From an uncultured Hyphomicrobiales bacterium (GTDB taxonomy: Bacteria > Pseudomonadota > Alphaproteobacteria > Rhizobiales > Beijerinckiaceae): DNA of 64,000 nt. The notes beneath the pieces are model-generated. The model made no database searches. It was not told where the DNA came from and saw only the letters and a program-made list of their open reading frames with translations. Location: positions 1-64,000 of the forward strand of contig CAINED010000024.1 of assembly GCA_903847605.1 (NCBI GenBank). Direction: 5' to 3'. The position numbers and the translations under genes are program-made. How positions within the stretch are numbered: the stretch's first letter is position 1; each line of letters starts with the position of its first letter. Shown one piece after another: positions 1 to 64,000 of this stretch.

Positions 1-56
1 CGCACAAGCCGAACGGCTTCGACCTTGAACTCCCGACTGAACTTACGCCTCTGCAT
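1..56 (-). CDS. IS3-family transposase OrfA, N-terminal fragment
   Basis: Only the first 18 codons are in the window, starting at the ATG at 56-54. The translation begins MQRRKFSREFKVEAVRLV, the usual opening of an IS3/IS911-type OrfA with a helix-turn-helix DNA-binding domain. A GGAGG Shine-Dalgarno sits 6 bases upstream of the ATG. In this family OrfA and OrfB are joined by frameshifting to form the active transposase. Whether this copy is intact cannot be seen here. Confidence 0.7.
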   Translation of the reverse strand, partial: MQRRKFSREFKVEAVRLV

Positions 57-117
57 CACACACCTCCGGCTTCATAAAACACCTTTTCTCGGTGTCCACG
101 AAACCGGCAGCAGGCCA
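1..117 (-). mobile_element. End of an IS3-family insertion sequence (partial)
   Basis: The window opens inside an insertion element that runs off the left edge. It contains the start of a transposase OrfA read leftwards and a leader of about 60 bases. The likely outer tip is at 117, where the minus strand reads TGGCCTGCTG; IS3-type ends normally begin with TG. The boundary is supported by position 118, where sequence shared with the repeat copy near 11086 begins. The opposite end, OrfB and the target duplication lie outside the window, so the exact IS cannot be named. Confidence 0.6.
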
Positions 118-179
118 GTTTGCGCTGCCCCTCATCCGGCGCTGCGCGCCACCTTCTCCCCATAAAATGGGGAGAAGGG
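118..179. repeat. Intergenic mosaic palindromic repeat, copy 1
   Basis: A 62-base repeat matches the inverse of 11027-11086 almost base for base. It has two hairpins: GGCGC/GCGCC at 138-150, and a perfect 12-bp stem CCTTCTCCCCAT at 152-163 pairing with 167-178 across an AAA loop. The style resembles RIME/BIME-like mosaic elements of Rhizobiales. It lies between the IS end and the 3' end of the lipid A N-terminal-domain gene, where the hairpin could also act as an RNA 3'-end structure. Confidence 0.8.
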
Positions 180-186
180 TAGTCCC

Positions 187-513
187 TTACTCCGCCTTTT
201 TCTTTTTGCCTTTGCGGATCAGCATCAAGTTGCGCACGTAGATGAAGAGCCCCAACCCCTGCCCCAAGATAAACACGGGATCGCGCCGGTACAGCGCATA
301 GACGAAGAGCAGAAAGCCGCCGCCGATCGAGAAGAACCAGAATGAGAGCGGCACCACGCTGTCGCCCGCTTTCTCGCTCGCGATCCATTGCACGAGGAAA
401 CGCGCGGTAAAGAACGCCTGGCCGAGAAAGCCGAGCACGACCCAGCCGTCGAGCGATTGCACGAATATCTGGTGCAGATAGCCGCCGACGGAATTCGAGA
501 GATCGACGAGCAT
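187..513 (-). CDS. Lipid A biosynthesis N-terminal domain (LABN) membrane protein
   Basis: This 108-residue protein is almost entirely hydrophobic with about three membrane segments and a basic tail (RKGKKKKAE). It matches the small LABN family (PF07578), with an FFTARFLVQW segment near residues 34-43 and repeated aromatic/glycine patches. Members accompany glycosyltransferases and phosphatases that remodel lipid A or transfer sugars from polyprenyl phosphate; their own biochemical role is poorly defined. The ATG overlaps the stop of the upstream GT2 gene by one base (ATGA-type junction), so the two are probably translationally coupled. It is the last gene of a four-gene envelope set. Confidence 0.85.
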   Translation of the reverse strand: MLVDLSNSVGGYLHQIFVQSLDGWVVLGFLGQAFFTARFLVQWIASEKAGDSVVPLSFWFFSIGGGFLLFVYALYRRDPVFILGQGLGLFIYVRNLMLIRKGKKKKAE

Positions 514-1292
514 CAGGCGGGCTCCTTTCCGCTCTCGCTATGATTCACATTGCCGACTTCCTGCGCCTGCGGCACGCGCTTGCGCCGGCGGATCAGCCAG
601 CGCACGCCCATGAGATCGACGATGCCGACCCAGAGGCGATCGAAAAAGCCGTAGTTGGAAACGCCGGTGAAGCGCGGCCTGTCGATCACGTCGACGAAGG
701 CGAGCGTATAGCCCTCGCGCTTCACGAGCGCCGGCATGAAGCGATGCAGCGCATCGAAATAAGGCAGCGCGAGATAGGCTTCGCGCCAGAAGCATTTGAG
801 TCCGCAGCCGGTGTCGCGCGTGGAGTCGTTGAGAATGCGGCTGCGCACGGCATTGGCGACTTTCGACTGGAAGCGCTTGAAGCCCGTCGCCTTGCGCCCG
901 ACCCGTTGTCCCTGCACGAGACCGCAGCCGGTCCCTGCCGCCTCGAGCGCTGCGATCATCTGCGGGATGAATTCCGGATTGTTCTGGCCGTCGCCGTCGA
1001 GCGTGACGCAAATCGGCGCGCGCGCCGCGCGAACCCCCGTGCGCACGGCGGCGGACTGGCCGCAGGATTGCGCATGGTCGATGCGGCGCAGGTGCGGGCG
1101 TGTCTCAATGAGGCGCGACAGTTCGGCAGGGGTGCCGTCGGTCGAGCCGTCGTTGACATAGATGATCTCGAAGGGGCCGAGCGGCGTCAGCGCCGCATCG
1201 ATTTCGGAGACGAGGGATTCGATATTCCCCTGCTCGTTGCGGACGGGGACGATCACGGCGATGCGGGGACTGGCCGCGGCTTTCTCGGTCAT
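513..1292 (-). CDS. Polyprenyl-phosphate GT2 glycosyltransferase (DPM1/ArnC-like)
   Basis: A GT-A fold family 2 glycosyltransferase of 259 residues, expected to load a sugar from a nucleotide donor onto undecaprenyl phosphate at the cytoplasmic face. The N-terminus carries the nucleotide-binding opening AVIVPVRNEQGNI. It continues with an EIIYVNDGSTDGT segment and the catalytic metal motif LDGDGQNNPE (DxD-like). The ATG at 1292 is chosen over an upstream in-frame start at 1439 because the family motif begins 12 residues later and a purine-rich AGGGA lies upstream. There are no C-terminal transmembrane helices, so the neighbouring LABN protein may provide membrane contact. With the ArnT-like gene at 2118 it forms a plausible donor-synthesis and transfer pair. 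Confidence 0.88.
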   Translation of the reverse strand: MTEKAAASPRIAVIVPVRNEQGNIESLVSEIDAALTPLGPFEIIYVNDGSTDGTPAELSRLIETRPHLRRIDHAQSCGQSAAVRTGVRAARAPICVTLDGDGQNNPEFIPQMIAALEAAGTGCGLVQGQRVGRKATGFKRFQSKVANAVRSRILNDSTRDTGCGLKCFWREAYLALPYFDALHRFMPALVKREGYTLAFVDVIDRPRFTGVSNYGFFDRLWVGIVDLMGVRWLIRRRKRVPQAQEVGNVNHSESGKEPA

Positions 1293-1323
1293 GACGGAGG
1301 TTCCCTGCGGGATTCCCTGTGAT

Positions 1324-2121
1324 TCAGGCCCGTGCTTTGCCCGGTCCCAGCAACGCGCGCAAGCTTGGGGCGACAAGCCCCTGCCCGCGCGGGACCATGC
1401 CTTCGGCCGTGTATTCGAGAACGAGCCGGCGGCCTGCAAAGGCGCGGGCGGTCAGCCAGGCTGCGGCAAGCCCGACGGCGGCTCCGGCGATCACATCGGC
1501 CGGATAATGGGCGCCGACGACGATGCGCGACACGGCGACGAGAAACGCCATTAAAAACAATGGTATTCGCCATTTCGGCAGGAACAGGCCGAGCGTCCAC
1601 GCCACCGCGAAGGCCGTGATCGTGTGGCCCGAGGGAAAGCTTGCCTGAACCGACGTGAAGCTGAACGGGTCGAAGTGAAAGGGGCCGAGACTTTCGAGCA
1701 GGCGCGGCCGGGCGCGCCCCACCAGGTGCTTGAGCGCCTGCGACGCGATGCCCGAGGTCGCCGTAATGACGAAGACCAGCAGCGCACGACCCGCCAGCAG
1801 GCGCAGGCCCTCGCGCATGCGCAGATCGGGACAGGATGCGGCTGCCAGCGCCGCGCCGGCCGCCGTCAGAAACGATAGCGCAAAGATATATCCGGACGAG
1901 CCGATCATGGTTATCAGCGCGAAGATGCGATACGTGCCGCGCGAGAGTTCGCGCGCGCTGCGGATCGCCGGCGCATCGAACTGCCAGGCGACTATGCCGA
2001 CGACCACAAGACAGATCAGCGTCAGGGCCGTCGCCATTGAGAGCGACACCGGCGGCGCTTCATGGCTGCGCCGTCGCCATTCTCGGAAATAGGTGTGGGC
2101 CTCCGCCGGAAGCCGTTTCAC
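1324..2121 (-). CDS. PAP2-family membrane phosphatase
   Basis: A 265-residue integral membrane phosphatase of the type-2 phosphatidic acid phosphatase family. All three signature motifs are visible: KHLVGRARP, PSGHT, and SRIVVGAHYPAD with the catalytic histidine. About five to six membrane helices surround them. Relatives remove phosphate from lipid A (LpxE/LpxF types), undecaprenyl pyrophosphate or phosphatidylglycerophosphate at the periplasmic face. The neighbouring lipid A-type genes favour an envelope lipid substrate, but sequence alone does not decide it. The start is GTG, overlapping the stop of the ArnT-like gene as GTGA, with a GGGGG tract upstream. Confidence 0.87.
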   Translation of the reverse strand: MKRLPAEAHTYFREWRRRSHEAPPVSLSMATALTLICLVVVGIVAWQFDAPAIRSARELSRGTYRIFALITMIGSSGYIFALSFLTAAGAALAAASCPDLRMREGLRLLAGRALLVFVITATSGIASQALKHLVGRARPRLLESLGPFHFDPFSFTSVQASFPSGHTITAFAVAWTLGLFLPKWRIPLFLMAFLVAVSRIVVGAHYPADVIAGAAVGLAAAWLTARAFAGRRLVLEYTAEGMVPRGQGLVAPSLRALLGPGKARA

Positions 2122-3833
2122 GGCGTGCCCCCTGCCCGCACCCAGACGCCGAAATCAAGCTTTCTGCCGCCGTTGATGTTCATGCCGGTAATGCGCTCGC
2201 GCAGCCGCACACCGGGCGTATCGCCAAGCGCCGTCTTGAAGGCTGCCTCCTGGCGCGCTTCCACGAAGGCGAGGCGGCACGGTCCATCCTGCATGAAGGC
2301 GGCGGCCCGCTTGCCGTCGAGCATGGCGATGTCCGTACGTGTCAGGAAGACAAGCGAGGGCTCGTAATAACCGGAAGATGCGAGCGCCGTGTCGGCACAA
2401 CCGCCGACTCGCGCTTGAGCGGCCATCCGGGGAGAAATCGCAATATCCGTACCCGTATCGCCCCGGAGCACACCGAGATAGGCAACGAGAGACAGGCAGA
2501 CCGCCGCGATGGCGCCGGCGGCAATGCGCCTGACGTGATCGTATCGCGGCAGGGCGAAATAAACAGCCGCGAACAGGCCGACAGGGCCGAAAAGGAAATA
2601 GACCCAGCTTGGCGCCGCCTTGGCCCAGATCGCGTAACCCAATACCGCCGCCAGCGCCGCACCCATCAGCGCCGGGACCAGCCACAGCACAGCGCGCCGC
2701 CAGCGCGTGTCGAGGCCGAGCGCGCCACGTTCGATGCCAATGACGACAAGGATCGCAATCGCCGGATAAAGCGGCAGCACGTAGTGCGGTAATTTCGTCG
2801 GGACGATTTCAAACAACAGCCACGCCGGAACCACCCAGCAGATCAGGAACAGGACGCGGGCGTCCTTCCGGCTCATCCAGACGAAGGGCGCGGCAAGCGC
2901 AGCCAGCGGCGCCATCGGCCAGGCCGTGCCCCAAAACGCCGCGAAATAGGTGAGAGGCGGCGCTCCATGCGCTTCCTGCCCTGACCCGACCTTGCCGAGC
3001 ATGTCGGCGCCGACGGAATCGGCAAGAAACGCGCCCTTCGTCACGACCATGATCATAACGAACCAGGGCAGTACGATCAGCAGCGCCCACAGGAGGCCCG
3101 GACCCACTTTCAATGGCCGCAGCCACGGCGCAGCGCGATCACGAGCATAAAGCGCGACGCCCGCCAGCAGCGGGATCATCGGCGTGATCGGCCCCTTGAC
3201 GAGAAGGCCTATGCCGATGGCGGTCCAGAAGATCGCCGGCAAGCGCCACGGATTTCCGGTGGTCTGCCCCAAAAATATCCGCGCAAAGGCACCCATGGCG
3301 GCAAGAACTGTCGCCAGCACTGTGGCGTCGGTCTTCGCCAGTCGCGCCTCGACACCGATCAGCACGGTCGACGCTAGCAGCAGGGCCGCGAGGAAAGCTC
3401 CGGATCGCGACACGAAGGCGAGAGCGGTCCAATAGGCGAGCAACACGGCCCCGATCGCCGCCAGCAGCGACGGCAGGCGATAAAGCCAGATCTTTCGACG
3501 CGCATCCTCGACGCCCAGCTTTTCGCCAAGCGTGACGCTGGCAGCCTGCAGCCAGTAGATGCCAACGGGCTTTTTGTTGCGGGCCTCCTTCTGGAATCGG
3601 ATGGCGACGAAATCGCCGGTTTCCAGCATCTGTTTCGTCGCCTGCGCAAAGCGCGGCTCGTCGCGGTCCATCGGCTGCAAGGTGAAAAAGCCGGGCAGGA
3701 ACAGGCAGAGCGCGGCGATCACGAGCAGCAACGATGCGCGCAGATGAGTGGCCGTCGCGCTGGCTAGCAGGCGGGATTGACCGGGCAAAATGCCCGCTTG
3801 CGCAAACGCAGGATTGGAGGCGACCGCTGTCAT
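2118..3833 (-). CDS. ArnT/PMT-like integral membrane glycosyltransferase
   Basis: A 571-residue polytopic protein of the GT83/GT39 superfamily (ArnT, dolichyl-phosphate mannosyltransferase-like). The first periplasmic loop after the first helix carries MDRDEPRFAQATKQM; the acidic DE pair in this loop is the family catalytic/metal site. About ten to twelve hydrophobic helices follow, then a C-terminal soluble domain of roughly 100 residues. It should transfer a sugar from polyprenyl phosphate to lipid A or another envelope acceptor on the periplasmic side. It is the first gene of the overlapping set ending at 187. The sugar cannot be inferred, since no L-Ara4N synthesis genes are in the window. 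Confidence 0.85.
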   Translation of the reverse strand: MTAVASNPAFAQAGILPGQSRLLASATATHLRASLLLVIAALCLFLPGFFTLQPMDRDEPRFAQATKQMLETGDFVAIRFQKEARNKKPVGIYWLQAASVTLGEKLGVEDARRKIWLYRLPSLLAAIGAVLLAYWTALAFVSRSGAFLAALLLASTVLIGVEARLAKTDATVLATVLAAMGAFARIFLGQTTGNPWRLPAIFWTAIGIGLLVKGPITPMIPLLAGVALYARDRAAPWLRPLKVGPGLLWALLIVLPWFVMIMVVTKGAFLADSVGADMLGKVGSGQEAHGAPPLTYFAAFWGTAWPMAPLAALAAPFVWMSRKDARVLFLICWVVPAWLLFEIVPTKLPHYVLPLYPAIAILVVIGIERGALGLDTRWRRAVLWLVPALMGAALAAVLGYAIWAKAAPSWVYFLFGPVGLFAAVYFALPRYDHVRRIAAGAIAAVCLSLVAYLGVLRGDTGTDIAISPRMAAQARVGGCADTALASSGYYEPSLVFLTRTDIAMLDGKRAAAFMQDGPCRLAFVEARQEAAFKTALGDTPGVRLRERITGMNINGGRKLDFGVWVRAGGTP

Positions 3834-3883
3834 CGCCCGGTTCTAGGCCGGGCAAAAGGCGGCGACAAGACAAGCCGGTACGA

Positions 3884-4669
3884 TCATGGCCATAGGGCCT
3901 TGCGTTTCAAAAAATCCATCACGCTCGCATCGAACGCGTCGGGCGCTTCGATATTGCAGGCGTGGCCCGCGCCGGGCAACGTCACATGTTCTGCGCCTTC
4001 TATATGCGCCGCCGTATATCTGCCCGCTTCCAGAGAATTGTCGTGCGCGCCGTTGATGACGAGCACGGGCATCTTGAGTTCATGCAATCGCGCACGCATG
4101 TCGCAATCGCCACGCGCGCGGAAAATCTGCGCGATGGATGCGCCCGACAGCCTGTGCGCGTCTTCGCCATACATTTGCAAGATGCGCTGGCCCGCAGGAG
4201 TTTCCGGAAAGCCCGGCGCGAAGAGTTCGCGCATGTGTTCGAGCCGGTAGGCCTGCGGACCCTTCGCGGTGAAGCCCTCGATGCGCCTGCTTATGCTGCG
4301 ATTGCTGTTGCTGGAGCCGCCAACGAGAACCAGCGCCTGCGCCATCTCGGGATGGTCGAGCCCGAGCAGCAACGCCATGCCCGAGCCGACGCTCACGCCC
4401 GCGAAGATGGCGTGCTCGATCCCCTCGTCGGCGCAGACGCCGCGGACATCGTCCACCATGTTGGAGAGCGTAAAGGGCGTTTCAGGCTTGTCGGACAGGC
4501 CATAGCCGCGAATATCCACCGCGATGATTCGAAAGAATGGCGAAAAGCGCGCGACCTGATGCATCCACAGACGCCGGTCGAACGGATTGGCATGGATCAG
4601 GACGAGAGGCGGCCCCTCGCCTGCAATGTCGTAGTGAATGCGCAGGCCATTGCGCGTCGAAACGGGCAT
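3884..4669 (-). CDS. Alpha/beta hydrolase, enol-lactonase-like
   Basis: A 261-residue single-domain alpha/beta hydrolase. The oxyanion region reads LIHANPFDRR, the nucleophile elbow is GVSVGSG with Ser93, and a C-terminal GAGHACN supplies the histidine. Closest in style are 3-oxoadipate enol-lactonase and meta-cleavage product hydrolases, which cleave ring-opened aromatics. It follows the HD-domain gene by four bases and so closes the run that begins with the ABC importer at 8995. A catabolic role is inferred from that context; the substrate is unknown. Confidence 0.8.
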   Translation of the reverse strand: MPVSTRNGLRIHYDIAGEGPPLVLIHANPFDRRLWMHQVARFSPFFRIIAVDIRGYGLSDKPETPFTLSNMVDDVRGVCADEGIEHAIFAGVSVGSGMALLLGLDHPEMAQALVLVGGSSNSNRSISRRIEGFTAKGPQAYRLEHMRELFAPGFPETPAGQRILQMYGEDAHRLSGASIAQIFRARGDCDMRARLHELKMPVLVINGAHDNSLEAGRYTAAHIEGAEHVTLPGAGHACNIEAPDAFDASVMDFLKRKALWP

Positions 4670-4673
4670 GCGC

Positions 4674-5510
4674 TCAGAGGAAGTTGTTCGGCCAGATCAT
4701 GCTGCGCCACATATGCGCGGACGGCGAATTGTCGAAGCCGAGCCCCTCTTCAGGCTGTTTGAAATTGCGGCCGATAATGTCGGTGAAGTCGTCGACGTCG
4801 ATCACCGTGTTCGGATCGAAGGCATAGAGATCGTTCATCGTCACGAGCCGCGCCGACATGTACCACTTGTGCTTGCAGGCGTAGTCGTAGGCTTCGTGAA
4901 TGTATTTCGGCGGCTCGTAATCTTTGCCGAAGGCGCGCACGTAGAGGTCGGGATATTCGTAGCCGTTCTGCGGATCGGGGAAGAAGCGCAGGCACTGGTG
5001 GTAGCGGATGGCGAAAGCCGTCTCCTCATCCACATAGGGCTCTACGAGTTGCGCGCCGTAATAGCCGTGATCGCTGCGCACATGGCAGACGACGGCGATG
5101 TCGTGCAGCAGGCAGGCGAGAATAAGCTTCTCCGGCAGGCCGTTCCTCTTCGCCAGCGCCGCGCTCTGCAGGAGATGCTGGCCGCCACGCTTGTTGATCA
5201 GCGCGCGCTTTTTCAGGAAATCCATCAGCGTGGGCTTGTCGGGCATGGCCGGAAGGCGGGGCTCGTCATGCATCAAAACGACGCCGCGCAGATTGCTCGA
5301 CTCGCCTGTCGCGAACTTGCCGATGTTGGCGAACCAGGAATGCCCCACATACTTGCCGACGAGCTCGAGCATGGTCTCTTCGAGCAGTTCGTCCTTCTGA
5401 TCGGGCGACATATCGGGCGTCGCACGTTCACGCGCGATGCGCACCGCCTCGGCGACGAGTTCTTCCTGCGAACGCGGCCTGACGGCCTCGACTGTGGCGG
5501 CCTGCGACAT
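4674..5510 (-). CDS. HD-domain protein, possible PhnZ/MIOX-like metalloenzyme
   Basis: A 278-residue protein with an HD-superfamily metal site. Candidate ligands are His112 (GQHLL), His136-Asp137 (LLHDIAVVCH), His148 (SDHGYY), His171 (RYHQC) and a late aspartate in TMNDLYAFD. The number and spacing of histidines are closer to diiron oxygenases such as PhnZ and myo-inositol oxygenase than to simple phosphohydrolases, but this is inference. An aromatic-rich C-terminus (HMWRSMIWPNNFL) is unusual. The gene sits between the ABC transporter and the enol-lactonase-like hydrolase, which suggests an oxygenase or hydrolase acting on the imported compound. The ATG has GGAGAAGAG upstream. Confidence 0.65.
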   Translation of the reverse strand: MSQAATVEAVRPRSQEELVAEAVRIARERATPDMSPDQKDELLEETMLELVGKYVGHSWFANIGKFATGESSNLRGVVLMHDEPRLPAMPDKPTLMDFLKKRALINKRGGQHLLQSAALAKRNGLPEKLILACLLHDIAVVCHVRSDHGYYGAQLVEPYVDEETAFAIRYHQCLRFFPDPQNGYEYPDLYVRAFGKDYEPPKYIHEAYDYACKHKWYMSARLVTMNDLYAFDPNTVIDVDDFTDIIGRNFKQPEEGLGFDNSPSAHMWRSMIWPNNFL

Positions 5511-5605
5511 GGGCTCTTCTCCGGTGTATCGATGGGGCAGAATTTACACCAGCGGCCCCAGCAATGCGAGTGGCTGCGCCGCCCGAATTGCGTGCAGCGC
5601 TGCTT

Positions 5606-6424
5606 TCACGACCGCAGACGTTCGAGCTCCTGCAGCCCTTTGCTCGCCTCCTCGCGCAGATCGTCCCATATCGCGGCCACGTAATGGCCGAACCTTTCGC
5701 CGCCCATCATCTTCGACGAGCGGGGCCGTGGGAGGTCGATTTCGACGACCCTTTTGATGCGGCCGGGCCGGAAGGTCATGATCAGTACGCGGTCGGAGAG
5801 CTGCACGGCTTCCGCGATATTATGCGTGATCAGCATGGTCGTCTGGTTCAGTTCCTGCTGGATCTGCACCACCTTGTCGCCCAGCAGTAGGCGCGTCTGC
5901 TCGTCGAGGGCTGCGAAGGGCTCGTCCATCAGCAGGATGCGCGGACGGAAAGCCAAAGTGCGGGCGATCGCGATGCGCTGACGCATGCCGCCTGACAATT
6001 CCGAGGGAAAGCGGTTCTCGAAGCCGTCAAGGCCCACGAGATGGAGGAGTTCGCGCGCCTTGGCGACACGTTCCTCGCGGCCCATGCCCGCCGCTTCCAG
6101 CGGAAAGGCGACATTGTCGATGGCCGTGCGCCAGGGGAAAGTCGATTCCTCCTGAAACACCATGCCTATTTCCTTGTGGCAGCCGCGCACCTGCACGCCG
6201 TCAACTTCGACACTGCCCTCGTAATCCTCGATCAACCCGCCGACGATATTCATCAGCGTGGACTTGCCGCAGCCGGACGGGCCGATCACCGAGATGAACT
6301 CGCCCTGACGGATGTCGAGCGACAGGGGTTCGACCGCGCGCACGTCGCCATGCGGCGTAAAGAAAGTCTTGGCGACATTCTGCAGGCGCAGGACTGGCGT
6401 CGTCCCTTGCGCGTCATTGGCCAT
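5606..6424 (-). CDS. ABC importer ATP-binding subunit (SsuB/TauB type)
   Basis: ATPase subunit of an importer, 272 residues. Walker A is GPSGCGKST, the signature is LSGGMRQRIAIARTL, Walker B is ILLMDEPFAALDE, and a switch histidine follows in LITHNIAEAV. The sequence groups with nitrate/sulfonate/taurine-type (NitT/TauT) ATPases. The start at 6424 is preferred to an in-frame ATG at 6460 because GGAG lies about nine bases upstream and the domain begins about ten residues later. It follows two permease genes and a binding-protein gene on the same strand, so the complete transporter is encoded here. Confidence 0.92.
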   Translation of the reverse strand: MANDAQGTTPVLRLQNVAKTFFTPHGDVRAVEPLSLDIRQGEFISVIGPSGCGKSTLMNIVGGLIEDYEGSVEVDGVQVRGCHKEIGMVFQEESTFPWRTAIDNVAFPLEAAGMGREERVAKARELLHLVGLDGFENRFPSELSGGMRQRIAIARTLAFRPRILLMDEPFAALDEQTRLLLGDKVVQIQQELNQTTMLITHNIAEAVQLSDRVLIMTFRPGRIKRVVEIDLPRPRSSKMMGGERFGHYVAAIWDDLREEASKGLQELERLRS

Positions 6425-6469
6425 CGAAACTACTCCGGCGGCGATAAAGCCGCGTCTCATGGAAGCACA

Positions 6470-7264
6470 TCATTTTGCCCTGCGCGTATCCGGCCCGGGT
6501 AACCGGACCAGGCGTTCGATCACGGCATTGCCCAGCACCGCGAGCACGAAGATGAAGATCAGGACCGCAAGCATATGCGCGATCGCGAACTGGTCGCCGT
6601 ATTGGCCGGCGAGGAAGCCGAGGCCGGCGCGCGCGAGCTTGTATTCGGACAGCAGGCAACCGACGATGGAAACGCCCAGGCCAATGCGCAATCCCGATGC
6701 AATCGGCGGCACCAGCGCAGGCAGGTAGATCATGCGGATCGTCTGCCAGCGCGAAAGGCTGAATGTGCGCCCGACGCGTAACAGGACTGGCGACACCTGC
6801 CGCACGCCGGCTGCGATGTTGAGCGCCATCGGGAAGAATGACGAGATCGCGCCGAGCGCGATCTTGGATCCCATGCCGACGCCGAAGAGCACCAACAGGA
6901 TCGGCAGGAAAACGATTTTCGGCGTCGGTGCGAGATAATGGATGAACGGCTCGAAAATATCTCCCGTGCGGCGGCTGATGCCGAGAATCAGTCCGGCGGC
7001 CGTACCGAGCACCGTTCCGATGGCGAATGCGATCAGAATTTCGGCAACGGTCACGCCCACGTGGGTGTAAAATTCCCTGCTCGTCAGCAGGTCGCCCATC
7101 GCCTGCAATATGCGCCATGTCGAGGGGAGAAGGTCGCGGAAGAACAGGCCGGACAGACCTGCGGCCTCCCACAGGGCGAGGAGCGCCACGGCTCCGGCAA
7201 TGCGCAGACGGCCCGGCGTCCACAGAGCGGTGCGTCTTGCGCCTACGTACTCGACAGAAGCCAT
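6470..7264 (-). CDS. ABC importer permease, second subunit
   Basis: A 264-residue BPD_transp_1 permease with about six membrane helices. The EAA-like coupling segment is visible near GRTFSLSRWQTIRMIYLPALVPPIASGLR (quoted motif core: RMIYLPALVPP). The ATG at 7264 lies inside the end of the preceding permease gene, a 22-base overlap that implies coupled translation. The same frame stays open much further upstream, but that part is the shadow of the other permease. It pairs with the permease ending at 7243 to form a heterodimeric channel. Confidence 0.88.
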   Translation of the reverse strand: MASVEYVGARRTALWTPGRLRIAGAVALLALWEAAGLSGLFFRDLLPSTWRILQAMGDLLTSREFYTHVGVTVAEILIAFAIGTVLGTAAGLILGISRRTGDIFEPFIHYLAPTPKIVFLPILLVLFGVGMGSKIALGAISSFFPMALNIAAGVRQVSPVLLRVGRTFSLSRWQTIRMIYLPALVPPIASGLRIGLGVSIVGCLLSEYKLARAGLGFLAGQYGDQFAIAHMLAVLIFIFVLAVLGNAVIERLVRLPGPDTRRAK

Positions 7265-8016
7265 TGTTCCAGCCGTTCGATGATCCAGAAGAATGCGACG
7301 CTCACGAGGATGACGAAAAAGATGCCCGCATACATCTGCGGATAGTCGAAACGGTCGCCAAGCGTCGCGATCAGTTGCCCGAGACCCCCGACACTGATCA
7401 GAAACTCGATGCCGATGACATTCAGAATGGCGAACAGCAACCCGATGCGTATGCCTGTGAAAATGGACGGCAAGGCTGCCGGGAACATGATCATCCAGAA
7501 TTGCTGTTTCGACGTGAGATTGAATGCGCGCCCCACGTTGAGCAGAACAGGGCGAACCCCATCGAGCCCTTCCTTGGTCTTCAGCGCGATGGGCGGGATG
7601 CAGCCGATCGCGCCCATGACGAGCGTCGTCCACATGTTGCGGCCGATGATGACGAGGAAGAGCGGATAGAGCAGCACGAGCGGCGCCGACGCCGCTGCCG
7701 CCACCCAGGCCGTATAGGCGGCGCCGGCCGGCTTCCAGATGTGCAGGAAATAGCCGATGGCGATCCCGACGACGGACCCGCAGGCCGCAGCGCCGAACGC
7801 CGTGACGAAGGTGACTACCATGGAGTAGCCGAGCACGCCTTCGGACAGAATTTTGCCGAAACCGCTCCATATCGCCGAAGGGGCGGGAGCGGTGAAGGCG
7901 TTGATCCAGCCAAGGCGCGCCGCTCCCTCCCATAGCGCGACGCCTGCCGCGATGACGAGCAGGCGCGTGACCAAAGGTGGCAGCAAGGGCCGTCCGGAAG
8001 CAGCGACACTGGCCAT
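7243..8016 (-). CDS. ABC importer permease, first subunit
   Basis: A 257-residue BPD_transp_1 inner-membrane permease of the NitT/TauT group. The cytoplasmic coupling loop is visible around GRAFNLTSKQQFWMIMFPAALP. Hydrophobic helices occur throughout, including LLVIAAGVALWEGAARL near the N-terminus. It lies 34 bases after the binding-protein gene. Two different permeases with one ATPase and one binding protein are a common layout for this transporter class. Confidence 0.9.
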   Translation of the reverse strand: MASVAASGRPLLPPLVTRLLVIAAGVALWEGAARLGWINAFTAPAPSAIWSGFGKILSEGVLGYSMVVTFVTAFGAAACGSVVGIAIGYFLHIWKPAGAAYTAWVAAAASAPLVLLYPLFLVIIGRNMWTTLVMGAIGCIPPIALKTKEGLDGVRPVLLNVGRAFNLTSKQQFWMIMFPAALPSIFTGIRIGLLFAILNVIGIEFLISVGGLGQLIATLGDRFDYPQMYAGIFFVILVSVAFFWIIERLEQWLLSST

Positions 8017-8050
8017 GATGGGTCCGGTTACGCGATCTTGTCCTCGCGCG

Positions 8051-8995
8051 TCAGGGCGCGAGAATGTCGATCATGCCTTTCACGTCGTCCGGCTTGGCGG
8101 GCTTTTCAAGAAACTTGAATTCGAGCGCCTGCTGCAGCGAACGCTCGAGATCGTTGATCTTCGCCATCTGCATGTTCGCCTTCGGGTGAAACTTGTCGCG
8201 CACGGTACGCGCCGTCGCGACATCGACACTGCCGTAGGGCGCATAAATCTCCAGCGCCTTGTCGTCGGCATAGGCGAAATCGAGCGACTTCTGCAGCGCG
8301 CGATGGAAACGCACAAGCAGATCGCGCTTGCCGTTGAGGACATTCGCACTCGTCACATGCACACGCGTCGTCTGGTTCTGCAAGGAGGGCACTTCGAGCC
8401 CGGTAAAGACGATGCGCAATTCGCCCTTGGTCAGGCGGTCGAGGTTGAAGGGCGGCACCGCCCAGCCTGCATCGATCTGCTTTGACATCGTCATCGTGTA
8501 GGAGGTCGGCGGCGTCCCCGACGGCACGACCTTGGCATTGACGCCGAAATGCTTCAGCGCCTCCATGACGATGAGATGCGTGGACGATCCCTGTTGCGAG
8601 AAGCCGACGGATTTGCCGGCGAGATCCTTCACACTCTTGATTTCGCTGTCGCTGCGCACATACCAGAAGACCTCGGGCGTGCCGGTCATCGATGCGCCGG
8701 TGATGCGGATCGGCGCGCCTTTCACATAGCTGCCGATCGTGCCGAGAATGCCGTTGGCGATGGCGAGATCGACGCTGCCCGACAGCACCGCCTGCACGGT
8801 CTCCGCCCCGCCGCGCGTATAGAGCGGATCGATGTCGATGCCCTCGGCTTTGAAGAATCCGGCCTTCTCCCCAATGTAGGCGATGCCCGTCTCCCAGGCG
8901 CCTTTTTGAGGCACGGCGAGCTTGAAGACTTCCGCCTGCGCGCTGCCCGTGAAGACCATCGCGGCGAAGGCCGCCGAAACCATGGCGTTTTTCAT
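8051..8995 (-). CDS. ABC importer periplasmic binding protein (NMT1/SsuA family)
   Basis: A 314-residue secreted solute-binding protein. The signal peptide spans about residues 1-21 and ends in GSAQA before EVFKLAVPQKG. The family fold is indicated by GIAYIGEKAGFFKAEGIDID, ETVQAVLSGSVDLAIANG and KDLAGKSVGFSQQGSS. Relatives bind sulfonates, taurine, pyrimidine precursors, phthalate and other small organic anions, so the ligand cannot be fixed. It begins the transporter operon and has a strong GAGGAGGGA Shine-Dalgarno. Its location next to a catabolic cluster suggests uptake of the growth substrate. Confidence 0.9.
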   Translation of the reverse strand: MKNAMVSAAFAAMVFTGSAQAEVFKLAVPQKGAWETGIAYIGEKAGFFKAEGIDIDPLYTRGGAETVQAVLSGSVDLAIANGILGTIGSYVKGAPIRITGASMTGTPEVFWYVRSDSEIKSVKDLAGKSVGFSQQGSSTHLIVMEALKHFGVNAKVVPSGTPPTSYTMTMSKQIDAGWAVPPFNLDRLTKGELRIVFTGLEVPSLQNQTTRVHVTSANVLNGKRDLLVRFHRALQKSLDFAYADDKALEIYAPYGSVDVATARTVRDKFHPKANMQMAKINDLERSLQQALEFKFLEKPAKPDDVKGMIDILAP

Positions 8996-9108
8996 GCAGT
9001 TTCCCTCCTCGATCCCCTCGTCACGCCGGTCGCTGCCGGCGCATTTTTCCCTCGCGGCAAGCTAGCCCATCGTCCCCAGCCCCGCAAATAGGCAATACCC
9101 GCAAAGGC

Positions 9109-9483
9109 TTATTTTTGTCCCGGCAAATCCCGGTCGAGGCCCTTGGCGGAAAGTTCAGCAAGATAGGCCTTGAAGCGCGCCGCACGGTTCGCGCCGAGAT
9201 CGTGGAGATAGGCCCAGGCATAGATGCCGGTATCGTGCCCGTCGTCGAACCGCAGCCGTATCGCGTAATTACCGACAGGCTCCACGCCGACGATCAGCAC
9301 GTTGCGTTTGCCGCCGACCGTCTTGCGCTCTGCCTCCGTATGGCCGCGCACTTCGGCCGATGGGCTTTGCACACGCAGGAGTTCGGCGTCGATCTCGTAG
9401 GCACCGGCTTCGCCGAAAGCGATCTTCAACATTCGCTTGTCCGGCGACAGGCGGATTTCCGTCGGCCAGATATCCTGAGCCAT
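9109..9483 (-). CDS. DUF971 / GBBH-like N-terminal domain protein
   Basis: A 124-residue protein made of the domain found at the N-terminus of gamma-butyrobetaine hydroxylases (DUF971). It shows the opening WPTEIRLSPDKRMLKIAF and the characteristic YAIRLRFDDGHDTGIYAWAYLHDLG. Stand-alone members are widespread in proteobacteria and have been linked to iron-sulfur cluster functions through relatives such as the P-loop scaffold fusions; that link is family knowledge, not evidence here. It starts two bases after the cupin gene ends and probably belongs to that transcript. Confidence 0.85.
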   Translation of the reverse strand: MAQDIWPTEIRLSPDKRMLKIAFGEAGAYEIDAELLRVQSPSAEVRGHTEAERKTVGGKRNVLIVGVEPVGNYAIRLRFDDGHDTGIYAWAYLHDLGANRAARFKAYLAELSAKGLDRDLPGQK

Positions 9484-9485
9484 TT

Positions 9486-10034
9486 TCAGGGTTCCTGCGA
9501 GTCGATCAGCACGAAGGCGATGCGGCAGAAGTCCTTGCTGCGGTTGATCCAGGCATGGTTCGTCGCCTGCTGGATCACGACATCGCCAGCCTTCAGATGC
9601 ACTTCCTCACCTTCGTCCACCAGCATGTCGATTTCCCCGTGCAGAACGATGGCGTAGTCGATGGAGCGCGTCGCATGCATCAGCGGATGCGTCGCTGGCA
9701 TGTGGCGCTTCGGCGTGCCCTCGCCATGCTGGGAGGAGTGGTAATCCTTCGGTAAAGCCTCGATCTCGGGCGTGATGGGCGGAATGTCCACAATGCGGAA
9801 GATCGAACCGCCCTTCGCCGGCGCGATCGGCAATTCCACGGTGCCGCGATCCGTATCGCCGCCGACTTCGGCCGGCATTTCCTTCGTTGACCAGACAAGG
9901 CGCGAGACCGTGCCGCGCTGCGGGCGCACGCGCTTGTGCGGGTTCGGCCCGTCGAACAGAATCTTCGCCTTGCCGTCCTTGTCGACGACCGTGACGACGC
10001 GCCTGATATCGTCGGTGAGAGTAAGTCCGCTCAT
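9486..10034 (-). CDS. Cupin-domain protein
   Basis: A 182-residue protein whose C-terminal half is a single cupin barrel. The metal-binding style motif is HATRSIDYAIVLHGEIDMLVDEGEEVHLKAGDVV (core SIDYAIVLHGE), followed by QQATNHAWINRS. The second-motif histidine is visible, but the classical GxHxH of motif 1 is weak, so metal binding is uncertain. Homologues occur next to ring-cleaving or hydrolytic enzymes in aromatic catabolism. ATG 10034 is used; a GTG three codons upstream overlaps the esterase gene. It could be a dioxygenase, an isomerase or a binding protein. Confidence 0.75.
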   Translation of the reverse strand: MSGLTLTDDIRRVVTVVDKDGKAKILFDGPNPHKRVRPQRGTVSRLVWSTKEMPAEVGGDTDRGTVELPIAPAKGGSIFRIVDIPPITPEIEALPKDYHSSQHGEGTPKRHMPATHPLMHATRSIDYAIVLHGEIDMLVDEGEEVHLKAGDVVIQQATNHAWINRSKDFCRIAFVLIDSQEP

Positions 10035-10035
10035 C

Positions 10036-10911
10036 TCAGCCACCCACGCACTGACGCACGAAGCCGAGGGTGAACTTCGCGAAATCGTCGTCCGACGTAC
10101 CCATGCTCGACACCGTCGAGAAATGATTGTGTCCGTCGGCGCAACGGATCGAGGGGCACGTGCTGGAACGCGCGACGAGCGCTTTTGCCATCTCGAACGC
10201 CGGCGTGATCAGGTTCGGCGGATCGTATTCGGCGACGCTGATGCAGATGGGTATCTTGCTGTCCTTCACATAGTTCAGCGCGGAGCGCCGGTCGGCCACG
10301 CTGTCGTCATCGCCGTAATAGGCGACGAAATTGCCGGGCTTGGGCCCCTTCAGCATCGTGTAGGGGCCGCTCGAGAGAAGTCCGCCCTTCACGTGCTGCT
10401 CGCCCTTGATGTCCGGATCGAACAGGTAGGTCGCGACATGCGCCGCGCCCGCCGAATGACCCATGATCACGATCTTGTCGGGATCGCCGCCGAATTCCTT
10501 CGCATGCGCCTTCGTCCAGTTGACGGCGCTTTCGATATCCTTCGAGGCCAGCGGCCACTTGGCTTCCGGCGCGAGGCGGTAATTCGCGATGACACAGACC
10601 ATGCCGTCATGCGCCGCGGCCGCGCCGATATTGCCGTAATAGAGATCGTCCGAGCGCTTGTCGCCGCCGACGAAACCGCCGCCGGGAATATAGACGAACA
10701 CCGGTTTCCCCTGCCCGCCATCCTTCCAGTACACGTCGAGCTTCTGGCGCGCATGATCGCCATAGGTGGCGTCGAGCTTCGTCGAGACGCCCTTCATCAC
10801 GCCCACCAGCATGGGCGCGTAGAGTTCTCTGATCTTCGCCGAGTTTTCCGGCGCGGCGTTCTGGCCGAGCGTAGGAATGATCTTGCGGATGTGATCGGGC
10901 AGACTGCTCAT
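10036..10911 (-). CDS. Alpha/beta hydrolase of the esterase/formamidase type
   Basis: A 291-residue cytoplasmic hydrolase. The oxyanion loop IPGGGFVGGDK replaces the usual HGGG by PGGG. The nucleophile is in MGHSAGAAH, and the histidine probably lies in DGHNHFST near the C-terminus. Families with this layout include hormone-sensitive-lipase-like esterases and arylformamidase-type enzymes. ATG 10911 is chosen because GAGGAA lies ten bases upstream and because the longer in-frame opening would run into the palindromic repeat at 10950. It precedes the cupin by one base. The likely job is hydrolysis of an ester or amide intermediate of the catabolic pathway. Confidence 0.82.
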   Translation of the reverse strand: MSSLPDHIRKIIPTLGQNAAPENSAKIRELYAPMLVGVMKGVSTKLDATYGDHARQKLDVYWKDGGQGKPVFVYIPGGGFVGGDKRSDDLYYGNIGAAAAHDGMVCVIANYRLAPEAKWPLASKDIESAVNWTKAHAKEFGGDPDKIVIMGHSAGAAHVATYLFDPDIKGEQHVKGGLLSSGPYTMLKGPKPGNFVAYYGDDDSVADRRSALNYVKDSKIPICISVAEYDPPNLITPAFEMAKALVARSSTCPSIRCADGHNHFSTVSSMGTSDDDFAKFTLGFVRQCVGG

Positions 10912-10949
10912 GAATTGTATTTCCTCGTCCTGGTATCTCGTGCGAAGGC

Positions 10950-11086
10950 TTTCGCAGCCCCTCATCCGCCCTTCGGGCACCTTCTCCCCGCAAGCGGGGA
11001 GAAGGGAAGTGCAGCGCCAGTTGACCCCTTCTCCCCATTTATGGGGAGAAGGTGGCGCGTAGCGCCGGATGAGGGGCTGCGCAAAC
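10950..11086. repeat. Intergenic mosaic palindromic repeat, two facing copies
   Basis: Two copies of the element seen at 118 face each other between the esterase start and the LLM oxidoreductase stop. The left copy has a perfect 12-bp stem at 10980-10991 and 10994-11005 with an AA loop. The right copy has the stem CCTTCTCCCCAT at 11027-11038 and 11041-11052 with a TT loop, and ends in GCGCAAAC like copy 1. Both contain CCCTCATCCG next to a small GC hairpin. Such pairs can form a large cruciform or processed RNA hairpin and may reduce read-through between the two genes. Confidence 0.85.
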
Positions 11087-11098
11087 TCAATTATCTTC

Positions 11099-12262
11099 CT
11101 ACTCTGCTGCTGCTTTGATCGGCTGCGGTAGGCGGTTCTTGAAATAGGGCAGGACTTCCTTCGCGATGGCGATCTGGTTCTCCTGCACCATCTTGTGCGG
11201 CATCGTGCCGAACTGGGTCTTGGTGAGGGATATGCCGAAGCCCGCGAGATCCTGATAGGCGGCGAGCTTCTCGCGCACCGTGTTCGGGCTGCCGACGATG
11301 ACGACGCCCTTGGCGATGATGTCTTCGGCGCTCTGGCGCTGCGACATGAACTGCTTCATCGCGCGCACCCGCTTGACCGAGGCGACCGACGAATAGCCCG
11401 GCGGCGACATCATCACGGGATTGCGCGACAGGAAATCGTTGGCATAGGCCTCCAGATGCGGACGCACGTCGCGCAGCGCCTTCTCGTCGGTTTCCGCGAC
11501 ATAGATCGCGTTCGACCATGCAAGCTGCTCCGGCGCTGCCTGATAGCCAGCCTTGTCGGCCTCCTCGCGATAAAGTTTGAACGTCTGTGCCACGGCGGCA
11601 ATCGGCGCCAGCGTCTGGCAATAGGTATAGCGGTGCTGCGCCGACCACCTGATCGTGTCGAGGGAACCCGACGACGGCGTGAAGATGCGCGGATAGGGCT
11701 CGCTATAGGGCCGCGGCCACGGGTTCACATGCTTGAACTTGTAGAACTTGCCGTTGAACTCGAACGGCCCCGGCTGCGTCCACGCCTTGATGATGAGATC
11801 GTGCGCTTCGTGGAAGCGCGCATGCGATTCAGCCGGGTTGATCCCCATCACATGATATTCCGCGCCAATGCCGCGCACGAAACCGGCGATGAACTTGCCG
11901 CGCATGAGATTGTCGAGCATCGCGAACTCTTCGGCGATGACGAGCGGATTGTTCACCAGCGGCAACGCGCGGCCGAGCACGGCGAGATCGGCGTTCTTCA
12001 AACGTCGCGCCAGCGCGCCGGCCAACACGCCCGGCACCGGCATCATGCCGTAAGCGGTCTGATGATGCTCGTTGACGGCAATGCCGTCGAAGCCGAGTTC
12101 GTCGGCGAATTCGAGCTGGTCGAGATATTCGTGATAGAGGTCAGCGCCCTTCTTCGGATCGTAGAAGGAATTGGAATAGGTCACCCAGGACGTGCCCTGC
12201 CGGCGGATCTCGTCGAGATTGGCGTGGGCATAGGGCATCAGGTGGAAGTTGAAGATCTTCAT
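11099..12262 (-). CDS. LLM-class flavin-dependent oxidoreductase
   Basis: A 387-residue bacterial-luciferase-like enzyme using FMN or F420, acting as a monooxygenase or dehydrogenase. The N-terminal strand (MKIFNFHLMPYAH), the NEHHQTAYGMMP segment, and the EEFAMLDNLMRGKFIAGFVRG barrel region are typical. A C-terminal VIVGSPNTVREKL is the usual cofactor-side motif. The ATG overlaps the stop of the preceding hydrolase as ATGA, so the two are coupled. A partner flavin reductase is not obvious nearby, so reduced flavin may come from elsewhere. A ring or side-chain oxygenation in the catabolic cluster is the most plausible role. Confidence 0.87.
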   Translation of the reverse strand: MKIFNFHLMPYAHANLDEIRRQGTSWVTYSNSFYDPKKGADLYHEYLDQLEFADELGFDGIAVNEHHQTAYGMMPVPGVLAGALARRLKNADLAVLGRALPLVNNPLVIAEEFAMLDNLMRGKFIAGFVRGIGAEYHVMGINPAESHARFHEAHDLIIKAWTQPGPFEFNGKFYKFKHVNPWPRPYSEPYPRIFTPSSGSLDTIRWSAQHRYTYCQTLAPIAAVAQTFKLYREEADKAGYQAAPEQLAWSNAIYVAETDEKALRDVRPHLEAYANDFLSRNPVMMSPPGYSSVASVKRVRAMKQFMSQRQSAEDIIAKGVVIVGSPNTVREKLAAYQDLAGFGISLTKTQFGTMPHKMVQENQIAIAKEVLPYFKNRLPQPIKAAAE

Positions 12263-13050
12263 GCCTCGACCCTTTCTTCGGCCAGGAATTTCGATACGGC
12301 TGCGATGAACGCTTCGGGCTTTTCGATATAGGGCGTGTGGCCGCAATCCCCGATGATCTCGACGCGCGCGCCCTTGATGAGCTTGCCCCATTCATGCGCA
12401 TGAGCGACGGGCACGATCGCATCCTTCGCGCCCCACACGATCAATGTCGGCAGGTCGATGCGATGACACCACCGCCGCAGCGCCGGATCGTGCCAGCGTG
12501 GCGACCATGCAAGCTGCGCAATGACCATCTGGTTGGCGATGCGCGTGTCTTCGCTCTCGGGCGTCAGCTTGTAAACAGCTTCGGCCTCGGCCCTCGCGGC
12601 ATCGGCGAAGCGGTCCTTGATCCCCTGCTCTTCCGTTACGAGAAAGAGATCGACGCCTTCGACGCCGTCGATCTTGAGCCCCGGCGCATCCGCAATCGTC
12701 AGATTCGCAATGCGTCCTTTCGCGCGGATCGCCATATCGGCGGCGATCCAGCCTCCAAGACCGAGGCCGACGAGGCGCACGCCCTGCAGTCCCATCGCAT
12801 CGATCATGTCGAGATAGAAATTCGCCATGTCCGGAACGCCGTCGAGCCATTCGGGTTTGGCAGCGCCGCCGAAACCCGGATGCTCCGGCGCGATCACGTC
12901 ATAGCTTTGCGCCAGCGTGCTCATGTAGTCGCGCCAGCCTTCGGAGGCGTCGTCGCCGCGCAGCAGCAGGAGCGGCGCGCCCTTGCCCGCGCGCATCACC
13001 CGCACAGGCGTGCCGCGCACGTCCATCGTCTTGTATTCGGGATGTGCCAA
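12259..13050 (-). CDS. Alpha/beta hydrolase-fold protein lacking the nucleophile serine
   Basis: A 263-residue alpha/beta hydrolase-fold protein. The elbow reads LVGLGLGGW, with Gly97 where the catalytic serine (GxSxG) is expected. The aspartate (GAKDAIVP) and histidine (GDCGHTPY) of the triad are retained. The oxyanion side is also altered (LLLLRGDDA in place of HG). Start TTG 13050 is chosen because GAGAGG lies seven bases upstream; a TTG at 13065 is the alternative. It is coupled to the LLM oxidoreductase. It may use a different chemistry, as cofactor-free dioxygenases and lyases of this fold do, or act as a binding partner. Confidence 0.8.
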   Translation of the reverse strand: MAHPEYKTMDVRGTPVRVMRAGKGAPLLLLRGDDASEGWRDYMSTLAQSYDVIAPEHPGFGGAAKPEWLDGVPDMANFYLDMIDAMGLQGVRLVGLGLGGWIAADMAIRAKGRIANLTIADAPGLKIDGVEGVDLFLVTEEQGIKDRFADAARAEAEAVYKLTPESEDTRIANQMVIAQLAWSPRWHDPALRRWCHRIDLPTLIVWGAKDAIVPVAHAHEWGKLIKGARVEIIGDCGHTPYIEKPEAFIAAVSKFLAEERVEA

Positions 13051-13095
13051 GTCGAAACCTCTCAATGCTTCATGTCATTGACTATGCCGCCGTGT

Positions 13096-13836
13096 TCAAA
13101 CCCACGGCTGGAAGCGATAGGGACGGCTGGCGCGCTTGCACCAGTTCTCCCAAGCGCGCTCCCACGAATAGGGAGTCAGGATCTTGTTCCACGCGTCGAT
13201 CTCGCCGTCACTCATGAACTTCATCTTGCCCGTCACCTGGCTCATGGCGAGCGCTTCGCGCTGCAGGCGCGCATTCACATCGAGCTGAATGACACGGAAG
13301 ACAGTCTCGCGGATATTGTCGCCGGCGACTGCACAGCCATGCCCGCGCATCAGCGCGACCTTGCCCTGCCCCAGCGTCTTCACGAGATCGCGCCCCATGG
13401 ACATGTTGACGACGAGGAGATCCGTATCGCCGAACTTCTCGTCCGAATCCCAGATCGGCACGTCCTTGCCGATACAGGCGCCCACATGCGCCATCGGCCG
13501 CAGTTTCCAGCCGGTGACCCCATAGGGCAGCACGCTTCCGGTATGCGAATGCACGACGGAATGAATGTCCGGCCGCGCTTCGTAGATCGCGCCGTGAATG
13601 TAGCGTTCGAGATAGGGCTTGCGATCCCCGGCATCGACAGGCGTACCGTCGAGTTCGAAGGTGACGATATCGCCCTCCTCGATCAGGTCCGGTGCGCGGG
13701 CGCGCGACAGCAGATAGCGGTTGGGATTTTCCGGATGCCGCGCGCTGATATGGCCGAAGGAGTCGAGAATCTCTTCGCGCGCCAGAATGCGATTGGCGGT
13801 GACGAGTTCTTCAATAACAGAGTCCAGAGTCGCCAT
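13096..13836 (-). CDS. Class II aldolase/adducin family protein
   Basis: A 246-residue class II aldolase/adducin-domain protein, a fold that uses zinc to cleave or epimerise hydroxy-acids and sugar phosphates. Metal ligands are visible in IHSVVHSHTGSVLP (HxH) and in ALMRGHGCAVAG. The ATG at 13836 has GGAGG five bases upstream, which settles it against a longer in-frame opening. Homologues in aromatic clusters can act as decarboxylases or aldolases on hydroxylated ring fragments. It lies divergent to the SDR at 13997 and upstream of the alpha/beta hydrolase-LLM pair. Confidence 0.85.
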   Translation of the reverse strand: MATLDSVIEELVTANRILAREEILDSFGHISARHPENPNRYLLSRARAPDLIEEGDIVTFELDGTPVDAGDRKPYLERYIHGAIYEARPDIHSVVHSHTGSVLPYGVTGWKLRPMAHVGACIGKDVPIWDSDEKFGDTDLLVVNMSMGRDLVKTLGQGKVALMRGHGCAVAGDNIRETVFRVIQLDVNARLQREALAMSQVTGKMKFMSDGEIDAWNKILTPYSWERAWENWCKRASRPYRFQPWV

Positions 13837-13996
13837 GTTTCCTCCGTCCTGTGGTCGCCGGCGGGAATGATCCCCAAAAGCCGGACGCCGCAGTTTCTTG
13901 GGGCAATGAGTAGCCTGTCCCGGCGAAATTGAATAGGGTCCGGCCACAACAACCGGCCGCCAAGGCTGATGGGATTTTTAGGGCGGGAGGCGCATT
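13837..13996. promoter_or_regulatory. Divergent intergenic region, likely paired promoters
   Basis: These 160 bases separate the minus-strand aldolase gene from the plus-strand SDR gene, so both promoters should lie here. The sequence has two CCGGCC blocks at about 13934 and 13945 and an ATTTTTAGGG tract just before the SDR Shine-Dalgarno. No convincing -35/-10 pair or regulator gene was identified. It is recorded as the only divergent promoter region inside the 3.9-28.7 kb cluster. Confidence 0.4.
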
Positions 13997-14761
13997 GTGG
14001 GCAAGCTGACGGGGAAAACAGCGCTCATCACCGGCGGGGCCGGCATCATCGGCGTCGCGACAGCCAAACGCCTGGCCGCCGATGGCGCCAAAATCGCCCT
14101 CGTCGACCGTGACAGAAGCCAGTTGGAAGAAGCCGAGAGCCAGATCGGCGCAAAGGGCATTTTGAGCATCGTAGCCGACGTGACGAAGTCTGCGGATTGC
14201 GCGCGCTATGCGAGCGATGCGCTGGCAGCGCTCGGCCCCATCGACATATTCTTCAACAACGCCGGCATCGAGGGGGTCGTCTCGCCGGTTACGGAATATC
14301 CCGAGGATGTTTTCGACGACGTTTACGCCGTCAATGTGCGCGGCGTGTTTCTCGGCCTCAAATATGTAATTCCCGTCATGCGCGAAGGCGGCAGCATCAT
14401 CATCACGTCGTCCATTGCGGGCATCCGCGGCGGGCCGAACATGAGCGCCTATGTGATGAGCAAGTTTGCAGTGGTTGGCCTCATGCGGACCGCCGCACAG
14501 GAATGCGCACCGCGCCGCATTCGCGTGAACACCATCCATCCCGGCTTCGTCGAAAGCCGCATGATGCGCAGGCTCGAAATGCAGCGGATCGGCAACCGGA
14601 CGCACGAAGAAATCCAGCAGGAATTTCTCTCCCGCATTCCCCTGGGCCGCTATGTCCAGCCGGAAGAAATCGCCAACGGCGTCGCCTATCTCGCATCGGA
14701 CGACGCGCGGATGGTGACGGGTTCGCAGCATCTCGTCGATGGCGGCACGATGCTGGTTTAG
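13997..14761 (+). CDS. SDR-family NAD(P) oxidoreductase
   Basis: A 254-residue classical short-chain dehydrogenase/reductase. The cofactor loop is TGGAGIIG, followed by VDRDR at the end of strand 2, which suggests NAD. The NNAG motif, the catalytic serine in TSSIAG and YVMSK complete the active site. A C-terminal GSQHLVDGG is typical. The start is GTG with GGGAGG seven bases upstream. It is the only plus-strand gene in the catabolic region and faces the UbiD gene convergently. It probably oxidises an alcohol or dihydrodiol intermediate. Confidence 0.88.
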   Translation: MGKLTGKTALITGGAGIIGVATAKRLAADGAKIALVDRDRSQLEEAESQIGAKGILSIVADVTKSADCARYASDALAALGPIDIFFNNAGIEGVVSPVTEYPEDVFDDVYAVNVRGVFLGLKYVIPVMREGGSIIITSSIAGIRGGPNMSAYVMSKFAVVGLMRTAAQECAPRRIRVNTIHPGFVESRMMRRLEMQRIGNRTHEEIQQEFLSRIPLGRYVQPEEIANGVAYLASDDARMVTGSQHLVDGGTMLV

Positions 14762-14800
14762 CGATGGCGCTTACGTTGTCGTCGCAAACGCCACGCGGGG

Positions 14801-16495
14801 TCAGTCGCCGTCCGGCCTGAATTTCGTCTCGGGCACAAGCCCCGTCCTTTGCCGCGACAGCGATATCCGCCCGTTCTCCATCCACTGCCCCTTGGCAGCG
14901 CGCGCGGCGGCTTCGTCCCATTCGCGATGCCAGTCGCCCAGCGAATAGCCGAACCACGGCGGCTGCGGACGCAGGGCCGGCAATTGAAGCTCTTCCCAGA
15001 TCGTCTTCGCGCGCTCCATATATTCCTTCTTCGGCAGCGCGAGCGGCGGCATATCCGATTTCATCGTCGCGTCGATGAGCAGCGTCGAATCCTCTTCGCC
15101 GCCGTGTTCGCGCTTGGGGCCATGCCCCTGCCCGCGATGCGCCACCGTCTGTACGTCCTCGACCGGATTGGAACGATAGGCCATCGCCCAGAAGATGGCG
15201 TCGGCGTTGTCGGGATCGATGTCGTCGTTCACGGCGATGCAGATCTTTCCGCAATCGCCCTTGAAGAAGGCTGCGCCATAAAGCGCCCGCCAGACTTCCG
15301 TCTTCGGCATCCCCTTCTCGACGACGATCGTCGTGACGCGCAAAAGTCCCGTCAGCGGCTCATGCAGCGCGACGCGCTTCACGCCCTTGATCGAAAGCTG
15401 GTCGCGCAGATGCGCAAGGAAAAGCGGCTCGTAGGCGACCCGCTTGATGACCGAGGATTCGCTCGGCGCGACCTGTGAGATGTAGGACGGAATGACCGCC
15501 TTCTTGCGATGGGTGATCGCCGTCACGCGCATGGGCATGTTGAATTCTTCGAGCGCGACGTGGCCGTGCGACTCGCCGAACGGCGCTTCCGGTTCGACAT
15601 GCTCGGTATCGACAAAGCCCTCGATCACGATCTCTGCTTCTGCCGGCACGATGAGATCGACGGTCTTCGCCCTGACGACATTTATTGGCTCGCCAGCCAG
15701 CCCACCGGCCACGTCGAATTCATCGACGCCGATGGGGAGTTTCTGTGGCCCGAGAAAAGCGACATAAGGCGGGCAACCGACGACGATGGCGACCGGCATT
15801 TCCTTGTCGCCGCGCTTCTGATGCTTGAGATAATGCTGATAACCGCCCGCGCCCCCGACGCGAGTGGCCATACGCACGACGAGCCGATCACACGCTTTCA
15901 GGGCCGCGCGATAGGTGCCCATGTTTTGGACGCCGGTCTCCGGGTCCTTGGTGATGACATTCGTCGCCGTCAGCGTCGGTGCGGAATCGAAGCCCGGTGT
16001 CGAAACGGGAATCGGCAGAGCATCGAGCCCCCTGCCCGGTCCCTGCAATCCCTGGCGCGTCAGGACGACTTCGTGACACGGCGCATTCTCGACGACACGC
16101 GGCTTGATGGGATTTGCAATCGCGTGATCCCATTTTTTCTGGATGTCCTCCACGGGCGCATCCATGCCGACGCTGTAGATTTCGCGATTGGCCGCGATGG
16201 CGCCGACAACCACGGGCATGTCGTACTTCCGCCCGCTCGAGTCGACGATGTTCTCGAAGATGAAGGCCTTGCGATCCTTTTCCGCCATGCCGCCCACGAA
16301 CTGCCAGCGCACGAGCGGATGCAATTCGCTGTCCTTGTCGATGGTGCGCGTGATGCGCTGCAGGAGCCCGCGTCGGTCGAGCTCCGCAATATGCGCGTGC
16401 AGATCGCGATAACCGTGCGCGGGCGCTTGCGCCGCACTGCTTGCCGGCAGCTTCGACACGTCGATTTCGAACATGGGGGCCTTGGGATCGCTCAT
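14801..16495 (-). CDS. UbiD-family decarboxylase
   Basis: A 564-residue prenylated-FMN-dependent reversible decarboxylase of the UbiD/Fdc family. The cofactor and catalytic set is intact: Asn191 and Arg196 in NMGTYR, and Glu303 and Glu308 in PEAPFGE, with the same five-residue spacings as the known Fdc1 active site. The enzyme should remove CO2 from, or add it to, an aromatic or alpha,beta-unsaturated acid. ATG 16495 is used because it starts four bases after the amidohydrolase stop. No UbiX-type prenyltransferase is encoded in the window, so the cofactor must be made elsewhere. It is paired with an ACMSD-like amidohydrolase, itself often a decarboxylase. Confidence 0.9.
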   Translation of the reverse strand: MSDPKAPMFEIDVSKLPASSAAQAPAHGYRDLHAHIAELDRRGLLQRITRTIDKDSELHPLVRWQFVGGMAEKDRKAFIFENIVDSSGRKYDMPVVVGAIAANREIYSVGMDAPVEDIQKKWDHAIANPIKPRVVENAPCHEVVLTRQGLQGPGRGLDALPIPVSTPGFDSAPTLTATNVITKDPETGVQNMGTYRAALKACDRLVVRMATRVGGAGGYQHYLKHQKRGDKEMPVAIVVGCPPYVAFLGPQKLPIGVDEFDVAGGLAGEPINVVRAKTVDLIVPAEAEIVIEGFVDTEHVEPEAPFGESHGHVALEEFNMPMRVTAITHRKKAVIPSYISQVAPSESSVIKRVAYEPLFLAHLRDQLSIKGVKRVALHEPLTGLLRVTTIVVEKGMPKTEVWRALYGAAFFKGDCGKICIAVNDDIDPDNADAIFWAMAYRSNPVEDVQTVAHRGQGHGPKREHGGEEDSTLLIDATMKSDMPPLALPKKEYMERAKTIWEELQLPALRPQPPWFGYSLGDWHREWDEAAARAAKGQWMENGRISLSRQRTGLVPETKFRPDGD

Positions 16496-16499
16496 GGCA

Positions 16500-17477
16500 C
16501 TATCCAAACAGCTTTTGCGCGAGACCGCCATTGATCGAGGCCGCTTCCGAAGCAGAGAAACCCGAATCCGCGACGACATCCATCGGCTTGAGGTCGCCGA
16601 TGGGGAACGGCATGTCAGAACCCATCATGATCCGGCCCGCGCCGACCGTGTCGGCAAGGAAGCGCAGCACCTTCGGATCTTGCACGATCGTGTCGTAATA
16701 CATCTGCGCGAGGCTCTCGTCGGGATTGCCGAGCTTCTGGTCGAGCGACCAGTTGCGGCGCAGGCGTCCGACGACAAACGGCAACGCCGCGCCGCCGATA
16801 CCGACGATGACCTTGGCGTTCCTGTACTTGAGGATATGGCCGGAATAGATGATGCGCGACACCGCGATCAGCGTATCGGTGATGCGCCCGACCGCATTCG
16901 CCATGCCGTAATCGTGAACACGATTGTCGCCGCTCTCGAAAACCGGATGGATGAACAGCGCAGAGCCCGTTTCATCCGCTGCCTGCCAAAACGGCTCCAG
17001 CAAAGGATCGTCGAGAACGCCGCCGACGCCCTTGGGCTGCGTGCCGATCATCGCGCCCTTGAAGCCGGCTTTCGCAGCTTCGCGCAACACTTCAGCTGCG
17101 AGCTTGCCGTCCTGCAGCGGCACGGTGGCCAGCGGGATGATGCGCTGATTGTCTTTTGCGGCTTGCGCCAGATGTTCGTTCATCATGCGCGACCATGCGA
17201 GGCCCTCTAGCGCCGGCAGTTCGTAGCCAAACATGTCGAGCCAGCCGCCGTTGACCTGGCGCTCGATCTTTTGTTCGTCCATCCACTTGGTGCGCCCTGC
17301 TGTGTCGCTCAGCGGCTTGGCGACAGGACGCGTCGCCTTACCACCATTGAAGGACAGGCCGAAGGAATTGCCGTCCGCTTCAAATACGAGCTTGAGCGAT
17401 GGGAACCTGTCCTTGTTCGCCTTGATCGCCTCCAGAAGGGACGGCGGCACGTAATGGGCATGGCAATCGATGATCAT
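16500..17477 (-). CDS. ACMSD-like amidohydrolase family enzyme
   Basis: A 325-residue TIM-barrel amidohydrolase_2 protein. Metal ligands are His6 and His8 in MIIDCHAHY, a histidine in LFIHPVF, and an aspartate in GSDMPFP. Family members include aminocarboxymuconate-semialdehyde, gamma-resorcylate and 5-carboxyvanillate decarboxylases, as well as hydrolases. The sequence does not tell decarboxylation from hydrolysis. It lies directly upstream of the UbiD gene (four-base gap) and downstream of the molybdenum hydroxylase, so all are probably cotranscribed. Confidence 0.85.
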   Translation of the reverse strand: MIIDCHAHYVPPSLLEAIKANKDRFPSLKLVFEADGNSFGLSFNGGKATRPVAKPLSDTAGRTKWMDEQKIERQVNGGWLDMFGYELPALEGLAWSRMMNEHLAQAAKDNQRIIPLATVPLQDGKLAAEVLREAAKAGFKGAMIGTQPKGVGGVLDDPLLEPFWQAADETGSALFIHPVFESGDNRVHDYGMANAVGRITDTLIAVSRIIYSGHILKYRNAKVIVGIGGAALPFVVGRLRRNWSLDQKLGNPDESLAQMYYDTIVQDPKVLRFLADTVGAGRIMMGSDMPFPIGDLKPMDVVADSGFSASEAASINGGLAQKLFG

Positions 17478-17489
17478 GTCTTGGCTCTC

Positions 17490-19886
17490 TCAGTTGGACT
17501 GTTTCGATTTGGCTTCCGCGATGGCGTCGGAAATGGCGGTCATGCGCATCGGCAACCGGTTGAAGCGGATGCCGAGCGAACGCACCGCGTCATTGACCGC
17601 GCCGGAGATCGCAGCAGGCGCGCCGAGATAGCCTGATTCACCCGATCCCTTCTGTCCCATGACCGTGAAGGGCGACGGCGTGCAGTGATGGACGATTTCG
17701 ACCTGCGGCACCTCATGCGAGGACGGCAGCAGATAATCCATGAAGCTTTGCGCCATCATCTGTCCCTCGCCGTCATAGACGAATTCTTCCATCAGCGCCG
17801 CGCCTAGACCATGAGCGATGCCGCCGAGCGTCATGCCCTTGACGATATGCGGATTGATGACCGTGCCGCAATCATGCCCAATAACGTAGCGGGGAATGTC
17901 CACCTTGCCCGTATCCGGGTCGATGGTGACGAGGATGCAGTGAAACTCGAAGGAATGGCAGGGATACATCTGCACGCGGCCATCGGCCGTCGGGAGGTCT
18001 GTTCCAGTCGGCACCTGATAGACGTTCGTCACCTCAAGGCCCGGTTCACAATCCTCCGGCAGAAGATGGAAGTTGCGGTGCGCAATGTTGACCATTTCAG
18101 CCCATTTGAGCGTGCGGCCATCCTTCGCGCGCAACACGCCCTGCACATAGTCTACATCTTCAGGCGCGCAGTCGAACTGGTGCGCCGCAATGGCCTTGAG
18201 TTTCTTCTTCAGTTTGTTCGCCGCAAGATAGCAGGAACCGCCAAGCATGACGGCCATGCGCGAACCCACCGGCGAATTGCCAGGCAGGCTCGTGAGAGAA
18301 TCCGTGCGCACGATGCGAATGCTGTCCGGATCGAACTCCAGCACTTCCCCTATCACGGTCGAGGCCAGCGTCTCATGCCCCTGCCCCGACGACGTCGTAT
18401 GAATTGTCGCCGTGATATTGCCGAGCGCATCGACATTGATGCGACAGGATTCCATCCACGTCGTCGTGGTATTCGCCGGGTTCAGCAACGGCTCGAATGA
18501 AGAATTTCCGCCTGATGGTTCGAGACAGGCCGCGATGCCTATTCCCGCGTAGGCTCCGTTGGCGCGCAACCGGTCGCGCTCGGCAACGAACGCCGGCCAG
18601 TCAACGTGCTTCATCACCTTGTCGACGACGGTATGATAATCGCCGCTGTCGTAGCGCGTGCCCGAGGGGATGAGATAGGGGAATTCGTCAGCACGAATGA
18701 AATTGCGGCGGCGGATTTCGACACGGTCCATGCCGAGATGTTCGGCAACGCGATCCATCATCGTCTCGATGGCGTAATTGGTCGGCGACTGGCCGAAGCC
18801 GCGCACCGCTTCCTGCACCGCCTTGTTCGAGGTGACGGATACCGCGTGATAGCGCACGCTGTTGATCTTGTAAGGGCCGACGATGGCGCCGATCGGCTTG
18901 CCCAGTTGGAACGGTGCACGGCCCGCATAGGCGCCGGCATTGTCGAGCGCGCGCATCTTCATGGAGCGCACGATGCCATCCCTGTTGAAGGCGGCGTCGA
19001 TATCGAAAATGCGATCCGGGCCATGAGCATCGCCCGACGACATGTTTTCCAGCCGGTCCTCGATGAGGCGCACAGGCTGCTTCAATTTCATCGAGAGATA
19101 ACAGGCGAGCACCGTGTGCTTGATGCCGCGCTTGACGCCATAGCTGCCGCCGACATCGATATCGTAATGGACCCGCACGGCATTGCCTGGAAGGCGCATC
19201 GCGCGCGCGATCTGGTCCGCGTATTTCGGCATCTGGATGGACGCGCGCACGTCCATCACTTCCGCCCAGGGATCCCACATGGCGACAACGCCAAAGGTTT
19301 CGAGCGGCACCGTGGACGAGCGTCCCCATGTCACGCGCAGCGATAGCTGATGATCGCTCGCCGCAAAATCTTCGTCGATCTCACCCCAATTGAAGGTGCG
19401 GTCGAGAAGCACGTTCGAGCCATGCGCCGCATGTACCGGCGGGCTCGACGGCCTATAAGCTTCCTCCGCATCGATAACGAAGGGCAGCGGCTCGTATTCG
19501 ACATCGACGCATTCGGCAGCGTCTTCCGCCTGCGCACGGGTTTGCGCGACAACGGCCGCGACCCACTCGCCATTATAGCGAACATGCTTCACCGCCAGCG
19601 GATAACGTTGCACCTTCGGCGTATCGAGACCGTTCATCAGAGGCTCGACATTTGTGGAAAGCTCTTCGCCTTCGACGACAGCGACAACGCCAGGCATGGC
19701 GAGTGCACGCGAGGCGTCGAACGACACGATCTTCGCCGCCGTATAGGGCGCATGCACGATGGCGACGTGCAGCATCCCGGCCTCGGCGATATCGCCGACA
19801 TATTTGCCCATGCCGGCAACGAAGCGCCTGTCTTCGCGCACGCGCCTGTCCGCTGAAACGAAGCGAAACTTCGGACGCTCGTTCAT
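17490..19886 (-). CDS. Molybdenum hydroxylase large subunit (CoxL/XdhB-like)
   Basis: The 798-residue molybdopterin subunit of a three-part xanthine-oxidase-family hydroxylase. It has an N-terminal GKYVGDIAEAGMLH domain, the pterin-contact region EAVRGFGQSPTNYAIE, and the catalytic glutamate in QKGSGESGYLGAP. The active-site loop lacks the CSFR signature of true CO dehydrogenase, so hydroxylation of an aldehyde or heterocycle is expected. ATG 19886 is supported by GGAGG seven bases upstream and by an ATGA overlap with the iron-sulfur subunit gene. Electrons pass through the 2Fe-2S subunit at 19883 and the FAD subunit at 20368. Confidence 0.92.
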   Translation of the reverse strand: MNERPKFRFVSADRRVREDRRFVAGMGKYVGDIAEAGMLHVAIVHAPYTAAKIVSFDASRALAMPGVVAVVEGEELSTNVEPLMNGLDTPKVQRYPLAVKHVRYNGEWVAAVVAQTRAQAEDAAECVDVEYEPLPFVIDAEEAYRPSSPPVHAAHGSNVLLDRTFNWGEIDEDFAASDHQLSLRVTWGRSSTVPLETFGVVAMWDPWAEVMDVRASIQMPKYADQIARAMRLPGNAVRVHYDIDVGGSYGVKRGIKHTVLACYLSMKLKQPVRLIEDRLENMSSGDAHGPDRIFDIDAAFNRDGIVRSMKMRALDNAGAYAGRAPFQLGKPIGAIVGPYKINSVRYHAVSVTSNKAVQEAVRGFGQSPTNYAIETMMDRVAEHLGMDRVEIRRRNFIRADEFPYLIPSGTRYDSGDYHTVVDKVMKHVDWPAFVAERDRLRANGAYAGIGIAACLEPSGGNSSFEPLLNPANTTTTWMESCRINVDALGNITATIHTTSSGQGHETLASTVIGEVLEFDPDSIRIVRTDSLTSLPGNSPVGSRMAVMLGGSCYLAANKLKKKLKAIAAHQFDCAPEDVDYVQGVLRAKDGRTLKWAEMVNIAHRNFHLLPEDCEPGLEVTNVYQVPTGTDLPTADGRVQMYPCHSFEFHCILVTIDPDTGKVDIPRYVIGHDCGTVINPHIVKGMTLGGIAHGLGAALMEEFVYDGEGQMMAQSFMDYLLPSSHEVPQVEIVHHCTPSPFTVMGQKGSGESGYLGAPAAISGAVNDAVRSLGIRFNRLPMRMTAISDAIAEAKSKQSN

Positions 19887-20371
19887 CGCGCAGCCTCCGT
19901 GTTCGCACCGCGCAGACGCTGCGCCGCCAGTTCGATCGCTTCGACGATCTGGCCGTAGCCGGTGCAGCGGCAAAGGTTGCCCGAAATCGCTTCGACAATC
20001 TCTGCGCGCGTCGGCGAAGGATTATGTTTTAGCAGCGCGTGCGCCGTGAGGATCATGCCCGGCGTGCAATAGCCGCATTGCATGCCATGCGCCGCGCAAA
20101 ATGCGTCCTGGATGATGCCCAGTTCGCCGGGCGCGGGCGACATGGCTTCGACGGTTGTGATCTCGTAGCCTTCCGCCTGCGGGGCGAACATGAGACACGA
20201 ACGAGCCGGTTCGCCGTCGATCAGAACTGTGCAGGCGCCGCAGACGCCATGCTCGCAGCCGCTATGAGCGCCCGTAAGGCGCAATTCATCGCGCAGGCAA
20301 TCGAGCAATGTCGTGCGCGGCTCCACATCTACGGTGCGCTCTCCAGCATTCACATGCAGTGTGATTTTCAT
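19883..20371 (-). CDS. Molybdenum hydroxylase 2Fe-2S subunit (CoxS-like)
   Basis: A 162-residue iron-sulfur subunit with two 2Fe-2S clusters. The N-terminal ferredoxin cluster is bound by CEHGVCGAC plus a later cysteine in PARSC. The C-terminal cluster is bound by CGYCTPG and LCRCTG. It relays electrons from the molybdopterin site to FAD. It overlaps both neighbours by four bases, giving a tightly coupled M-S-L gene order. The length and all eight cysteines are normal for the family. Confidence 0.94.
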   Translation of the reverse strand: MKITLHVNAGERTVDVEPRTTLLDCLRDELRLTGAHSGCEHGVCGACTVLIDGEPARSCLMFAPQAEGYEITTVEAMSPAPGELGIIQDAFCAAHGMQCGYCTPGMILTAHALLKHNPSPTRAEIVEAISGNLCRCTGYGQIVEAIELAAQRLRGANTEAAR

Positions 20372-21246
20372 GCGCGCACCCCCGTCGCTGCATCGCGCGC
20401 ATCGCTGAGGGCGCGAGCGGCCAGCGCCGCGGCGACGCGGCGGCGATAGGCCGGCGAAGCATGGCCATCGACCATGATGTCCAGCCCGGCGACATCCGCT
20501 ACCAGCGCCGCTGCAATGTCCTTCGCATCGAGCATCGTGCCTTCGAGCGCTGCGCAGGCTGCATCAAGCTTCACAGGAAAAGGCGTCGCGCCGCCGATAC
20601 CAAGCGCGCAACGGATGCATTTGCCATTCCCATCGAGCTGGACCTGTGCGGCGGCGGAGACATAGGCGAAGTCGCTGCGTCGTGCGCTCGCTTCATGAAA
20701 GCCGACGCCAATGTTTCCGCCGTCCCAGACCGGGAAACGCACTTCTGTCAGGATTGCGCTCGCTGGCAATTCCGTGGACATGGGGCCGGCGAAGAATTCA
20801 TTCGCCTTGCAACCACCCTGCCCTTTTTCGCTCTGCCAGCGCACTTCGCCATCAAGCGTCACGAGCACGAGAGGTATTTCCGCCGCAGGATCAGCATTGG
20901 CTACCGAACCGCCAACCGTGCCGCGATTGCGTGTCGGCGTGTGGCCGACCCAGGGAAGAGCCGCTGCGAGCAGCGGCAGCTTGGCATGAACGAGAGAGCT
21001 TTTTTCGGCGGACGCCTGGCGCGTCATCGCGCCGATGACGACCTGTGCGCCTTCCTCGCAGATGCCTGACAGCCCGTCGATATGCGCGATATCGATCAGC
21101 AGCGTGGGGCGCGCGAGGCGCATCGCCATCATGGGTACGAGCGTCTGGCCGCCGGCTATAATCCGCGCGTCTTCATGCGCCGCCAGCAGCGAAGCCGCTT
21201 CGCCGAGGCTCTTCGGTCTGGCATAATCGAACGGCGCCGCCTTCAC
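20368..21246 (-). CDS. Molybdenum hydroxylase FAD subunit (CoxM-like)
   Basis: A 292-residue FAD-binding subunit. The FAD-contacting motifs are IIAGGQTLVPMM and TRNRGTVGGSVANADPAAE, both standard for the CoxM/XdhA middle subunit, followed by the CO-dehydrogenase flavoprotein C-terminal domain. The start is GTG at 21246 with GGGGGAAG upstream. It is the first gene of the hydroxylase operon and hands electrons from the 2Fe-2S clusters to an acceptor that was not identified. Confidence 0.92.
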   Translation of the reverse strand: MKAAPFDYARPKSLGEAASLLAAHEDARIIAGGQTLVPMMAMRLARPTLLIDIAHIDGLSGICEEGAQVVIGAMTRQASAEKSSLVHAKLPLLAAALPWVGHTPTRNRGTVGGSVANADPAAEIPLVLVTLDGEVRWQSEKGQGGCKANEFFAGPMSTELPASAILTEVRFPVWDGGNIGVGFHEASARRSDFAYVSAAAQVQLDGNGKCIRCALGIGGATPFPVKLDAACAALEGTMLDAKDIAAALVADVAGLDIMVDGHASPAYRRRVAAALAARALSDARDAATGVRA

Positions 21247-21332
21247 GCTTCCCCCGGTTCCCGTCGCATGTGAACGCGCCCCGGTTAGGGGGCGCGCCGG
21301 ACAGTGTCAACAGCGTCAGGCGGGGTCGCCTG

Positions 21333-21737
21333 TCAGCCCTTCACGATGGCGTCGACGCCGGCCTGCGCCACCTGCGCATCCTCATGCGATTGCACGCCGG
21401 AGACGCCGATCGCCCCGACATATTCACCTTCGACGACGATGGGAACGCCGCCTTCCACGGTCGTCGCGCCGAGCGACATCACCGCGACACGGCCGCCGGA
21501 AACCACCTTCTCCAGCGCGCCGGACGGGCGTTTGAACATGATGGCCGTCTTGCCTTTCTGAAAGGCGATGCGGGAGGACGCCTTCTGCGTGCCATCCATG
21601 CGTTCAAGATACATGAGGTGGCCGCCGTCATCGAGGATGGCGATCACGACATTCCATTTGTTCTTTTCCGCTTCCCCCCGGCAGGCAGCGGCCGCCTTCT
21701 TGGCGTCATCGATGGAAAGAGCGAGTTTCCTAAGCAT
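21333..21737 (-). CDS. GlcG/HbpS family protein (DUF336)
   Basis: A 134-residue protein of the heme-degrading/HbpS-GlcG family. Visible family features are the N-terminal helix SIDDAKKAAAACRGEAEK, the strand VVIAILDDGGHLMYLERMDG, and the glycine-rich GGVPIVVEGEYVGAIGVSG near the end. Members bind heme or cobalamin, or modulate a partner enzyme, and are often found beside aldehyde- or glycolate-oxidising operons. No catalytic residue can be assigned. A strong GGAGGAAAC Shine-Dalgarno precedes the ATG. It follows the SDR gene by 21 bases. Confidence 0.85.
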   Translation of the reverse strand: MLRKLALSIDDAKKAAAACRGEAEKNKWNVVIAILDDGGHLMYLERMDGTQKASSRIAFQKGKTAIMFKRPSGALEKVVSGGRVAVMSLGATTVEGGVPIVVEGEYVGAIGVSGVQSHEDAQVAQAGVDAIVKG

Positions 21738-21758
21738 TGTTTCCTCCGTGGTTCCAGC

Positions 21759-22598
21759 TCAGTTGCGCGGCACGATGGCCCTGTCCGATGGCCCCAGCAC
21801 AAAGCCGCCGTCGACGAGAATTTCAGCCCCGGTCACGTAGTTCGAGGCGCTTGACGCGAAGAACAACGCCGCGCCGACGATGTCCTCGGGCTGGCCGACA
21901 CGCTCCATTGGGATGTAGGTCGAAAAGCCTGCGGCGGCGGCCGGATCCTTCATGCGCCCGCCGCCGATATTCGTCGCCGTCGGCCCCGGCGCGATGCCGT
22001 TGACTGTTATGTTGAAGGCCGCGAGTTCATGTGCGAGCTGCTTGATGAGATGCGCCAGCGCGGCCTTGGACGTGACATAGCCCGAGCCGACGAACATTTC
22101 TGTTTTCGTCGCCGAGCAGGAGGACGTCACGATGATCCGCCCGCCGCCCTGTTTCTTCATATGCGGCACGCCGGCCTGAATGGTCTTCACCGCGCCCATC
22201 AGGTTGATGGCCAGAACCTTCTCCCAGAGTTCGTTCGATTGCGACTCGATCTGCGTGGCGGGATTGCGTTCCCCGTTGAGCTGCATGAAGCCGGGGCCAC
22301 CTGTTACGCCCGCATTGACGAAGAGAACATCGAGGCGCCCGCTCCCTGCGACGACGCCGTTGATGGCCGCTTCAATGGCGGATTTGTCCGTCACATCGGC
22401 AACCGCCGTCGCAACCTTCATGCCCTCTGCTGCGAGTTCAGCCTGCGCAGCTTTCAACCCCTCTGCATTCACGTCGATGATCGTGACGTGAGCGCCATTC
22501 GTCGCCATCACGCGCGCGAGTGCGAGACCGAAGCCCGATGCGCCGCCCGTAATGGCCGTGACCTTGCCGCTGACATCGAAGATATCTAAGATTTTCAA
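21759..22598 (-). CDS. SDR-family oxidoreductase
   Basis: A 279-residue classical SDR. The cofactor loop is TGGASGFG, with IIDVNAEG after strand 2 favouring NAD. VNAGVTGG replaces NNAG, the catalytic serine lies in TSSCSAT, and the YVTSK pair is intact. A 20-residue insertion around LNGERNPATQIESQ before helix 4 is slightly unusual. It lies upstream of the HbpS-like gene and downstream of the FAH-family gene, separated from the latter by a hairpin repeat. A dehydrogenase step in the same pathway is likely. Confidence 0.88.
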   Translation of the reverse strand: MKILDIFDVSGKVTAITGGASGFGLALARVMATNGAHVTIIDVNAEGLKAAQAELAAEGMKVATAVADVTDKSAIEAAINGVVAGSGRLDVLFVNAGVTGGPGFMQLNGERNPATQIESQSNELWEKVLAINLMGAVKTIQAGVPHMKKQGGGRIIVTSSCSATKTEMFVGSGYVTSKAALAHLIKQLAHELAAFNITVNGIAPGPTATNIGGGRMKDPAAAAGFSTYIPMERVGQPEDIVGAALFFASSASNYVTGAEILVDGGFVLGPSDRAIVPRN

Positions 22599-22616
22599 AG
22601 GGGCCTCTGATAGGGT

Positions 22617-22707
22617 GTCATCCTGGAAAATCGCGAAACGATTTGTCCGGGACCGCCTGATGATCTTTTCATTGCGATCCCGGATCGCGTTCGGCGTCCG
22701 GGATGAC
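22617..22707. repeat. GTCATCC...GGATGAC intergenic inverted repeat, copy 1
   Basis: A 91-base element bounded by GTCATCCTGG on the left and CCGGGATGAC on the right, with inner blocks GTCCGGGA and ATCCCGGAT. The same block vocabulary occurs at 27602 and 55321. It fills the gap between the SDR gene and the FAH-family gene. It is most simply a dispersed palindromic element that can fold as RNA and may act as an attenuator within the long minus-strand transcription unit. Confidence 0.7.
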
Positions 22708-22715
22708 CGAGAAAC

Positions 22716-23672
22716 TCACGTCAGACTCTTCACCTTGTTGACGAGCGAGCCCAGTCCCTCGATCTCGACACGCATCACGTCGCCGGCCTTCAGGAACACA
22801 CCATCTTCGGCCCCAACGCCGCAGGGCGTTCCGGTGCAGATCACATCGCCCGGATGCAGCGTCAGCCGCGTCGAAATATGCGCGATCTGATCGGCGATGT
22901 TGAAGATCATCTGCGACGTGCTGGAATCCTGCTTTATCTCGTCGTTGACGAAGAGCTGCAGCTTCAGGTTCATGGGATCCTTGATCTGCGACGCCGGTAT
23001 GATCATGGGCCCCATGGGGCAGGCGCCATCAAAGCACTTCTGTCCGATCCAGTCCCATTTGAACGGCGAATGGTCGGGCATGCCGGCGCGTCTTCCGAGA
23101 TCGCGTGCGGAAACATCGTTTGCGATCGTATAGCCCGCAACATAATCCAGCGCCTTGGCGACGGAGACATTGCGCGCCTTGCGTCCGATGACCGCGGCCA
23201 GTTCGATTTCCCAGTCGAGCGCCGCAGAAACAGTCGAAATGTCTTCCTTGTGGCCGATGGCGGTGCGCGAAGGCTTGATGAAGTGCCACGGCTTGAGGCC
23301 GGCTTCCTTGGGGTTCGGATCGGGCTTGAAACCCTGCTTGGCCGCCATGCGCGCGACGTGATCGGAATAATTGGCGCCCGCGCAATAGATCGTAACAGGC
23401 CAATGCACGGGCGCGTGCAGCTTCAACGAGGTCAGCGATTTCGTCTCGACCTTGCCTGCGGCGATTTTCTCCGCCAGCGCGGCCAGCGCGGGCTCGGCGG
23501 CTTTCCAGTCGTCGAGGATGGCCTGCACGCTCGCATAGGTCTTGTTGCGCGACGCCTTGGCGACATCGGCAACCTTGTTAGCCACCGAAATGCCTGCGCG
23601 CGGCCCTTCCGGCGACTTGTAGGTGAGAAGCCCCCAACCGGTTGCGTTCGTTTTCGCTGCTGCTTTTGCCAT
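22716..23672 (-). CDS. Fumarylacetoacetate hydrolase (FAH) family protein
   Basis: A 318-residue FAH-fold enzyme that hydrolyses or decarboxylates C-C bonds in oxo-acids. The metal site is visible in DWEIELAAVIGRKARNV, the aspartate in IANDVSARDLG, and the C-terminal family motif GDVICTGTPCGVG. Members include fumarylpyruvate, acylpyruvate and oxaloacetate hydrolases and hydratases of the meta pathway. It sits nine bases after the hydantoinase B stop. In this cluster it is the best candidate for the final cleavage of a ring-opened diketo acid. Confidence 0.9.
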   Translation of the reverse strand: MAKAAAKTNATGWGLLTYKSPEGPRAGISVANKVADVAKASRNKTYASVQAILDDWKAAEPALAALAEKIAAGKVETKSLTSLKLHAPVHWPVTIYCAGANYSDHVARMAAKQGFKPDPNPKEAGLKPWHFIKPSRTAIGHKEDISTVSAALDWEIELAAVIGRKARNVSVAKALDYVAGYTIANDVSARDLGRRAGMPDHSPFKWDWIGQKCFDGACPMGPMIIPASQIKDPMNLKLQLFVNDEIKQDSSTSQMIFNIADQIAHISTRLTLHPGDVICTGTPCGVGAEDGVFLKAGDVMRVEIEGLGSLVNKVKSLT

Positions 23673-23681
23673 TGTTTCCCC

Positions 23682-25439
23682 CTACTCCGCTGCCTGTGAT
23701 GTCGCCAGTGTCGCGCGGCGCGCCTGCGTCGCGTTCAGATCGGCCTTGCCGCTTGCATCGAGTATGACACCATAATCGCGCTCTGCCGAGGCCGCGCTGA
23801 TATAGCCTTCGTGCAGGTCGAACATCACGTCCTCGACGGGCCGCTGCCACGGCGCGCCAAAGCCCCCGCCCCCGCCCGAACGCACCATGAAGGCGTCGCC
23901 CGGCCGGATGCGTTCGGTGAACATCTTGGCGTTGGGCTGCTTGCGCTTCCACTCGCCGTTGACGCGGACGTCGACGAAATTGCCTTCCCCTGACAGCCCG
24001 CCGTCGAGCCCCCAGGGCTTGCAGTGCACGCGCTCGATCGTGCTGTTGAACGAAATTGGCGCCAGCGCCTGCACGACACATTCCGCGCCAAGCCCGCCGC
24101 GGTGGCGTCCCGCGCCGCCGCTGTCCTGCCGCAACTCGTATTTCTCGACGAGAATGGGATATTTCGTCTCGATCTGCTCGCTCGGCGAATTGTGCGTATC
24201 GCCGTCGTTGATGCAGACCGTAACGCCGACGCCGTCTTCCCTCGATTTCGCGCCCCAGCCGCCGCCGAGCGGACCAACCGCTGCGATGAAGAACCGCCCG
24301 TCGAGCGGGTTGATCCCGTGCAATGTTGTGGTGACGAGATCGGCGTGATGGCCGGCAATGACGCGGTCCGGAATGGCCGGCGCGAGCGCCTTGAAGATCG
24401 TGTCGATCACAGTCATCGGGAAGGTCATCCACCATCGCATGGGTGCGGGACGCGTCGCGCTGATCACACGGCCCGGCGGCATGATCACGTCGAGGGAGCG
24501 GAAGGAACCATCATTGACGGGATAGGTCGTGCCCGTCGTCAGGCACTTGTAGGCCACCTGCGCGCAGGCGAAGCCCGTCGTGATGCCGGAATTATAGAAG
24601 CCGCGCACCTGCGTGCTTACATCGGTGAGATCGATGGTCATGCGATCGCCAGCGACCGTCACCTTCACCTTGATCGGAATATGCTTGCCGATCTCGATGC
24701 CGTCGTCGTCCATGAAACTTTCAGCTTCATAGACGCCATCAGGAATGGAACGCGTGTTGGCGCGCGCTTCGGCCTCGGTCTGGTCCATGATCGCAGAAAT
24801 CGCGTTCAACACATCGTCGCAGCCGTAGCGATTGACGATGCTGCGGAAGGCGCGCTCGCCCGATGTCACCGCGGTAATCTGTGCGCGCAGATCGCCCCAA
24901 GCCGTATCGGGCAGACGCACGTTCATCTTGATGATGTCGACGAGTTCCTGATTGAGGACACCCGCCTTCTGCAGCTTCATGATCGGAATCTGCAGCCCTT
25001 CGGAATATATATCCGTTGTGACATGGCCGATGGAGCCGCCAACATCGAGCCAGTGCGCCATGCAGCAGGTGAAGGCGATCACTTTTCCTTCGTGAAAAAT
25101 CGGCAGCGACAGCGTGACGTGGTTGAGATGGCTCCCGGTCGTATAGGCGTCATTGGTGATGAGTATGTCGCCGGGCTCCATGTTCTCGATCCCGATCTTG
25201 GCGATCTTCGCCTTGATCGTCTCGGACATGCCGCGAATGAACATCGGCAGCCCCAGCCCGATGGAAACCGTCTCGCCCTTCGCCGTGAACAGGCCCACCG
25301 TGAAGTCGAGCGCTTCATAGATGATCATGTTGTAGGCGGTGCGCATCAGGTTGGTCTTCATCTCCTCGGTGACGGAGAGAACACCGTTGCGCACGATCTC
25401 GACCGTGATCGGATCGACCTTTGCGGATGTGCCGGTCAT
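23682..25439 (-). CDS. Hydantoinase B/oxoprolinase family subunit
   Basis: A 585-residue HyuB-type subunit. Family regions include DPITVEIVRNG at the N-terminus, GDILITNDAYTTGSHLNHVTL, the GGSIGHVTTDIYSEG segment and the late LGGGWGAKSREDGVG. With HyuA it forms an ATP-dependent enzyme that opens cyclic amides (N-methylhydantoin, 5-oxoproline) or carboxylates ketones in the acetone/acetophenone carboxylase branch. The two subunits overlap as ATGA and are certainly cotranslated. No third small carboxylase subunit is seen, which favours hydrolysis over carboxylation. Confidence 0.92.
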   Translation of the reverse strand: MTGTSAKVDPITVEIVRNGVLSVTEEMKTNLMRTAYNMIIYEALDFTVGLFTAKGETVSIGLGLPMFIRGMSETIKAKIAKIGIENMEPGDILITNDAYTTGSHLNHVTLSLPIFHEGKVIAFTCCMAHWLDVGGSIGHVTTDIYSEGLQIPIMKLQKAGVLNQELVDIIKMNVRLPDTAWGDLRAQITAVTSGERAFRSIVNRYGCDDVLNAISAIMDQTEAEARANTRSIPDGVYEAESFMDDDGIEIGKHIPIKVKVTVAGDRMTIDLTDVSTQVRGFYNSGITTGFACAQVAYKCLTTGTTYPVNDGSFRSLDVIMPPGRVISATRPAPMRWWMTFPMTVIDTIFKALAPAIPDRVIAGHHADLVTTTLHGINPLDGRFFIAAVGPLGGGWGAKSREDGVGVTVCINDGDTHNSPSEQIETKYPILVEKYELRQDSGGAGRHRGGLGAECVVQALAPISFNSTIERVHCKPWGLDGGLSGEGNFVDVRVNGEWKRKQPNAKMFTERIRPGDAFMVRSGGGGGFGAPWQRPVEDVMFDLHEGYISAASAERDYGVILDASGKADLNATQARRATLATSQAAE

Positions 25440-27523
25440 TTCGCGCCTCCCACGGCGATATCGAGATTGCCATAGGCATCGACGGCCATGAGGTCGTCGG
25501 GCATGAGCACCGTTGTCGACGCATGCTCCTCGATCAGCGCAGGCCCCCTGATGCGATTGCCCGCCTTCAGCCCGTCACGCAGATAGATCGGCGTATCGAC
25601 GAAGCCATCCTTCGCGCTGAAACAGACCTTCCTCATCTTCAGTTTTGCGCTATCGCCGGGAGCCTCGCCGGCAAGCGAAAGCTTTTCGCGCGGCGGCTTG
25701 CTGACGACACCGGCGACTGTGACGCGCAGCGAGACGAGATCGGATGGCTCGTTCGGCGCGGACGTGCCGTAGCGCTGCAGATGTACGGCGTCGAAAGCGC
25801 TCTTGATGGCCGCACGATCGGCTTTCTCGAAAATCGCATTGTCGAGATCGACAGTCACCGCATGTTCCTGTCCGACATAACGCATATCCGCCGCGCGGGA
25901 GATGGTAATGCTGTCGGGTGCGATCGCCGACTTTGCGATAGCGGCGCGTCCACGCTCTTCCATGTCGCGATAAAGCTCTTCGATCCGCTCGAAGGATACG
26001 GTCGCGAGCCTTTCGAAAACCGAACGCACGTAATCGTAGCGCAGGTCGCTGAACAGCATGCCATAGGCCGAGAAGTGACCGGGTGAATCGGGTACGAGCA
26101 CGCGGCGAATGCCGAGTTCCCTTGCAATTGCGGACGCATGCAGCGGCCCTGCCCCGCCATAGACGACCATGGCGAATGCGCCGGCGTCGAGGCCGCGCTC
26201 GGTCGTTACGCCCTTCACCGCATAGGACATGGCGGTCGCGGCGATGCGCACGATGCCCTCGGCAGCCTGCGTCACGGAAATGCCCAAGGGGCCGGCGATT
26301 TTCTCCTGCATCGCTTTTTCGGCCGCGGCGACATCGAGCTTCATCTGCCCGCCGAGGAAATGCTCGGGATCGAGACGACCCAGCAGTAGATTTGCGTCTG
26401 TGACCGTTGGGTTTTCGCCGCCCTGTCCGTAGCAAGCGGGTCCCGGCAAGGAGCCCGCGCTTTGCGGACCGACACGGATCGCATTGCCTTCGACGAGACG
26501 GGCGATAGAGCCGCCGCCGGTCCCCACTTCAAAAATGTCGGTCATCGGAATCTGGATCGGCAGCGCTCGGTCGTAACCGCCGATCAACGCGCTCGAAGAG
26601 GTCAACGGCTTGCCGCGATAGATGACGCCCGCCTTTGCCGTCGTGCCGCCCATGTCGAAAGCGATGGCGTCGGACATGCCAAGTTCCGCGCAGATTTGTT
26701 GCGTGCCGATAACACCGGCAGCGGGACCGGATTCGAGAATGCGCACGCATTCGCGCCGTGCATCCTCGACCGGAAACAAGCCGCCATTCGACTGCACGAC
26801 ATAGAAATTGCCGTGAAAACCGCGCTTGCCGAGATGATCCTCGATTTCGCCGAGATATTTCTCGACGCGCGGTCCGATATAGGCATTGGCCGCGACCGTA
26901 GATGACCTCTCGAACTCGCGATATTCCTGCGTGAGTTCGTGAGAAGCGGAAACGAAGGCGTTGGGCAACTTGCGCTTCACGATCTCTTTCACGCGCTGCT
27001 CGTGCGCGGGATTGCGATAGGAATGCAGCAACAGGATCGCAACGGATTCGATGCCACGCGCCTTCAACTCGTCGGCCAGCGCTTCCACTTGCGCCTCATC
27101 GAGTTCCTGATGCACGGAACCATCGGCGCGCAGGCGTTCCTTGATCTCGTAACGCGAAGAGCGCTTCACAAGCGGATCGTGTTTCTTGAAAAAGAGATTA
27201 TAGGCGTCGGGCCTGTTGATACGGCCGATCTCATAAATGTCGCGAAAGCCCTGTGTGATCAGCAGCGCGGTATCTGCGCCGGTGCGCTCAAGCAGCGTGT
27301 TGATCGCAATGGTTGAGCCGTGCAGGAACAGGCGCGCGTCTTTGAACGATACCCCGGCGTCTTCCGCTGTATGCTCGATACCCTCGACGAGATGGTGATG
27401 CGTCGACAGCGCCTTGCCGAAGCTGATCCTGCGCCCGCTCTCATCGAAAGCGGCGAGATCGGTGAACGTGCCGCCGATATCGACGGCAATGCGCAGACTG
27501 CCATTTTGTGCGGTGCTAGCCAC
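25436..27523 (-). CDS. Hydantoinase A/oxoprolinase family subunit
   Basis: A 695-residue HyuA-type ATPase subunit of the acetate/sugar kinase-Hsp70 fold. The phosphate loop is VDIGGTFTDL, the second phosphate motif is AFDMGGTTAK, and TGGGS appears in VGTGGGSIA. It should phosphorylate or activate the amide oxygen of the substrate while HyuB completes the reaction. The start is GTG at 27523 with GGAG six bases upstream. It begins the run hyuA-hyuB-FAH. The substrate is probably a lactam or imide formed after ring hydroxylation; this is inference from neighbours. Confidence 0.92.
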   Translation of the reverse strand: MASTAQNGSLRIAVDIGGTFTDLAAFDESGRRISFGKALSTHHHLVEGIEHTAEDAGVSFKDARLFLHGSTIAINTLLERTGADTALLITQGFRDIYEIGRINRPDAYNLFFKKHDPLVKRSSRYEIKERLRADGSVHQELDEAQVEALADELKARGIESVAILLLHSYRNPAHEQRVKEIVKRKLPNAFVSASHELTQEYREFERSSTVAANAYIGPRVEKYLGEIEDHLGKRGFHGNFYVVQSNGGLFPVEDARRECVRILESGPAAGVIGTQQICAELGMSDAIAFDMGGTTAKAGVIYRGKPLTSSSALIGGYDRALPIQIPMTDIFEVGTGGGSIARLVEGNAIRVGPQSAGSLPGPACYGQGGENPTVTDANLLLGRLDPEHFLGGQMKLDVAAAEKAMQEKIAGPLGISVTQAAEGIVRIAATAMSYAVKGVTTERGLDAGAFAMVVYGGAGPLHASAIARELGIRRVLVPDSPGHFSAYGMLFSDLRYDYVRSVFERLATVSFERIEELYRDMEERGRAAIAKSAIAPDSITISRAADMRYVGQEHAVTVDLDNAIFEKADRAAIKSAFDAVHLQRYGTSAPNEPSDLVSLRVTVAGVVSKPPREKLSLAGEAPGDSAKLKMRKVCFSAKDGFVDTPIYLRDGLKAGNRIRGPALIEEHASTTVLMPDDLMAVDAYGNLDIAVGGAK

Positions 27524-27601
27524 TCAACTCTCCACTTTCCCGCGGCGCGTTAGGCGCTAACCCGGGACCCGGAATTTTCAGTTGCGTCCGATGTCGCTGG
27601 A

Positions 27602-27631
27602 TCCCGGATCGCTGCTGTGCAGCGTCCGGGA
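27602..27631. repeat. Intergenic palindromic repeat, copy 2 (short form)
   Basis: A compact hairpin in the gap between the MDR oxidoreductase and hyuA genes. The outer arms TCCCGGA (27602-27608) and TCCGGGA (27625-27631) enclose inner arms CGCTGC/GCAGCG around a TGT loop, so nearly the whole 30 bases pair. Flanking GGGACCCGG near 27563 is a degraded part of the longer form seen at 22617 and 55321. Confidence 0.75.
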
Positions 27632-27648
27632 AAGTGGCGCCCTCGAAT

Positions 27649-28662
27649 TCAATGCGTCACGCGGATGACGATCTTGCCGAAATGGCTTGCGCCTTTGAGA
27701 TGCGCGAAAGCCGCCTTCGTGTCGGCGAAATCGAAGACCTTGTCGATAACCGGCTTCACGCCATTGGCCGCGATTGCCGCATTCAGGGCCTCGAACATCT
27801 GCGTCGAGCCCACGGAAATGCCCTGGATGTTGGCGCGCTTGGCCATGATCAGCATGGGGTTGAGTTCTGCTGCGCCCGACAAGACGCCGATCATGCTGAC
27901 CTTGCCGCCCGGCCGGATCGCGCCGATGGATTTGGCGAGCGTGCCCGCGCCGCCGACTTCCACGACCTGATCGACGCCGCGCCCGGACGTCAGTTCCATC
28001 GCCGCCTTGTCCCAGTCCGGCGTCGTCTTGTAGTTGACGAGATATGTCGCGCCCATGGCCTTGGCGCGTTCGAGCTTGGCGTCGCTCGAAGAGGTCACGA
28101 CGATATTCGCGCCCAGCATTTTGGCGATCTGCAGTCCGAAGATCGAAACGCCGCCAGTGCCCTGAACGAGGATCGTGCGGCCGGCGATCAATCCGCCATG
28201 CACCATCAGCGCGTGCCATGCGGTGACGGCGGCGCAGGGCAAGGTTGCGGCTTCCTCGTAAGACAAATGTGCGGGAATGCGGACGACGCCGTTTTCCTCC
28301 AGCGCAACATATTGCGCGAGCGTGCCGTCGATCGCCCCGCCCAACGCGCTCGGCGCGGCTTCCGGTCCCGCCTCGCCGCCGATCCAGCGCTGGAAGAAGC
28401 AGCTTGCGACGCGATCGCCCACTTTCCAGCGCGTCACATCCTCGCCGACTTCGACGATCTCGCCTGCGCCGTCCGAGAGCGGAACGAGATTGGGCTTCGA
28501 GCCCATGCGGTAATTGCCGGAGACGATCGCAAGGTCGCGGTAATTCAGTGAACAGGCATGCACCTTCACCAGCACCTGCCCGCGTTTGGGCTTGGGCATC
28601 GGCAGGTCGCTTTCCTGCAGGGCGTCAATTCCGGTAGGCCCCGGAAGCACGTAGGCGCGCAT
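27649..28662 (-). CDS. Zinc-independent MDR alcohol dehydrogenase/quinone reductase
   Basis: A 337-residue medium-chain dehydrogenase/reductase. The N-terminal GroES-like domain lacks the catalytic-zinc GHE motif (SDGAGEI is found instead). The Rossmann loop reads QGTGGVSIFGLQIA, and a VTSSSDAKLERAK stretch follows, which suggests NADP. Length and motifs match quinone oxidoreductase-like or enoyl reductase MDRs. The ATG has GGAGG four bases upstream. It is the first gene upstream of hyuA and marks the edge of the catabolic region, next to the hflX backbone. Confidence 0.88.
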   Translation of the reverse strand: MRAYVLPGPTGIDALQESDLPMPKPKRGQVLVKVHACSLNYRDLAIVSGNYRMGSKPNLVPLSDGAGEIVEVGEDVTRWKVGDRVASCFFQRWIGGEAGPEAAPSALGGAIDGTLAQYVALEENGVVRIPAHLSYEEAATLPCAAVTAWHALMVHGGLIAGRTILVQGTGGVSIFGLQIAKMLGANIVVTSSSDAKLERAKAMGATYLVNYKTTPDWDKAAMELTSGRGVDQVVEVGGAGTLAKSIGAIRPGGKVSMIGVLSGAAELNPMLIMAKRANIQGISVGSTQMFEALNAAIAANGVKPVIDKVFDFADTKAAFAHLKGASHFGKIVIRVTH

Positions 28663-28750
28663 GTTTCCTCCAGCTGTTTTGCCTTTCGATACAAGGCAAT
28701 TATTGGTCGCAAACAGGCCTAGAGGATTGCTGTTAAGCGATCAAGGCTGG

Positions 28751-30178
<1,428 letters not shown>

Positions 30179-30202
30179 ATGTCCTGACCGTAAGGGAATC
30201 GG

Positions 30203-30457
30203 TCATCCCTTTTCGGCGGGTTCGTCCGCCGGTTCGAACATGGATATGGGCGTGCCGGGCATGATTGTCGAGATCGCATGCTTGTAAACGAGCTGGGAGT
30301 GGCCATCCCGCCGAAGCAGCAGACAAAAGTTGTCGAACCAGGTCACGACTCCCTGAAGCTTGACGCCGTTGACGAGGAAGATCGTCAGCGGGACTTTGTT
30401 CTTGCGGACATAGTTGAGAAAGGTGTCCTGCAGGTTTTGCGTGCGTTCGTTCGCCAT
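30203..30457 (-). CDS. hfq: RNA chaperone Hfq
   Basis: An 84-residue Sm-like protein forming a hexameric ring that pairs small RNAs with mRNAs. The Sm1 region is [24 protein letters not shown] and the Sm2 signature is YKHAISTI, both canonical. The short acidic C-terminal tail ([10 protein letters not shown]) is typical of alphaproteobacteria. AGGAAAG precedes the ATG. hfq-hflX lie downstream of ntrYX and dat, as is usual in this order. Confidence 0.97.
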
Positions 30458-30666
30458 TTTTCTTTCCTGTTTTATTGGCCGTTCCGGTTTGAAGCCGGTT
30501 CGACGGGCCGGTCTGTACGCCGGCTCGATTCCCTCTGAAGTCGCCCAAACCCGAACCCCTCGAAACGGATCTGTGCAATCTCCATTCGATCAAGTTTTTC
30601 GCCTGCCGTCATTTGTTTTTTCTGACCCCGCTCGCTGCGCGATCTCATATTTTCGGCGAATGCCGA
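30458..30666. promoter_or_regulatory. hfq upstream region
   Basis: A 209-base gap between the aminotransferase stop and the hfq start, with no coding signal. It is less GC-rich in two T-rich patches (about 30595-30625) and carries several CCGG-rich palindromic words at about 30485-30525. A small hairpin TCGGC-ATTC-GCCGA abuts the aminotransferase stop codon. The promoter for hfq-hflX should be here; no -35/-10 pair could be assigned with confidence. Confidence 0.4.
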
Positions 30667-31527
30667 TCACACTTTTGTTTTATGGGCGAAATCATGGAAC
30701 TTGCGCCGCAGGCCCAGCGCCGTTTCGCCGGGTAGACCCGTGCCCACGATCCTCCCGTCGATCCGCACCACGGGCATGACGATCAGCGTCGCACCAGTAC
30801 AGAAAGCTTCTGCCGCCTCTTGAGCCTCCGTGACGGTGAAAGCCCGTTCTTCGAAGGCCAAGCCCCCCGCCCGCATGACACCGAACAGCGTGGCGCGGGT
30901 GACGCCCGAAAGGATCGAGCCGTCCGCGGGACGCGTGACGACGACGCCAGCTTTCGTGACAATCCAGGCATTGGTGGCCGCGCCTTCAATGACGGACCCG
31001 CTATCGTCCACAAACCAAGCCTCGAAGGCGCCCGCATCGCGGGCCGCCTGACGGGCCAGCACATTGGAGACCAGCGCCGTCGTCTTGATATCGACTCGCG
31101 CCCAGCGTTGCTCCGGCACGGTGACAATACTCACGCCTTCCGCCGCGCGCGCGTCGCCCGCGGCCCGGTCCAGCGCGCGCGCCGTGACGACGAGGGTGGA
31201 ACGCGCATCGCGCGGAAAGGCGTGATCCCGCCGCGCTGTGCCGCGCGTCGCCTGCAGATAGACCATACCGTCGGAAACACGGTTGCGCCGCACGACTTCG
31301 CGCAGGATCGTCTCGAGCGGCTGCCGGTCCACGGGCATGGCGATGCGCAATTCGCGCAGGGAATATGCGAGACGGTCGAGATGCCCCGGCATATCGATCA
31401 GGCAGCGCTCGCGTACCTCGCAAACTTCGTAAACACCATCGGCGAACTGGAACCCGCGATCCTCGACATGCACGGCGGCTTCGGCATGCGGAACGTAACG
31501 CCCGTCCACATAGGCGATCCGGCTCAT
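30667..31527 (-). CDS. dat: D-amino-acid aminotransferase (class IV PLP)
   Basis: A 286-residue class IV aminotransferase of the D-alanine transaminase type, interconverting D-amino acids and oxo-acids. The N-terminus is YVDGRYVPHAEAAVHVEDRGFQFADGVYEV. The PLP lysine is in VDIKTTALVSN and the cofactor-binding glutamate in VIEGAATNAW. D-amino-acid supply for peptidoglycan is the usual role, although some relatives act as branched-chain aminotransferases or aminodeoxychorismate lyases. It starts six bases after ntrX ends, an arrangement common in Rhizobiales. Confidence 0.88.
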   Translation of the reverse strand: MSRIAYVDGRYVPHAEAAVHVEDRGFQFADGVYEVCEVRERCLIDMPGHLDRLAYSLRELRIAMPVDRQPLETILREVVRRNRVSDGMVYLQATRGTARRDHAFPRDARSTLVVTARALDRAAGDARAAEGVSIVTVPEQRWARVDIKTTALVSNVLARQAARDAGAFEAWFVDDSGSVIEGAATNAWIVTKAGVVVTRPADGSILSGVTRATLFGVMRAGGLAFEERAFTVTEAQEAAEAFCTGATLIVMPVVRIDGRIVGTGLPGETALGLRRKFHDFAHKTKV

Positions 31528-31533
31528 GAAGGA

Positions 31534-32910
31534 TTATTCCCGCGTATCGATAGCGAGCGACTTCAGCTTGCGGTGAAGCGCCGAGCGCTCCATGCCGATG
31601 AATTCGGCCGTGCGCGAGATATTGCCGCCGAAACGGCTGATCTGCGCCACGAGATATTCGCGCTCGAAGACCTCGCGCGCCTCGCGCAACGGCAGGTTCA
31701 TCAGTTTTTCGCCGCCGCTGCCGCCGGGCGTCGTCGGCACGAGCGAACCGATCTCCTGCGGCAGCATATCGGCGGTGATGACGGCGTCGGGATCGCCGGC
31801 AGCCAGGATCATCATGCGTTCGACATTGTTGCGAAGTTGGCGGATGTTGCCGGGCCAATCATGCGATTGCAGGACCGCCATCGCATCCTCGCCGACGGGA
31901 CGTTTAGGCATGCCAGTGGTGAGCGATAGCTGCTCGATGAAATACTCGATGAGAACGGGAATATCCTCGCGCCGCTCGGAAAGCGCAGGCACGTAAAGCG
32001 GAACGACCGCGAGCCTGTGAAACAGGTCTTCGCGGAAAGTCTTTTGCGCGATGGCGTTCGCGAGATCGCGGCTTGTCGAGGAGACGATGCGCACGTCGAC
32101 ATGGACGCGGGTCGCGCCGCCGACGCGCTGAAAGCTTTGATCGACCAGCACGCGTAAAATCTTGCCTTGCGTTTCCAGCGGCATGTCAGCGACTTCGTCG
32201 AGGTAGAGCGTCCCGCCATGCGCCTCTTCGAGCGCGCCGATCTTGCGCTGGCGGCCATCCCCTCCTTCCACACCGAAGAGCTCGGTCTCCATGGAATCCG
32301 GCGTGATATTCGCCGCGTTGATGGCGACGAACGGGCCGCTCGCACGCGCCGAGGATTCATGGATGATGCGCGCCGCCAACTCCTTGCCGACGCCCGGCGC
32401 GCCGGTGATCATGATGCGCGAATTGGCGGGCGCGACTTTCTCGATGGTCTGGCGAAGGTGATTGACCGCAGGCGAACTGCCGGCGATGCGGTTGATAGCC
32501 CCCGAACGCGTGCGCAGATCGGTAACCTCGCGCTTGAGGCGCGAGGCCTCGAGCGCGCGATCGGCGACGAGCACGAGACGGTCGGCCTTGAACGGCTTCT
32601 CGATGAAGTCGTAGGCGCCGAGCTTGATCGCCTGCACCGCGGTTTCGATATTGCCGTGGCCGGAAATCATCACGACAGGCACAGCCGGATGCTGTTCCTT
32701 GATGACCCCGAGGATTTGCAACCCGTCGAGCCGCGATCCCTGCAGCCAGATGTCGAGAAAGACGAGATGAGGACGCCGGGCTTCGATAGCCGCGAGCGCC
32801 TCGTCGGAATTCGAGGCGACGCGCGTGCCGTGCCCTTCGTCGGACAATATGCCCGCTACGGCTTCTCGAATGTCAGTCTCGTCGTCGACGATCAGAATAT
32901 CTGTAGCCAT
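31534..32910 (-). CDS. ntrX: Response regulator NtrX
   Basis: A 458-residue response regulator of the NtrY-NtrX system. The receiver domain has phospho-acceptor Asp53 in VFLDIWLQG. The AAA+ domain has Walker A GAPGVGKE and an ESELFG-type segment METELFGVEGGDGRQRKIGA. The C-terminus has a Fis-type helix-turn-helix (NISRTAEFIGMERSALHRKLKSL). The sigma-54 contact loop GAFTGA is missing, as known for alphaproteobacterial NtrX, so it probably does not activate sigma-54 promoters in the classical way. The family controls nitrogen metabolism, respiration and envelope genes. Confidence 0.95.
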   Translation of the reverse strand: MATDILIVDDETDIREAVAGILSDEGHGTRVASNSDEALAAIEARRPHLVFLDIWLQGSRLDGLQILGVIKEQHPAVPVVMISGHGNIETAVQAIKLGAYDFIEKPFKADRLVLVADRALEASRLKREVTDLRTRSGAINRIAGSSPAVNHLRQTIEKVAPANSRIMITGAPGVGKELAARIIHESSARASGPFVAINAANITPDSMETELFGVEGGDGRQRKIGALEEAHGGTLYLDEVADMPLETQGKILRVLVDQSFQRVGGATRVHVDVRIVSSTSRDLANAIAQKTFREDLFHRLAVVPLYVPALSERREDIPVLIEYFIEQLSLTTGMPKRPVGEDAMAVLQSHDWPGNIRQLRNNVERMMILAAGDPDAVITADMLPQEIGSLVPTTPGGSGGEKLMNLPLREAREVFEREYLVAQISRFGGNISRTAEFIGMERSALHRKLKSLAIDTRE

Positions 32911-32928
32911 TCCTGCGTTCTCATACTT

Positions 32929-35181
32929 TCATTGTGCTGCAGCTGCGCCCGAGCCCAGCGCTGCCGCACTTGCCGAATTCTGTCTGGTGAACCACAGCCG
33001 CACCCAGGCGCCCTGGCCGGACGGCGCATCGAGAAGTTCGATACCCCCGCCGTGGTCCTCGAATATCTTTGCGACGATGGCGAGACCGAGCCCCGTTCCC
33101 TCGGCGCGCGTCGTCATATACGGCTCGAGCAGCCGTTGCCGGTTTTCCTTAGGAAAACCCTTCCCGTTGTCGATGATGTCGATGAAGACATGCCCGTCAT
33201 CCCCCTCCGTGAGGGTTACGGTTATCTTCGGATCGGCAATGTGCGTTTCCGCACCTTTGATCCCTTCCGTCGCGTTCTTGACGATATTCGTCATCGCCTG
33301 AGACAGCAGCCGCCGGTCGAACCACGTCCGGATCGACGGATCCGGCAGGTGTTCCTCGAACTCGATGTCGGGATTGCCGACCCGCATGAGGAAGACGACC
33401 TGCTTCACGCATTCGTTGAGATCGTCCTCTTCGAGCCGCGCCTTGGGCATGCGGGCAAAGGACGAGAATTCGTCGACCATGCGCTTGATGTCGTCGACCT
33501 GACGCACGATCGTATTCGTGCATTGATCGAAGACTTCGCGATCTTCGGTGATGACGCGGCCATATTTGCGCTTGAGGCGCTCAGCCGAGAGCTGGATCGG
33601 CGTCAGCGGATTCTTGATCTCGTGCGCGATGCGCCGGGCGACATCGGCCCAGGCCGAAGTGCGCTGCGCGCTCACGAGATCGGTAATGTCGTCGAGCGTG
33701 ACGACGCGGTTGCCGCCCTGGCCCGAGTCGTTGTCTTGCGCGCGCTCGCTTGCGATGCGCACGTTGTAGATGCGTTCGCGTCCCTTGCGATTGAGCGTGA
33801 TCTGGCCCTGATAGACGCGCATCGAAGCTTGCTGAGCCGCTTCGACGAGTTCGCTCAATTCGGGAATAAGAGCGCCGATCTCCTTGCCCGTCCGCTCCTC
33901 GGCGCTGCCGGCGCCGAGATCGTCGGCGATCGCATGGGCATAGGCGTTCATCACGGTGATACGCCCCTTGCCGTCGATGCCGAACACGCCAGCAGGGACG
34001 CCCGAGAGAACGGCTTCGGTAAAAAGACGGCGTTCGTCGTTGAGCTTGCTCGCTGCGAGGAGCCGGTTCTGCTGCAGGCGCAGTTCCGAGGTCATGTTGT
34101 TGAACGTGTCGCCGAGCCGCGCGAAATCGCCCTCCGAACGATGGGTCGGCACCTGCACGTAGAGATTGCCGGCCGATACCTGATCGGTCGCGGAAATCAG
34201 CCGGCGGATCGGCAGCGCCAGACGGTTGGCGAAGGACAATCCCATCCACATCGCCGACAGCAGCATGATGAGCGCGATCAGCGCATACATCGTTGCGAAG
34301 GCGACCTGAATATTGCGGCGATGAGCGTCGTAGGCGTCGTAAAGAGAAATCAGCCCCTGCGCCTGACGCGGGAATTCGACGGCGAAGGGATCGACGGCGC
34401 GTTCGGCATAAAGAAACGTGTCGGTAAAGCCGGCAACGGCTTGCAAGGTTACGAAGGTCCGGCCCTCGTCGAGCAGCAGGCAGGTCAGACTATCTTTCTT
34501 CGCCTCCTCGAAATCCGTCGCTTCCGGCGTCACGACGCGAGAATCCGCGGACGTCCCTCGCTCGACGACCTCGCCGTTGGTCTTGATCAGCGCCGCCGAC
34601 GAAAAACTCAGGAATTTTGCGCGAGATTCGAAAATCTCCCGGAACAGGGCCCGGTTCTCCCGGAATAGCGGTTCGATGCGTTCGAGATCGGACGCCGTGA
34701 GCCGGGACTCGCGCAGCAGCGCGCGGCATTGGGACTCGCTGAATAGCCGGGCGGCTTCGCCGGTATTCAGAATGAAGCCGCGCACATCCTGCATGAACGC
34801 GGGATTGAGCGTGCGCTCGAGCGTGATCGTGCCGACGCCGGCAATGATGATCGCCGGCACCGCGGCGATGATCGAAAACAGCGCGACGATGCGGATATGC
34901 AGGCGCGCGCCGGCCGCCTGCGCCCTGCGCGCCTTGATCAGCCGCCAGATTTCGACGGCCAGTAGCGCGATCAGGATGAGAATGAAAAGCCCGTTCAACG
35001 CGAACAGCGAAAGGACAACGTCGTTGGTCGGCCGTATCGGCGTGTAATCGGCGAAAATCAGCAGCGTCGATACGGCGCTCAACAGCGCCAGCACCACGCC
35101 GATGCGGCCGAGCCGCATGGTCCAACTGCCGGTAGCAGTCTCCGGTGGCTGGCCCGCGCGGGAGGATTCGGAAGACGTCAT
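32929..35181 (-). CDS. ntrY: Sensor histidine kinase NtrY
   Basis: A 750-residue membrane sensor kinase. The N-terminal third has about three to four membrane helices and a long extracytoplasmic loop (about residues 100-280). A HAMP region (NRLALPIRRLISATDQVSAGN) follows, then a PAS domain near MNAYAHAIADDLG. The H box is [16 protein letters not shown], and the ATPase domain has NIVKNATEGI and GTGLGLAIVAKI. It phosphorylates NtrX. ATG 35181 is preferred; a TTG three codons upstream is possible. Unusually, its gene is separated from ntrC by a secreted-hydrolase gene. Confidence 0.95.
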   Translation of the reverse strand: MTSSESSRAGQPPETATGSWTMRLGRIGVVLALLSAVSTLLIFADYTPIRPTNDVVLSLFALNGLFILILIALLAVEIWRLIKARRAQAAGARLHIRIVALFSIIAAVPAIIIAGVGTITLERTLNPAFMQDVRGFILNTGEAARLFSESQCRALLRESRLTASDLERIEPLFRENRALFREIFESRAKFLSFSSAALIKTNGEVVERGTSADSRVVTPEATDFEEAKKDSLTCLLLDEGRTFVTLQAVAGFTDTFLYAERAVDPFAVEFPRQAQGLISLYDAYDAHRRNIQVAFATMYALIALIMLLSAMWMGLSFANRLALPIRRLISATDQVSAGNLYVQVPTHRSEGDFARLGDTFNNMTSELRLQQNRLLAASKLNDERRLFTEAVLSGVPAGVFGIDGKGRITVMNAYAHAIADDLGAGSAEERTGKEIGALIPELSELVEAAQQASMRVYQGQITLNRKGRERIYNVRIASERAQDNDSGQGGNRVVTLDDITDLVSAQRTSAWADVARRIAHEIKNPLTPIQLSAERLKRKYGRVITEDREVFDQCTNTIVRQVDDIKRMVDEFSSFARMPKARLEEDDLNECVKQVVFLMRVGNPDIEFEEHLPDPSIRTWFDRRLLSQAMTNIVKNATEGIKGAETHIADPKITVTLTEGDDGHVFIDIIDNGKGFPKENRQRLLEPYMTTRAEGTGLGLAIVAKIFEDHGGGIELLDAPSGQGAWVRLWFTRQNSASAAALGSGAAAAQ

Positions 35182-35324
35182 CAGGATCAATTCGCCCGGC
35201 GGCCTATGCCGTCACGACACATCCGCTGGAATCGGAGCGCCACATTCGTTGCATTCATACAACGGTGTTGCCGAATTGCGACAAAATTTGGGGCCTGCCG
35301 TGGTTTCCACAAGTCACAAGGCTG

Positions 35325-36473
35325 CTACCTGCTCCCGAACAGGAGCCGCTCGCCGTCGCCGGTCGCATATTCGTTGTTTTCCGCGACAATCTCGCAGTTT
35401 TCCTTGGGCGGTCGGTTCTGGCAACTGGCCAGCGCACGCTGGCGCGCTTCCGCCATGGACGGCGCCCCGAACTGGAAGAAAACGCGGTTCGATTGCGGCG
35501 CGCGCGCCATCGCCTTTTCGCCCGGCGAAAACAGGTAGCGTTCGATAACGCCAGCCTGCGCCGGCGGCAGACCGAGCTTCTGCGCCATGGCGCGCACATC
35601 GGTTTGCGACCACGTCGGCAGTCCGATGTCGCGCAAAAAGGTATCAGCCTCCGCCAGCCAGGCGCGACGGCCAAGGAGCGTGTTGAACATCGTGTGGCCG
35701 TCTTCGCCTTGCGCCGGCACGCGCACGCGACGGACGTCGCCGCCGCGCGACAGCCAGGCCTCGTGCATCCGGTCGACGATGGCGGGCGGAAAAGTCCTGT
35801 CGTTCTCTGCGTATATCCACAAAGTCTTCACTTTCGCCCGCGCCCCCGAAGTCGCCAGCGGCTCAACCAGCAGTTCAGGCTTGCCGCAATCCTCGATCCG
35901 CAATCCGCCGGAAACGCTGATAACGCCACGAAGTCCGCGCGGATTGCGCGCCGCCAGCGTCAGGACCGCAGCGCCCCCTGCCGATGCGCCGATCGCGACG
36001 ACGCGATCGGCATCCGCATCTTCACGCGCGGCCAGCGCAACGAGCGTCGCCTCGATGTCGTCGGCCGTCGCCTCGAAGTGATCGCCGAAGGTCTTGGGTC
36101 CGCAGGAAACCGGCAGGGGCAGCGGGCCGTCCGAACGGCCAAAGCCGCGCCGCATGACGACAACGGCAAGATACCCGCGCCGGGCGAAGTCGCGGGCATG
36201 CATGGCATAGAGGCGCGCCCGCATGTCGCCCATGCGCCCGTTCGATGGCGGCTTGCCATGGGTAATGAGGGCAATTGGCAGCTTTTGCGATGCAGGGCCG
36301 CGGTTCTTCATCTTCGCGACAAAGGTTTCGAGACGCACCGGGCTTCCGTTGATGCGTACGACGAGAAACCCGTCCTGCTCGTCGAGTTCCTGTGCGGCGG
36401 TTTGCGCCGGCGCGAACAGCGTGAACAATACGAATGCCAGATAGAGACAGGTGCGGGGAAACAAGGCGGGCAT
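35325..36473 (-). CDS. Secreted alpha/beta hydrolase (dienelactone-hydrolase-like), C-terminally extended
   Basis: A 382-residue exported hydrolase. The signal peptide (MPALFPRTCLYLAFVLFTLFA, cut after a TAA-type site) precedes an alpha/beta hydrolase domain. The domain has LITHGKPPSNG at the oxyanion side, nucleophile GASAGGAA, and a likely histidine in GEDGHTMFN. An extra C-terminal domain of about 100 residues contains a cysteine pair (ASCQNRPPKENCEIV). An ATG at 36500 is an alternative start. The gene is inserted between ntrC and ntrY. It is not a standard member of that operon and its substrate is unknown. Confidence 0.75.
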   Translation of the reverse strand: MPALFPRTCLYLAFVLFTLFAPAQTAAQELDEQDGFLVVRINGSPVRLETFVAKMKNRGPASQKLPIALITHGKPPSNGRMGDMRARLYAMHARDFARRGYLAVVVMRRGFGRSDGPLPLPVSCGPKTFGDHFEATADDIEATLVALAAREDADADRVVAIGASAGGAAVLTLAARNPRGLRGVISVSGGLRIEDCGKPELLVEPLATSGARAKVKTLWIYAENDRTFPPAIVDRMHEAWLSRGGDVRRVRVPAQGEDGHTMFNTLLGRRAWLAEADTFLRDIGLPTWSQTDVRAMAQKLGLPPAQAGVIERYLFSPGEKAMARAPQSNRVFFQFGAPSMAEARQRALASCQNRPPKENCEIVAENNEYATGDGERLLFGSR

Positions 36474-36512
36474 GCCGCCTAGATATAGTTTCAGGGCCAT
36501 TTCGTCGACACG

Positions 36513-38003
36513 TCAGCGTGGCGAACGCATCAACCTTATGTCGAGGTCCCTGACTTTCTTGCGTAGCGTATTGCGGTTGAGCCCCAGGAGTTCGGCTGCC
36601 CGGATCTGGTTACCGCGGGTCGCCGCCAGCGCCGCGGCGATCAGCGGATATTCGAACTCCCGGAGCACACGGTGATAGAGCCCCGGCGGCGGCAGATCGT
36701 CGCCGTGCGCCTTGAACAGCGCCGCCATGTGGTTCTCGACCGCCAGCGACAGGTTCGAGCTGCTGCCTGTCCGCTCGGGGGAAGCAGCTGAAACAGCCTG
36801 AGCCGGACTTGCGGCCGCCACGACCGGCGTCGGCGAGAATTCGCTTTCCTGCGAAAGCTCGGCATCGACCAGCGGCGCCGAGATTGTTTCTTGCGGATAG
36901 AGCGCGGCGAGACGCCGGATCAGGTTTTCGAGTTCGCGGATATTGCCGGGCCAGGGATGGCTTTTGAGCTTTTCGAGCGCCGGGCCGTCGATGTTCTTGA
37001 GCGGCAGACCTTCACCAGCCGCGACCTTGAAGAAATGACGCACGAGATCGGGAATGTCCTCGGTGCGTTCGCGCAGTCGCGGCAGACGGATCGGCACGAC
37101 ATTGAGGCGGTAGAACAGGTCTTCGCGAAAGAGGCCTTGCGCGATGAGCTGGCGCAGATCCTTGTTGGTCGCAGCGACGATGCGCACGTTCGTGCGGATC
37201 GGGTTGCGCCCACCGACGGTCGTGTATTCGCCCTGCTGCAACACACGCAGAAGCCGTGTCTGCGCCTCCATGGGCATGTCGCCGATTTCGTCGAGAAAGA
37301 GCGTGCCGCCGTCGGCCTGTTCGAAGCGCCCGGCCGAACGCGTATTCGCGCCGGTAAACGCGCCGCGCTCGTGGCCGAAGAGTTCGCTTTCGATGAGATC
37401 GCGAGGGATCGCCGCCATGTTGATGGCGACAAACGGCCCCTTCTTGCGCTTGCCATAGTCGTGCAGCGCGCGCGCGACGAGCTCTTTGCCGGTGCCGGAC
37501 TCGCCGGTGATCATGACCGTGAGATCGGTCTGCATCAGCCGCGCGAGCGTGCGGTAAATTTCCTGCATCGCCGGCGAACGGCCGACGAGCGGCATGCCCT
37601 CCGGCTCTTCGGGCCTGTCGTTAGCCGGCTCCTTGCGCGGCTCGCTGAGCGCGCGTCCGACGACGGCGACGAGATCCTTCAGGTCGAAGGGCTTGGGCAG
37701 GTAATCATAGGCCCCACGTTCGGAGGCCTTGATGGCCGTCATGAACGTGTTCTGCGCGCTCATGATGATGATGGGCAGATCGGGCCGGACCTTCTTGATG
37801 CGAGGAAGCAGGTCGAAGGCGTTTTCGTCGGGCATGACGACGTCGGAGATGACGAGGTCCCCCTCGCCCGCCTGCACCCAGCGCCAAAGCGTCGAGGCGT
37901 TGCTCGTTACCCGGACGTCGTATCCAGCCCGCGAAAGGGCCTGTCCGAGCACCGTGCGGATCGCAGCATCGTCGTCGGCTACAAGTATGCTCCCGCTTGG
38001 CAT
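36513..38003 (-). CDS. ntrC: Nitrogen regulator NtrC
   Basis: A 496-residue sigma-54-dependent activator. The receiver has Asp54 in [13 protein letters not shown]. The AAA+ domain has Walker [24 protein letters not shown] with the intact sigma-54 contact loop, and [10 protein letters not shown]. The C-terminal Fis helix-turn-helix ([30 protein letters not shown]) binds enhancers. ATG 38003 is used; AGGAG lies ten bases upstream. A linker of about 60 residues rich in Ser/Ala/Pro separates the last two domains. It activates nitrogen-limitation genes when phosphorylated by NtrB. Confidence 0.96.
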
Positions 38004-38077
38004 TGCGGCCCTACTCCTGAATTCCGTTTCCGGCCGGATTTCATTCACCTGGCCAAAGACGCTCGTCGCCAAACTCG

Positions 38078-39244
38078 CTACTCCGCTTGTCCGGCTGCCC
38101 TTCCGTCCTGCGGGCTCGCCATCGGCAGCAGAACCCTGAACGTCGTGCGGCGCGGCTGGGATTCACACTCTACTATCCCTCCGTGATCGCCGATGATCTT
38201 CGCTACCAAAGCAAGTCCAAGGCCACTTCCCGAAGCCTTGTTCGAAACAAAGGGGTCGAACAGGTTGGCCGCGATATCGGCCGCAACGCCGGGACCGTTG
38301 TCGCGGACGCAAATTTCCAGCGGAAGGCCAATCGGGGCGTTGGAACCGGGCACACGCATGCGAACCCCCGGCTTGAAAGCCGTCGAAAGTTCGATTTCCC
38401 CGTCGATGGCGTCCTCGCCGATCGCCTCGGCGGCGTTCTTCACGAGATTCAGATAGACCTGAACAAGCTGATCCCGGTTGGCATAAACCGGCGGAAGCGA
38501 AGGATCGTAGGTCTCGACGAAGCGGATGTTGCGGGCAAAGCCCGCTTGCGCCAGACGTTTCACGTGATCCAGCACCGAATGGATATTGATGGCTTCGCGC
38601 TCGACAGGCCGTTCATCGGAAAAAGCGTCCATGCGGTCGACCAGTTTCACGATGCGGTCGGTCTCGTCGCAGATGAGGCGGGTGAGAACCCGCTCCTGAT
38701 CGCCCAGCTCGGTTTCGAGCAGTTGGGCTGCGCCGCGAATGCCCGAAAGGGGATTCTTGATCTCATGCGCCAGCATGGCAGCAAGGGCTGAAACCGAGCG
38801 GGCCGCTCCTCTATGCGTCAATTGCCTATTCATTTTATCGGCAATTGTACGTTCCTGAAGCATTATGACTAATTCTTGTGCATTTGTCGCGAGCGGCGCC
38901 GCATGAATATCGACCACCCGCTCCGCGCCGATGCGCGGGATGACGAGTTCGACACGATATTCATTCACCGCGGAGCCTCGCTCGCGCACATCATCGAGAA
39001 GGGCGAGCACAGGCGAACCGAAGGTCAGGAGGTCGGAAAGCTTGCTGCGCCGAAGCTGGGTCTGGCCGAGCTCGAAGAAGTCCTCGGCCGCCGCGTTGGC
39101 GCTGGTAATGCCGCCGTCCGGGCCGATGGTAAGCAGCGGCAGCGGCAAGCTGTTCAGAATGAGATTGGCGTCCGCCGCACCGGTGCGATTCTGTATGACC
39201 ACGTCTTGAAGAGTGGCTGCCACCTTTGTTTCTCCGTCTGCCAT
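38078..39244 (-). CDS. ntrB: Nitrogen sensor kinase NtrB
   Basis: A 388-residue soluble histidine kinase/phosphatase controlled by PII. The N-terminal PAS domain ([20 protein letters not shown]) is followed by the H box with His160 in [19 protein letters not shown]. The N box ([10 protein letters not shown]) and G boxes ([18 protein letters not shown]) make up the ATPase domain. It lies two bases after dusB and before ntrC, in the classic nifR3-ntrB-ntrC order. Confidence 0.96.
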
Positions 39245-39246
39245 CT

Positions 39247-40269
39247 CTAGGCCGCCCTGGCTGCAGTTTTGTGCGCCTCTGGATCGAGAAAGAGGGATTC
39301 CAGAAGAGTTTCAGCCTCGCGCACGTTGTCTGCCGTAACGAGGCGCTGGCGGCGCGAATCCGAGGGGTCGGCGCCGGCATTGTCCGCATAGGCGGCGAGA
39401 TGCTTGCGGGCATGGCGCAGGCCCGCGTGAGCGCCCATGGTCGACACCAGACTCTCAAGATGATCGCGAGCAGCGGCAAGACGCTCGGAAACCGGCGGTT
39501 CGGCGCTGCTCTCGCCACGCAGGCCCCGCGCGATCATGCCCGGCAACCAGGGCTTGCCGACCGCGGCGCGTCCGATCATGACCGCATCGGCGCCGGAAGC
39601 CGCGAGCATCGCGCGTGCATCTTCCAGTGAGGCGCAATCCCCGTTGGCGACGAGCGGGATCGTGATTGCGTCCCGCACAGCGCGAATTGCCGTCCAGTCC
39701 GCCTGCCCGGTGTAAAACTGCACGCGGGTGCGGCCATGGACAGTAATCATCTGCGCGCCCGCATCTTGCGCACGGCGCGCGAGTTCCGGGGCATTCAGGG
39801 ACGAGGCGTCCCAGCCAAGCCGCATTTTCACGGTGACCGGAATTTTGACGGCGGCGACCGTCGCCTCGATCAGGGATAGGGCGTGATCCAGATCGCGCAT
39901 CAGCGCGGACCCAGAGAGTCGCCCGTTCACCCGTTTCGACGGGCAGCCCATGTTGATATCGATGACATCCGCCCCGGACGCTTCCGCGAGCCGGGCCGCG
40001 TCCGCCATCAGGCCGGGAATGCAGCCGGCGATCTGCACCACGTGGGGGCTGACGCCTTCACCCTCGGCGCGCAGGCGGGCTTCGCTTCGCCCCGAGAGAT
40101 AATCGTCGGAGGCGACCATTTCGGAAACGACAAGCGATGCGCCGAACCGGTGCGCAATCCGCCGCATGCCGATATCGGTGACGCCGGACATCGGGGCGAG
40201 AACCGCCGCCCTCGCGCCGGCCAAACCAGCGAGACGTCCTCTGCCTACTTTTTCACCACCAACCGACAT
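39247..40269 (-). CDS. dusB: tRNA-dihydrouridine synthase DusB (NifR3)
   Basis: A 340-residue FMN enzyme that reduces uridines in the tRNA D-loop. Family signatures are [16 protein letters not shown] at the N-terminus, the catalytic-cysteine motif [21 protein letters not shown], a substrate-side lysine in [10 protein letters not shown], and the FMN phosphate region [11 protein letters not shown]. Start 40269 excludes an upstream in-frame stretch. It opens the ntr operon and is transcribed divergently from ispDF, so the palindrome at 40312 lies in its promoter region. Confidence 0.94.
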
Positions 40270-40311
40270 GCCTATATGATAGCCAAGTCCCTGCTGTTTT
40301 GAAAGCAAATT

Positions 40312-40328
40312 ATATTGCAACGCAATAT
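40312..40328. promoter_or_regulatory. Perfect 17-bp operator-like palindrome between dusB-ntr and ispDF
   Basis: ATATTGC-AAC-GCAATAT forms perfect 7-bp arms around a 3-bp spacer. It lies in an AT-rich patch 43 bases upstream of the dusB ATG and 51 bases upstream of ispDF. The size and symmetry suit a dimeric DNA-binding protein, and the position would let one site act on both divergent promoters. The regulator is not identified. Confidence 0.55.
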
Positions 40329-40378
40329 GGACAGGCCGAAGCCGCCATGCCACTCAATTCGCGGGGTTTGGCGCGCAA

Positions 40379-41587
40379 ATGACCGACAACGTCAATTTCA
40401 ACGACATCGCTGTTCTGCTGGTCGCTGCCGGGCGAGGCTCGCGGGCGGGCACGGAACTACCCAAGCAATATCAGTCGATTGCGAGCAAAACCGTGCTTGC
40501 GCATTGCATCGACCGCTTTGCAGAGGCTTTGCCGGGGGCCAAAATCCTCGCGGTCATTCATCCGGACGACATCGAACTCTACCGGCACGCCATCCAGACT
40601 GTCAGCGCGGATATCCAACTCCTCCCCCCTGCAATTGGCGGAGCTACGCGGCAGGAGAGCGTGCTATCAGGACTTAATGCCTTACATGAAGACGTAGTAA
40701 AATACGTTCTTATTCATGATTGTGTCCGGGTTTTTGCATCTGATAAATTAATACATGCCGGGCTCCGGGCTGCCCAAATCTCGGGAGCTGCAATACCCGT
40801 TCTTCCGGTATCCGACTCATTGCGCAAGGCCATTTCCAGCGAGAGAACGGCGCCTGTCGACCGAGAAGGGCTCCTGGCCGTGCAGACCCCTCAATGCTTT
40901 TCCTTGGAACTCATCCATAGCGCCCACGTAAAAGCGGCCGCCGCCGGCCGCAAGGATTTCACCGATGACGCCTCCCTCGCCGAATGGGCCGGGCACGAAA
41001 TCTCGACCTTCCCTGGGGAGGCGGGCAACTTCAAGATCACCCAACCCGAGGATTTCATGCGCGCCGAAGCCATGCTGCTCGCAGAACTGGCCGATATCCG
41101 CACTGGCTACGGCTATGACGTTCATGCCTTCGGGCCCGGCGACCATGTCTGGCTCGGGGGCGTGAGAATTCCCCATGGGCGGGGCCTCGTTGGCCATTCC
41201 GATGCGGATGTCGGCCTGCACGCCCTGACGGATGCTATCCTCGGCGCGCTCGCGGACGGCGATATCGGCAAGCTCTTCCCGCCCTCCGATCCGCAATGGA
41301 AAGGCGCGGCTTCGCACATCTTCCTTGCGGAAGCCGTCCGCCGGGTGCGCGCGCGCGGCGGCATGATCGCCCATCTCGATCTCACCCTCGTCTGCGAGGA
41401 ACCAAAAATCGGCCCGCACCGGGACGCCATGCGCGCCGAAATCGCCCGCATCTGTGACCTGGAGATCGATCGCGTGGCGGTTAAGGCGACGACATCCGAG
41501 CAACTCGGCTTCACCGGCCGGCGCGAGGGCATAGCAGCCAACGCTCTGGCCACCATCCGCCTGCCCCTGCGTCGTAAGGAGGCGTGA
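40379..41587 (+). CDS. ispDF: Bifunctional IspD/IspF (MEP isoprenoid pathway)
   Basis: A 402-residue fusion of two MEP-pathway enzymes. Residues about 1-230 are IspD (CDP-ME synthesis), with the CTP loop [16 protein letters not shown] and IHDCVRVF. Residues about 232-402 are IspF (MEcPP synthase), with the zinc site GYGYDVHAF and the [16 protein letters not shown] segment. The fused form is normal for alphaproteobacteria. The usual IspD motif HDAARP is altered to HDCVRV, although the key Asp and Arg remain. This part of the gene is locally AT-rich. The stop is directly adjacent to the pncC start. Confidence 0.95.
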
Positions 41588-42091
41588 ATGTCCGACTTCA
41601 TTTTCAACGAAATACTGGCCGCCCGCGCCGCCGCCCTGCTCGAGCGCTGCCGCCAGGCCGGCGTGATGATCGCAACGGCTGAATCCTGCACCGGCGGTCT
41701 GGTGGCCGCCTTGCTGACGGAAATCCCCGGCTCATCCAGCGTGGTCGAGCGTGGTTTCGTCACCTATTCCAACGAAGCCAAGAACGAACTGATCGGCGTG
41801 CCCATGGAGCTGATATCTGCGTATGGCGCCGTCAGTCCGCAGGTTGCCTGCGCCATGGCCGAGGGCGCAATCGCGCACTCCCGGGCGCAACTCTCCGTAG
41901 CGATTACGGGCGTCGCCGGCCCCGGAGGAGGTTCGCCCGAAAAGCCTGTCGGACTCGTCCAGTTTGCGACCGCGTTCAAGGGCGGCGAGACCATTGCCGT
42001 CGAAAAGCGCTTCGGCGAATTGAGCCGGGCGAAAATCCGGTGGCTTGCGGTGGAAACGGCTCTCGATCTCCTGGAAAGCCGCCTGCCCTGA
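41588..42091 (+). CDS. pncC: CinA-family nicotinamide-nucleotide amidohydrolase (PncC)
   Basis: A 167-residue single-domain CinA C-terminal protein that deamidates NMN to NaMN in pyridine-nucleotide recycling. The nucleophile region is ATAESCTGGLVAALLT, and the second family motif is TGVAGPGGGSPEKPVGLVQF. The N-terminal competence/molybdopterin-like domain of full CinA is absent, as usual for PncC. It begins on the base after the ispDF stop, so the two are coupled. It converges with the first Bug-type gene, whose stop is 12 bases away. Confidence 0.92.
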   Translation: MSDFIFNEILAARAAALLERCRQAGVMIATAESCTGGLVAALLTEIPGSSSVVERGFVTYSNEAKNELIGVPMELISAYGAVSPQVACAMAEGAIAHSRAQLSVAITGVAGPGGGSPEKPVGLVQFATAFKGGETIAVEKRFGELSRAKIRWLAVETALDLLESRLP

Positions 42092-42103
42092 TCCGCAGCA
42101 CGA

Positions 42104-43126
42104 CTACTTCGCGTCGACGACGCTTTTCACGATCCAGGTGATGTCCTGCGGCGCGCCGTGAAGCTGGGCCACGAACTCCTGCAGCTCCCTGCCCTTCACC
42201 GGATTGACCGCGATACGCTCGCGCATGGCTTCCTCGCGCACGCCCTCGTCTTCCCACATGGCGTCGAAGGCCTTGCGCAGGAGTTCGATGCGTTCGGCAG
42301 GCACGTCCTGCGGGGCCATCAGCGCCTGGCTCATGAAGGAGTCGGAGGCGAGAAACACCATAACGCGACGGCCGGTGTCGGTACGCGGGATGCGATGCGC
42401 GAGCGGCACATTCGGATGCCTTTCGTCGGGATTGCGCGCGAACTGCACGAGGACCCGGATTTTGCCGTCGTCGAACCAGTCGGAGACCCGCAAGCGAAGC
42501 GATTCAAGCGTCGAGCCGCAATGACCATCGACCTTGCGCTCTTCCATTCCTTTCAGGATGGCCTCGACATTCTCGAAACCCGTGACTTGCACGAATTTCG
42601 CGGCGGTCAGATCGTTGAGGAGCTTCGCATAGACAGCTGAGCGTGTGCCGGGCTGGGTAACGCCGATGCGCACATCGCGCCTTCTGACATCCTCAAAACT
42701 TTCGATGCCGCTTTCGCGCCAGACGATGCAGGCCACATTGTCCTGCGATTTGGAACCGATCCAGTTCAGTCGGCGCACATCGAACGGTGGTTTGAAGTTG
42801 TCGAGGATCGGGCCCCAGATCGCCTTGGCGCCGACGATCCCAAGCACGGTCCCATCGCGCGGTCCTTCGGCTGCGACGAAATTCGCTGCTGGAACGCCAC
42901 TCTGGCCGGGCCTGAACTCGACCTCGATCGCAGGGTTTCCGGGAATGAAGCGTCCGAAATGGCGGACATAAAACTGGGCGGCAGAGCGTGCAGGCGTCCC
43001 TTCGGCATTGCCGATAATGATTTTGATCGCCTTGCCCGCATAAAAATCCTGGGAAGACGCTGGCGCTGCCGTCAACAACGCAAGCGCGACCGGCACTGCC
43101 GCCACAGACCGGCGAAGAAAACCCAT
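42104..43126 (-). CDS. Bug/TctC-like periplasmic solute-binding protein
   Basis: A 340-residue exported protein. The signal peptide (FLRRSVAAVPVALALLTAAPASSQ, ends about residue 25) is followed by the strand AIKIIIGNAEGTPARSAAQF and HFGRFIPGNPAIEVE, typical of the tripartite tricarboxylate receptor family. Members bind dicarboxylates, aromatic acids or nicotinate and often outnumber transporters. The usual GGGYD ligand loop reads EGTPARS here, so ligand contacts differ. ATG 43126 is chosen for the signal peptide; an ATG at 43177 is possible. No TctA/TctB membrane genes are nearby. Confidence 0.78.
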   Translation of the reverse strand: MGFLRRSVAAVPVALALLTAAPASSQDFYAGKAIKIIIGNAEGTPARSAAQFYVRHFGRFIPGNPAIEVEFRPGQSGVPAANFVAAEGPRDGTVLGIVGAKAIWGPILDNFKPPFDVRRLNWIGSKSQDNVACIVWRESGIESFEDVRRRDVRIGVTQPGTRSAVYAKLLNDLTAAKFVQVTGFENVEAILKGMEERKVDGHCGSTLESLRLRVSDWFDDGKIRVLVQFARNPDERHPNVPLAHRIPRTDTGRRVMVFLASDSFMSQALMAPQDVPAERIELLRKAFDAMWEDEGVREEAMRERIAVNPVKGRELQEFVAQLHGAPQDITWIVKSVVDAK

Positions 43127-43212
43127 TGTCCTGTCGGGATTTGCGCCCACTTGAGTCCCGTGCGCCTGCAATGTCATGGCAATGACATATATAGCAAAAT
43201 GGCAGGGAAAAC

Positions 43213-44289
43213 TCAGGGCCGGTCGTTCAATTTCTTCACGATGTCGAGAACCGCGGGAGGCGTCGATGCGAGGCGGCTCGCGGCCTCGTCCAGCCGCGCG
43301 ATGGGGAACGGCGACACTTCAAGATTGCGCCGCGCCGCCTCACGCAGATAGGCGCGATCGGCCTGCATGGCCTCGAAGGCTTTTCGCAATTCGGCGATCC
43401 TTTCGGGCGAAACTCTTGCGGGCGCAGTCAGGGTCCAGGCCAGCGCCCCCTCCAGCGCCATGAACTCCAGTGCCGGAGCGAGATCGCCCCGTCCCTTCGA
43501 TCGCGCAATCTCTTCCGCGCGTGGCACAGCGGACAGACGCTCGGCCCAGGCCGGCGACAGGCGCATCAACGGCTTCAGCCGGCCGCTCGACAGCCAGCCG
43601 GACAATCCCGCGCGATAGGTCTCGAACGAAAGTCCGCACAGCAGCGAAACCTCGCCGCGCCGCAGCGCCAGCAGCATTTCGTTTGCGTCGCGATAACCGG
43701 ATACGATGCGCAAATCCGTCTGCGCCAGATCCTTCAGCAGATGTGCATGCGCATAGGGCCGCCTGCCCGGCGCGGACGATCCCACTGACAACCCGGGCTT
43801 TGCCAGATCGTCCAGCGTCTCCACGCCGCTCTCCCCATCGGCGGCGCAGACATACTCATCGGCGGTTCTCGCGCCGACAAAGGCAAAGTCCCGCAGACGA
43901 TAATCGGCCGCGGGATTGCCGAAGAGCCGCGCAATCAGCGCGCCGGACGATACGACACCGAGCACGCTCGCATCGGCAGGCGCTTCGTTTGCGATCAGGC
44001 TTGCGGCCTTGAGACTGGCAGCGCCGGGCAGATGGCGCAGCAGCACGCGCGGCTTGCCCGGCAGAAACGCCCCGAGATGGCGGGCATAGAGTCGCGCCGT
44101 CTGGTCGTAGCCGGGTTGCGGTTGCAGGCGGCCGGCGGCGCCGCGTGCGCTCGCGCCGCCTTCATCCCCGCCTCCGGGTGAAAATCCGACGACGATCGTG
44201 ATCTCTTGCGGGAAATCGATTTGCGGTTGCGCCGTTGCCGACGTCGCGCCGGCCAGCATCGCCAGGAGCGCAACGGCGTGGATATTCAT
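43213..44289 (-). CDS. Bug/TctC-like solute-binding protein with an insertion in the ligand loop
   Basis: A 358-residue paralogue of the gene at 42104, with a signal peptide ending at about residue 20 (TSATA). The family loop GFSPGGG-YDQTAR is split by about 19 extra residues (positions 42-60, rich in Gly, Ala and Arg). The remainder (YARHLGAFLPGKP, LPGAASLKAASLIA) aligns normally. It overlaps the RatA gene by four bases, so it is transcribed with it. The insertion lies where the ligand carboxylate should bind and may alter or abolish binding. Confidence 0.75.
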   Translation of the reverse strand: MNIHAVALLAMLAGATSATAQPQIDFPQEITIVVGFSPGGGDEGGASARGAAGRLQPQPGYDQTARLYARHLGAFLPGKPRVLLRHLPGAASLKAASLIANEAPADASVLGVVSSGALIARLFGNPAADYRLRDFAFVGARTADEYVCAADGESGVETLDDLAKPGLSVGSSAPGRRPYAHAHLLKDLAQTDLRIVSGYRDANEMLLALRRGEVSLLCGLSFETYRAGLSGWLSSGRLKPLMRLSPAWAERLSAVPRAEEIARSKGRGDLAPALEFMALEGALAWTLTAPARVSPERIAELRKAFEAMQADRAYLREAARRNLEVSPFPIARLDEAASRLASTPPAVLDIVKKLNDRP

Positions 44290-44780
44290 GCGCCTGGCGC
44301 GACGCCGGCCTGCTGGGCGCTGCGGCCATAGAGTGCGTCGGCGCGGCGCTCGAAGGCTTCGGCAAATTTGCGGAAGGCGGCATCGAAGAGGCTGCCCATT
44401 AGTAGCCCGAGCATTCGACTCTTGAACTCGTAGTCGATGAAAAAATCGATCTTTGATCGCGGCAGCGCAACGGGCGTTTCATCCACGAAGGTCCAAGTAT
44501 TTTCGAGATGCCGGAAAGGACCGTCGACATATTCGACGAGAATTTTCAGCGCCTCGCGGTCGAGCGTGACGCGGCTGGTAAAGGTCTCGCGAATAGCCTT
44601 GTAGCCGACGGACATGTCCGCGACGATCACCTCGCGTCCGCGCGCATCCGTACTGCGCCGGCGCACGTCGAGACCCGTACACATCGGCAGGAACTGCGGG
44701 TATTTTTCGACATCGGCCACGAGCGCGAACATGTCGGCGGCGCTATGGGCGACACGGCGTGTCGTGCGAAACGAGGGCAT
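44286..44780 (-). CDS. COQ10/RatA START-domain protein
   Basis: A 164-residue polyketide-cyclase/START-domain protein. The opening TTRRVAHSAADMFALVADVEKYPQFLPMC and the late IDFFIDYEFKSRMLGLLMG are characteristic of the COQ10/RatA group. Relatives bind ubiquinone or, in E. coli, have been reported to affect ribosome subunit association; only the lipid-binding fold is supported here. It is part of the conserved lipA-ratA-cinA neighbourhood, but lipA is now about 3.5 kb away because of inserted genes. The C-terminal 20 residues are variable. Confidence 0.88.
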   Translation of the reverse strand: MPSFRTTRRVAHSAADMFALVADVEKYPQFLPMCTGLDVRRRSTDARGREVIVADMSVGYKAIRETFTSRVTLDREALKILVEYVDGPFRHLENTWTFVDETPVALPRSKIDFFIDYEFKSRMLGLLMGSLFDAAFRKFAEAFERRADALYGRSAQQAGVAPGA

Positions 44781-44880
44781 TGCGAATCCGGCTCGGATGG
44801 CGCTGGGCGCGCCTGACTAGCACAGGTGGGGTTTCGAATGCCTCATTCAATATGATTGAGGAAATCGGAACCGCCGCCGA

Positions 44881-45240
44881 TCACTGCCGCCGCAAAGCTG
44901 CCCTGGGAATATCGGGTTTGTCCGAAGGTGCGCGCGGCGCAGCGTCGGCCAGATTATCGAAGGCCAGGCCGGCGGCCGCGCCATCGCGCCATGCAATGCG
45001 AGCTTGCGCCTCCAGCTTGCGGTTTGCGACACGGACGCGAAATCGCTCGGGCAGTTTGAAGTTGGCTTCAAGATGCACACGCGCGCCATGTTCGGACACA
45101 TCGCGCAGCACACAGCCCAGACTTTCAAAATAATCGTTCAGGACGATTTCTCCGCCCCAATAGACGCGCTTGCGTTCGCTACTGCGCCGTTCGATTCCCG
45201 TATGCTCGCCCAAGTCGGCCCCCTTCGCTGCCACACTCAA
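44881..45240 (-). CDS. Single-domain PilZ protein
   Basis: A PilZ-domain protein of 110-119 residues predicted to bind cyclic di-GMP. The two ligand motifs are visible: an arginine-rich IERRSSERKRVYW and the (D/N)xSxxG signature DVSEHGARV, followed by a beta-barrel strand HLEANFKLPERFRVRV. The start is uncertain: TTG 45240 gives 119 residues, while TTG 45213 has a better Shine-Dalgarno (AAGGGGG). No effector domain is attached, so it probably acts by protein contact. It stands alone between the RatA and VOC genes. Confidence 0.8.
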   Translation of the reverse strand: MSVAAKGADLGEHTGIERRSSERKRVYWGGEIVLNDYFESLGCVLRDVSEHGARVHLEANFKLPERFRVRVANRKLEAQARIAWRDGAAAGLAFDNLADAAPRAPSDKPDIPRAALRRQ

Positions 45241-45323
45241 GCTAGCGCAAGCGAAACCGCGGCCGAAGCGAAACTCTATTTTAACCTCAACGGAAAAGGT
45301 TAAGGGCCCGGTGAGCGACCGGA

Positions 45324-45746
45324 TTACTTCGCGAACACCTGGCTCATGTCGGCGAAGGACTTGAACTCCAGCGCATTGCCCGAGGGATCGAGGAAAAACA
45401 TCGTCGCCTGCTCGCCGGTCTCGCCCTTGAAGCGCACGTAAGGCTCGATGATGAACTTGGTGCCTGCCGCCGTCAGCTTGTCAGCCAGCTTCTGCCACTC
45501 GTTCATGGGCAGGATGGCCCCGAAGTGGCGGACAGGAACCTGATGCCCGTCGACATCGCTCGTCGCCTTGTGGCCGATTTCGGCAGGCGCGTGATGGGCG
45601 ACGATCTGGTGGCCGTAAAAATCGAAATCGACCCAGTGTTCGGCGCTGCGCCCTTCCGGGCAGCCCAGCAGGTCTCCATAAAACCTCCGAGCCTCGGCGA
45701 TGTCGCGAACGGGAAAGGCGAGATGGAAAAGCGGAATGGCGTTCAT
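45324..45746 (-). CDS. VOC-superfamily (glyoxalase-like) protein
   Basis: A 140-residue vicinal-oxygen-chelate protein. It opens with [24 protein letters not shown], has [10 protein letters not shown] in the middle, and ends with [15 protein letters not shown], where the glutamate is the usual last metal ligand. Histidines in FHLAF and VRHFGAI complete the metal site. Members include extradiol dioxygenases, lactoylglutathione lyases and antibiotic-binding proteins. Start 45746 has AAGG eight bases upstream. It lies divergent to the LLM oxidoreductase at 45923. Confidence 0.85.
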
Positions 45747-45922
45747 GGCACGGACCTTGTTGCGTGATGTCACGCCCATATGCCCTGCCCGCTTCTCCTG
45801 CAAGCCTTGCAAGGCTGAAATGCCCTGGCTGCGGCTCCGAAATTGCATCGGCAATGGCGCAAATGCGGCCTGCATGCTAAGCGCGCCGCAACGCAAAAGT
45901 GAAGATCTCCGGAGACGGCCGA

Positions 45923-47053
45923 ATGGATTTCTCTACGATGGTGCTGACGATGTACGTGCCTGCAGGCGCGGACAATGCGGAGGCCGACGAACGCATTCTG
46001 AACATCGCCATCGAACAGACGCTGACAGCCGCAGAGCTCGGCTTCAATCCGTGGTTCACCGAGCACCATTTCCGCGGGCCCTGGCATTCGAACCCGATTC
46101 AATTCGCGTCCTATATCGCGCCGCAGATTTCACCCGAGCGCTATCTCGGCTTCGGCGTGCTCTCCGTGCCCTTCTACAACCCGGTGCGGCTCGTCGAGAG
46201 CATGAACCTGCTCGACCAGTTGACGAAAGGGCGCGCGCTCTTCGGTCTCGGCAGCGGCTGGGCCGGCGCGGAGCCCGACGCAATGGGCATCGCGCCGGAG
46301 TATCACGCCAACAGCCGCGCGGCGGATGAGACGCTCGAAATCGTCCAAAGCCTCTGGAATTTTCAGACCGGCGACCAGCCCCTCGTGTACGAGACGCCAC
46401 TGTATCGCGGCACGATCCGCCGCCGCGTAACACCCGCGCCGTATCGCAGGGCGCGTCCGACCGTTATTCGCACGGCGGGCCGCGATTCCTCCGTCATCGC
46501 CGCTGCGCAAAAAGGCTGGCCGGCTTTTCTTGGCACGTTCGCCGCGGAGTCGCCGCTCGAACAGCAGATCAAACTCTACCGGCAGACGCTTGCGGCCTCC
46601 AATCACTCGCAGCAGGTCATCGAGGAATGCTTGCGCTGGTGTACCTGCGACTGGCTCGCCGTCGTTGTCGCCAATACTGATGAGGAAGCGCAGGCGCTGG
46701 CCGCCGAAGCGCGCGCGGAACATCTCGTCTTCCGCGACGCCTATGTCGCGGCGAACGGGCCGATGCACGGGCCGGTTGTAAAGCCGAAAAAGGAAGTTTC
46801 GAACCAGAAGGCCTATCTCGCCGGCGGCGACATGATCGAACTGATCGCAGGCAATCCTGATACGGTGGCAAAGCGCGTGCAGGAACTGGCGGACACCGGG
46901 ATCAATCATCTACTCGTGCGCTTCCTCGGCGAATGGCCTGGCAAGACACGCTATATTTCCGAACAGTCGATGCGCCTGTTCTCGCAACATGTTGCGCCGC
47001 GCTTTCGCGATCTCGCTCCGCCGAAGACGCTTATGCCACTGGCGGCCGAGTAA
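45923..47053 (+). CDS. LLM-class flavin-dependent oxidoreductase
   Basis: A 376-residue luciferase-like flavin oxidoreductase. It has the N-terminal [15 protein letters not shown] strand, [15 protein letters not shown] with the EHH motif, and [27 protein letters not shown] 45923 is preferred to a GTG at 45899 because GGAGA lies seven bases before it. It belongs to the same broad family as the gene at 11099 but is clearly diverged from it. It is divergent from the VOC gene; together they look like a small accessory oxidation unit between the RatA gene and lipA. The substrate and cofactor (FMN or F420) are unresolved. Confidence 0.87.
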
Positions 47054-47136
47054 GGTGCGCCACAGGGCCAGTGAACATCTTTACCTCTGCGATATGACGA
47101 ACCAGGCAAATTCGTTGCGAATATAGGAAGCAGTGG

Positions 47137-47325
47137 ATGCTTGAGTGGACCGACTTCATCTGGATATTAAGCCCGTTGATCGTAGTTGCCGCCATTTTCG
47201 GAGGGCTTCACTGGACAAAGGCTTCGACAGAAGACACCTCGGTGTTGAAAGGGGCTGGCGGCGGAGAAAACTCGGCTTCTCCGCCACCCGCGCCCGCAAG
47301 ATATGAAGGCGGCGGCGACGGCTAG
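47137..47325 (+). CDS. Small single-pass membrane protein
   Basis: A 62-residue protein not recognised as a known family. Residues about 6-26 form one hydrophobic segment (FIWILSPLIVVAAIFGGLHW). The tail is polar and rich in Gly, Ser and Pro. AGGAAG lies seven bases upstream of the ATG, which supports translation. It follows the LLM gene by 83 bases on the same strand and converges with the dehydrogenase gene at 47347. It could be real or a chance frame. Confidence 0.5.
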   Translation: MLEWTDFIWILSPLIVVAAIFGGLHWTKASTEDTSVLKGAGGGENSASPPPAPARYEGGGDG

Positions 47326-47346
47326 AGCATCGCTCGAAGGTCTCGA

Positions 47347-48237
47347 CTAATCCTTCACCTGCTTCTGCCTGCCATAAAGCAAATCATAGACCTCGCAGGC
47401 GATGCCGGTCGCTTCATAACCGTCGCGGCCCGTCGCCTGCGCAATGGCGAACATCTGCTCGGCGAGACTGACGAAGGGCATGGGCACTTCCATAGTGCGC
47501 GCCATATCGAGGCCGAAGCCGACATCCTTGGGCATCCATGACTTGCGCGGCTTGAACTTGTGGCTGACGACGATCTCCATGATGCGCCGCGTCGCGACCG
47601 AATCCTGCTGCGAATTGCGCAGGATGCTCTGAAAAGCCTGCGCATCGACGCCGCCCTTGCCAAGCCACGAACAGATTTCGACGACGCTCATGTGCTGAAC
47701 TGCTGCGAGCATTGCCATCGCATTCTTGACGAGTTTGGCGCTGCCGAGTTCGCCGACATGCAGGATCGACTTGCCCATCGGCTTCAGGATCGGCTGCACG
47801 TCATCGAAGACCTGCTTCGATCCACTGAGCCAGAGCGCAAGTTCGCCCGCTGCCGCAACCTCTTCCACGCCGCCCGCGGAGGCGTCGACCACGGCCCAGC
47901 CTTTCGCAATCAGCTGCGAACCGGCGGCGACGATCGTGTCCTTGTCGATGCTGCTGAAGTCGATCCAGAGCTTCGCGCCCGAGGTTGCCGAGGAAAGCCC
48001 GTTCTCGCCGAGCGCCACGGCAGTCACGGCCGCATTGTTCGGCAACATCGAAAGAACGATGTCACAGGCCTCGGCGACAGCCCTGGGGCTGGCCGCGAAC
48101 TTCGCGCCCTTGCTCTCGAGCTGCTGGGCCTGTTCGCGCCTGAGATCGTTGACGACGAGGCTATAGCCCGCCTTGATGAGATTGGCGGCCATGCCATTGC
48201 CCATGCCGCCGGTGCCGATGAAACCGATTGTCTTCAT
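47347..48237 (-). CDS. 3-hydroxyisobutyrate dehydrogenase-family oxidoreductase
   Basis: A 296-residue beta-hydroxyacid dehydrogenase. The Rossmann opening is MKTIGFIGTGGMGNGMAANL, the substrate loop is DASAGGVEEVAAAG, and the catalytic lysine is in SAKLVKNAMAML. Asp31 after strand 2 (VVNDLRR) favours NAD, although the following arginines would also fit NADP. Members oxidise 3-hydroxyisobutyrate, tartronate semialdehyde or related acids. It lies between the plus-strand accessory pair and lipA, with no operon partner. Confidence 0.87.
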   Translation of the reverse strand: MKTIGFIGTGGMGNGMAANLIKAGYSLVVNDLRREQAQQLESKGAKFAASPRAVAEACDIVLSMLPNNAAVTAVALGENGLSSATSGAKLWIDFSSIDKDTIVAAGSQLIAKGWAVVDASAGGVEEVAAAGELALWLSGSKQVFDDVQPILKPMGKSILHVGELGSAKLVKNAMAMLAAVQHMSVVEICSWLGKGGVDAQAFQSILRNSQQDSVATRRIMEIVVSHKFKPRKSWMPKDVGFGLDMARTMEVPMPFVSLAEQMFAIAQATGRDGYEATGIACEVYDLLYGRQKQVKD

Positions 48238-48308
48238 GTCGTCCCCCTATTGGACCAGCGCTTCCCGCGCTGTGTCTTGTTGTTCGTTCATAGGCCGCGG
48301 AAGCCGGC

Positions 48309-49286
48309 TCACCGTCCCAGCTTCGCAAACCTTGCCGCTTTGAGTTTCGCGAAATCCTCGCCCGCATGATGCGACGAACGCGTCAGCGGCGTCGCCGAAA
48401 CAAGCAGAAAGCCCTTGGTCATCGCGACCGTTTCGTAGGCCTTGAACTCGTCCGGCGTCACGAAACTCTTCACGGGATGATGCTTGCGTGTCGGCTGCAG
48501 ATACTGGCCGATGGTGAGGAAATCGACATCCGCCGAGCGCAGGTCGTCCATGAGCTGCAGCACTTCCTCGCGCTCTTCGCCGAGGCCCACCATGATGCCG
48601 GACTTTGTGAAGATCGTCGGGTCGAGTTCCTTCACCCGCTGCAATAGCCTGATGGAGTGGAAGTACCGCGCGCCCGGCCGCACCCGCAGGTAATTCGAAG
48701 GCACGGTTTCCAGATTGTGGTTGAAGACATCCGGCCGCGCGGCGACGACGACTTCGAGTGCGCCGTCCTTGCGCAAAAAGTCGGGCGTCAGAATTTCAAC
48801 GGTCGTGCCGGGCGATGCCTTGCGGATGGCGTTGATCGTATCGGCAAAATGTTGCGCGCCGCCATCGGCGAGATCGTCGCGATCCACCGAGGTAATGACG
48901 ACATGCGAAAGACCCAGTTTGGCGACGCTGTCGGCGACATGCTCGGGCTCCTTCGCATCGAGCGCGTCCGGCAGGCCCGTGCGCACGTTGCAGAAGGCGC
49001 AGGCGCGCGTGCAGGTGTCGCCCATGATCATGAAGGTCGCGTGCTTCTTCTCCCAGCACTCGCCGATGTTGGGGCAGCCCGCTTCCTCGCAGACTGTGAC
49101 GAGCTTGTGCTCTTTCACGATGGCGCGGGTTTCCGCATAGAGTTTCGAGCCCGGCGCCTTGACGCGGATCCAGTCGGGCTTGCGCAGCACTTCGCTGTCC
49201 GGCCTGTGCGCCTTTTCGGGATGGCGCGGGCGCGCCTCCGCCTGCTTGCGGGGATCGTTATTCAGCGTATCGACGAGCGTGGCCAT
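48309..49286 (-). CDS. lipA: Lipoyl synthase LipA
   Basis: A 325-residue radical-SAM enzyme that inserts two sulfurs into octanoyl groups on lipoyl domains. The auxiliary 4Fe-4S cluster uses Cys66, Cys71 and Cys77 ([12 protein letters not shown]). The radical-SAM cluster uses Cys92, Cys96 and Cys99 (CTRACAFC). The late serine motif [11 protein letters not shown] is present. ATG 49286 has GGAG five bases upstream. It provides the cofactor for the lipoyl-bearing PdhB and PdhC proteins encoded further along, which explains its place in this neighbourhood. Confidence 0.96.
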
Positions 49287-49391
49287 GACGGCTCCGGGGC
49301 GCAGGAATGCGCCTGACATGATTTCCGGCCTATTTAGGGGAAAGCCGCCTCGCTTCCAAGCGCGACCGGCTCACTCCTTCGGCGTGAAGGG

Positions 49392-49676
49392 CTATTGTGG
49401 CTGCCTGCCGCGGATCGCCTGCCAGACGAGGAGCAGCAGGATCGCGCCGAGGGTGGCGACGATGAGATGTCCCAGCGTGCCGCGCACGACGATGTTCAGC
49501 ACATCGGCCAGTTGCACGCCGACGAACGAGCCGGCGACCCCGACGATGATATTGGTCAACAGGCCATGATTGGACTTCGTCACGCGCTCCGCGATCCAGC
49601 CCGCGATCGCCCCGATGATCAGCATCATGAAAAAGCCGACGCCCGGCGTGCCCAATGCGGGATAGACTTGATTCAT
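49392..49676 (-). CDS. GlsB/YeaQ/YmgE-type small stress membrane protein
   Basis: A 94-residue hydrophobic protein with three membrane helices. It has the family's glycine-rich repeats (MLIIGAIAGWIAERV, TNIIVGVAGSFVGVQLA, LIVATLGAILLLLV). It was historically labelled transglycosylase-associated; the function is unknown, with a stress link in relatives. It lies about 100 bases upstream of lipA and about 80 bases downstream of the caspase gene. Confidence 0.88.
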   Translation of the reverse strand: MNQVYPALGTPGVGFFMMLIIGAIAGWIAERVTKSNHGLLTNIIVGVAGSFVGVQLADVLNIVVRGTLGHLIVATLGAILLLLVWQAIRGRQPQ

Positions 49677-49758
49677 GATAGACTCCTATGGCGTCACGGC
49701 TAAAGCTTCGCCGATCATTGCAGAGAAAATGTGACGGGCCAAATTCTGGCCGGGGAGA

Positions 49759-52700
49759 TCATTTCATCTTCGCGAGCAATTCCTTCGCCTTCGCGCTTCC
49801 AAGGCCCGACGCAAGTTGCAAAAGGCGGCGCGCCTCGGGCAATTCGCGCTGGCCGAAAGTGCCGGCATTGAGCGCTTCGGCGAGATAGACGATGGCGCCG
49901 ACATTCTGCTTGCTGGCGCTCGTTTCGAGAAGCTTGCGGGCGCGCTGGAGATCACGGGTCACGCCATCGCCGAAAAGCAGGAGATGAGCGAGGTTCACTT
50001 CCGCCTGGATGATCTTGCCATTGCTGACGATCACCTCGAGCAGTTCGACGGCGCGTCCGTGATTTTTCGACAAGCCATCGCCATTGATATAAGCGACGGC
50101 CAGATCGTTGCGGGCGCTGTCGCTGCCGAAGTCCGACGCTTTCTCCAGCCACTCGAATTGCAGCTTGCGATCAACCTCGACGCCAAGTCCATGTTCGTAA
50201 AACTTGGCGATGGCCCACATAGAGTCGGGATGGCCGACTTCCGAGCCGCGCTGATACCATTCGCGCGCCTGCGTATAGAACTTCTTCTGGTCCTCGCCCT
50301 TGGCGCTCGACGCGCGTTCGCGGAAATGCGCGCCGAGATTATACATGGCGATGGCAAAGCCGTTTTCAGCCGCTTTCTCATACCATTGCGCGGCTTGCGC
50401 GGGATCGCGCGGAACGCCCCTGCCCCGGTCGTAGAGATTGCCGACCCAAAGCTGCGCGAAAGCCGATCCTTTTTCCGCAGCCAGACGGAAGACGCGCATG
50501 GCGTCGAAATAACGGCTGGATGCGACGTAGGCCCGCCCGAGTTGATTGGCGTAACGCAAGGTATTCGGCGACCTCGCCAGGGCCTGCTCGCAGGCCGCCA
50601 CGGCTTTTGCCGTATCGACTTGCGCCGCAGCAGGAACCACAACCGAGCGGAGCGGGTCGTCGTTATCCCCTGCCGTGCGGTCGCAGGTCTCGCCCGCTGC
50701 TGCGTCCGTCATCGCAGCGCCGGTCATGGATGTCAGCATGGATTTGGCGACGGAATTTCCGGCGGCCGCAGCCTTTTCCACCCACCGCCGCGCGCCCGGC
50801 TCGTCCGTTTCGCCGAACGCCCCGGCGAGGAGCGCCTGCGCCAGCGTTACCATGGCTTCGGGCACGTCGGCGCCTGCGGCCTGCTCGAGCAAGCCCTTCG
50901 CCTTTTCCATTTCGCGCGCGCCGCCGAAGCCGGAAATATAAAGCTGCGCGAGACTTTGCATGGCGCGCGTGTCGTTTGCCGCCGCCGCCTGCGCATACCA
51001 TTGACGCGCCAGCGCGTAGTTGCGCACGATGCCTCGGCCATTTTCGTAGATATCGCCGAGCAGTCGCATGGCTTCTGCGTCGTCTTTTGCCGCCGCTTTT
51101 TCGAGCCAGATGCGCGCCTGTACGTAGTCCCGCCGCACGCCGGTCCCGTTGTAGTAGGTCCGTCCCAGCATGCGCATCGACAGGCCGTGGCCCGCCTCGG
51201 CAGCTTCCTCGTACCACCGCCGCGCCAGAGGGTGACCGATCTTCACGCCATCGCCCTGCTGCAGGGCGAGCGCAAGATTGAACATCGCATCGGGCGACCC
51301 GAGCTGCGCGGCCTTTTCGAACCAGTCGGCCCCCAGCGTCGAGTTCTTGGCGACGCTCAATCCGCGCGCATGGATATTGCCAACCCAGAGAGCGGCATAG
51401 GCCGCGCCCTTTCCCGCAGCCGTCTCGAAGACCCGCAGCGCATCCCCGTAGCGGTCGTCCTGGATATAGAGCACGCCAAGCTGGTTCTGATAACGAAGCA
51501 TATCCGGATTTTCACGCACCGCCGCCTCGCAGGCCGGAATGCCCTTGGCGGTGTTGAGGCTGAGCGGCGGCTTCACATTTGCCGGGCGCAGAGGATCGGT
51601 CTGCCGCGCCGCGAGCCGGTCGCAGGCCTCGCCCGAAGTTTCGGGCCGGTCGAGCCGCGCAAGCTGCTCGCGCGAAAGCTCATCGTCGGTGTCGACTCCG
51701 CGTTGCAGCCACTTGCGGGCCTCTACCTTGTCCGGCTGGCCGAAGATGCCTTCTTCGAGCCACTGGGCGAGAATGCGTATGGAAACCACATCGTCGTGAC
51801 GTGCCGCCTGCTCGAGATGCTTGCGGGCGAGCGCAAAGTCTTTTTCGACGCCCTCACCATAAGCATAGAGCAGCGCGAGACCGAGATGGCCGCTGCTGTG
51901 ATTCAGACGAACGGCGCGCTCGAACCATTCGCGCGCACGCTGGTAGTCGCGCGGGAAACCACCGTTGCCCTCGCGGAACATCGCGCCGATATGGCCCATC
52001 GCGGCCGCATCGCCCGCCGCAGCGGCCCGATCGAAGAGGCGGCGCGCTTCCTCGAAGTCGCGTGGACCGGCAATGCCAAACTGATGATAAAATCCGAGCG
52101 CCGTCAGCGCCGTCGGCTCTTCGGTCGCTGCCGCCTTGACGAGAATTTCCCGGGCCTTGGCGCTGTCGATCTCGCCGCCCCAGCCCTCATTATAGGCCTG
52201 CGCCACGGAGACGAGCGTCGAAGGCTCGTTCATGGCCAGCGCGCGCGTGTACCACTGGCGAGCCGCCGCCTGATCACGGGGCACGCCGATACCCTTGCCC
52301 ACGATATAAGCGACATTGGTCATTGCCATGGGCACGCCGAGCCGCGCGCCCTTCTCGCTCCACAGCAACGCCGCCTTGTAGTCGCGCGCGACGCCGCCCC
52401 AGCCGCGATAATAGAGAAAGCCCATGTCGGCAGTGGCGAAGGCTGCGCCGCGCTCGGCGGCGTCGCGGTAAATGCGCACGGCGTCTTCCTCGCGCCGCGC
52501 AGCGAGATAGGCGCGCCCGAGCTGGTTCGCATAGCGCAACACGCCGGGCGAGGCGGCAACCGCCTTTTCGCAGGCGGGAATGGCGCGCTCCCAGTCGACA
52601 TTCTTGACCGGAGGTACGTCCTTGCGGCGAAGGGGATCAAGCTGCGAAGTCGCGAGCCGGTCGCACATCTCGCCATCGGTATTCGCAGGCTTTGCCGGTG

Positions 52701-53649
52701 TGTTGGGCGCGGGCGCGCGCTGCGGACCGCCTTCCCTCGTCTGCGCAAGGCTGCGCGCCTGTGCGCTGTTGCCGGGCGCGAGCGAGGCCTGCTGGATCGG
52801 TTGCTCCACGGGTTCGCCGGCAAGATAGATCGGCCTGATGAGCGAACTGTTTTCCCATGGCACCTGCCTGCTCTCCGTGGCGCGGATCACATCGAAGCGC
52901 ACCTTCATCATCAGCCTGCCGAAGTCGAGGCCGGGTTCATGGATGTGGTTCAGAAGCGCTCGCGAGAAGGGGGAATTCCTGCCGTCGCCGTCGGAGGCGA
53001 CATTGCCGGGGTCGGTCGCAAAGACAATAATAGTACCGAGAGAGCTTTTGATTTCCGCAAGCCCGCCGAATGGATTTTTCGTTGCACGCGTCGCGGGTCC
53101 CGCCAAAGTCTTGGCGAAGGGATTGTCGCGGCAGGCGTCCATGATGATGATGCTGACCCTTTCGGGCCCGCGCATCTGCTGCATGATCGCATCGAGATCG
53201 ACGGCTTCGAGCTTCACATCCTCTGCAGAGTCGATCTTCGCGTCGATGGGCAGAATATAGTTGCGGCCGTCGACCTGCATGCCGTGGCCGGCGTAATAGA
53301 GCAGCGCCAGCGACGCCTTCTGGAGTTTGGCGCGGAATTCGCGCGAGCGGCGCTCGATGCCGCGCTTGTCGAGATCGGACGTTTCGATGACATCGAAACC
53401 GAGTTTGCGCAGGGCCGCTGCGACATCGGCGGCGTCGTTCACGGGATTGGTGAGGGGCTTTTCGGGATAGGCCGAATTGCCGATGACTAGCGCGACTTTG
53501 TCGGAGGCGTATGCAAACGTGCCGGCCGACAACAAAAATAGCGCGTCAAAGAGTGCGAGGATTATGCTGCTCGCCTTCTTGCGCAAATTCTGTCGCGCCC
53601 TGACCGGGCGCAACAGGCGCAAAAAGTGCGTCATCCTCGGCACGTTCAT
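49759..53649 (-). CDS. Secreted caspase-fold (peptidase C14) protein with three TPR/SEL1 modules
   Basis: A 1296-residue protein. A signal or anchor segment (about 25-48, ending AYAS) suggests export. The caspase p20-like domain (about 50-280) keeps the dyad: His122 in YYAGHGMQ and Cys173 in MDACRDNP. A Pro/Ala/Gln linker follows. Three homologous modules then begin near 326, 673 and 986, each opening CDR-A...DPLR and continuing ACE-A...LRY-NQLG with a TPR-like helix pair and about six to seven SEL1 repeats. Cysteine pairs 329/360, 676/707 and 989/1020 all have spacing 31. The ATG overlaps the upstream caspase-like gene by four bases. It is probably a periplasmic protease or regulator; its target is unknown. 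Confidence 0.9.
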   Translation of the reverse strand: MNVPRMTHFLRLLRPVRARQNLRKKASSIILALFDALFLLSAGTFAYASDKVALVIGNSAYPEKPLTNPVNDAADVAAALRKLGFDVIETSDLDKRGIERRSREFRAKLQKASLALLYYAGHGMQVDGRNYILPIDAKIDSAEDVKLEAVDLDAIMQQMRGPERVSIIIMDACRDNPFAKTLAGPATRATKNPFGGLAEIKSSLGTIIVFATDPGNVASDGDGRNSPFSRALLNHIHEPGLDFGRLMMKVRFDVIRATESRQVPWENSSLIRPIYLAGEPVEQPIQQASLAPGNSAQARSLAQTREGGPQRAPAPNTPAKPANTDGEMCDRLATSQLDPLRRKDVPPVKNVDWERAIPACEKAVAASPGVLRYANQLGRAYLAARREEDAVRIYRDAAERGAAFATADMGFLYYRGWGGVARDYKAALLWSEKGARLGVPMAMTNVAYIVGKGIGVPRDQAAARQWYTRALAMNEPSTLVSVAQAYNEGWGGEIDSAKAREILVKAAATEEPTALTALGFYHQFGIAGPRDFEEARRLFDRAAAAGDAAAMGHIGAMFREGNGGFPRDYQRAREWFERAVRLNHSSGHLGLALLYAYGEGVEKDFALARKHLEQAARHDDVVSIRILAQWLEEGIFGQPDKVEARKWLQRGVDTDDELSREQLARLDRPETSGEACDRLAARQTDPLRPANVKPPLSLNTAKGIPACEAAVRENPDMLRYQNQLGVLYIQDDRYGDALRVFETAAGKGAAYAALWVGNIHARGLSVAKNSTLGADWFEKAAQLGSPDAMFNLALALQQGDGVKIGHPLARRWYEEAAEAGHGLSMRMLGRTYYNGTGVRRDYVQARIWLEKAAAKDDAEAMRLLGDIYENGRGIVRNYALARQWYAQAAAANDTRAMQSLAQLYISGFGGAREMEKAKGLLEQAAGADVPEAMVTLAQALLAGAFGETDEPGARRWVEKAAAAGNSVAKSMLTSMTGAAMTDAAAGETCDRTAGDNDDPLRSVVVPAAAQVDTAKAVAACEQALARSPNTLRYANQLGRAYVASSRYFDAMRVFRLAAEKGSAFAQLWVGNLYDRGRGVPRDPAQAAQWYEKAAENGFAIAMYNLGAHFRERASSAKGEDQKKFYTQAREWYQRGSEVGHPDSMWAIAKFYEHGLGVEVDRKLQFEWLEKASDFGSDSARNDLAVAYINGDGLSKNHGRAVELLEVIVSNGKIIQAEVNLAHLLLFGDGVTRDLQRARKLLETSASKQNVGAIVYLAEALNAGTFGQRELPEARRLLQLASGLGSAKAKELLAKMK

Positions 53650-54428
53650 TCTCCGGCCAGATAGACTGGAAGCAAGAGACGACTCGCTTCCTGCACAAGC
53701 ACTTTGCCGCCTGTCGCTCTAAGCACGTCGAACCGAATCGGCTTAAAAGCCAGCGAGATGTCGACGCCGCGTTCGGGGAAACGGCTTAGAATAGCACGGG
53801 TCAGAGAACTGTTGCGTTGCCCCGCCTCCTCAGAATGTTCCACGTCCGATGCAATCACGATTGCATGGAGCCTTACCACATTCAAAGTCGACAGCGGAAA
53901 GCCTGGCGCCAAAGCCCGGCTTGCGCCATGGAGGTTGATGTCGAGCGACTGAAATTTCGTCGTACGCGACGCATCTAGGATTACAACATGGGCGCGGCCA
54001 TCTTTAGCTGCACTCCATGCGCCCATGCGAGCGAGCACCACGCTCAATGGCAGGCCGCTGCCCAGCAATGCGTTCTTGCTTTCAATGGAAGCATCCACCG
54101 GCAGAAGGTGCTGGTCGAGAGAATGGCCCGAAAAATAGAAAAGCGCGAGCGTCGACTTGTCAGCCTCCTCAAGGAAGCGCTCGAATGCCTTCGCAAGCGC
54201 CGGACCTGCCAGATCCCGAGAGATCAAAACCCTGAAACCGGCTTCTCCCAGACGCCTCGCGACATCGTCAGCATCGGCAATAGCCGTCGGAACCGGCGTC
54301 TCGAATTTGTAGCCGCCATTGCCGATGACGAGAGCGAGCTTGTCGGAAGCATGCGCAGACATTCCGGCCGCAAGGGCAGCGGCCAGCAATAACGAACGAA
54401 ATACCACACGGATCGTCGGAAATGACAC
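53646..54428 (-). CDS. Secreted caspase-like protein with Ser in place of the catalytic Cys (pseudocaspase)
   Basis: A 260-residue exported caspase-fold homologue. The signal peptide (about 1-27, ending SAHAS) is followed by DKLALVIGNGGY, parallel to DKVALVIGNSAY in the downstream protein. His102 is kept in YFSGHSLDQH, but the cysteine position reads ILDASRTTK, Ser154 instead of Cys. The end, RFDVLRATGGKV...LPVYLAGE, also matches the neighbour's RFDVIRATESRQ...RPIYLAGE. It lacks the SEL1 modules. It lies just upstream with a four-base ATGA overlap, so the two are probably made together. Likely an inactive partner or regulator of the active caspase. Confidence 0.85.
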   Translation of the reverse strand: MSFPTIRVVFRSLLLAAALAAGMSAHASDKLALVIGNGGYKFETPVPTAIADADDVARRLGEAGFRVLISRDLAGPALAKAFERFLEEADKSTLALFYFSGHSLDQHLLPVDASIESKNALLGSGLPLSVVLARMGAWSAAKDGRAHVVILDASRTTKFQSLDINLHGASRALAPGFPLSTLNVVRLHAIVIASDVEHSEEAGQRNSSLTRAILSRFPERGVDISLAFKPIRFDVLRATGGKVLVQEASRLLLPVYLAGE

Positions 54429-54506
54429 GGCTCGACTCCGGAACGGCCGATTATTTGCAGGGAGTTACCGATAGGGCAAGGCCTGTCGGCCAGATGTCGT
54501 CATTTG

Positions 54507-55292
54507 TCACGAAGCGCGCACTGCGCCCGCTTCGGACAGTCCGCGCCAGACGAGCATCGCGCCGCCCAGAAACACCATCGCCTCGATCAGCAGATCGTGA
54601 ATGCGGATCGGCATGCGCTCAACCAGCCAGCGCGCGGTGAACGCGCCGGGCACGGCGGCTATGCCAATGACCAATGCCATGGCCCAAAGGGCGGGCGTGA
54701 GCGCCCCTGCCGACTGGAAAACGACCGTCTTCGTCATGCCCATGACGACGGAAATCGCCGCATCCGTCGCGACGACTGCGCGCCCGTTCAGCCCCGCCGC
54801 CATGAGGATCGAGAGAAGCACGATGCCAGAGCCAGCCGTGCCGCCGGCAAGAAGGCCGTAGCCGAAACCCGAGCCGCCCAGCGCCGGACCGCTCAACGCA
54901 AAGCCGGATCTTTTAAGCCAGCGTTTCACCGGCACGAGCGCCATCAGCGTGCCGCCGATCACAACGGCCGCCGTCGGACCCGAGAGCAGCGAATAGAGCC
55001 ATGCACCGATGGCGCATCCGGGCGCCGCCACGAGCGAGAGCATCCCGGCCTTGCGCCAGTCGACGAGGTGGCGAAACGCTACGAGCCGGCTTGCATTGTT
55101 GAAGATCGCGGAAATGCCGATAACGGGAATGGTCGCTTCCGCGCCGATCACGGGCACCAGCACAAGCGGCAGGATCAGCCCGCTGCCATAGCCGGTGACG
55201 CCGCCGAAGATCGACGCCATACCGCCAACGAAGGCGACCAGTAGCAATTGCCACAGCGTCACGCCGAAGAGGGGCAGATTTCCGTCGTGCAT
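54507..55292 (-). CDS. TSUP-family membrane transporter (TauE/SafE)
   Basis: A 261-residue integral membrane protein with about eight helices in two repeats. Family glycine motifs are GGMASIFGGVTGYGSGLILPLVL and, in the second half, GLLAGGTAGSGIVLLSILMAAG. Members export or import sulfite, sulfoacetate, taurine-derived or other small organic anions. No sulfur-metabolism genes are adjacent, so the substrate is open. It lies downstream of a hairpin repeat and lpdA, and 78 bases from the caspase-like gene; whether it shares a transcript with either is unclear. Confidence 0.85.
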   Translation of the reverse strand: MHDGNLPLFGVTLWQLLLVAFVGGMASIFGGVTGYGSGLILPLVLVPVIGAEATIPVIGISAIFNNASRLVAFRHLVDWRKAGMLSLVAAPGCAIGAWLYSLLSGPTAAVVIGGTLMALVPVKRWLKRSGFALSGPALGGSGFGYGLLAGGTAGSGIVLLSILMAAGLNGRAVVATDAAISVVMGMTKTVVFQSAGALTPALWAMALVIGIAAVPGAFTARWLVERMPIRIHDLLIEAMVFLGGAMLVWRGLSEAGAVRAS

Positions 55293-55320
55293 TTGGTTAG
55301 GGAGACCGCGAGTCTGGAGG

Positions 55321-55415
55321 GGATGTCATCCCGGACGCCGAAGGCGATCCGGGATCGTTCCGTAACGGTCAGCCTGTCCGGGATGAAATGCTGCGCATTT
55401 TCCCGGATGACATCC
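55321..55415. repeat. GGATGTCATCC...GGATGACATCC intergenic inverted repeat, copy 3
   Basis: The most complete copy of the family at 22617 and 27602. Terminal 11-bp arms GGATGTCATCC (55321-55331) and GGATGACATCC (55405-55415) are perfect inverses. Internal blocks GACGCCGAAGGCGATCCGGGATC and CCGGGATGA recur in the other copies (core ATCCGGGAT). It fills most of the gap between lpdA and the TSUP gene. It could end or attenuate the PDH operon transcript. Confidence 0.8.
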
Positions 55416-55423
55416 TCAACCCG

Positions 55424-56866
55424 CTATGTGTGGATCACGCGCCCGTAAGCATCCAGCACGGCTTCGTGCATCATCTCGGACAGCGTCGGATGCGGGAAGA
55501 CCGTATGGATCAACTCCTCCTCCGTCGTCTCGCAATTCATCGCGACCACAAAACCCTGTATGAGTTCGGTGACTTCCGCACCGACCATGTGTGCGCCGAG
55601 CAGCTTGCCCGTTTTCGCATCGAAGATGGTCTTCACGAGGCCTTCCGGCTCGCCGAGCGCGATAGCCTTGCCGTTGCCGGTGAACGGGAAGCGGCCGACC
55701 TTCACAGCAAGCCCCTGCTCTTTCGCCTTGGCCTCGGTGAGACCAACGCTCGCAACCTGCGGATGACAGTAAGTGCAACCGGGGATCATGGTCTTTTCCA
55801 TGGCGTGGGGATGCAGCCCCTTGATCGCCTCGACGCAGATGACCCCTTCGTGCTCCGCCTTGTGCGCGAGCATCGGCGGTCCCGCGACATCGCCGATGGC
55901 ATAGACACCTGTTACATTCGTGCGCCCCAGACCGTCCGTGACGATCGCGCCGCGATCCATCTTCACGCCGAGCTTTTCGAGGCCGAGATTTTCGGTATTG
56001 CAGACGACGCCGACAGCGGAGATCAGACGGTCAGCCGTCAGCGTCTGCTTGGCGCCCTTCTCGTCTTCGATCGTGCAGGTGACGCTATCCTTGCCCTTCT
56101 CGACCTTCGTCACCTTGGTCGATGTCATGATCTTGATGCCGGCTTTTTCGAAACGCTTGCGTGCGAAGCCGGAAATTTCCGCATCCTCGACAGGCATGAT
56201 CTGCGGCAGCACTTCGACAACCGTCACCTCGGCGCCCATCGTGCGATAGAAGCTCGCAAACTCGATGCCGATAGCGCCGGAGCCCATGACGATGAGCGAC
56301 TTCGGAAACGCCTTGGGGACCATCGCTTCGAAATAGGTCCAGATGAGATTGCCGTCGGGCTCGATGCCCGGCAGTACACGCGGGCGCGCGCCCGTGGCAA
56401 CGACGATGTGTTTCGCAGAATAAGTACCTGCAGGCAGCACGCCCTTGGGCGCGGGATGCTGCGGCTCCATCGGCTTCTTCTTCGGCGCGGCGACGCTGAC
56501 TTCGCCGACTTTAGTGATCGTCGCCTCGCCCCAGATCACGTCGATCTTGTTCTTCTTCATCAAAAAGCCGATGCCGCCGTTGAGACGGCCCGACACGCCG
56601 CGCGAGCGTTGCACGACGGCGGCGGGATCGAAGCTGATCTTGCCCTCGATGATGAGGCCGTAATCTTTCGCATGTTGCGCATAGTGGAAGATTTCCGCCG
56701 AACGCAGCAGCGCCTTCGTGGGGATGCAGCCCCAGTTGAGACAGATGCCGCCGAGATGTTCGCGCTCGACGACGGCCGTCTTGAATCCGAGTTGCGCCGC
56801 GCGTATCGCCGCCACATAGCCGCCGGGGCCGCCGCCAATGATGATGATGTCGTATGCGTTGGACAT
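55424..56866 (-). CDS. lpdA: Dihydrolipoyl dehydrogenase (E3)
   Basis: A 480-residue FAD enzyme that reoxidises dihydrolipoyl groups with NAD. The FAD loop is IIIGGGPGGYVAA, the redox disulfide is Cys42/Cys47 in GGICLNWGCIPTK, and the NAD loop is GSGAIGIEFA. The second FAD region is VYAIGDVAG, and the C-terminal base pair is in FPHPTLSEMMHE. An insertion rich in Lys/Pro around residues 125-145 (VAAPKKKPMEPQHPAPKG) is typical of the Rhizobiales PDH-type E3. It is the E3 of the pdhABC complex but is separated from pdhC by two unknown genes. Confidence 0.95.
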   Translation of the reverse strand: MSNAYDIIIIGGGPGGYVAAIRAAQLGFKTAVVEREHLGGICLNWGCIPTKALLRSAEIFHYAQHAKDYGLIIEGKISFDPAAVVQRSRGVSGRLNGGIGFLMKKNKIDVIWGEATITKVGEVSVAAPKKKPMEPQHPAPKGVLPAGTYSAKHIVVATGARPRVLPGIEPDGNLIWTYFEAMVPKAFPKSLIVMGSGAIGIEFASFYRTMGAEVTVVEVLPQIMPVEDAEISGFARKRFEKAGIKIMTSTKVTKVEKGKDSVTCTIEDEKGAKQTLTADRLISAVGVVCNTENLGLEKLGVKMDRGAIVTDGLGRTNVTGVYAIGDVAGPPMLAHKAEHEGVICVEAIKGLHPHAMEKTMIPGCTYCHPQVASVGLTEAKAKEQGLAVKVGRFPFTGNGKAIALGEPEGLVKTIFDAKTGKLLGAHMVGAEVTELIQGFVVAMNCETTEEELIHTVFPHPTLSEMMHEAVLDAYGRVIHT

Positions 56867-56911
56867 GGTGCTTTCCTTTGCAGATATCTTGCTGCGGCTA
56901 TTTCGCAAACG

Positions 56912-57400
56912 TCACTTCGTCGGCGTCACCGAGGCGACGCAGTTTTCGTTGAGCTGATAGAATTTTGTTTCGACAGGCCCGGTATCGGCGGGCTTGCCGG
57001 CCTGCGCCGTTTCGGCGAGCGCCTCAAGGTCGCGCGTAATGGCGGTATAGGGCTCTCGCAACTTGCCGGCGTTGAAGTTCGCGAGATAGGTCGCGACCGC
57101 CGCAAATCGCGTCACGCTGCGGCGCGCATCGAAACCCATCTCGGCGATTTCCTTCTCGCCGTAAACGGCGCGACTGGCGCGCGCGAGACGCTCGATGCGC
57201 AATTCCGCTTCCATGAAATATTCGACGGCTTCGCGGCAGGCCCGCATGGTTTCGCGATGAGTCACGTCGCGCGCGAAAACGCCGACCGCCTGCGTGTTGA
57301 GATAACCCTGATACATCGCCGTGCACAGGGAGAGCGCGGCCACGAAAATGGAGATGTGCGTGGCGTTGAGGTTCAAAGAAGGAGTATTGCCATTGGACAT
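56912..57400 (-). CDS. Unrecognised membrane-anchored protein
   Basis: A 162-residue protein with no recognised family. One N-terminal hydrophobic segment (about 14-33, HISIFVAALSLCTAMYQGYL) should anchor it. The rest is helical and charged, with Arg/Glu-rich stretches (MEAELRIERLARASRAVYGE) and a terminal NENCVASVTPTK. Base composition is normal for the window, unlike the gene just upstream. Its ATG shares a base with that gene's TAA (TAATG), so the two form a coupled cassette lying between pdhC and lpdA. Confidence 0.72.
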   Translation of the reverse strand: MSNGNTPSLNLNATHISIFVAALSLCTAMYQGYLNTQAVGVFARDVTHRETMRACREAVEYFMEAELRIERLARASRAVYGEKEIAEMGFDARRSVTRFAAVATYLANFNAGKLREPYTAITRDLEALAETAQAGKPADTGPVETKFYQLNENCVASVTPTK

Positions 57401-58092
57401 TATTGTGTCTTTCCATCCACAACAGCGTTCATGGTGGAATTTTGAAGTAGTATTCCCATTTCATAGTCCAAATAGCGAACTAACTCGATCGGTTCTGGAT
57501 TGTTGTGAAATTTGACACGCGCAATACAAGTCACTTCGTCTTCTGTCAGATAAGAAACGGCGAATGAATTAGCGCCATCGCGCATGCGGAACCAGCTACC
57601 ATACTGACCTTTTCCAAAATACTTTCCAAAATAATAATCGACATAGTCGATATCATTAAGTCGTGCCGGACGAAAATTTCTATCCTGGTCCAACTCAGGT
57701 AGTATCTTCTCCGACTTGAGGTATACTATAATGTTATATGGATACTTCGAATTGCCACTCAATGTTGTCTGGTGCACCAGCCGAATAAATTCCGAACTGT
57801 ATCGAATAACTTTGCGAGAGTTAAAATCGCCCTCTGTCGCAGCAATCTCATCAAATTCGTTGCTTTTCAAGAAGAGATCATAACCCTTTCGGCCTGTGTT
57901 AGCACTTACGGGCAGTGGCGCCGCCTTGAGTTCAATTCCCGCGACTTTAATGGATTCATCGTTCGCGACTCTTCGAAGTAAAACTTCGCAAAACGATTTT
58001 GTTTCTTTGCGAAAGTAAATCAGTATCGCAAAGATCGTGAGTGGCATGACCACGATCTTTAAGACTTCTATGATTTGCGCGCCAACAGCCAT
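57400..58092 (-). CDS. Unrecognised AT-rich-gene protein with N-terminal membrane helix
   Basis: A 230-residue protein of unknown function. One membrane segment lies at about residues 9-27 (VLKIVVMPLTIFAILIYF). The cytoplasmic part contains many Tyr, Asn and Asp residues (DIDYVDYYFGKYFGKGQYG). The gene is visibly richer in A+T than any neighbour and uses AT-ending codons, pointing to recent acquisition. It is translationally coupled to the anchored protein at 56912. Its layout (one helix plus a soluble domain, coupled to a second membrane protein) is reminiscent of small defence or stress cassettes, but there is no motif to support that. Confidence 0.72.
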   Translation of the reverse strand: MAVGAQIIEVLKIVVMPLTIFAILIYFRKETKSFCEVLLRRVANDESIKVAGIELKAAPLPVSANTGRKGYDLFLKSNEFDEIAATEGDFNSRKVIRYSSEFIRLVHQTTLSGNSKYPYNIIVYLKSEKILPELDQDRNFRPARLNDIDYVDYYFGKYFGKGQYGSWFRMRDGANSFAVSYLTEDEVTCIARVKFHNNPEPIELVRYLDYEMGILLQNSTMNAVVDGKTQ

Positions 58093-58122
58093 TTTTCCGC
58101 GTCTTTAGTTCGCTTTAAGGAC

Positions 58123-59445
58123 CTAAACCAGCATCCCCACGGGATTCTCGATCAGATCCTTGAACGCCGAGATCAGCTCTGCGCCAAGCGCGCCATCCAC
58201 CGCGCGATGATCGGTCGACATCGTCACGCTCATCATCGTCGCAACCTTCATCTGGCCCTTCTCGACGATGACGCGTTCCTCGCCCACGCCGACCGCGAGG
58301 ATCGTTGCATGCGGCGGATTGATGACGGCAGAGAAATTCTTGATGCCGAACATGCCGAGGTTCGACACCGCCGACGAGCCACCCTGATATTCTTCGGGCT
58401 TGAGCTTGCGGGCGCGCGCGCGGGCCGCGTAGTCCTTCATCTCGTTGGATATCTGGGCGAGGCCCTTCGTCTCCGCCTTGCGGACGATCGGCGTGATGAG
58501 GCCGCCCGGGATCGACACGGCGACACCGATGTCCGAATGCACGTGCTTCAGCATCGTGTTTTCGGTGTAGGTGACGTTCGCCTCGGGCACGCGCTGCAAC
58601 GCCATGGCCAGCGCCTTGATGACGAAGTCGTTGACCGAAATTTTATAGGCCGGCTGCTTTTCCTTGTTTTTCGGCGCGGCGGCATTGATCGCCTCGCGCG
58701 CCGCAAGCAAAGCCGTCAGGTTGCAATCGACACTGAGATAAAAGTGCGGGATCGTGGTCTTGGCCTCGACGAGACGGCGCGCGATGACCTTGCGCATCGA
58801 TTCGTGGGGGACTTCCTCGTAGCTGCCCGGCTCGAAGAATTTCTTGATCGTCTCGTCCGACATGCCCGGCGCGAGGGCCGGCGCTTTCGATGCGGATGGC
58901 GCTGCCGCGGGAGCAGCCTTCGCGCCGCCCCCTGCGATCGCCGACTTGATGTCGCGCTCGACGATGCGTCCATGCGGACCCGTACCGGAAACTTTGGCGA
59001 GATCGAGATTGGCTTCTTTCGCGAGACGCTTAGCGAGCGGCGACGCGAAAACCTTTGATCCCGATGCGGGCGGCGCGGCGGCAGCTTTCGGGGCTGCGGC
59101 GGCAGGACCAGCAGCAGCGGGCGCAGGCGCAGCAACCGCACCGCTTGCCGCAGGAGCCGCTGCAACCTTCGGCGCAGCAGCGCCTGCCGCTTTGGCATCC
59201 TCGCCCTCGCCCGCGATGATCGCGATGACATCGTTGACGGCGACATCCTGCGTGCCCTCGGGCACGACGATTTTCGCCAGCACGCCCTCGTCGACCGCCT
59301 CGACTTCCATTGTCGCCTTGTCGGTCTCGATCTCGGCGATCACGTCGCCTGATTTGATCTTGTCGCCTTCCTTCTTGAGCCAGCGCGCGAGGTTGCCCTT
59401 CTCCATCGTCGGCGACAGGGCGGGCATGAGGATGTTGGTTGGCAT
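58123..59445 (-). CDS. pdhC: Pyruvate dehydrogenase E2 (dihydrolipoamide acetyltransferase)
   Basis: A 440-residue core subunit of the PDH complex. The lipoyl domain carries Lys43 in [16 protein letters not shown]. An Ala/Pro-rich linker leads to the E1/E3-binding domain (about 145-180, FASPLAKRLAKEANLDLAKVSGTGPHGRI). The catalytic domain ends with DHRAVDGALGAE, where the histidine and aspartate act in acetyl transfer. It lies downstream of pdhB, with a Uma2-family gene inserted between them. The one-lipoyl arrangement fits alphaproteobacterial E2. Confidence 0.96.
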   Translation of the reverse strand: MPTNILMPALSPTMEKGNLARWLKKEGDKIKSGDVIAEIETDKATMEVEAVDEGVLAKIVVPEGTQDVAVNDVIAIIAGEGEDAKAAGAAAPKVAAAPAASGAVAAPAPAAAGPAAAAPKAAAAPPASGSKVFASPLAKRLAKEANLDLAKVSGTGPHGRIVERDIKSAIAGGGAKAAPAAAPSASKAPALAPGMSDETIKKFFEPGSYEEVPHESMRKVIARRLVEAKTTIPHFYLSVDCNLTALLAAREAINAAAPKNKEKQPAYKISVNDFVIKALAMALQRVPEANVTYTENTMLKHVHSDIGVAVSIPGGLITPIVRKAETKGLAQISNEMKDYAARARARKLKPEEYQGGSSAVSNLGMFGIKNFSAVINPPHATILAVGVGEERVIVEKGQMKVATMMSVTMSTDHRAVDGALGAELISAFKDLIENPVGMLV

Positions 59446-59467
59446 GTCTGGTCCCCGATATTCGGAT

Positions 59468-60061
59468 TCAGGTGGAAGGCTTGCCGGGTTCGACTGATAC
59501 GTCGAAGGGCCACAGCAGGCCGAGTGAGAAAGGCGCTGCGTCGAAGGGCGGAATTTTGACTTCGTCGGCGCCGGTAATGGTTGTTTGCAGCAGCCACTTT
59601 CCGGCGACTAGATGAAATGCTTCCAGGTTGCGTTCGGCAGGGTTGATCAACCAGAGATCCAGCACCCCGGCGGATGCATAAATGTCGCGCTTTGCGCCAC
59701 GGTCGAAACTTGCAGTCGATGGCGACAAAACCTCGCAAACCCAGTCCGGCGCAACCGAAATCCAATTCGTATCGGGCACTCCAGGAAGCCGTTCGCGACG
59801 CCATCCGGCGATGTCGGGCACCACAACATCGCCGCCGAGATGCAACTCCGGCTCAACAATGAATACCCACCCGCCGGGTCCGCCGGCTCCCAGATCGAAC
59901 GGCGCTCCCAGCACTGCTCCAAGACGAGTAGTCGCTCTCCCATGCCGCGGCGACGGCCGCGGATGTGTCACCAGCGCCCCATGGATGATCTCCGCGACCA
60001 AATTGGCGGGAACCGCCTCCAGGTCGGCGTAGGTTGCATCTTTATGGGCGGGATCGGCCAT
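59468..60061 (-). CDS. Uma2 family (DUF820) nuclease-fold protein
   Basis: A 197-residue protein of the Uma2 family, a PD-(D/E)xK restriction-like fold. The usual core is present: GGWVFIVEPELHLGGDVVVPDIAGW, then APDWVCEVLSPSTASFDRGAKRDIYASAGVLDLWLINPA, containing the acidic and lysine/arginine residues of the fold (PDI, EVLSPST, KRDIY). The function is unknown; DNA cleavage is predicted by fold only. ATG 60061 is used; it has TAGGA upstream. It lies 16 bases after pdhB and 22 before pdhC, so it is inside the PDH operon. Confidence 0.85.
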   Translation of the reverse strand: MADPAHKDATYADLEAVPANLVAEIIHGALVTHPRPSPRHGRATTRLGAVLGAPFDLGAGGPGGWVFIVEPELHLGGDVVVPDIAGWRRERLPGVPDTNWISVAPDWVCEVLSPSTASFDRGAKRDIYASAGVLDLWLINPAERNLEAFHLVAGKWLLQTTITGADEVKIPPFDAAPFSLGLLWPFDVSVEPGKPST

Positions 60062-60077
60062 CGGTCCTACCTGCGCC

Positions 60078-61466
60078 TCAGCGATACAGAACGGCCTTCG
60101 CCGCCGCCACGATTTCGGCGATACTGGGCAACGCCAGCTTTTCGAGGTTTGCCGCATAGGGCATCGGCACGTCCTTGCCGGTGATGCGGATGACGGGCGC
60201 GTCGAGATAATCGAAAGCTTCCGTCATCAGACGCGCGGCGATCTCTGCCCCGACTCCAGACTGCGGATAGCCCTCCTCGATGGTGATGCAGCGGCCGGTT
60301 TTCTTCACGGATTCGACAATCGTCGCCGTATCCATCGGACGGATCGTGCGAAGGTCGATCACCTCGACGTCGATTCCCTCTTTCTCGAGTTCGGCCGCCG
60401 CGTTCAGCGCGTAGCGCATGCCGATGGACCATGTGACGATGGTCACGTCCTTGCCTGAGCGAGCCACCTTCGCCTTGCCGATGGGCACGAGATAATCGGC
60501 GATCTCGGGCACTTCGAAGGACTGCCCGTACATGATCTCGTTTTCGAGGAAGATGATCGGATTGGGATCGCGGATGGCGCTCTTGAGCAAGCCTTTGGCG
60601 TCGGCGGCGCTATAGGGCGAGACGACCTTGAGGCCGGGGATGTTGGAATACCAGGCCGCATAATCCTGGCTGTGCTGCGCGGCGACGCGCGCGGCCGCGC
60701 CATTGGGGCCGCGGAAGACAATCGGGCAGCCCATCTGGCCGCCGGACATATAGAGCGTCTTGGCCGCGGAATTGACGATCTGGTCGATGGCCTGCATCGC
60801 GAAGTTGAACGTCATGAATTCGACGATGGGTTTTAAGCCCGCCATCGCTGCGCCGACGCCGATGCCGGCAAAACCGTGTTCGGTGATCGGCGTGTCGATG
60901 ACGCGTTTCGCGCCGAACTCCTGCAGGAGGCCCTGCGTCACCTTGTAGGCGCCCTGATATTCCGCGACTTCCTCGCCCATCACGAAGACGTCGGCATCCC
61001 GGCGCATCTCTTCGGCCATGGCGTCGCGCAACGCTTCGCGCACGGTCATCGTCACCATGTTGGTGCCGGCGGGGATTTCAGCATCGGCGGGCGCAGCGCT
61101 CTTCGGCGCAGCGGGAATCGCAGGAGCCGAAGCAGGCGCGCCTGTGCTCTGCGCAGCCGGCGCGACGACAGGCGGGGCGCTCTCTGCGCGCTCTTCGGAA
61201 CCCGCCGAAGCCGTCGCATCTTCCACATCGCCCGCGATCACGGCGATTGGCGTATTCACCTTCACGTTTTCCGTGCCTTCCGGCACAAGGATTTTCGAGA
61301 GCACGCCCTCGTCGACGGCTTCGACCTCCATCGTCGCCTTGTCGGTTTCGATCTCGGCGAGCACATCGCCGGACTTGATGGCGTCGCCGGGTTTCTTCAA
61401 CCACTTGGCGAGCTTGCCCTCTTCCATCGTCGGCGAGAGCGCGGGCATCAAAATGTTTACAGGCAT
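60078..61466 (-). CDS. pdhB: Pyruvate dehydrogenase E1 beta with N-terminal lipoyl domain
   Basis: A 462-residue E1 beta subunit with a lipoyl domain at residues 1-80 (Lys43 in [15 protein letters not shown]). An Ala/Pro-rich linker (about 85-135) leads to the transketolase-like domain, with [37 protein letters not shown] and [16 protein letters not shown], and a C-terminal [14 protein letters not shown]. The lipoyl-E1 beta fusion is typical of Rhizobiales. With PdhA it decarboxylates pyruvate using thiamine diphosphate. Confidence 0.96.
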
Positions 61467-61500
61467 GGACTGACCCCGAGAAGAACCGTTTGGTCTGACT

Positions 61501-61776
61501 TCACATGAAGCCGAATTTGCGAAGCGCCATCAGCGTTACGAGGCCGATCAGCGCGAGGACGAGAAACATCTGGATGGCGCGGCGAATGTTGCTTTCGCCG
61601 GCGCCGCTTTCACTTGCGATGGCGGCGCGATGGTTCGCGGCGCGCCGGTCGGCGAGACGCATGAAGGCCGCAGCCGTCACGCGGAACTGAACGAACGTAT
61701 GCCGGAAAAACAGGACCAGGATCGCCAGCACCGCAAGGGCGAGTAAGACGACATATGGGTCCGGTATCGAGGACAC
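61501..61776 (-). CDS. Small two-helix membrane protein in the PDH operon
   Basis: A 91-residue protein, not assigned to a family. It has one hydrophobic segment near the N-terminus (residues 7-23, [18 protein letters not shown]) and one near the C-terminus (70-88, [18 protein letters not shown]). Between them is a basic, Ala/Arg-rich stretch ([14 protein letters not shown]). It lies between pdhA and pdhB, six bases from the pdhA stop, and so is probably cotranscribed. The function is unknown. Confidence 0.7.
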
Positions 61777-61782
61777 GCTTGC

Positions 61783-62835
61783 TCAGCTTTCGACGAGAAT
61801 GTCGGTGTAGAGTTCGGACGGATCGGGCTCGGGATCGCTGGTCGCAAACTCGGCCGCCTCGTTCACGATGTTGCGCACGTCCGCGTCGATCTTCTTGAGA
61901 TCGTCCTCGCCAGCGAATTTCTGCGCGAGAATGCGGTTGCGCACCATCTCGATCGGATCGCTCTCGTCGCGCACCTTCTGTACTTCTTCACGCGTGCGGT
62001 ACTTCGCGGGATCGGACATCGAGTGGCCGCGATAGCGGTAGGTCTGCATCTCGAGAATGTAGGGACCATTGCCGGCGCGGCACCAGGCAATGGCCTTGTC
62101 GGCGGCGGCTTTCACAGCGCGCACGTCCATCCCATCAACCTGCTCGCCGGGAATGTTGAAGGATATGCCACGACGCGAGAAATCCGTCTGCGCCGAGGCG
62201 CGCGTGACCGCCGTGCCCATGGCATAGCGATTGTTCTCGATGACATAGACGACGGGGAGCTTCCAGAGCTCCGCCATGTTGAAGCTCTCGTAGACCTGGC
62301 CCTGGTTCGAGGCGCCGTCGCCAAAATAGGTCAGCGAGACATTGTCGTTGCCGCGATATTTGTGCGCGAAGGCGAGGCCTGTACCGAGCGAGACTTGCGC
62401 GCCCACGATTCCATGGCCGCCGTAAAAATGTTTCTCTTTCGAGAACATGTGCATCGAACCGCCTTTGCCTTTCGACAACCCGCCGCGGCGTCCCGTGAGT
62501 TCGGCGAGAACGCCCTTGGCGGCCATGCCGCAGGCCAGCATGTGGCCGTGGTCGCGATAGCCGGTGATCACGGCGTCGCCCTCTTTCGAGGCCATCTGCA
62601 TGCCGGTCACAACAGCTTCCTGTCCGATGTAGAGATGGCAAAAGCCGCCAATCAGGCCCATGCCGTACATCTGGCCGGACTTTTCCTCGAACCGGCGGAT
62701 CAGCAGCATGATCCGGTAGGCCTCGAGTTCCTGCTCCTTCGTAAAGGTCGCCGGCGGCGTCACCGGAAGATTGGTCTTGGCGGCGGCGGGTTTGCGCGCG
62801 GCCTTTGTGGCCGGCGCGGCTCGAGTGGCTGGCAT
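61783..62835 (-). CDS. pdhA: Pyruvate dehydrogenase E1 alpha
   Basis: A 350-residue thiamine-diphosphate subunit of pyruvate dehydrogenase. Key regions are QEAVVTGMQ, YRDHGHMLACG, and the ThDP/Mg motif GDGASNQGQVYESFNMA. The phosphorylation-loop-like segment is YRYRGHSMSDPAKYRTREEV. The first about 25 residues are Ala/Lys/Pro-rich. It starts the operon pdhA-(small protein)-pdhB-(Uma2)-pdhC. An AT-rich upstream region with no gene probably holds its promoter. Confidence 0.96.
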   Translation of the reverse strand: MPATRAAPATKAARKPAAAKTNLPVTPPATFTKEQELEAYRIMLLIRRFEEKSGQMYGMGLIGGFCHLYIGQEAVVTGMQMASKEGDAVITGYRDHGHMLACGMAAKGVLAELTGRRGGLSKGKGGSMHMFSKEKHFYGGHGIVGAQVSLGTGLAFAHKYRGNDNVSLTYFGDGASNQGQVYESFNMAELWKLPVVYVIENNRYAMGTAVTRASAQTDFSRRGISFNIPGEQVDGMDVRAVKAAADKAIAWCRAGNGPYILEMQTYRYRGHSMSDPAKYRTREEVQKVRDESDPIEMVRNRILAQKFAGEDDLKKIDADVRNIVNEAAEFATSDPEPDPSELYTDILVES

Positions 62836-63034
62836 CAGCGCTCCTTGGATCCTCTAGACGCCGAAGCTTGCAACAGAAGCCGGCGAAGCGGAAGGTAGCT
62901 GAGGACGCGAAAGAAAGCGAGAGCCGGCGCTCGATCGGAAAACGACTACAAATATTTGAATTAACAATGAAAAAATAAATGAACTAAATACTGGTTATTC
63001 AATCCGTTTAACCGCATTTCAGTTACTGACAGGC
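62836..63034. promoter_or_regulatory. AT-rich region upstream of pdhA
   Basis: A 199-base gap between the divIC stop and the pdhA start. Bases 62940-63005 are strikingly AT-rich for this genome and include TTATTTTTTCATT on the minus strand. A weak GGTTA/TAACC stem just after the divIC stop, followed by a T-rich stretch, may serve as a poor terminator for divIC. The PDH promoter should also lie here. No exact -35/-10 was assigned. Confidence 0.45.
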
Positions 63035-63403
63035 CTACCAGTTGCCCTTGCCCTCGAAAATCACGACGTCGTTGCGGTGCACCCGGCCCAGAACGACGCG
63101 TGCTTCCTCTTCCAGAAGCTCGCGGTCGACCGATTCCCGACGCATCATGGCGATGCGCCGCTCCAGAGCCATATTTTCTTTCGTCAGGGCGATGCGCTCG
63201 GCGTTCAACACTTCCATCTGCGCAAGATAATCTTCCTTGGCCTTCATGCCGCGCTCGCCATTGATGGCGTGCCACACGAAATAGCTCGCCACGGCGCAGG
63301 AGACCGTGAAGAGCGCAAGGGGAAATAGAATAGCGCGGAGTCGGCGGCGAATGACCATGGCGCATGCTTGTCGCCGCAGGGTTACTTTTTTCTTAATGGT
63401 CAT
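63035..63403 (-). CDS. ftsB: FtsB/DivIC-family septum protein
   Basis: A 122-residue bitopic cell-division protein. A basic cytoplasmic N-terminus precedes one membrane helix (about 24-42, [20 protein letters not shown]). A coiled coil follows (about 52-100, [29 protein letters not shown]), and it ends with the family's [16 protein letters not shown]. It links FtsL and FtsQ in the divisome. Start 63403 has GAGGGAG just upstream; an internal ATG at 63358 is the alternative. It is usually found between eno and pdhA in this order. Confidence 0.9.
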
Positions 63404-63518
63404 AGCTCCCTCTTCCCTTTGCCTGCCGAACGTGATCAGTTTCCATATCCGGCGTTGGGGAGAACGGCCGGTCCATCCAAGTTTCTTGAATTTTCCAAAG
63501 TGGGGAGGAGACCGCGTC

Positions 63519-63980
63519 ATGGCGATCACGCTGACGATCAACAATACGTCGCACACCGTCGACGTCGAACCGGAAACGCCGTTGCTCTGGGTCTTGCGGG
63601 ACACCATCGGATTGACGGGCACGAAATACGGTTGCGGTGTCGCCGCCTGCGGCGCCTGCACGATTCATGTCGACGGCCAGCCGGTGCGCTCGTGCCAGAC
63701 GCCTGCGGCTTCCGCCGTTGGCAAGAAGGTCACGACGATCGAAGGGCTTTCGCCCAACAAGAACCATCCCGTGCAACAGGCATGGATGGAAGTCGGCGTC
63801 CCCCAATGCGGCTATTGCCAGTCCGGCCAGATCATGTCGGCCGCCGCTCTGCTCGCCCGCCGGCGCGAACCGACGGACCTTGAGATCGATGCAGCCATGG
63901 CGGGCAACATCTGCCGCTGCGGCACTTATCAGCGTATCCGGCAGGCGGTTCATATCGCCGCCAAAAAAGCCAACCTTTGA
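63519..63980 (+). CDS. Isoquinoline 1-oxidoreductase-like 2Fe-2S subunit (IorA type)
   Basis: A 153-residue iron-sulfur subunit of a two-subunit molybdenum hydroxylase. The ferredoxin cluster is bound by CGVAACGAC plus a cysteine in PVRSC; the second cluster by CGYCQSG and ICRCG. The CGYCQSGQ variant and the lack of FAD subunit genes are typical of the IorAB/aldehyde dehydrogenase branch. ATG 63519 follows GGGGAGGAG by eight bases. It is separate in sequence from the CoxS-like protein at 19883. The next gene (starting at 63998) is probably the large subunit, cut off by the window. Confidence 0.92.
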
Positions 63981-63997
63981 GAGCGGGAGCACGGACG

Positions 63998-64000
63998 ATG
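63998..64000 (+). CDS. Start codon of the next gene, probably the IorB-like large subunit (partial)
   Basis: Only the ATG is visible, preceded by GGGAG nine bases upstream and 17 bases after the IorA-type stop. A large molybdopterin subunit is expected here because IorA-type genes are normally followed by one. The protein itself cannot be seen. Confidence 0.5.

Follow-up and report, generated by a model that had tools for sequence, protein, structure and literature searches.

Two adjacent genes on the minus strand of the window (the whole 64,000-nucleotide stretch analysed here) encode caspase-domain proteins, a long one of active type and a short one in which the catalytic Cys is replaced. 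The pair sits within one contig of 163,730 bases with genes on both sides, and profile matches identify its neighbours as lipA and a TauE-like gene:

54507..55292, minus strand: TauE/SafE-like gene just upstream of the short gene; two congeners have such a gene close to lipA with no pair there
53646..54428, minus strand: short gene, 260 residues; signal-type N-terminus and a caspase domain only, with His102, Ser154 and no Cys (an HS pseudo-caspase)
53649..53735, minus strand: C-terminal 29 residues of the short protein, which match the partner at 55% identity and lie at the position of the fold's final strand
53646..53649, minus strand: ATGA overlap of the short-gene stop and long-gene start, read from the DNA
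49759..53649, minus strand: long gene, 1,296 residues; a caspase domain of active type (His122/Cys173) follows the signal-type N-terminus and is itself followed by Sel1 repeats and three CDR...ACE modules
52804..53514, minus strand: caspase domain of the long protein, as used for folding

Matches to PF00656 (Peptidase C14; curated cut-off 21.4 bits) at residues 30-242 of the short protein (51.8 bits) and 51-274 of the long protein (140.2 bits) confirmed the two caspase genes proposed earlier from the letters alone (hereafter, the sequence-only reading), as did the DNA for their four-base overlap. The short gene starts with GTG, and GGAG precedes the ATG of the long gene. Both N-termini, judged by eye, are of the export type that had been proposed (AHA-SDK and AYA-SDK). 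Sel1 repeats in the long protein reach 319.2 bits, with nine stretches significant individually, and among them lie the three repeated CDR...ACE modules, each with one Cys pair (329-360, 676-707 and 989-1020). These pairs, all spaced 31 residues, and Cys173 are the seven Cys of the protein, and all seven are invariant in a five-sequence orthologue alignment; the pairs would suit an exported protein with disulphides, and the modules suggest an internal triplication. When the two pair proteins were scanned with PADLOC for anti-phage defence systems, they matched only a generic caspase profile, and weakly (31.6 and 34.1 bits). A small membrane-type open reading frame of 94 residues (49392-49676, minus strand), which we take to resemble GlsB/YeaQ stress proteins, lies between the long gene and lipA.

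The caspase domains of the two proteins are 35% identical over 248 aligned columns, in which His102 and Ser154 of the short protein stand opposite His122 and Cys173 of the long one, bearing out the proposal of a Cys-to-Ser pseudocaspase beside an active-type protein. By sequence, then, the short protein fits the definition of a pseudo-caspase (catalytic Cys replaced, with Ser in its column), and since it has no Cys anywhere, no alternative Cys can occupy the site; a different Cys in the active site, which the sequence-only reading had listed as an outcome against itself, is thus not what the alignment shows. The predicted models of both domains align along the entire caspase domain of the paracaspase MALT1, an animal signalling protease with other domains, at 24% and 28% identity in the top structural alignments. 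These alignments extend to residue 563, which bears on the p10 question, orthocaspases being described as p20 without p10 in the part of PMC6426788 available. The cFLIP-L/caspase-8 structure (PDB 3h11) was also among the structure-comparison matches.

Loss of the dyad is ordinary in the family. Among 45 family genomes (own genome and short domain included), a PF00656 search found 86 domains in 31 genomes; with nine unresolved or misaligned rows dropped (L093, L238, L239, L247, L273, L275, L303, L304 and L305), dyads transcribed by hand from alignment output were resolved in 77 domains, 41 of them HC and 36 non-HC, and half of the latter were YA or RA. A pseudo-caspase, noteworthy in the sequence-only reading, is therefore no surprise in itself, and we rejected its rarity as the point of interest. 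Similarly, in the portions of PMC6426788 seen, 582 of 3,075 alphaproteobacterial orthocaspases (18.9%) are pseudo-variants, 561 of the 582 in Rhizobiales, commonly with YS, YA, FS, QC or HA dyads and accompanied by TPR domains, trypsin-like domains or extended C-termini. These share with the short protein a caspase fold without a His-Cys dyad; the short protein differs in its HS residues and in being a lone domain whose gene overlaps that of an active relative.

An excess of active/inactive neighbours was also unsupported. Only 3 of the 36 non-HC family domains lie no more than 5 kb from an HC caspase (the window, L201 and L202), and in a sample of 49 genomes of the order, with neighbours chosen by eye among the matches listed, no mixed active/inactive neighbours occurred outside the pair's own genome. 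That sample contained six HC/HC loci (L200, L233, L358, L361, L362 and L365, the last with neighbours about 7 kb apart) and four neighbour loci with at least one unresolved Cys (L359, L360, L363 and L364). Among the best 80 of 581 named loci (flanks up to 5 kb), nine had a second caspase domain, and in two of the nine (L115 and L145) the dyad is missing. Further mixed neighbours (L024, L061, L201, L202 and L209-L212) came from similarity hits or double hits and give no rate.

What distinguishes the pair from nearly all other active/inactive neighbours examined is the closeness of its partners. With the short and long proteins as queries, 226 caspase domains were gathered, the short domain itself being counted among them. 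Ranked by score against the short domain, all eight long-clade domains come first (93.9-123.6 bits), ahead of the next at 92.0, and because its best relatives are these long-clade caspases, the short protein looks like a diverged paralogue (duplicate) of its partner. The partner itself is sixth of 211 active domains, and the five ahead of it are its own orthologues. For the remaining mixed neighbourhoods that were ranked (ten comparisons of nine inactive domains; L211 was too short and was left out), the active neighbour comes between rank 66 and rank 193 among 211 or 212 active domains, with the exception of L145 (rank 16). Tree placement was dropped as evidence for the origin of the short protein: its branch measures about 4 changes per site, and the free tree places it elsewhere, weakly joined to two unrelated rows (support 52/97). 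A joint clade of short and long was neither rejected (p-AU 0.458) nor established.

Much of this divergence probably arose under constraint, because conserved columns were preferentially kept and simulated neutral drift did not leave a frame open. The short protein keeps 23 of the 38 columns whose conservation in other active caspases is 90% or more and 9 of the 53 columns where it is below 30%, and none of 400 neutral simulations that took the long sequence to 36% identity (all divergence on one lineage, one mutation model) left the frame open; the fold thus appears to carry the mark of past selection. Identity between the two proteins, in 30-column windows, falls to 20-30% across the nucleophile and the loops after it, as well as near residues 62-91, and is highest at the N-terminus (53%) and the C-terminus. 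In the last 29 residues, 16 are identical (55%), versus 68 of 208 (33%) elsewhere (Fisher P = 0.023, for a region picked after looking). One other long-clade domain also matches the short C-terminus at 55%, the rest of the clade at 38-52%, and 204 other active domains at a mean of 30% and a maximum of 52%. In animal caspases the last strand is the dimer interface, and the C-terminal likeness may be read as a hint, and the sole one, toward a heterodimer.

Our best single guess, with a rough probability of 0.38, is that the short protein is a duplicated, dyad-less, co-exported partner that binds the long caspase much as cFLIP binds its own. The 5' part of a long-type gene (signal peptide and caspase domain) would have been duplicated to give the short gene, and the copy would have lost its nucleophile and much of the active-site surroundings while keeping the fold and the last-strand region. 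The short protein would be co-expressed and co-exported with the active caspase and would bind the caspase domain of its partner, as cFLIP-L does with caspase-8, and this binding might damp or trigger the protease that the Sel1 part would present to substrates. Such a role in protease control is possible. Several observations weigh against this reading: the tree does not join the short and long proteins, only 5 of 16 long-clade signature residues occur in the short one, and the C-terminal match is not unique, the N-terminal window being as similar. cFLIP-L and caspase-8 are animal and cytosolic and carry death-effector domains. Their likeness to the pair is that an inactive homologue is the dimerization partner of an active caspase (PMC6426788, as far as seen; PDB 3h11), the heterodimer in the window being hypothetical. 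In Trypanosoma brucei, similarly, the inactive metacaspase TbMC4 works with the active TbMC3, with the differences that its dyad is YS and that it is processed by its partner (PMC6426788, same part). The same part of that source holds that prokaryotic pseudo-orthocaspases are most likely not regulators of active ones, which counts against the partner reading.

The sequence-only reading had known of no described pair of this kind. Pseudo-caspases and operons with several caspases are already published for Alphaproteobacteria (PMC6426788 and PMC3501461): the part of PMC3501461 available counts 20 predicted operons that contain two or more metacaspase homologues, Alphaproteobacteria being one of the groups concerned, and reports Sel1 in 6.0% of sequences and a dyad conserved in 75% in Alphaproteobacteria. 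Operons with several caspase homologues, and Sel1 fusions, are what the present locus shares with these published cases. Inactive homologues are mentioned there as possible negative regulators, and the same part describes no active/inactive pair in an operon. Likewise, titles and abstract beginnings returned by a literature search held no bacterial active/inactive caspase gene pair, which is no proof of absence from print. Among the loci that we examined, a likely paralogous active/inactive pair in an overlapping operon is uncommon.

Conservation among relatives counted against the proposed partnership. The genomes searched with the short protein, in overlapping draws, numbered 397 from the order, 199 from the family, 51 from the genus and 15 from a different family (f28), and among the matches listed there was neither an orthologue of the short protein nor a second copy of the pair; the best matches were the caspase domains of long proteins (up to 39%), which keep Cys. 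A scan of named genomes with the short protein gave no match, and a search of 175 plasmid records gave only caspases below 60% identity. Long-gene orthologues occur in five f28 genomes (four aligned full-length at 47%; the fifth, L094, ends a short contig), and one congener has two long-gene copies, at 70% (residues 46-936, where the contig stops) and 55%. The sequence fetched upstream of the seven long orthologues, which for the 70% copy amounts to only some 360 bp without a caspase frame, contains no further caspase domain, and the conserved co-occurrence expected of a regulatory pair was thus lacking. Because the nearest homologues keep Cys and the pair was not found in the other genomes searched, two of the three outcomes that the sequence-only reading had listed against its periplasmic switch did occur; what stands of that proposal is a tightly coupled pair in which one member has no nucleophile and both have N-termini of export type by eye, and what does not is conservation of the pair.

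The genomic site gave a similar picture. A lipA match was present in 46 of 50 congeners, and in the 29 lipA loci taken with 1.5 kb flanks there was no caspase match. An lpd-like gene lies 457-1102 bp upstream of lipA in 15 of the 29 (1038 and 1040 bp in the nearest congeners by lipA, G519 and G602), a TauE-like gene about 515 bp upstream in two, and neither within reach in the remaining 12; in the window, 5.2 kb separate the TauE-like gene from lipA. Since the site lacks the pair in 17 congeners, its presence at the lipA site is patchy and lineage-specific. The names lpd and PDH E2 are our assumption. Between genes that we take to be these two lies a further open reading frame (57400-58092) with a GC content of 0.43 within a window of 62% GC, which has no NCBIfam match and looks foreign.

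Such a distribution would also be expected of a lineage-specific duplicate on its way out, expressed merely through its operon position and with no lasting role, an explanation that we consider somewhat unlikely. It would account for the presence of the short gene in one genome only (among the matches listed), for its absence from the stretch of some 360 bp that precedes the congener's 70% identical long orthologue and for the long branch of the short protein. Codon usage points the same way: GC3 (0.60) and a CAI-like index (0.52) are the lowest but one among 34 chosen open reading frames of the window, which suits weak expression, relaxed selection or youth, and the weak or young selection that these values allow also tells against a cFLIP-like partner. 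However, frame, start, stop and signal-type N-terminus are all intact in the short gene, and the preferential keeping of conserved columns, with no open frame in 400 neutral simulations, argues against simple decay.

More doubtful is a stronger form of the partner reading, a bacterial caspase-8/cFLIP counterpart of independent origin in one lineage, in which an exported protease and its inactive paralogue would be co-translated and heterodimerize via the last strand; if true, it would run counter to the published expectation that active orthocaspases are not under the control of pseudo-orthocaspases. We regard as unlikely that the short protein works apart from the long protease as an exported caspase fold holding peptides or an envelope protein. 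Most pseudo-caspases of the family do stand alone, as the 3 of 36 near an active-type caspase indicate, but the stand-alone ones lie in longer open frames, whereas the short protein is a bare domain overlapping an active homologue from the clade that it most resembles. Bacterial pseudo-caspases are numerous, and in the family sample most are not close to an active caspase; the present pair, in which an active protease is co-translated with a bare inactive domain most similar to its clade, is a simple test case for regulation by inactive relatives.

A working Ser-His hydrolase with a changed nucleophile is improbable: His102 and Asp152 are retained and Ser stands at the nucleophile place, but the Gly after His and the residues after the nucleophile are altered, the short/long alignment has a 4-residue gap after His, and the predicted model is least certain after the nucleophile. 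A sequencing or assembly artefact (base error or chimera) is hardly credible even for a single draft genome of 92 contigs, since turning the Ser154 codon TCG into either Cys codon would take two substitutions, an argument against a base error, and the protein combines zero Cys with many co-ordinated changes inside a 163,730-base contig with flanking genes.

Other arrangements of pseudo-caspases were observed along the way. The same genome has a second tandem caspase pair (L092, G000:C80, 4782-7133 and 6320-10075), in which Tyr and Ala replace His and Cys in both members; the two are 58% identical, and caspase is the sole Pfam match in either frame. At L202 (2588-7540) and L201 (2626-8056), from G301 and G366, a His-Ala pseudo-caspase with an FGE-sulfatase domain lies on the same strand upstream of an active-type caspase that ends in an outer-membrane beta-barrel-like domain; no such His-Ala pseudo-caspase was found in the matching G512 locus (L366). 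In a Hyphomicrobiales bacterium MAG (L145, JAFKKL010000139.1, 1405-5189), an active-type caspase gene is followed by a Tyr-Leu pseudo-caspase that carries Sel1 repeats, and the open frames of the two overlap. Finally, Phe-Ala and Phe-Ser pseudo-caspases lie tail to tail with an active-type caspase gene at L209 (3616-7362) and L210 (2629-6175), from G526 and G552, and the L210 pseudo-caspase, the only one of these two scanned, carries TPR repeats.
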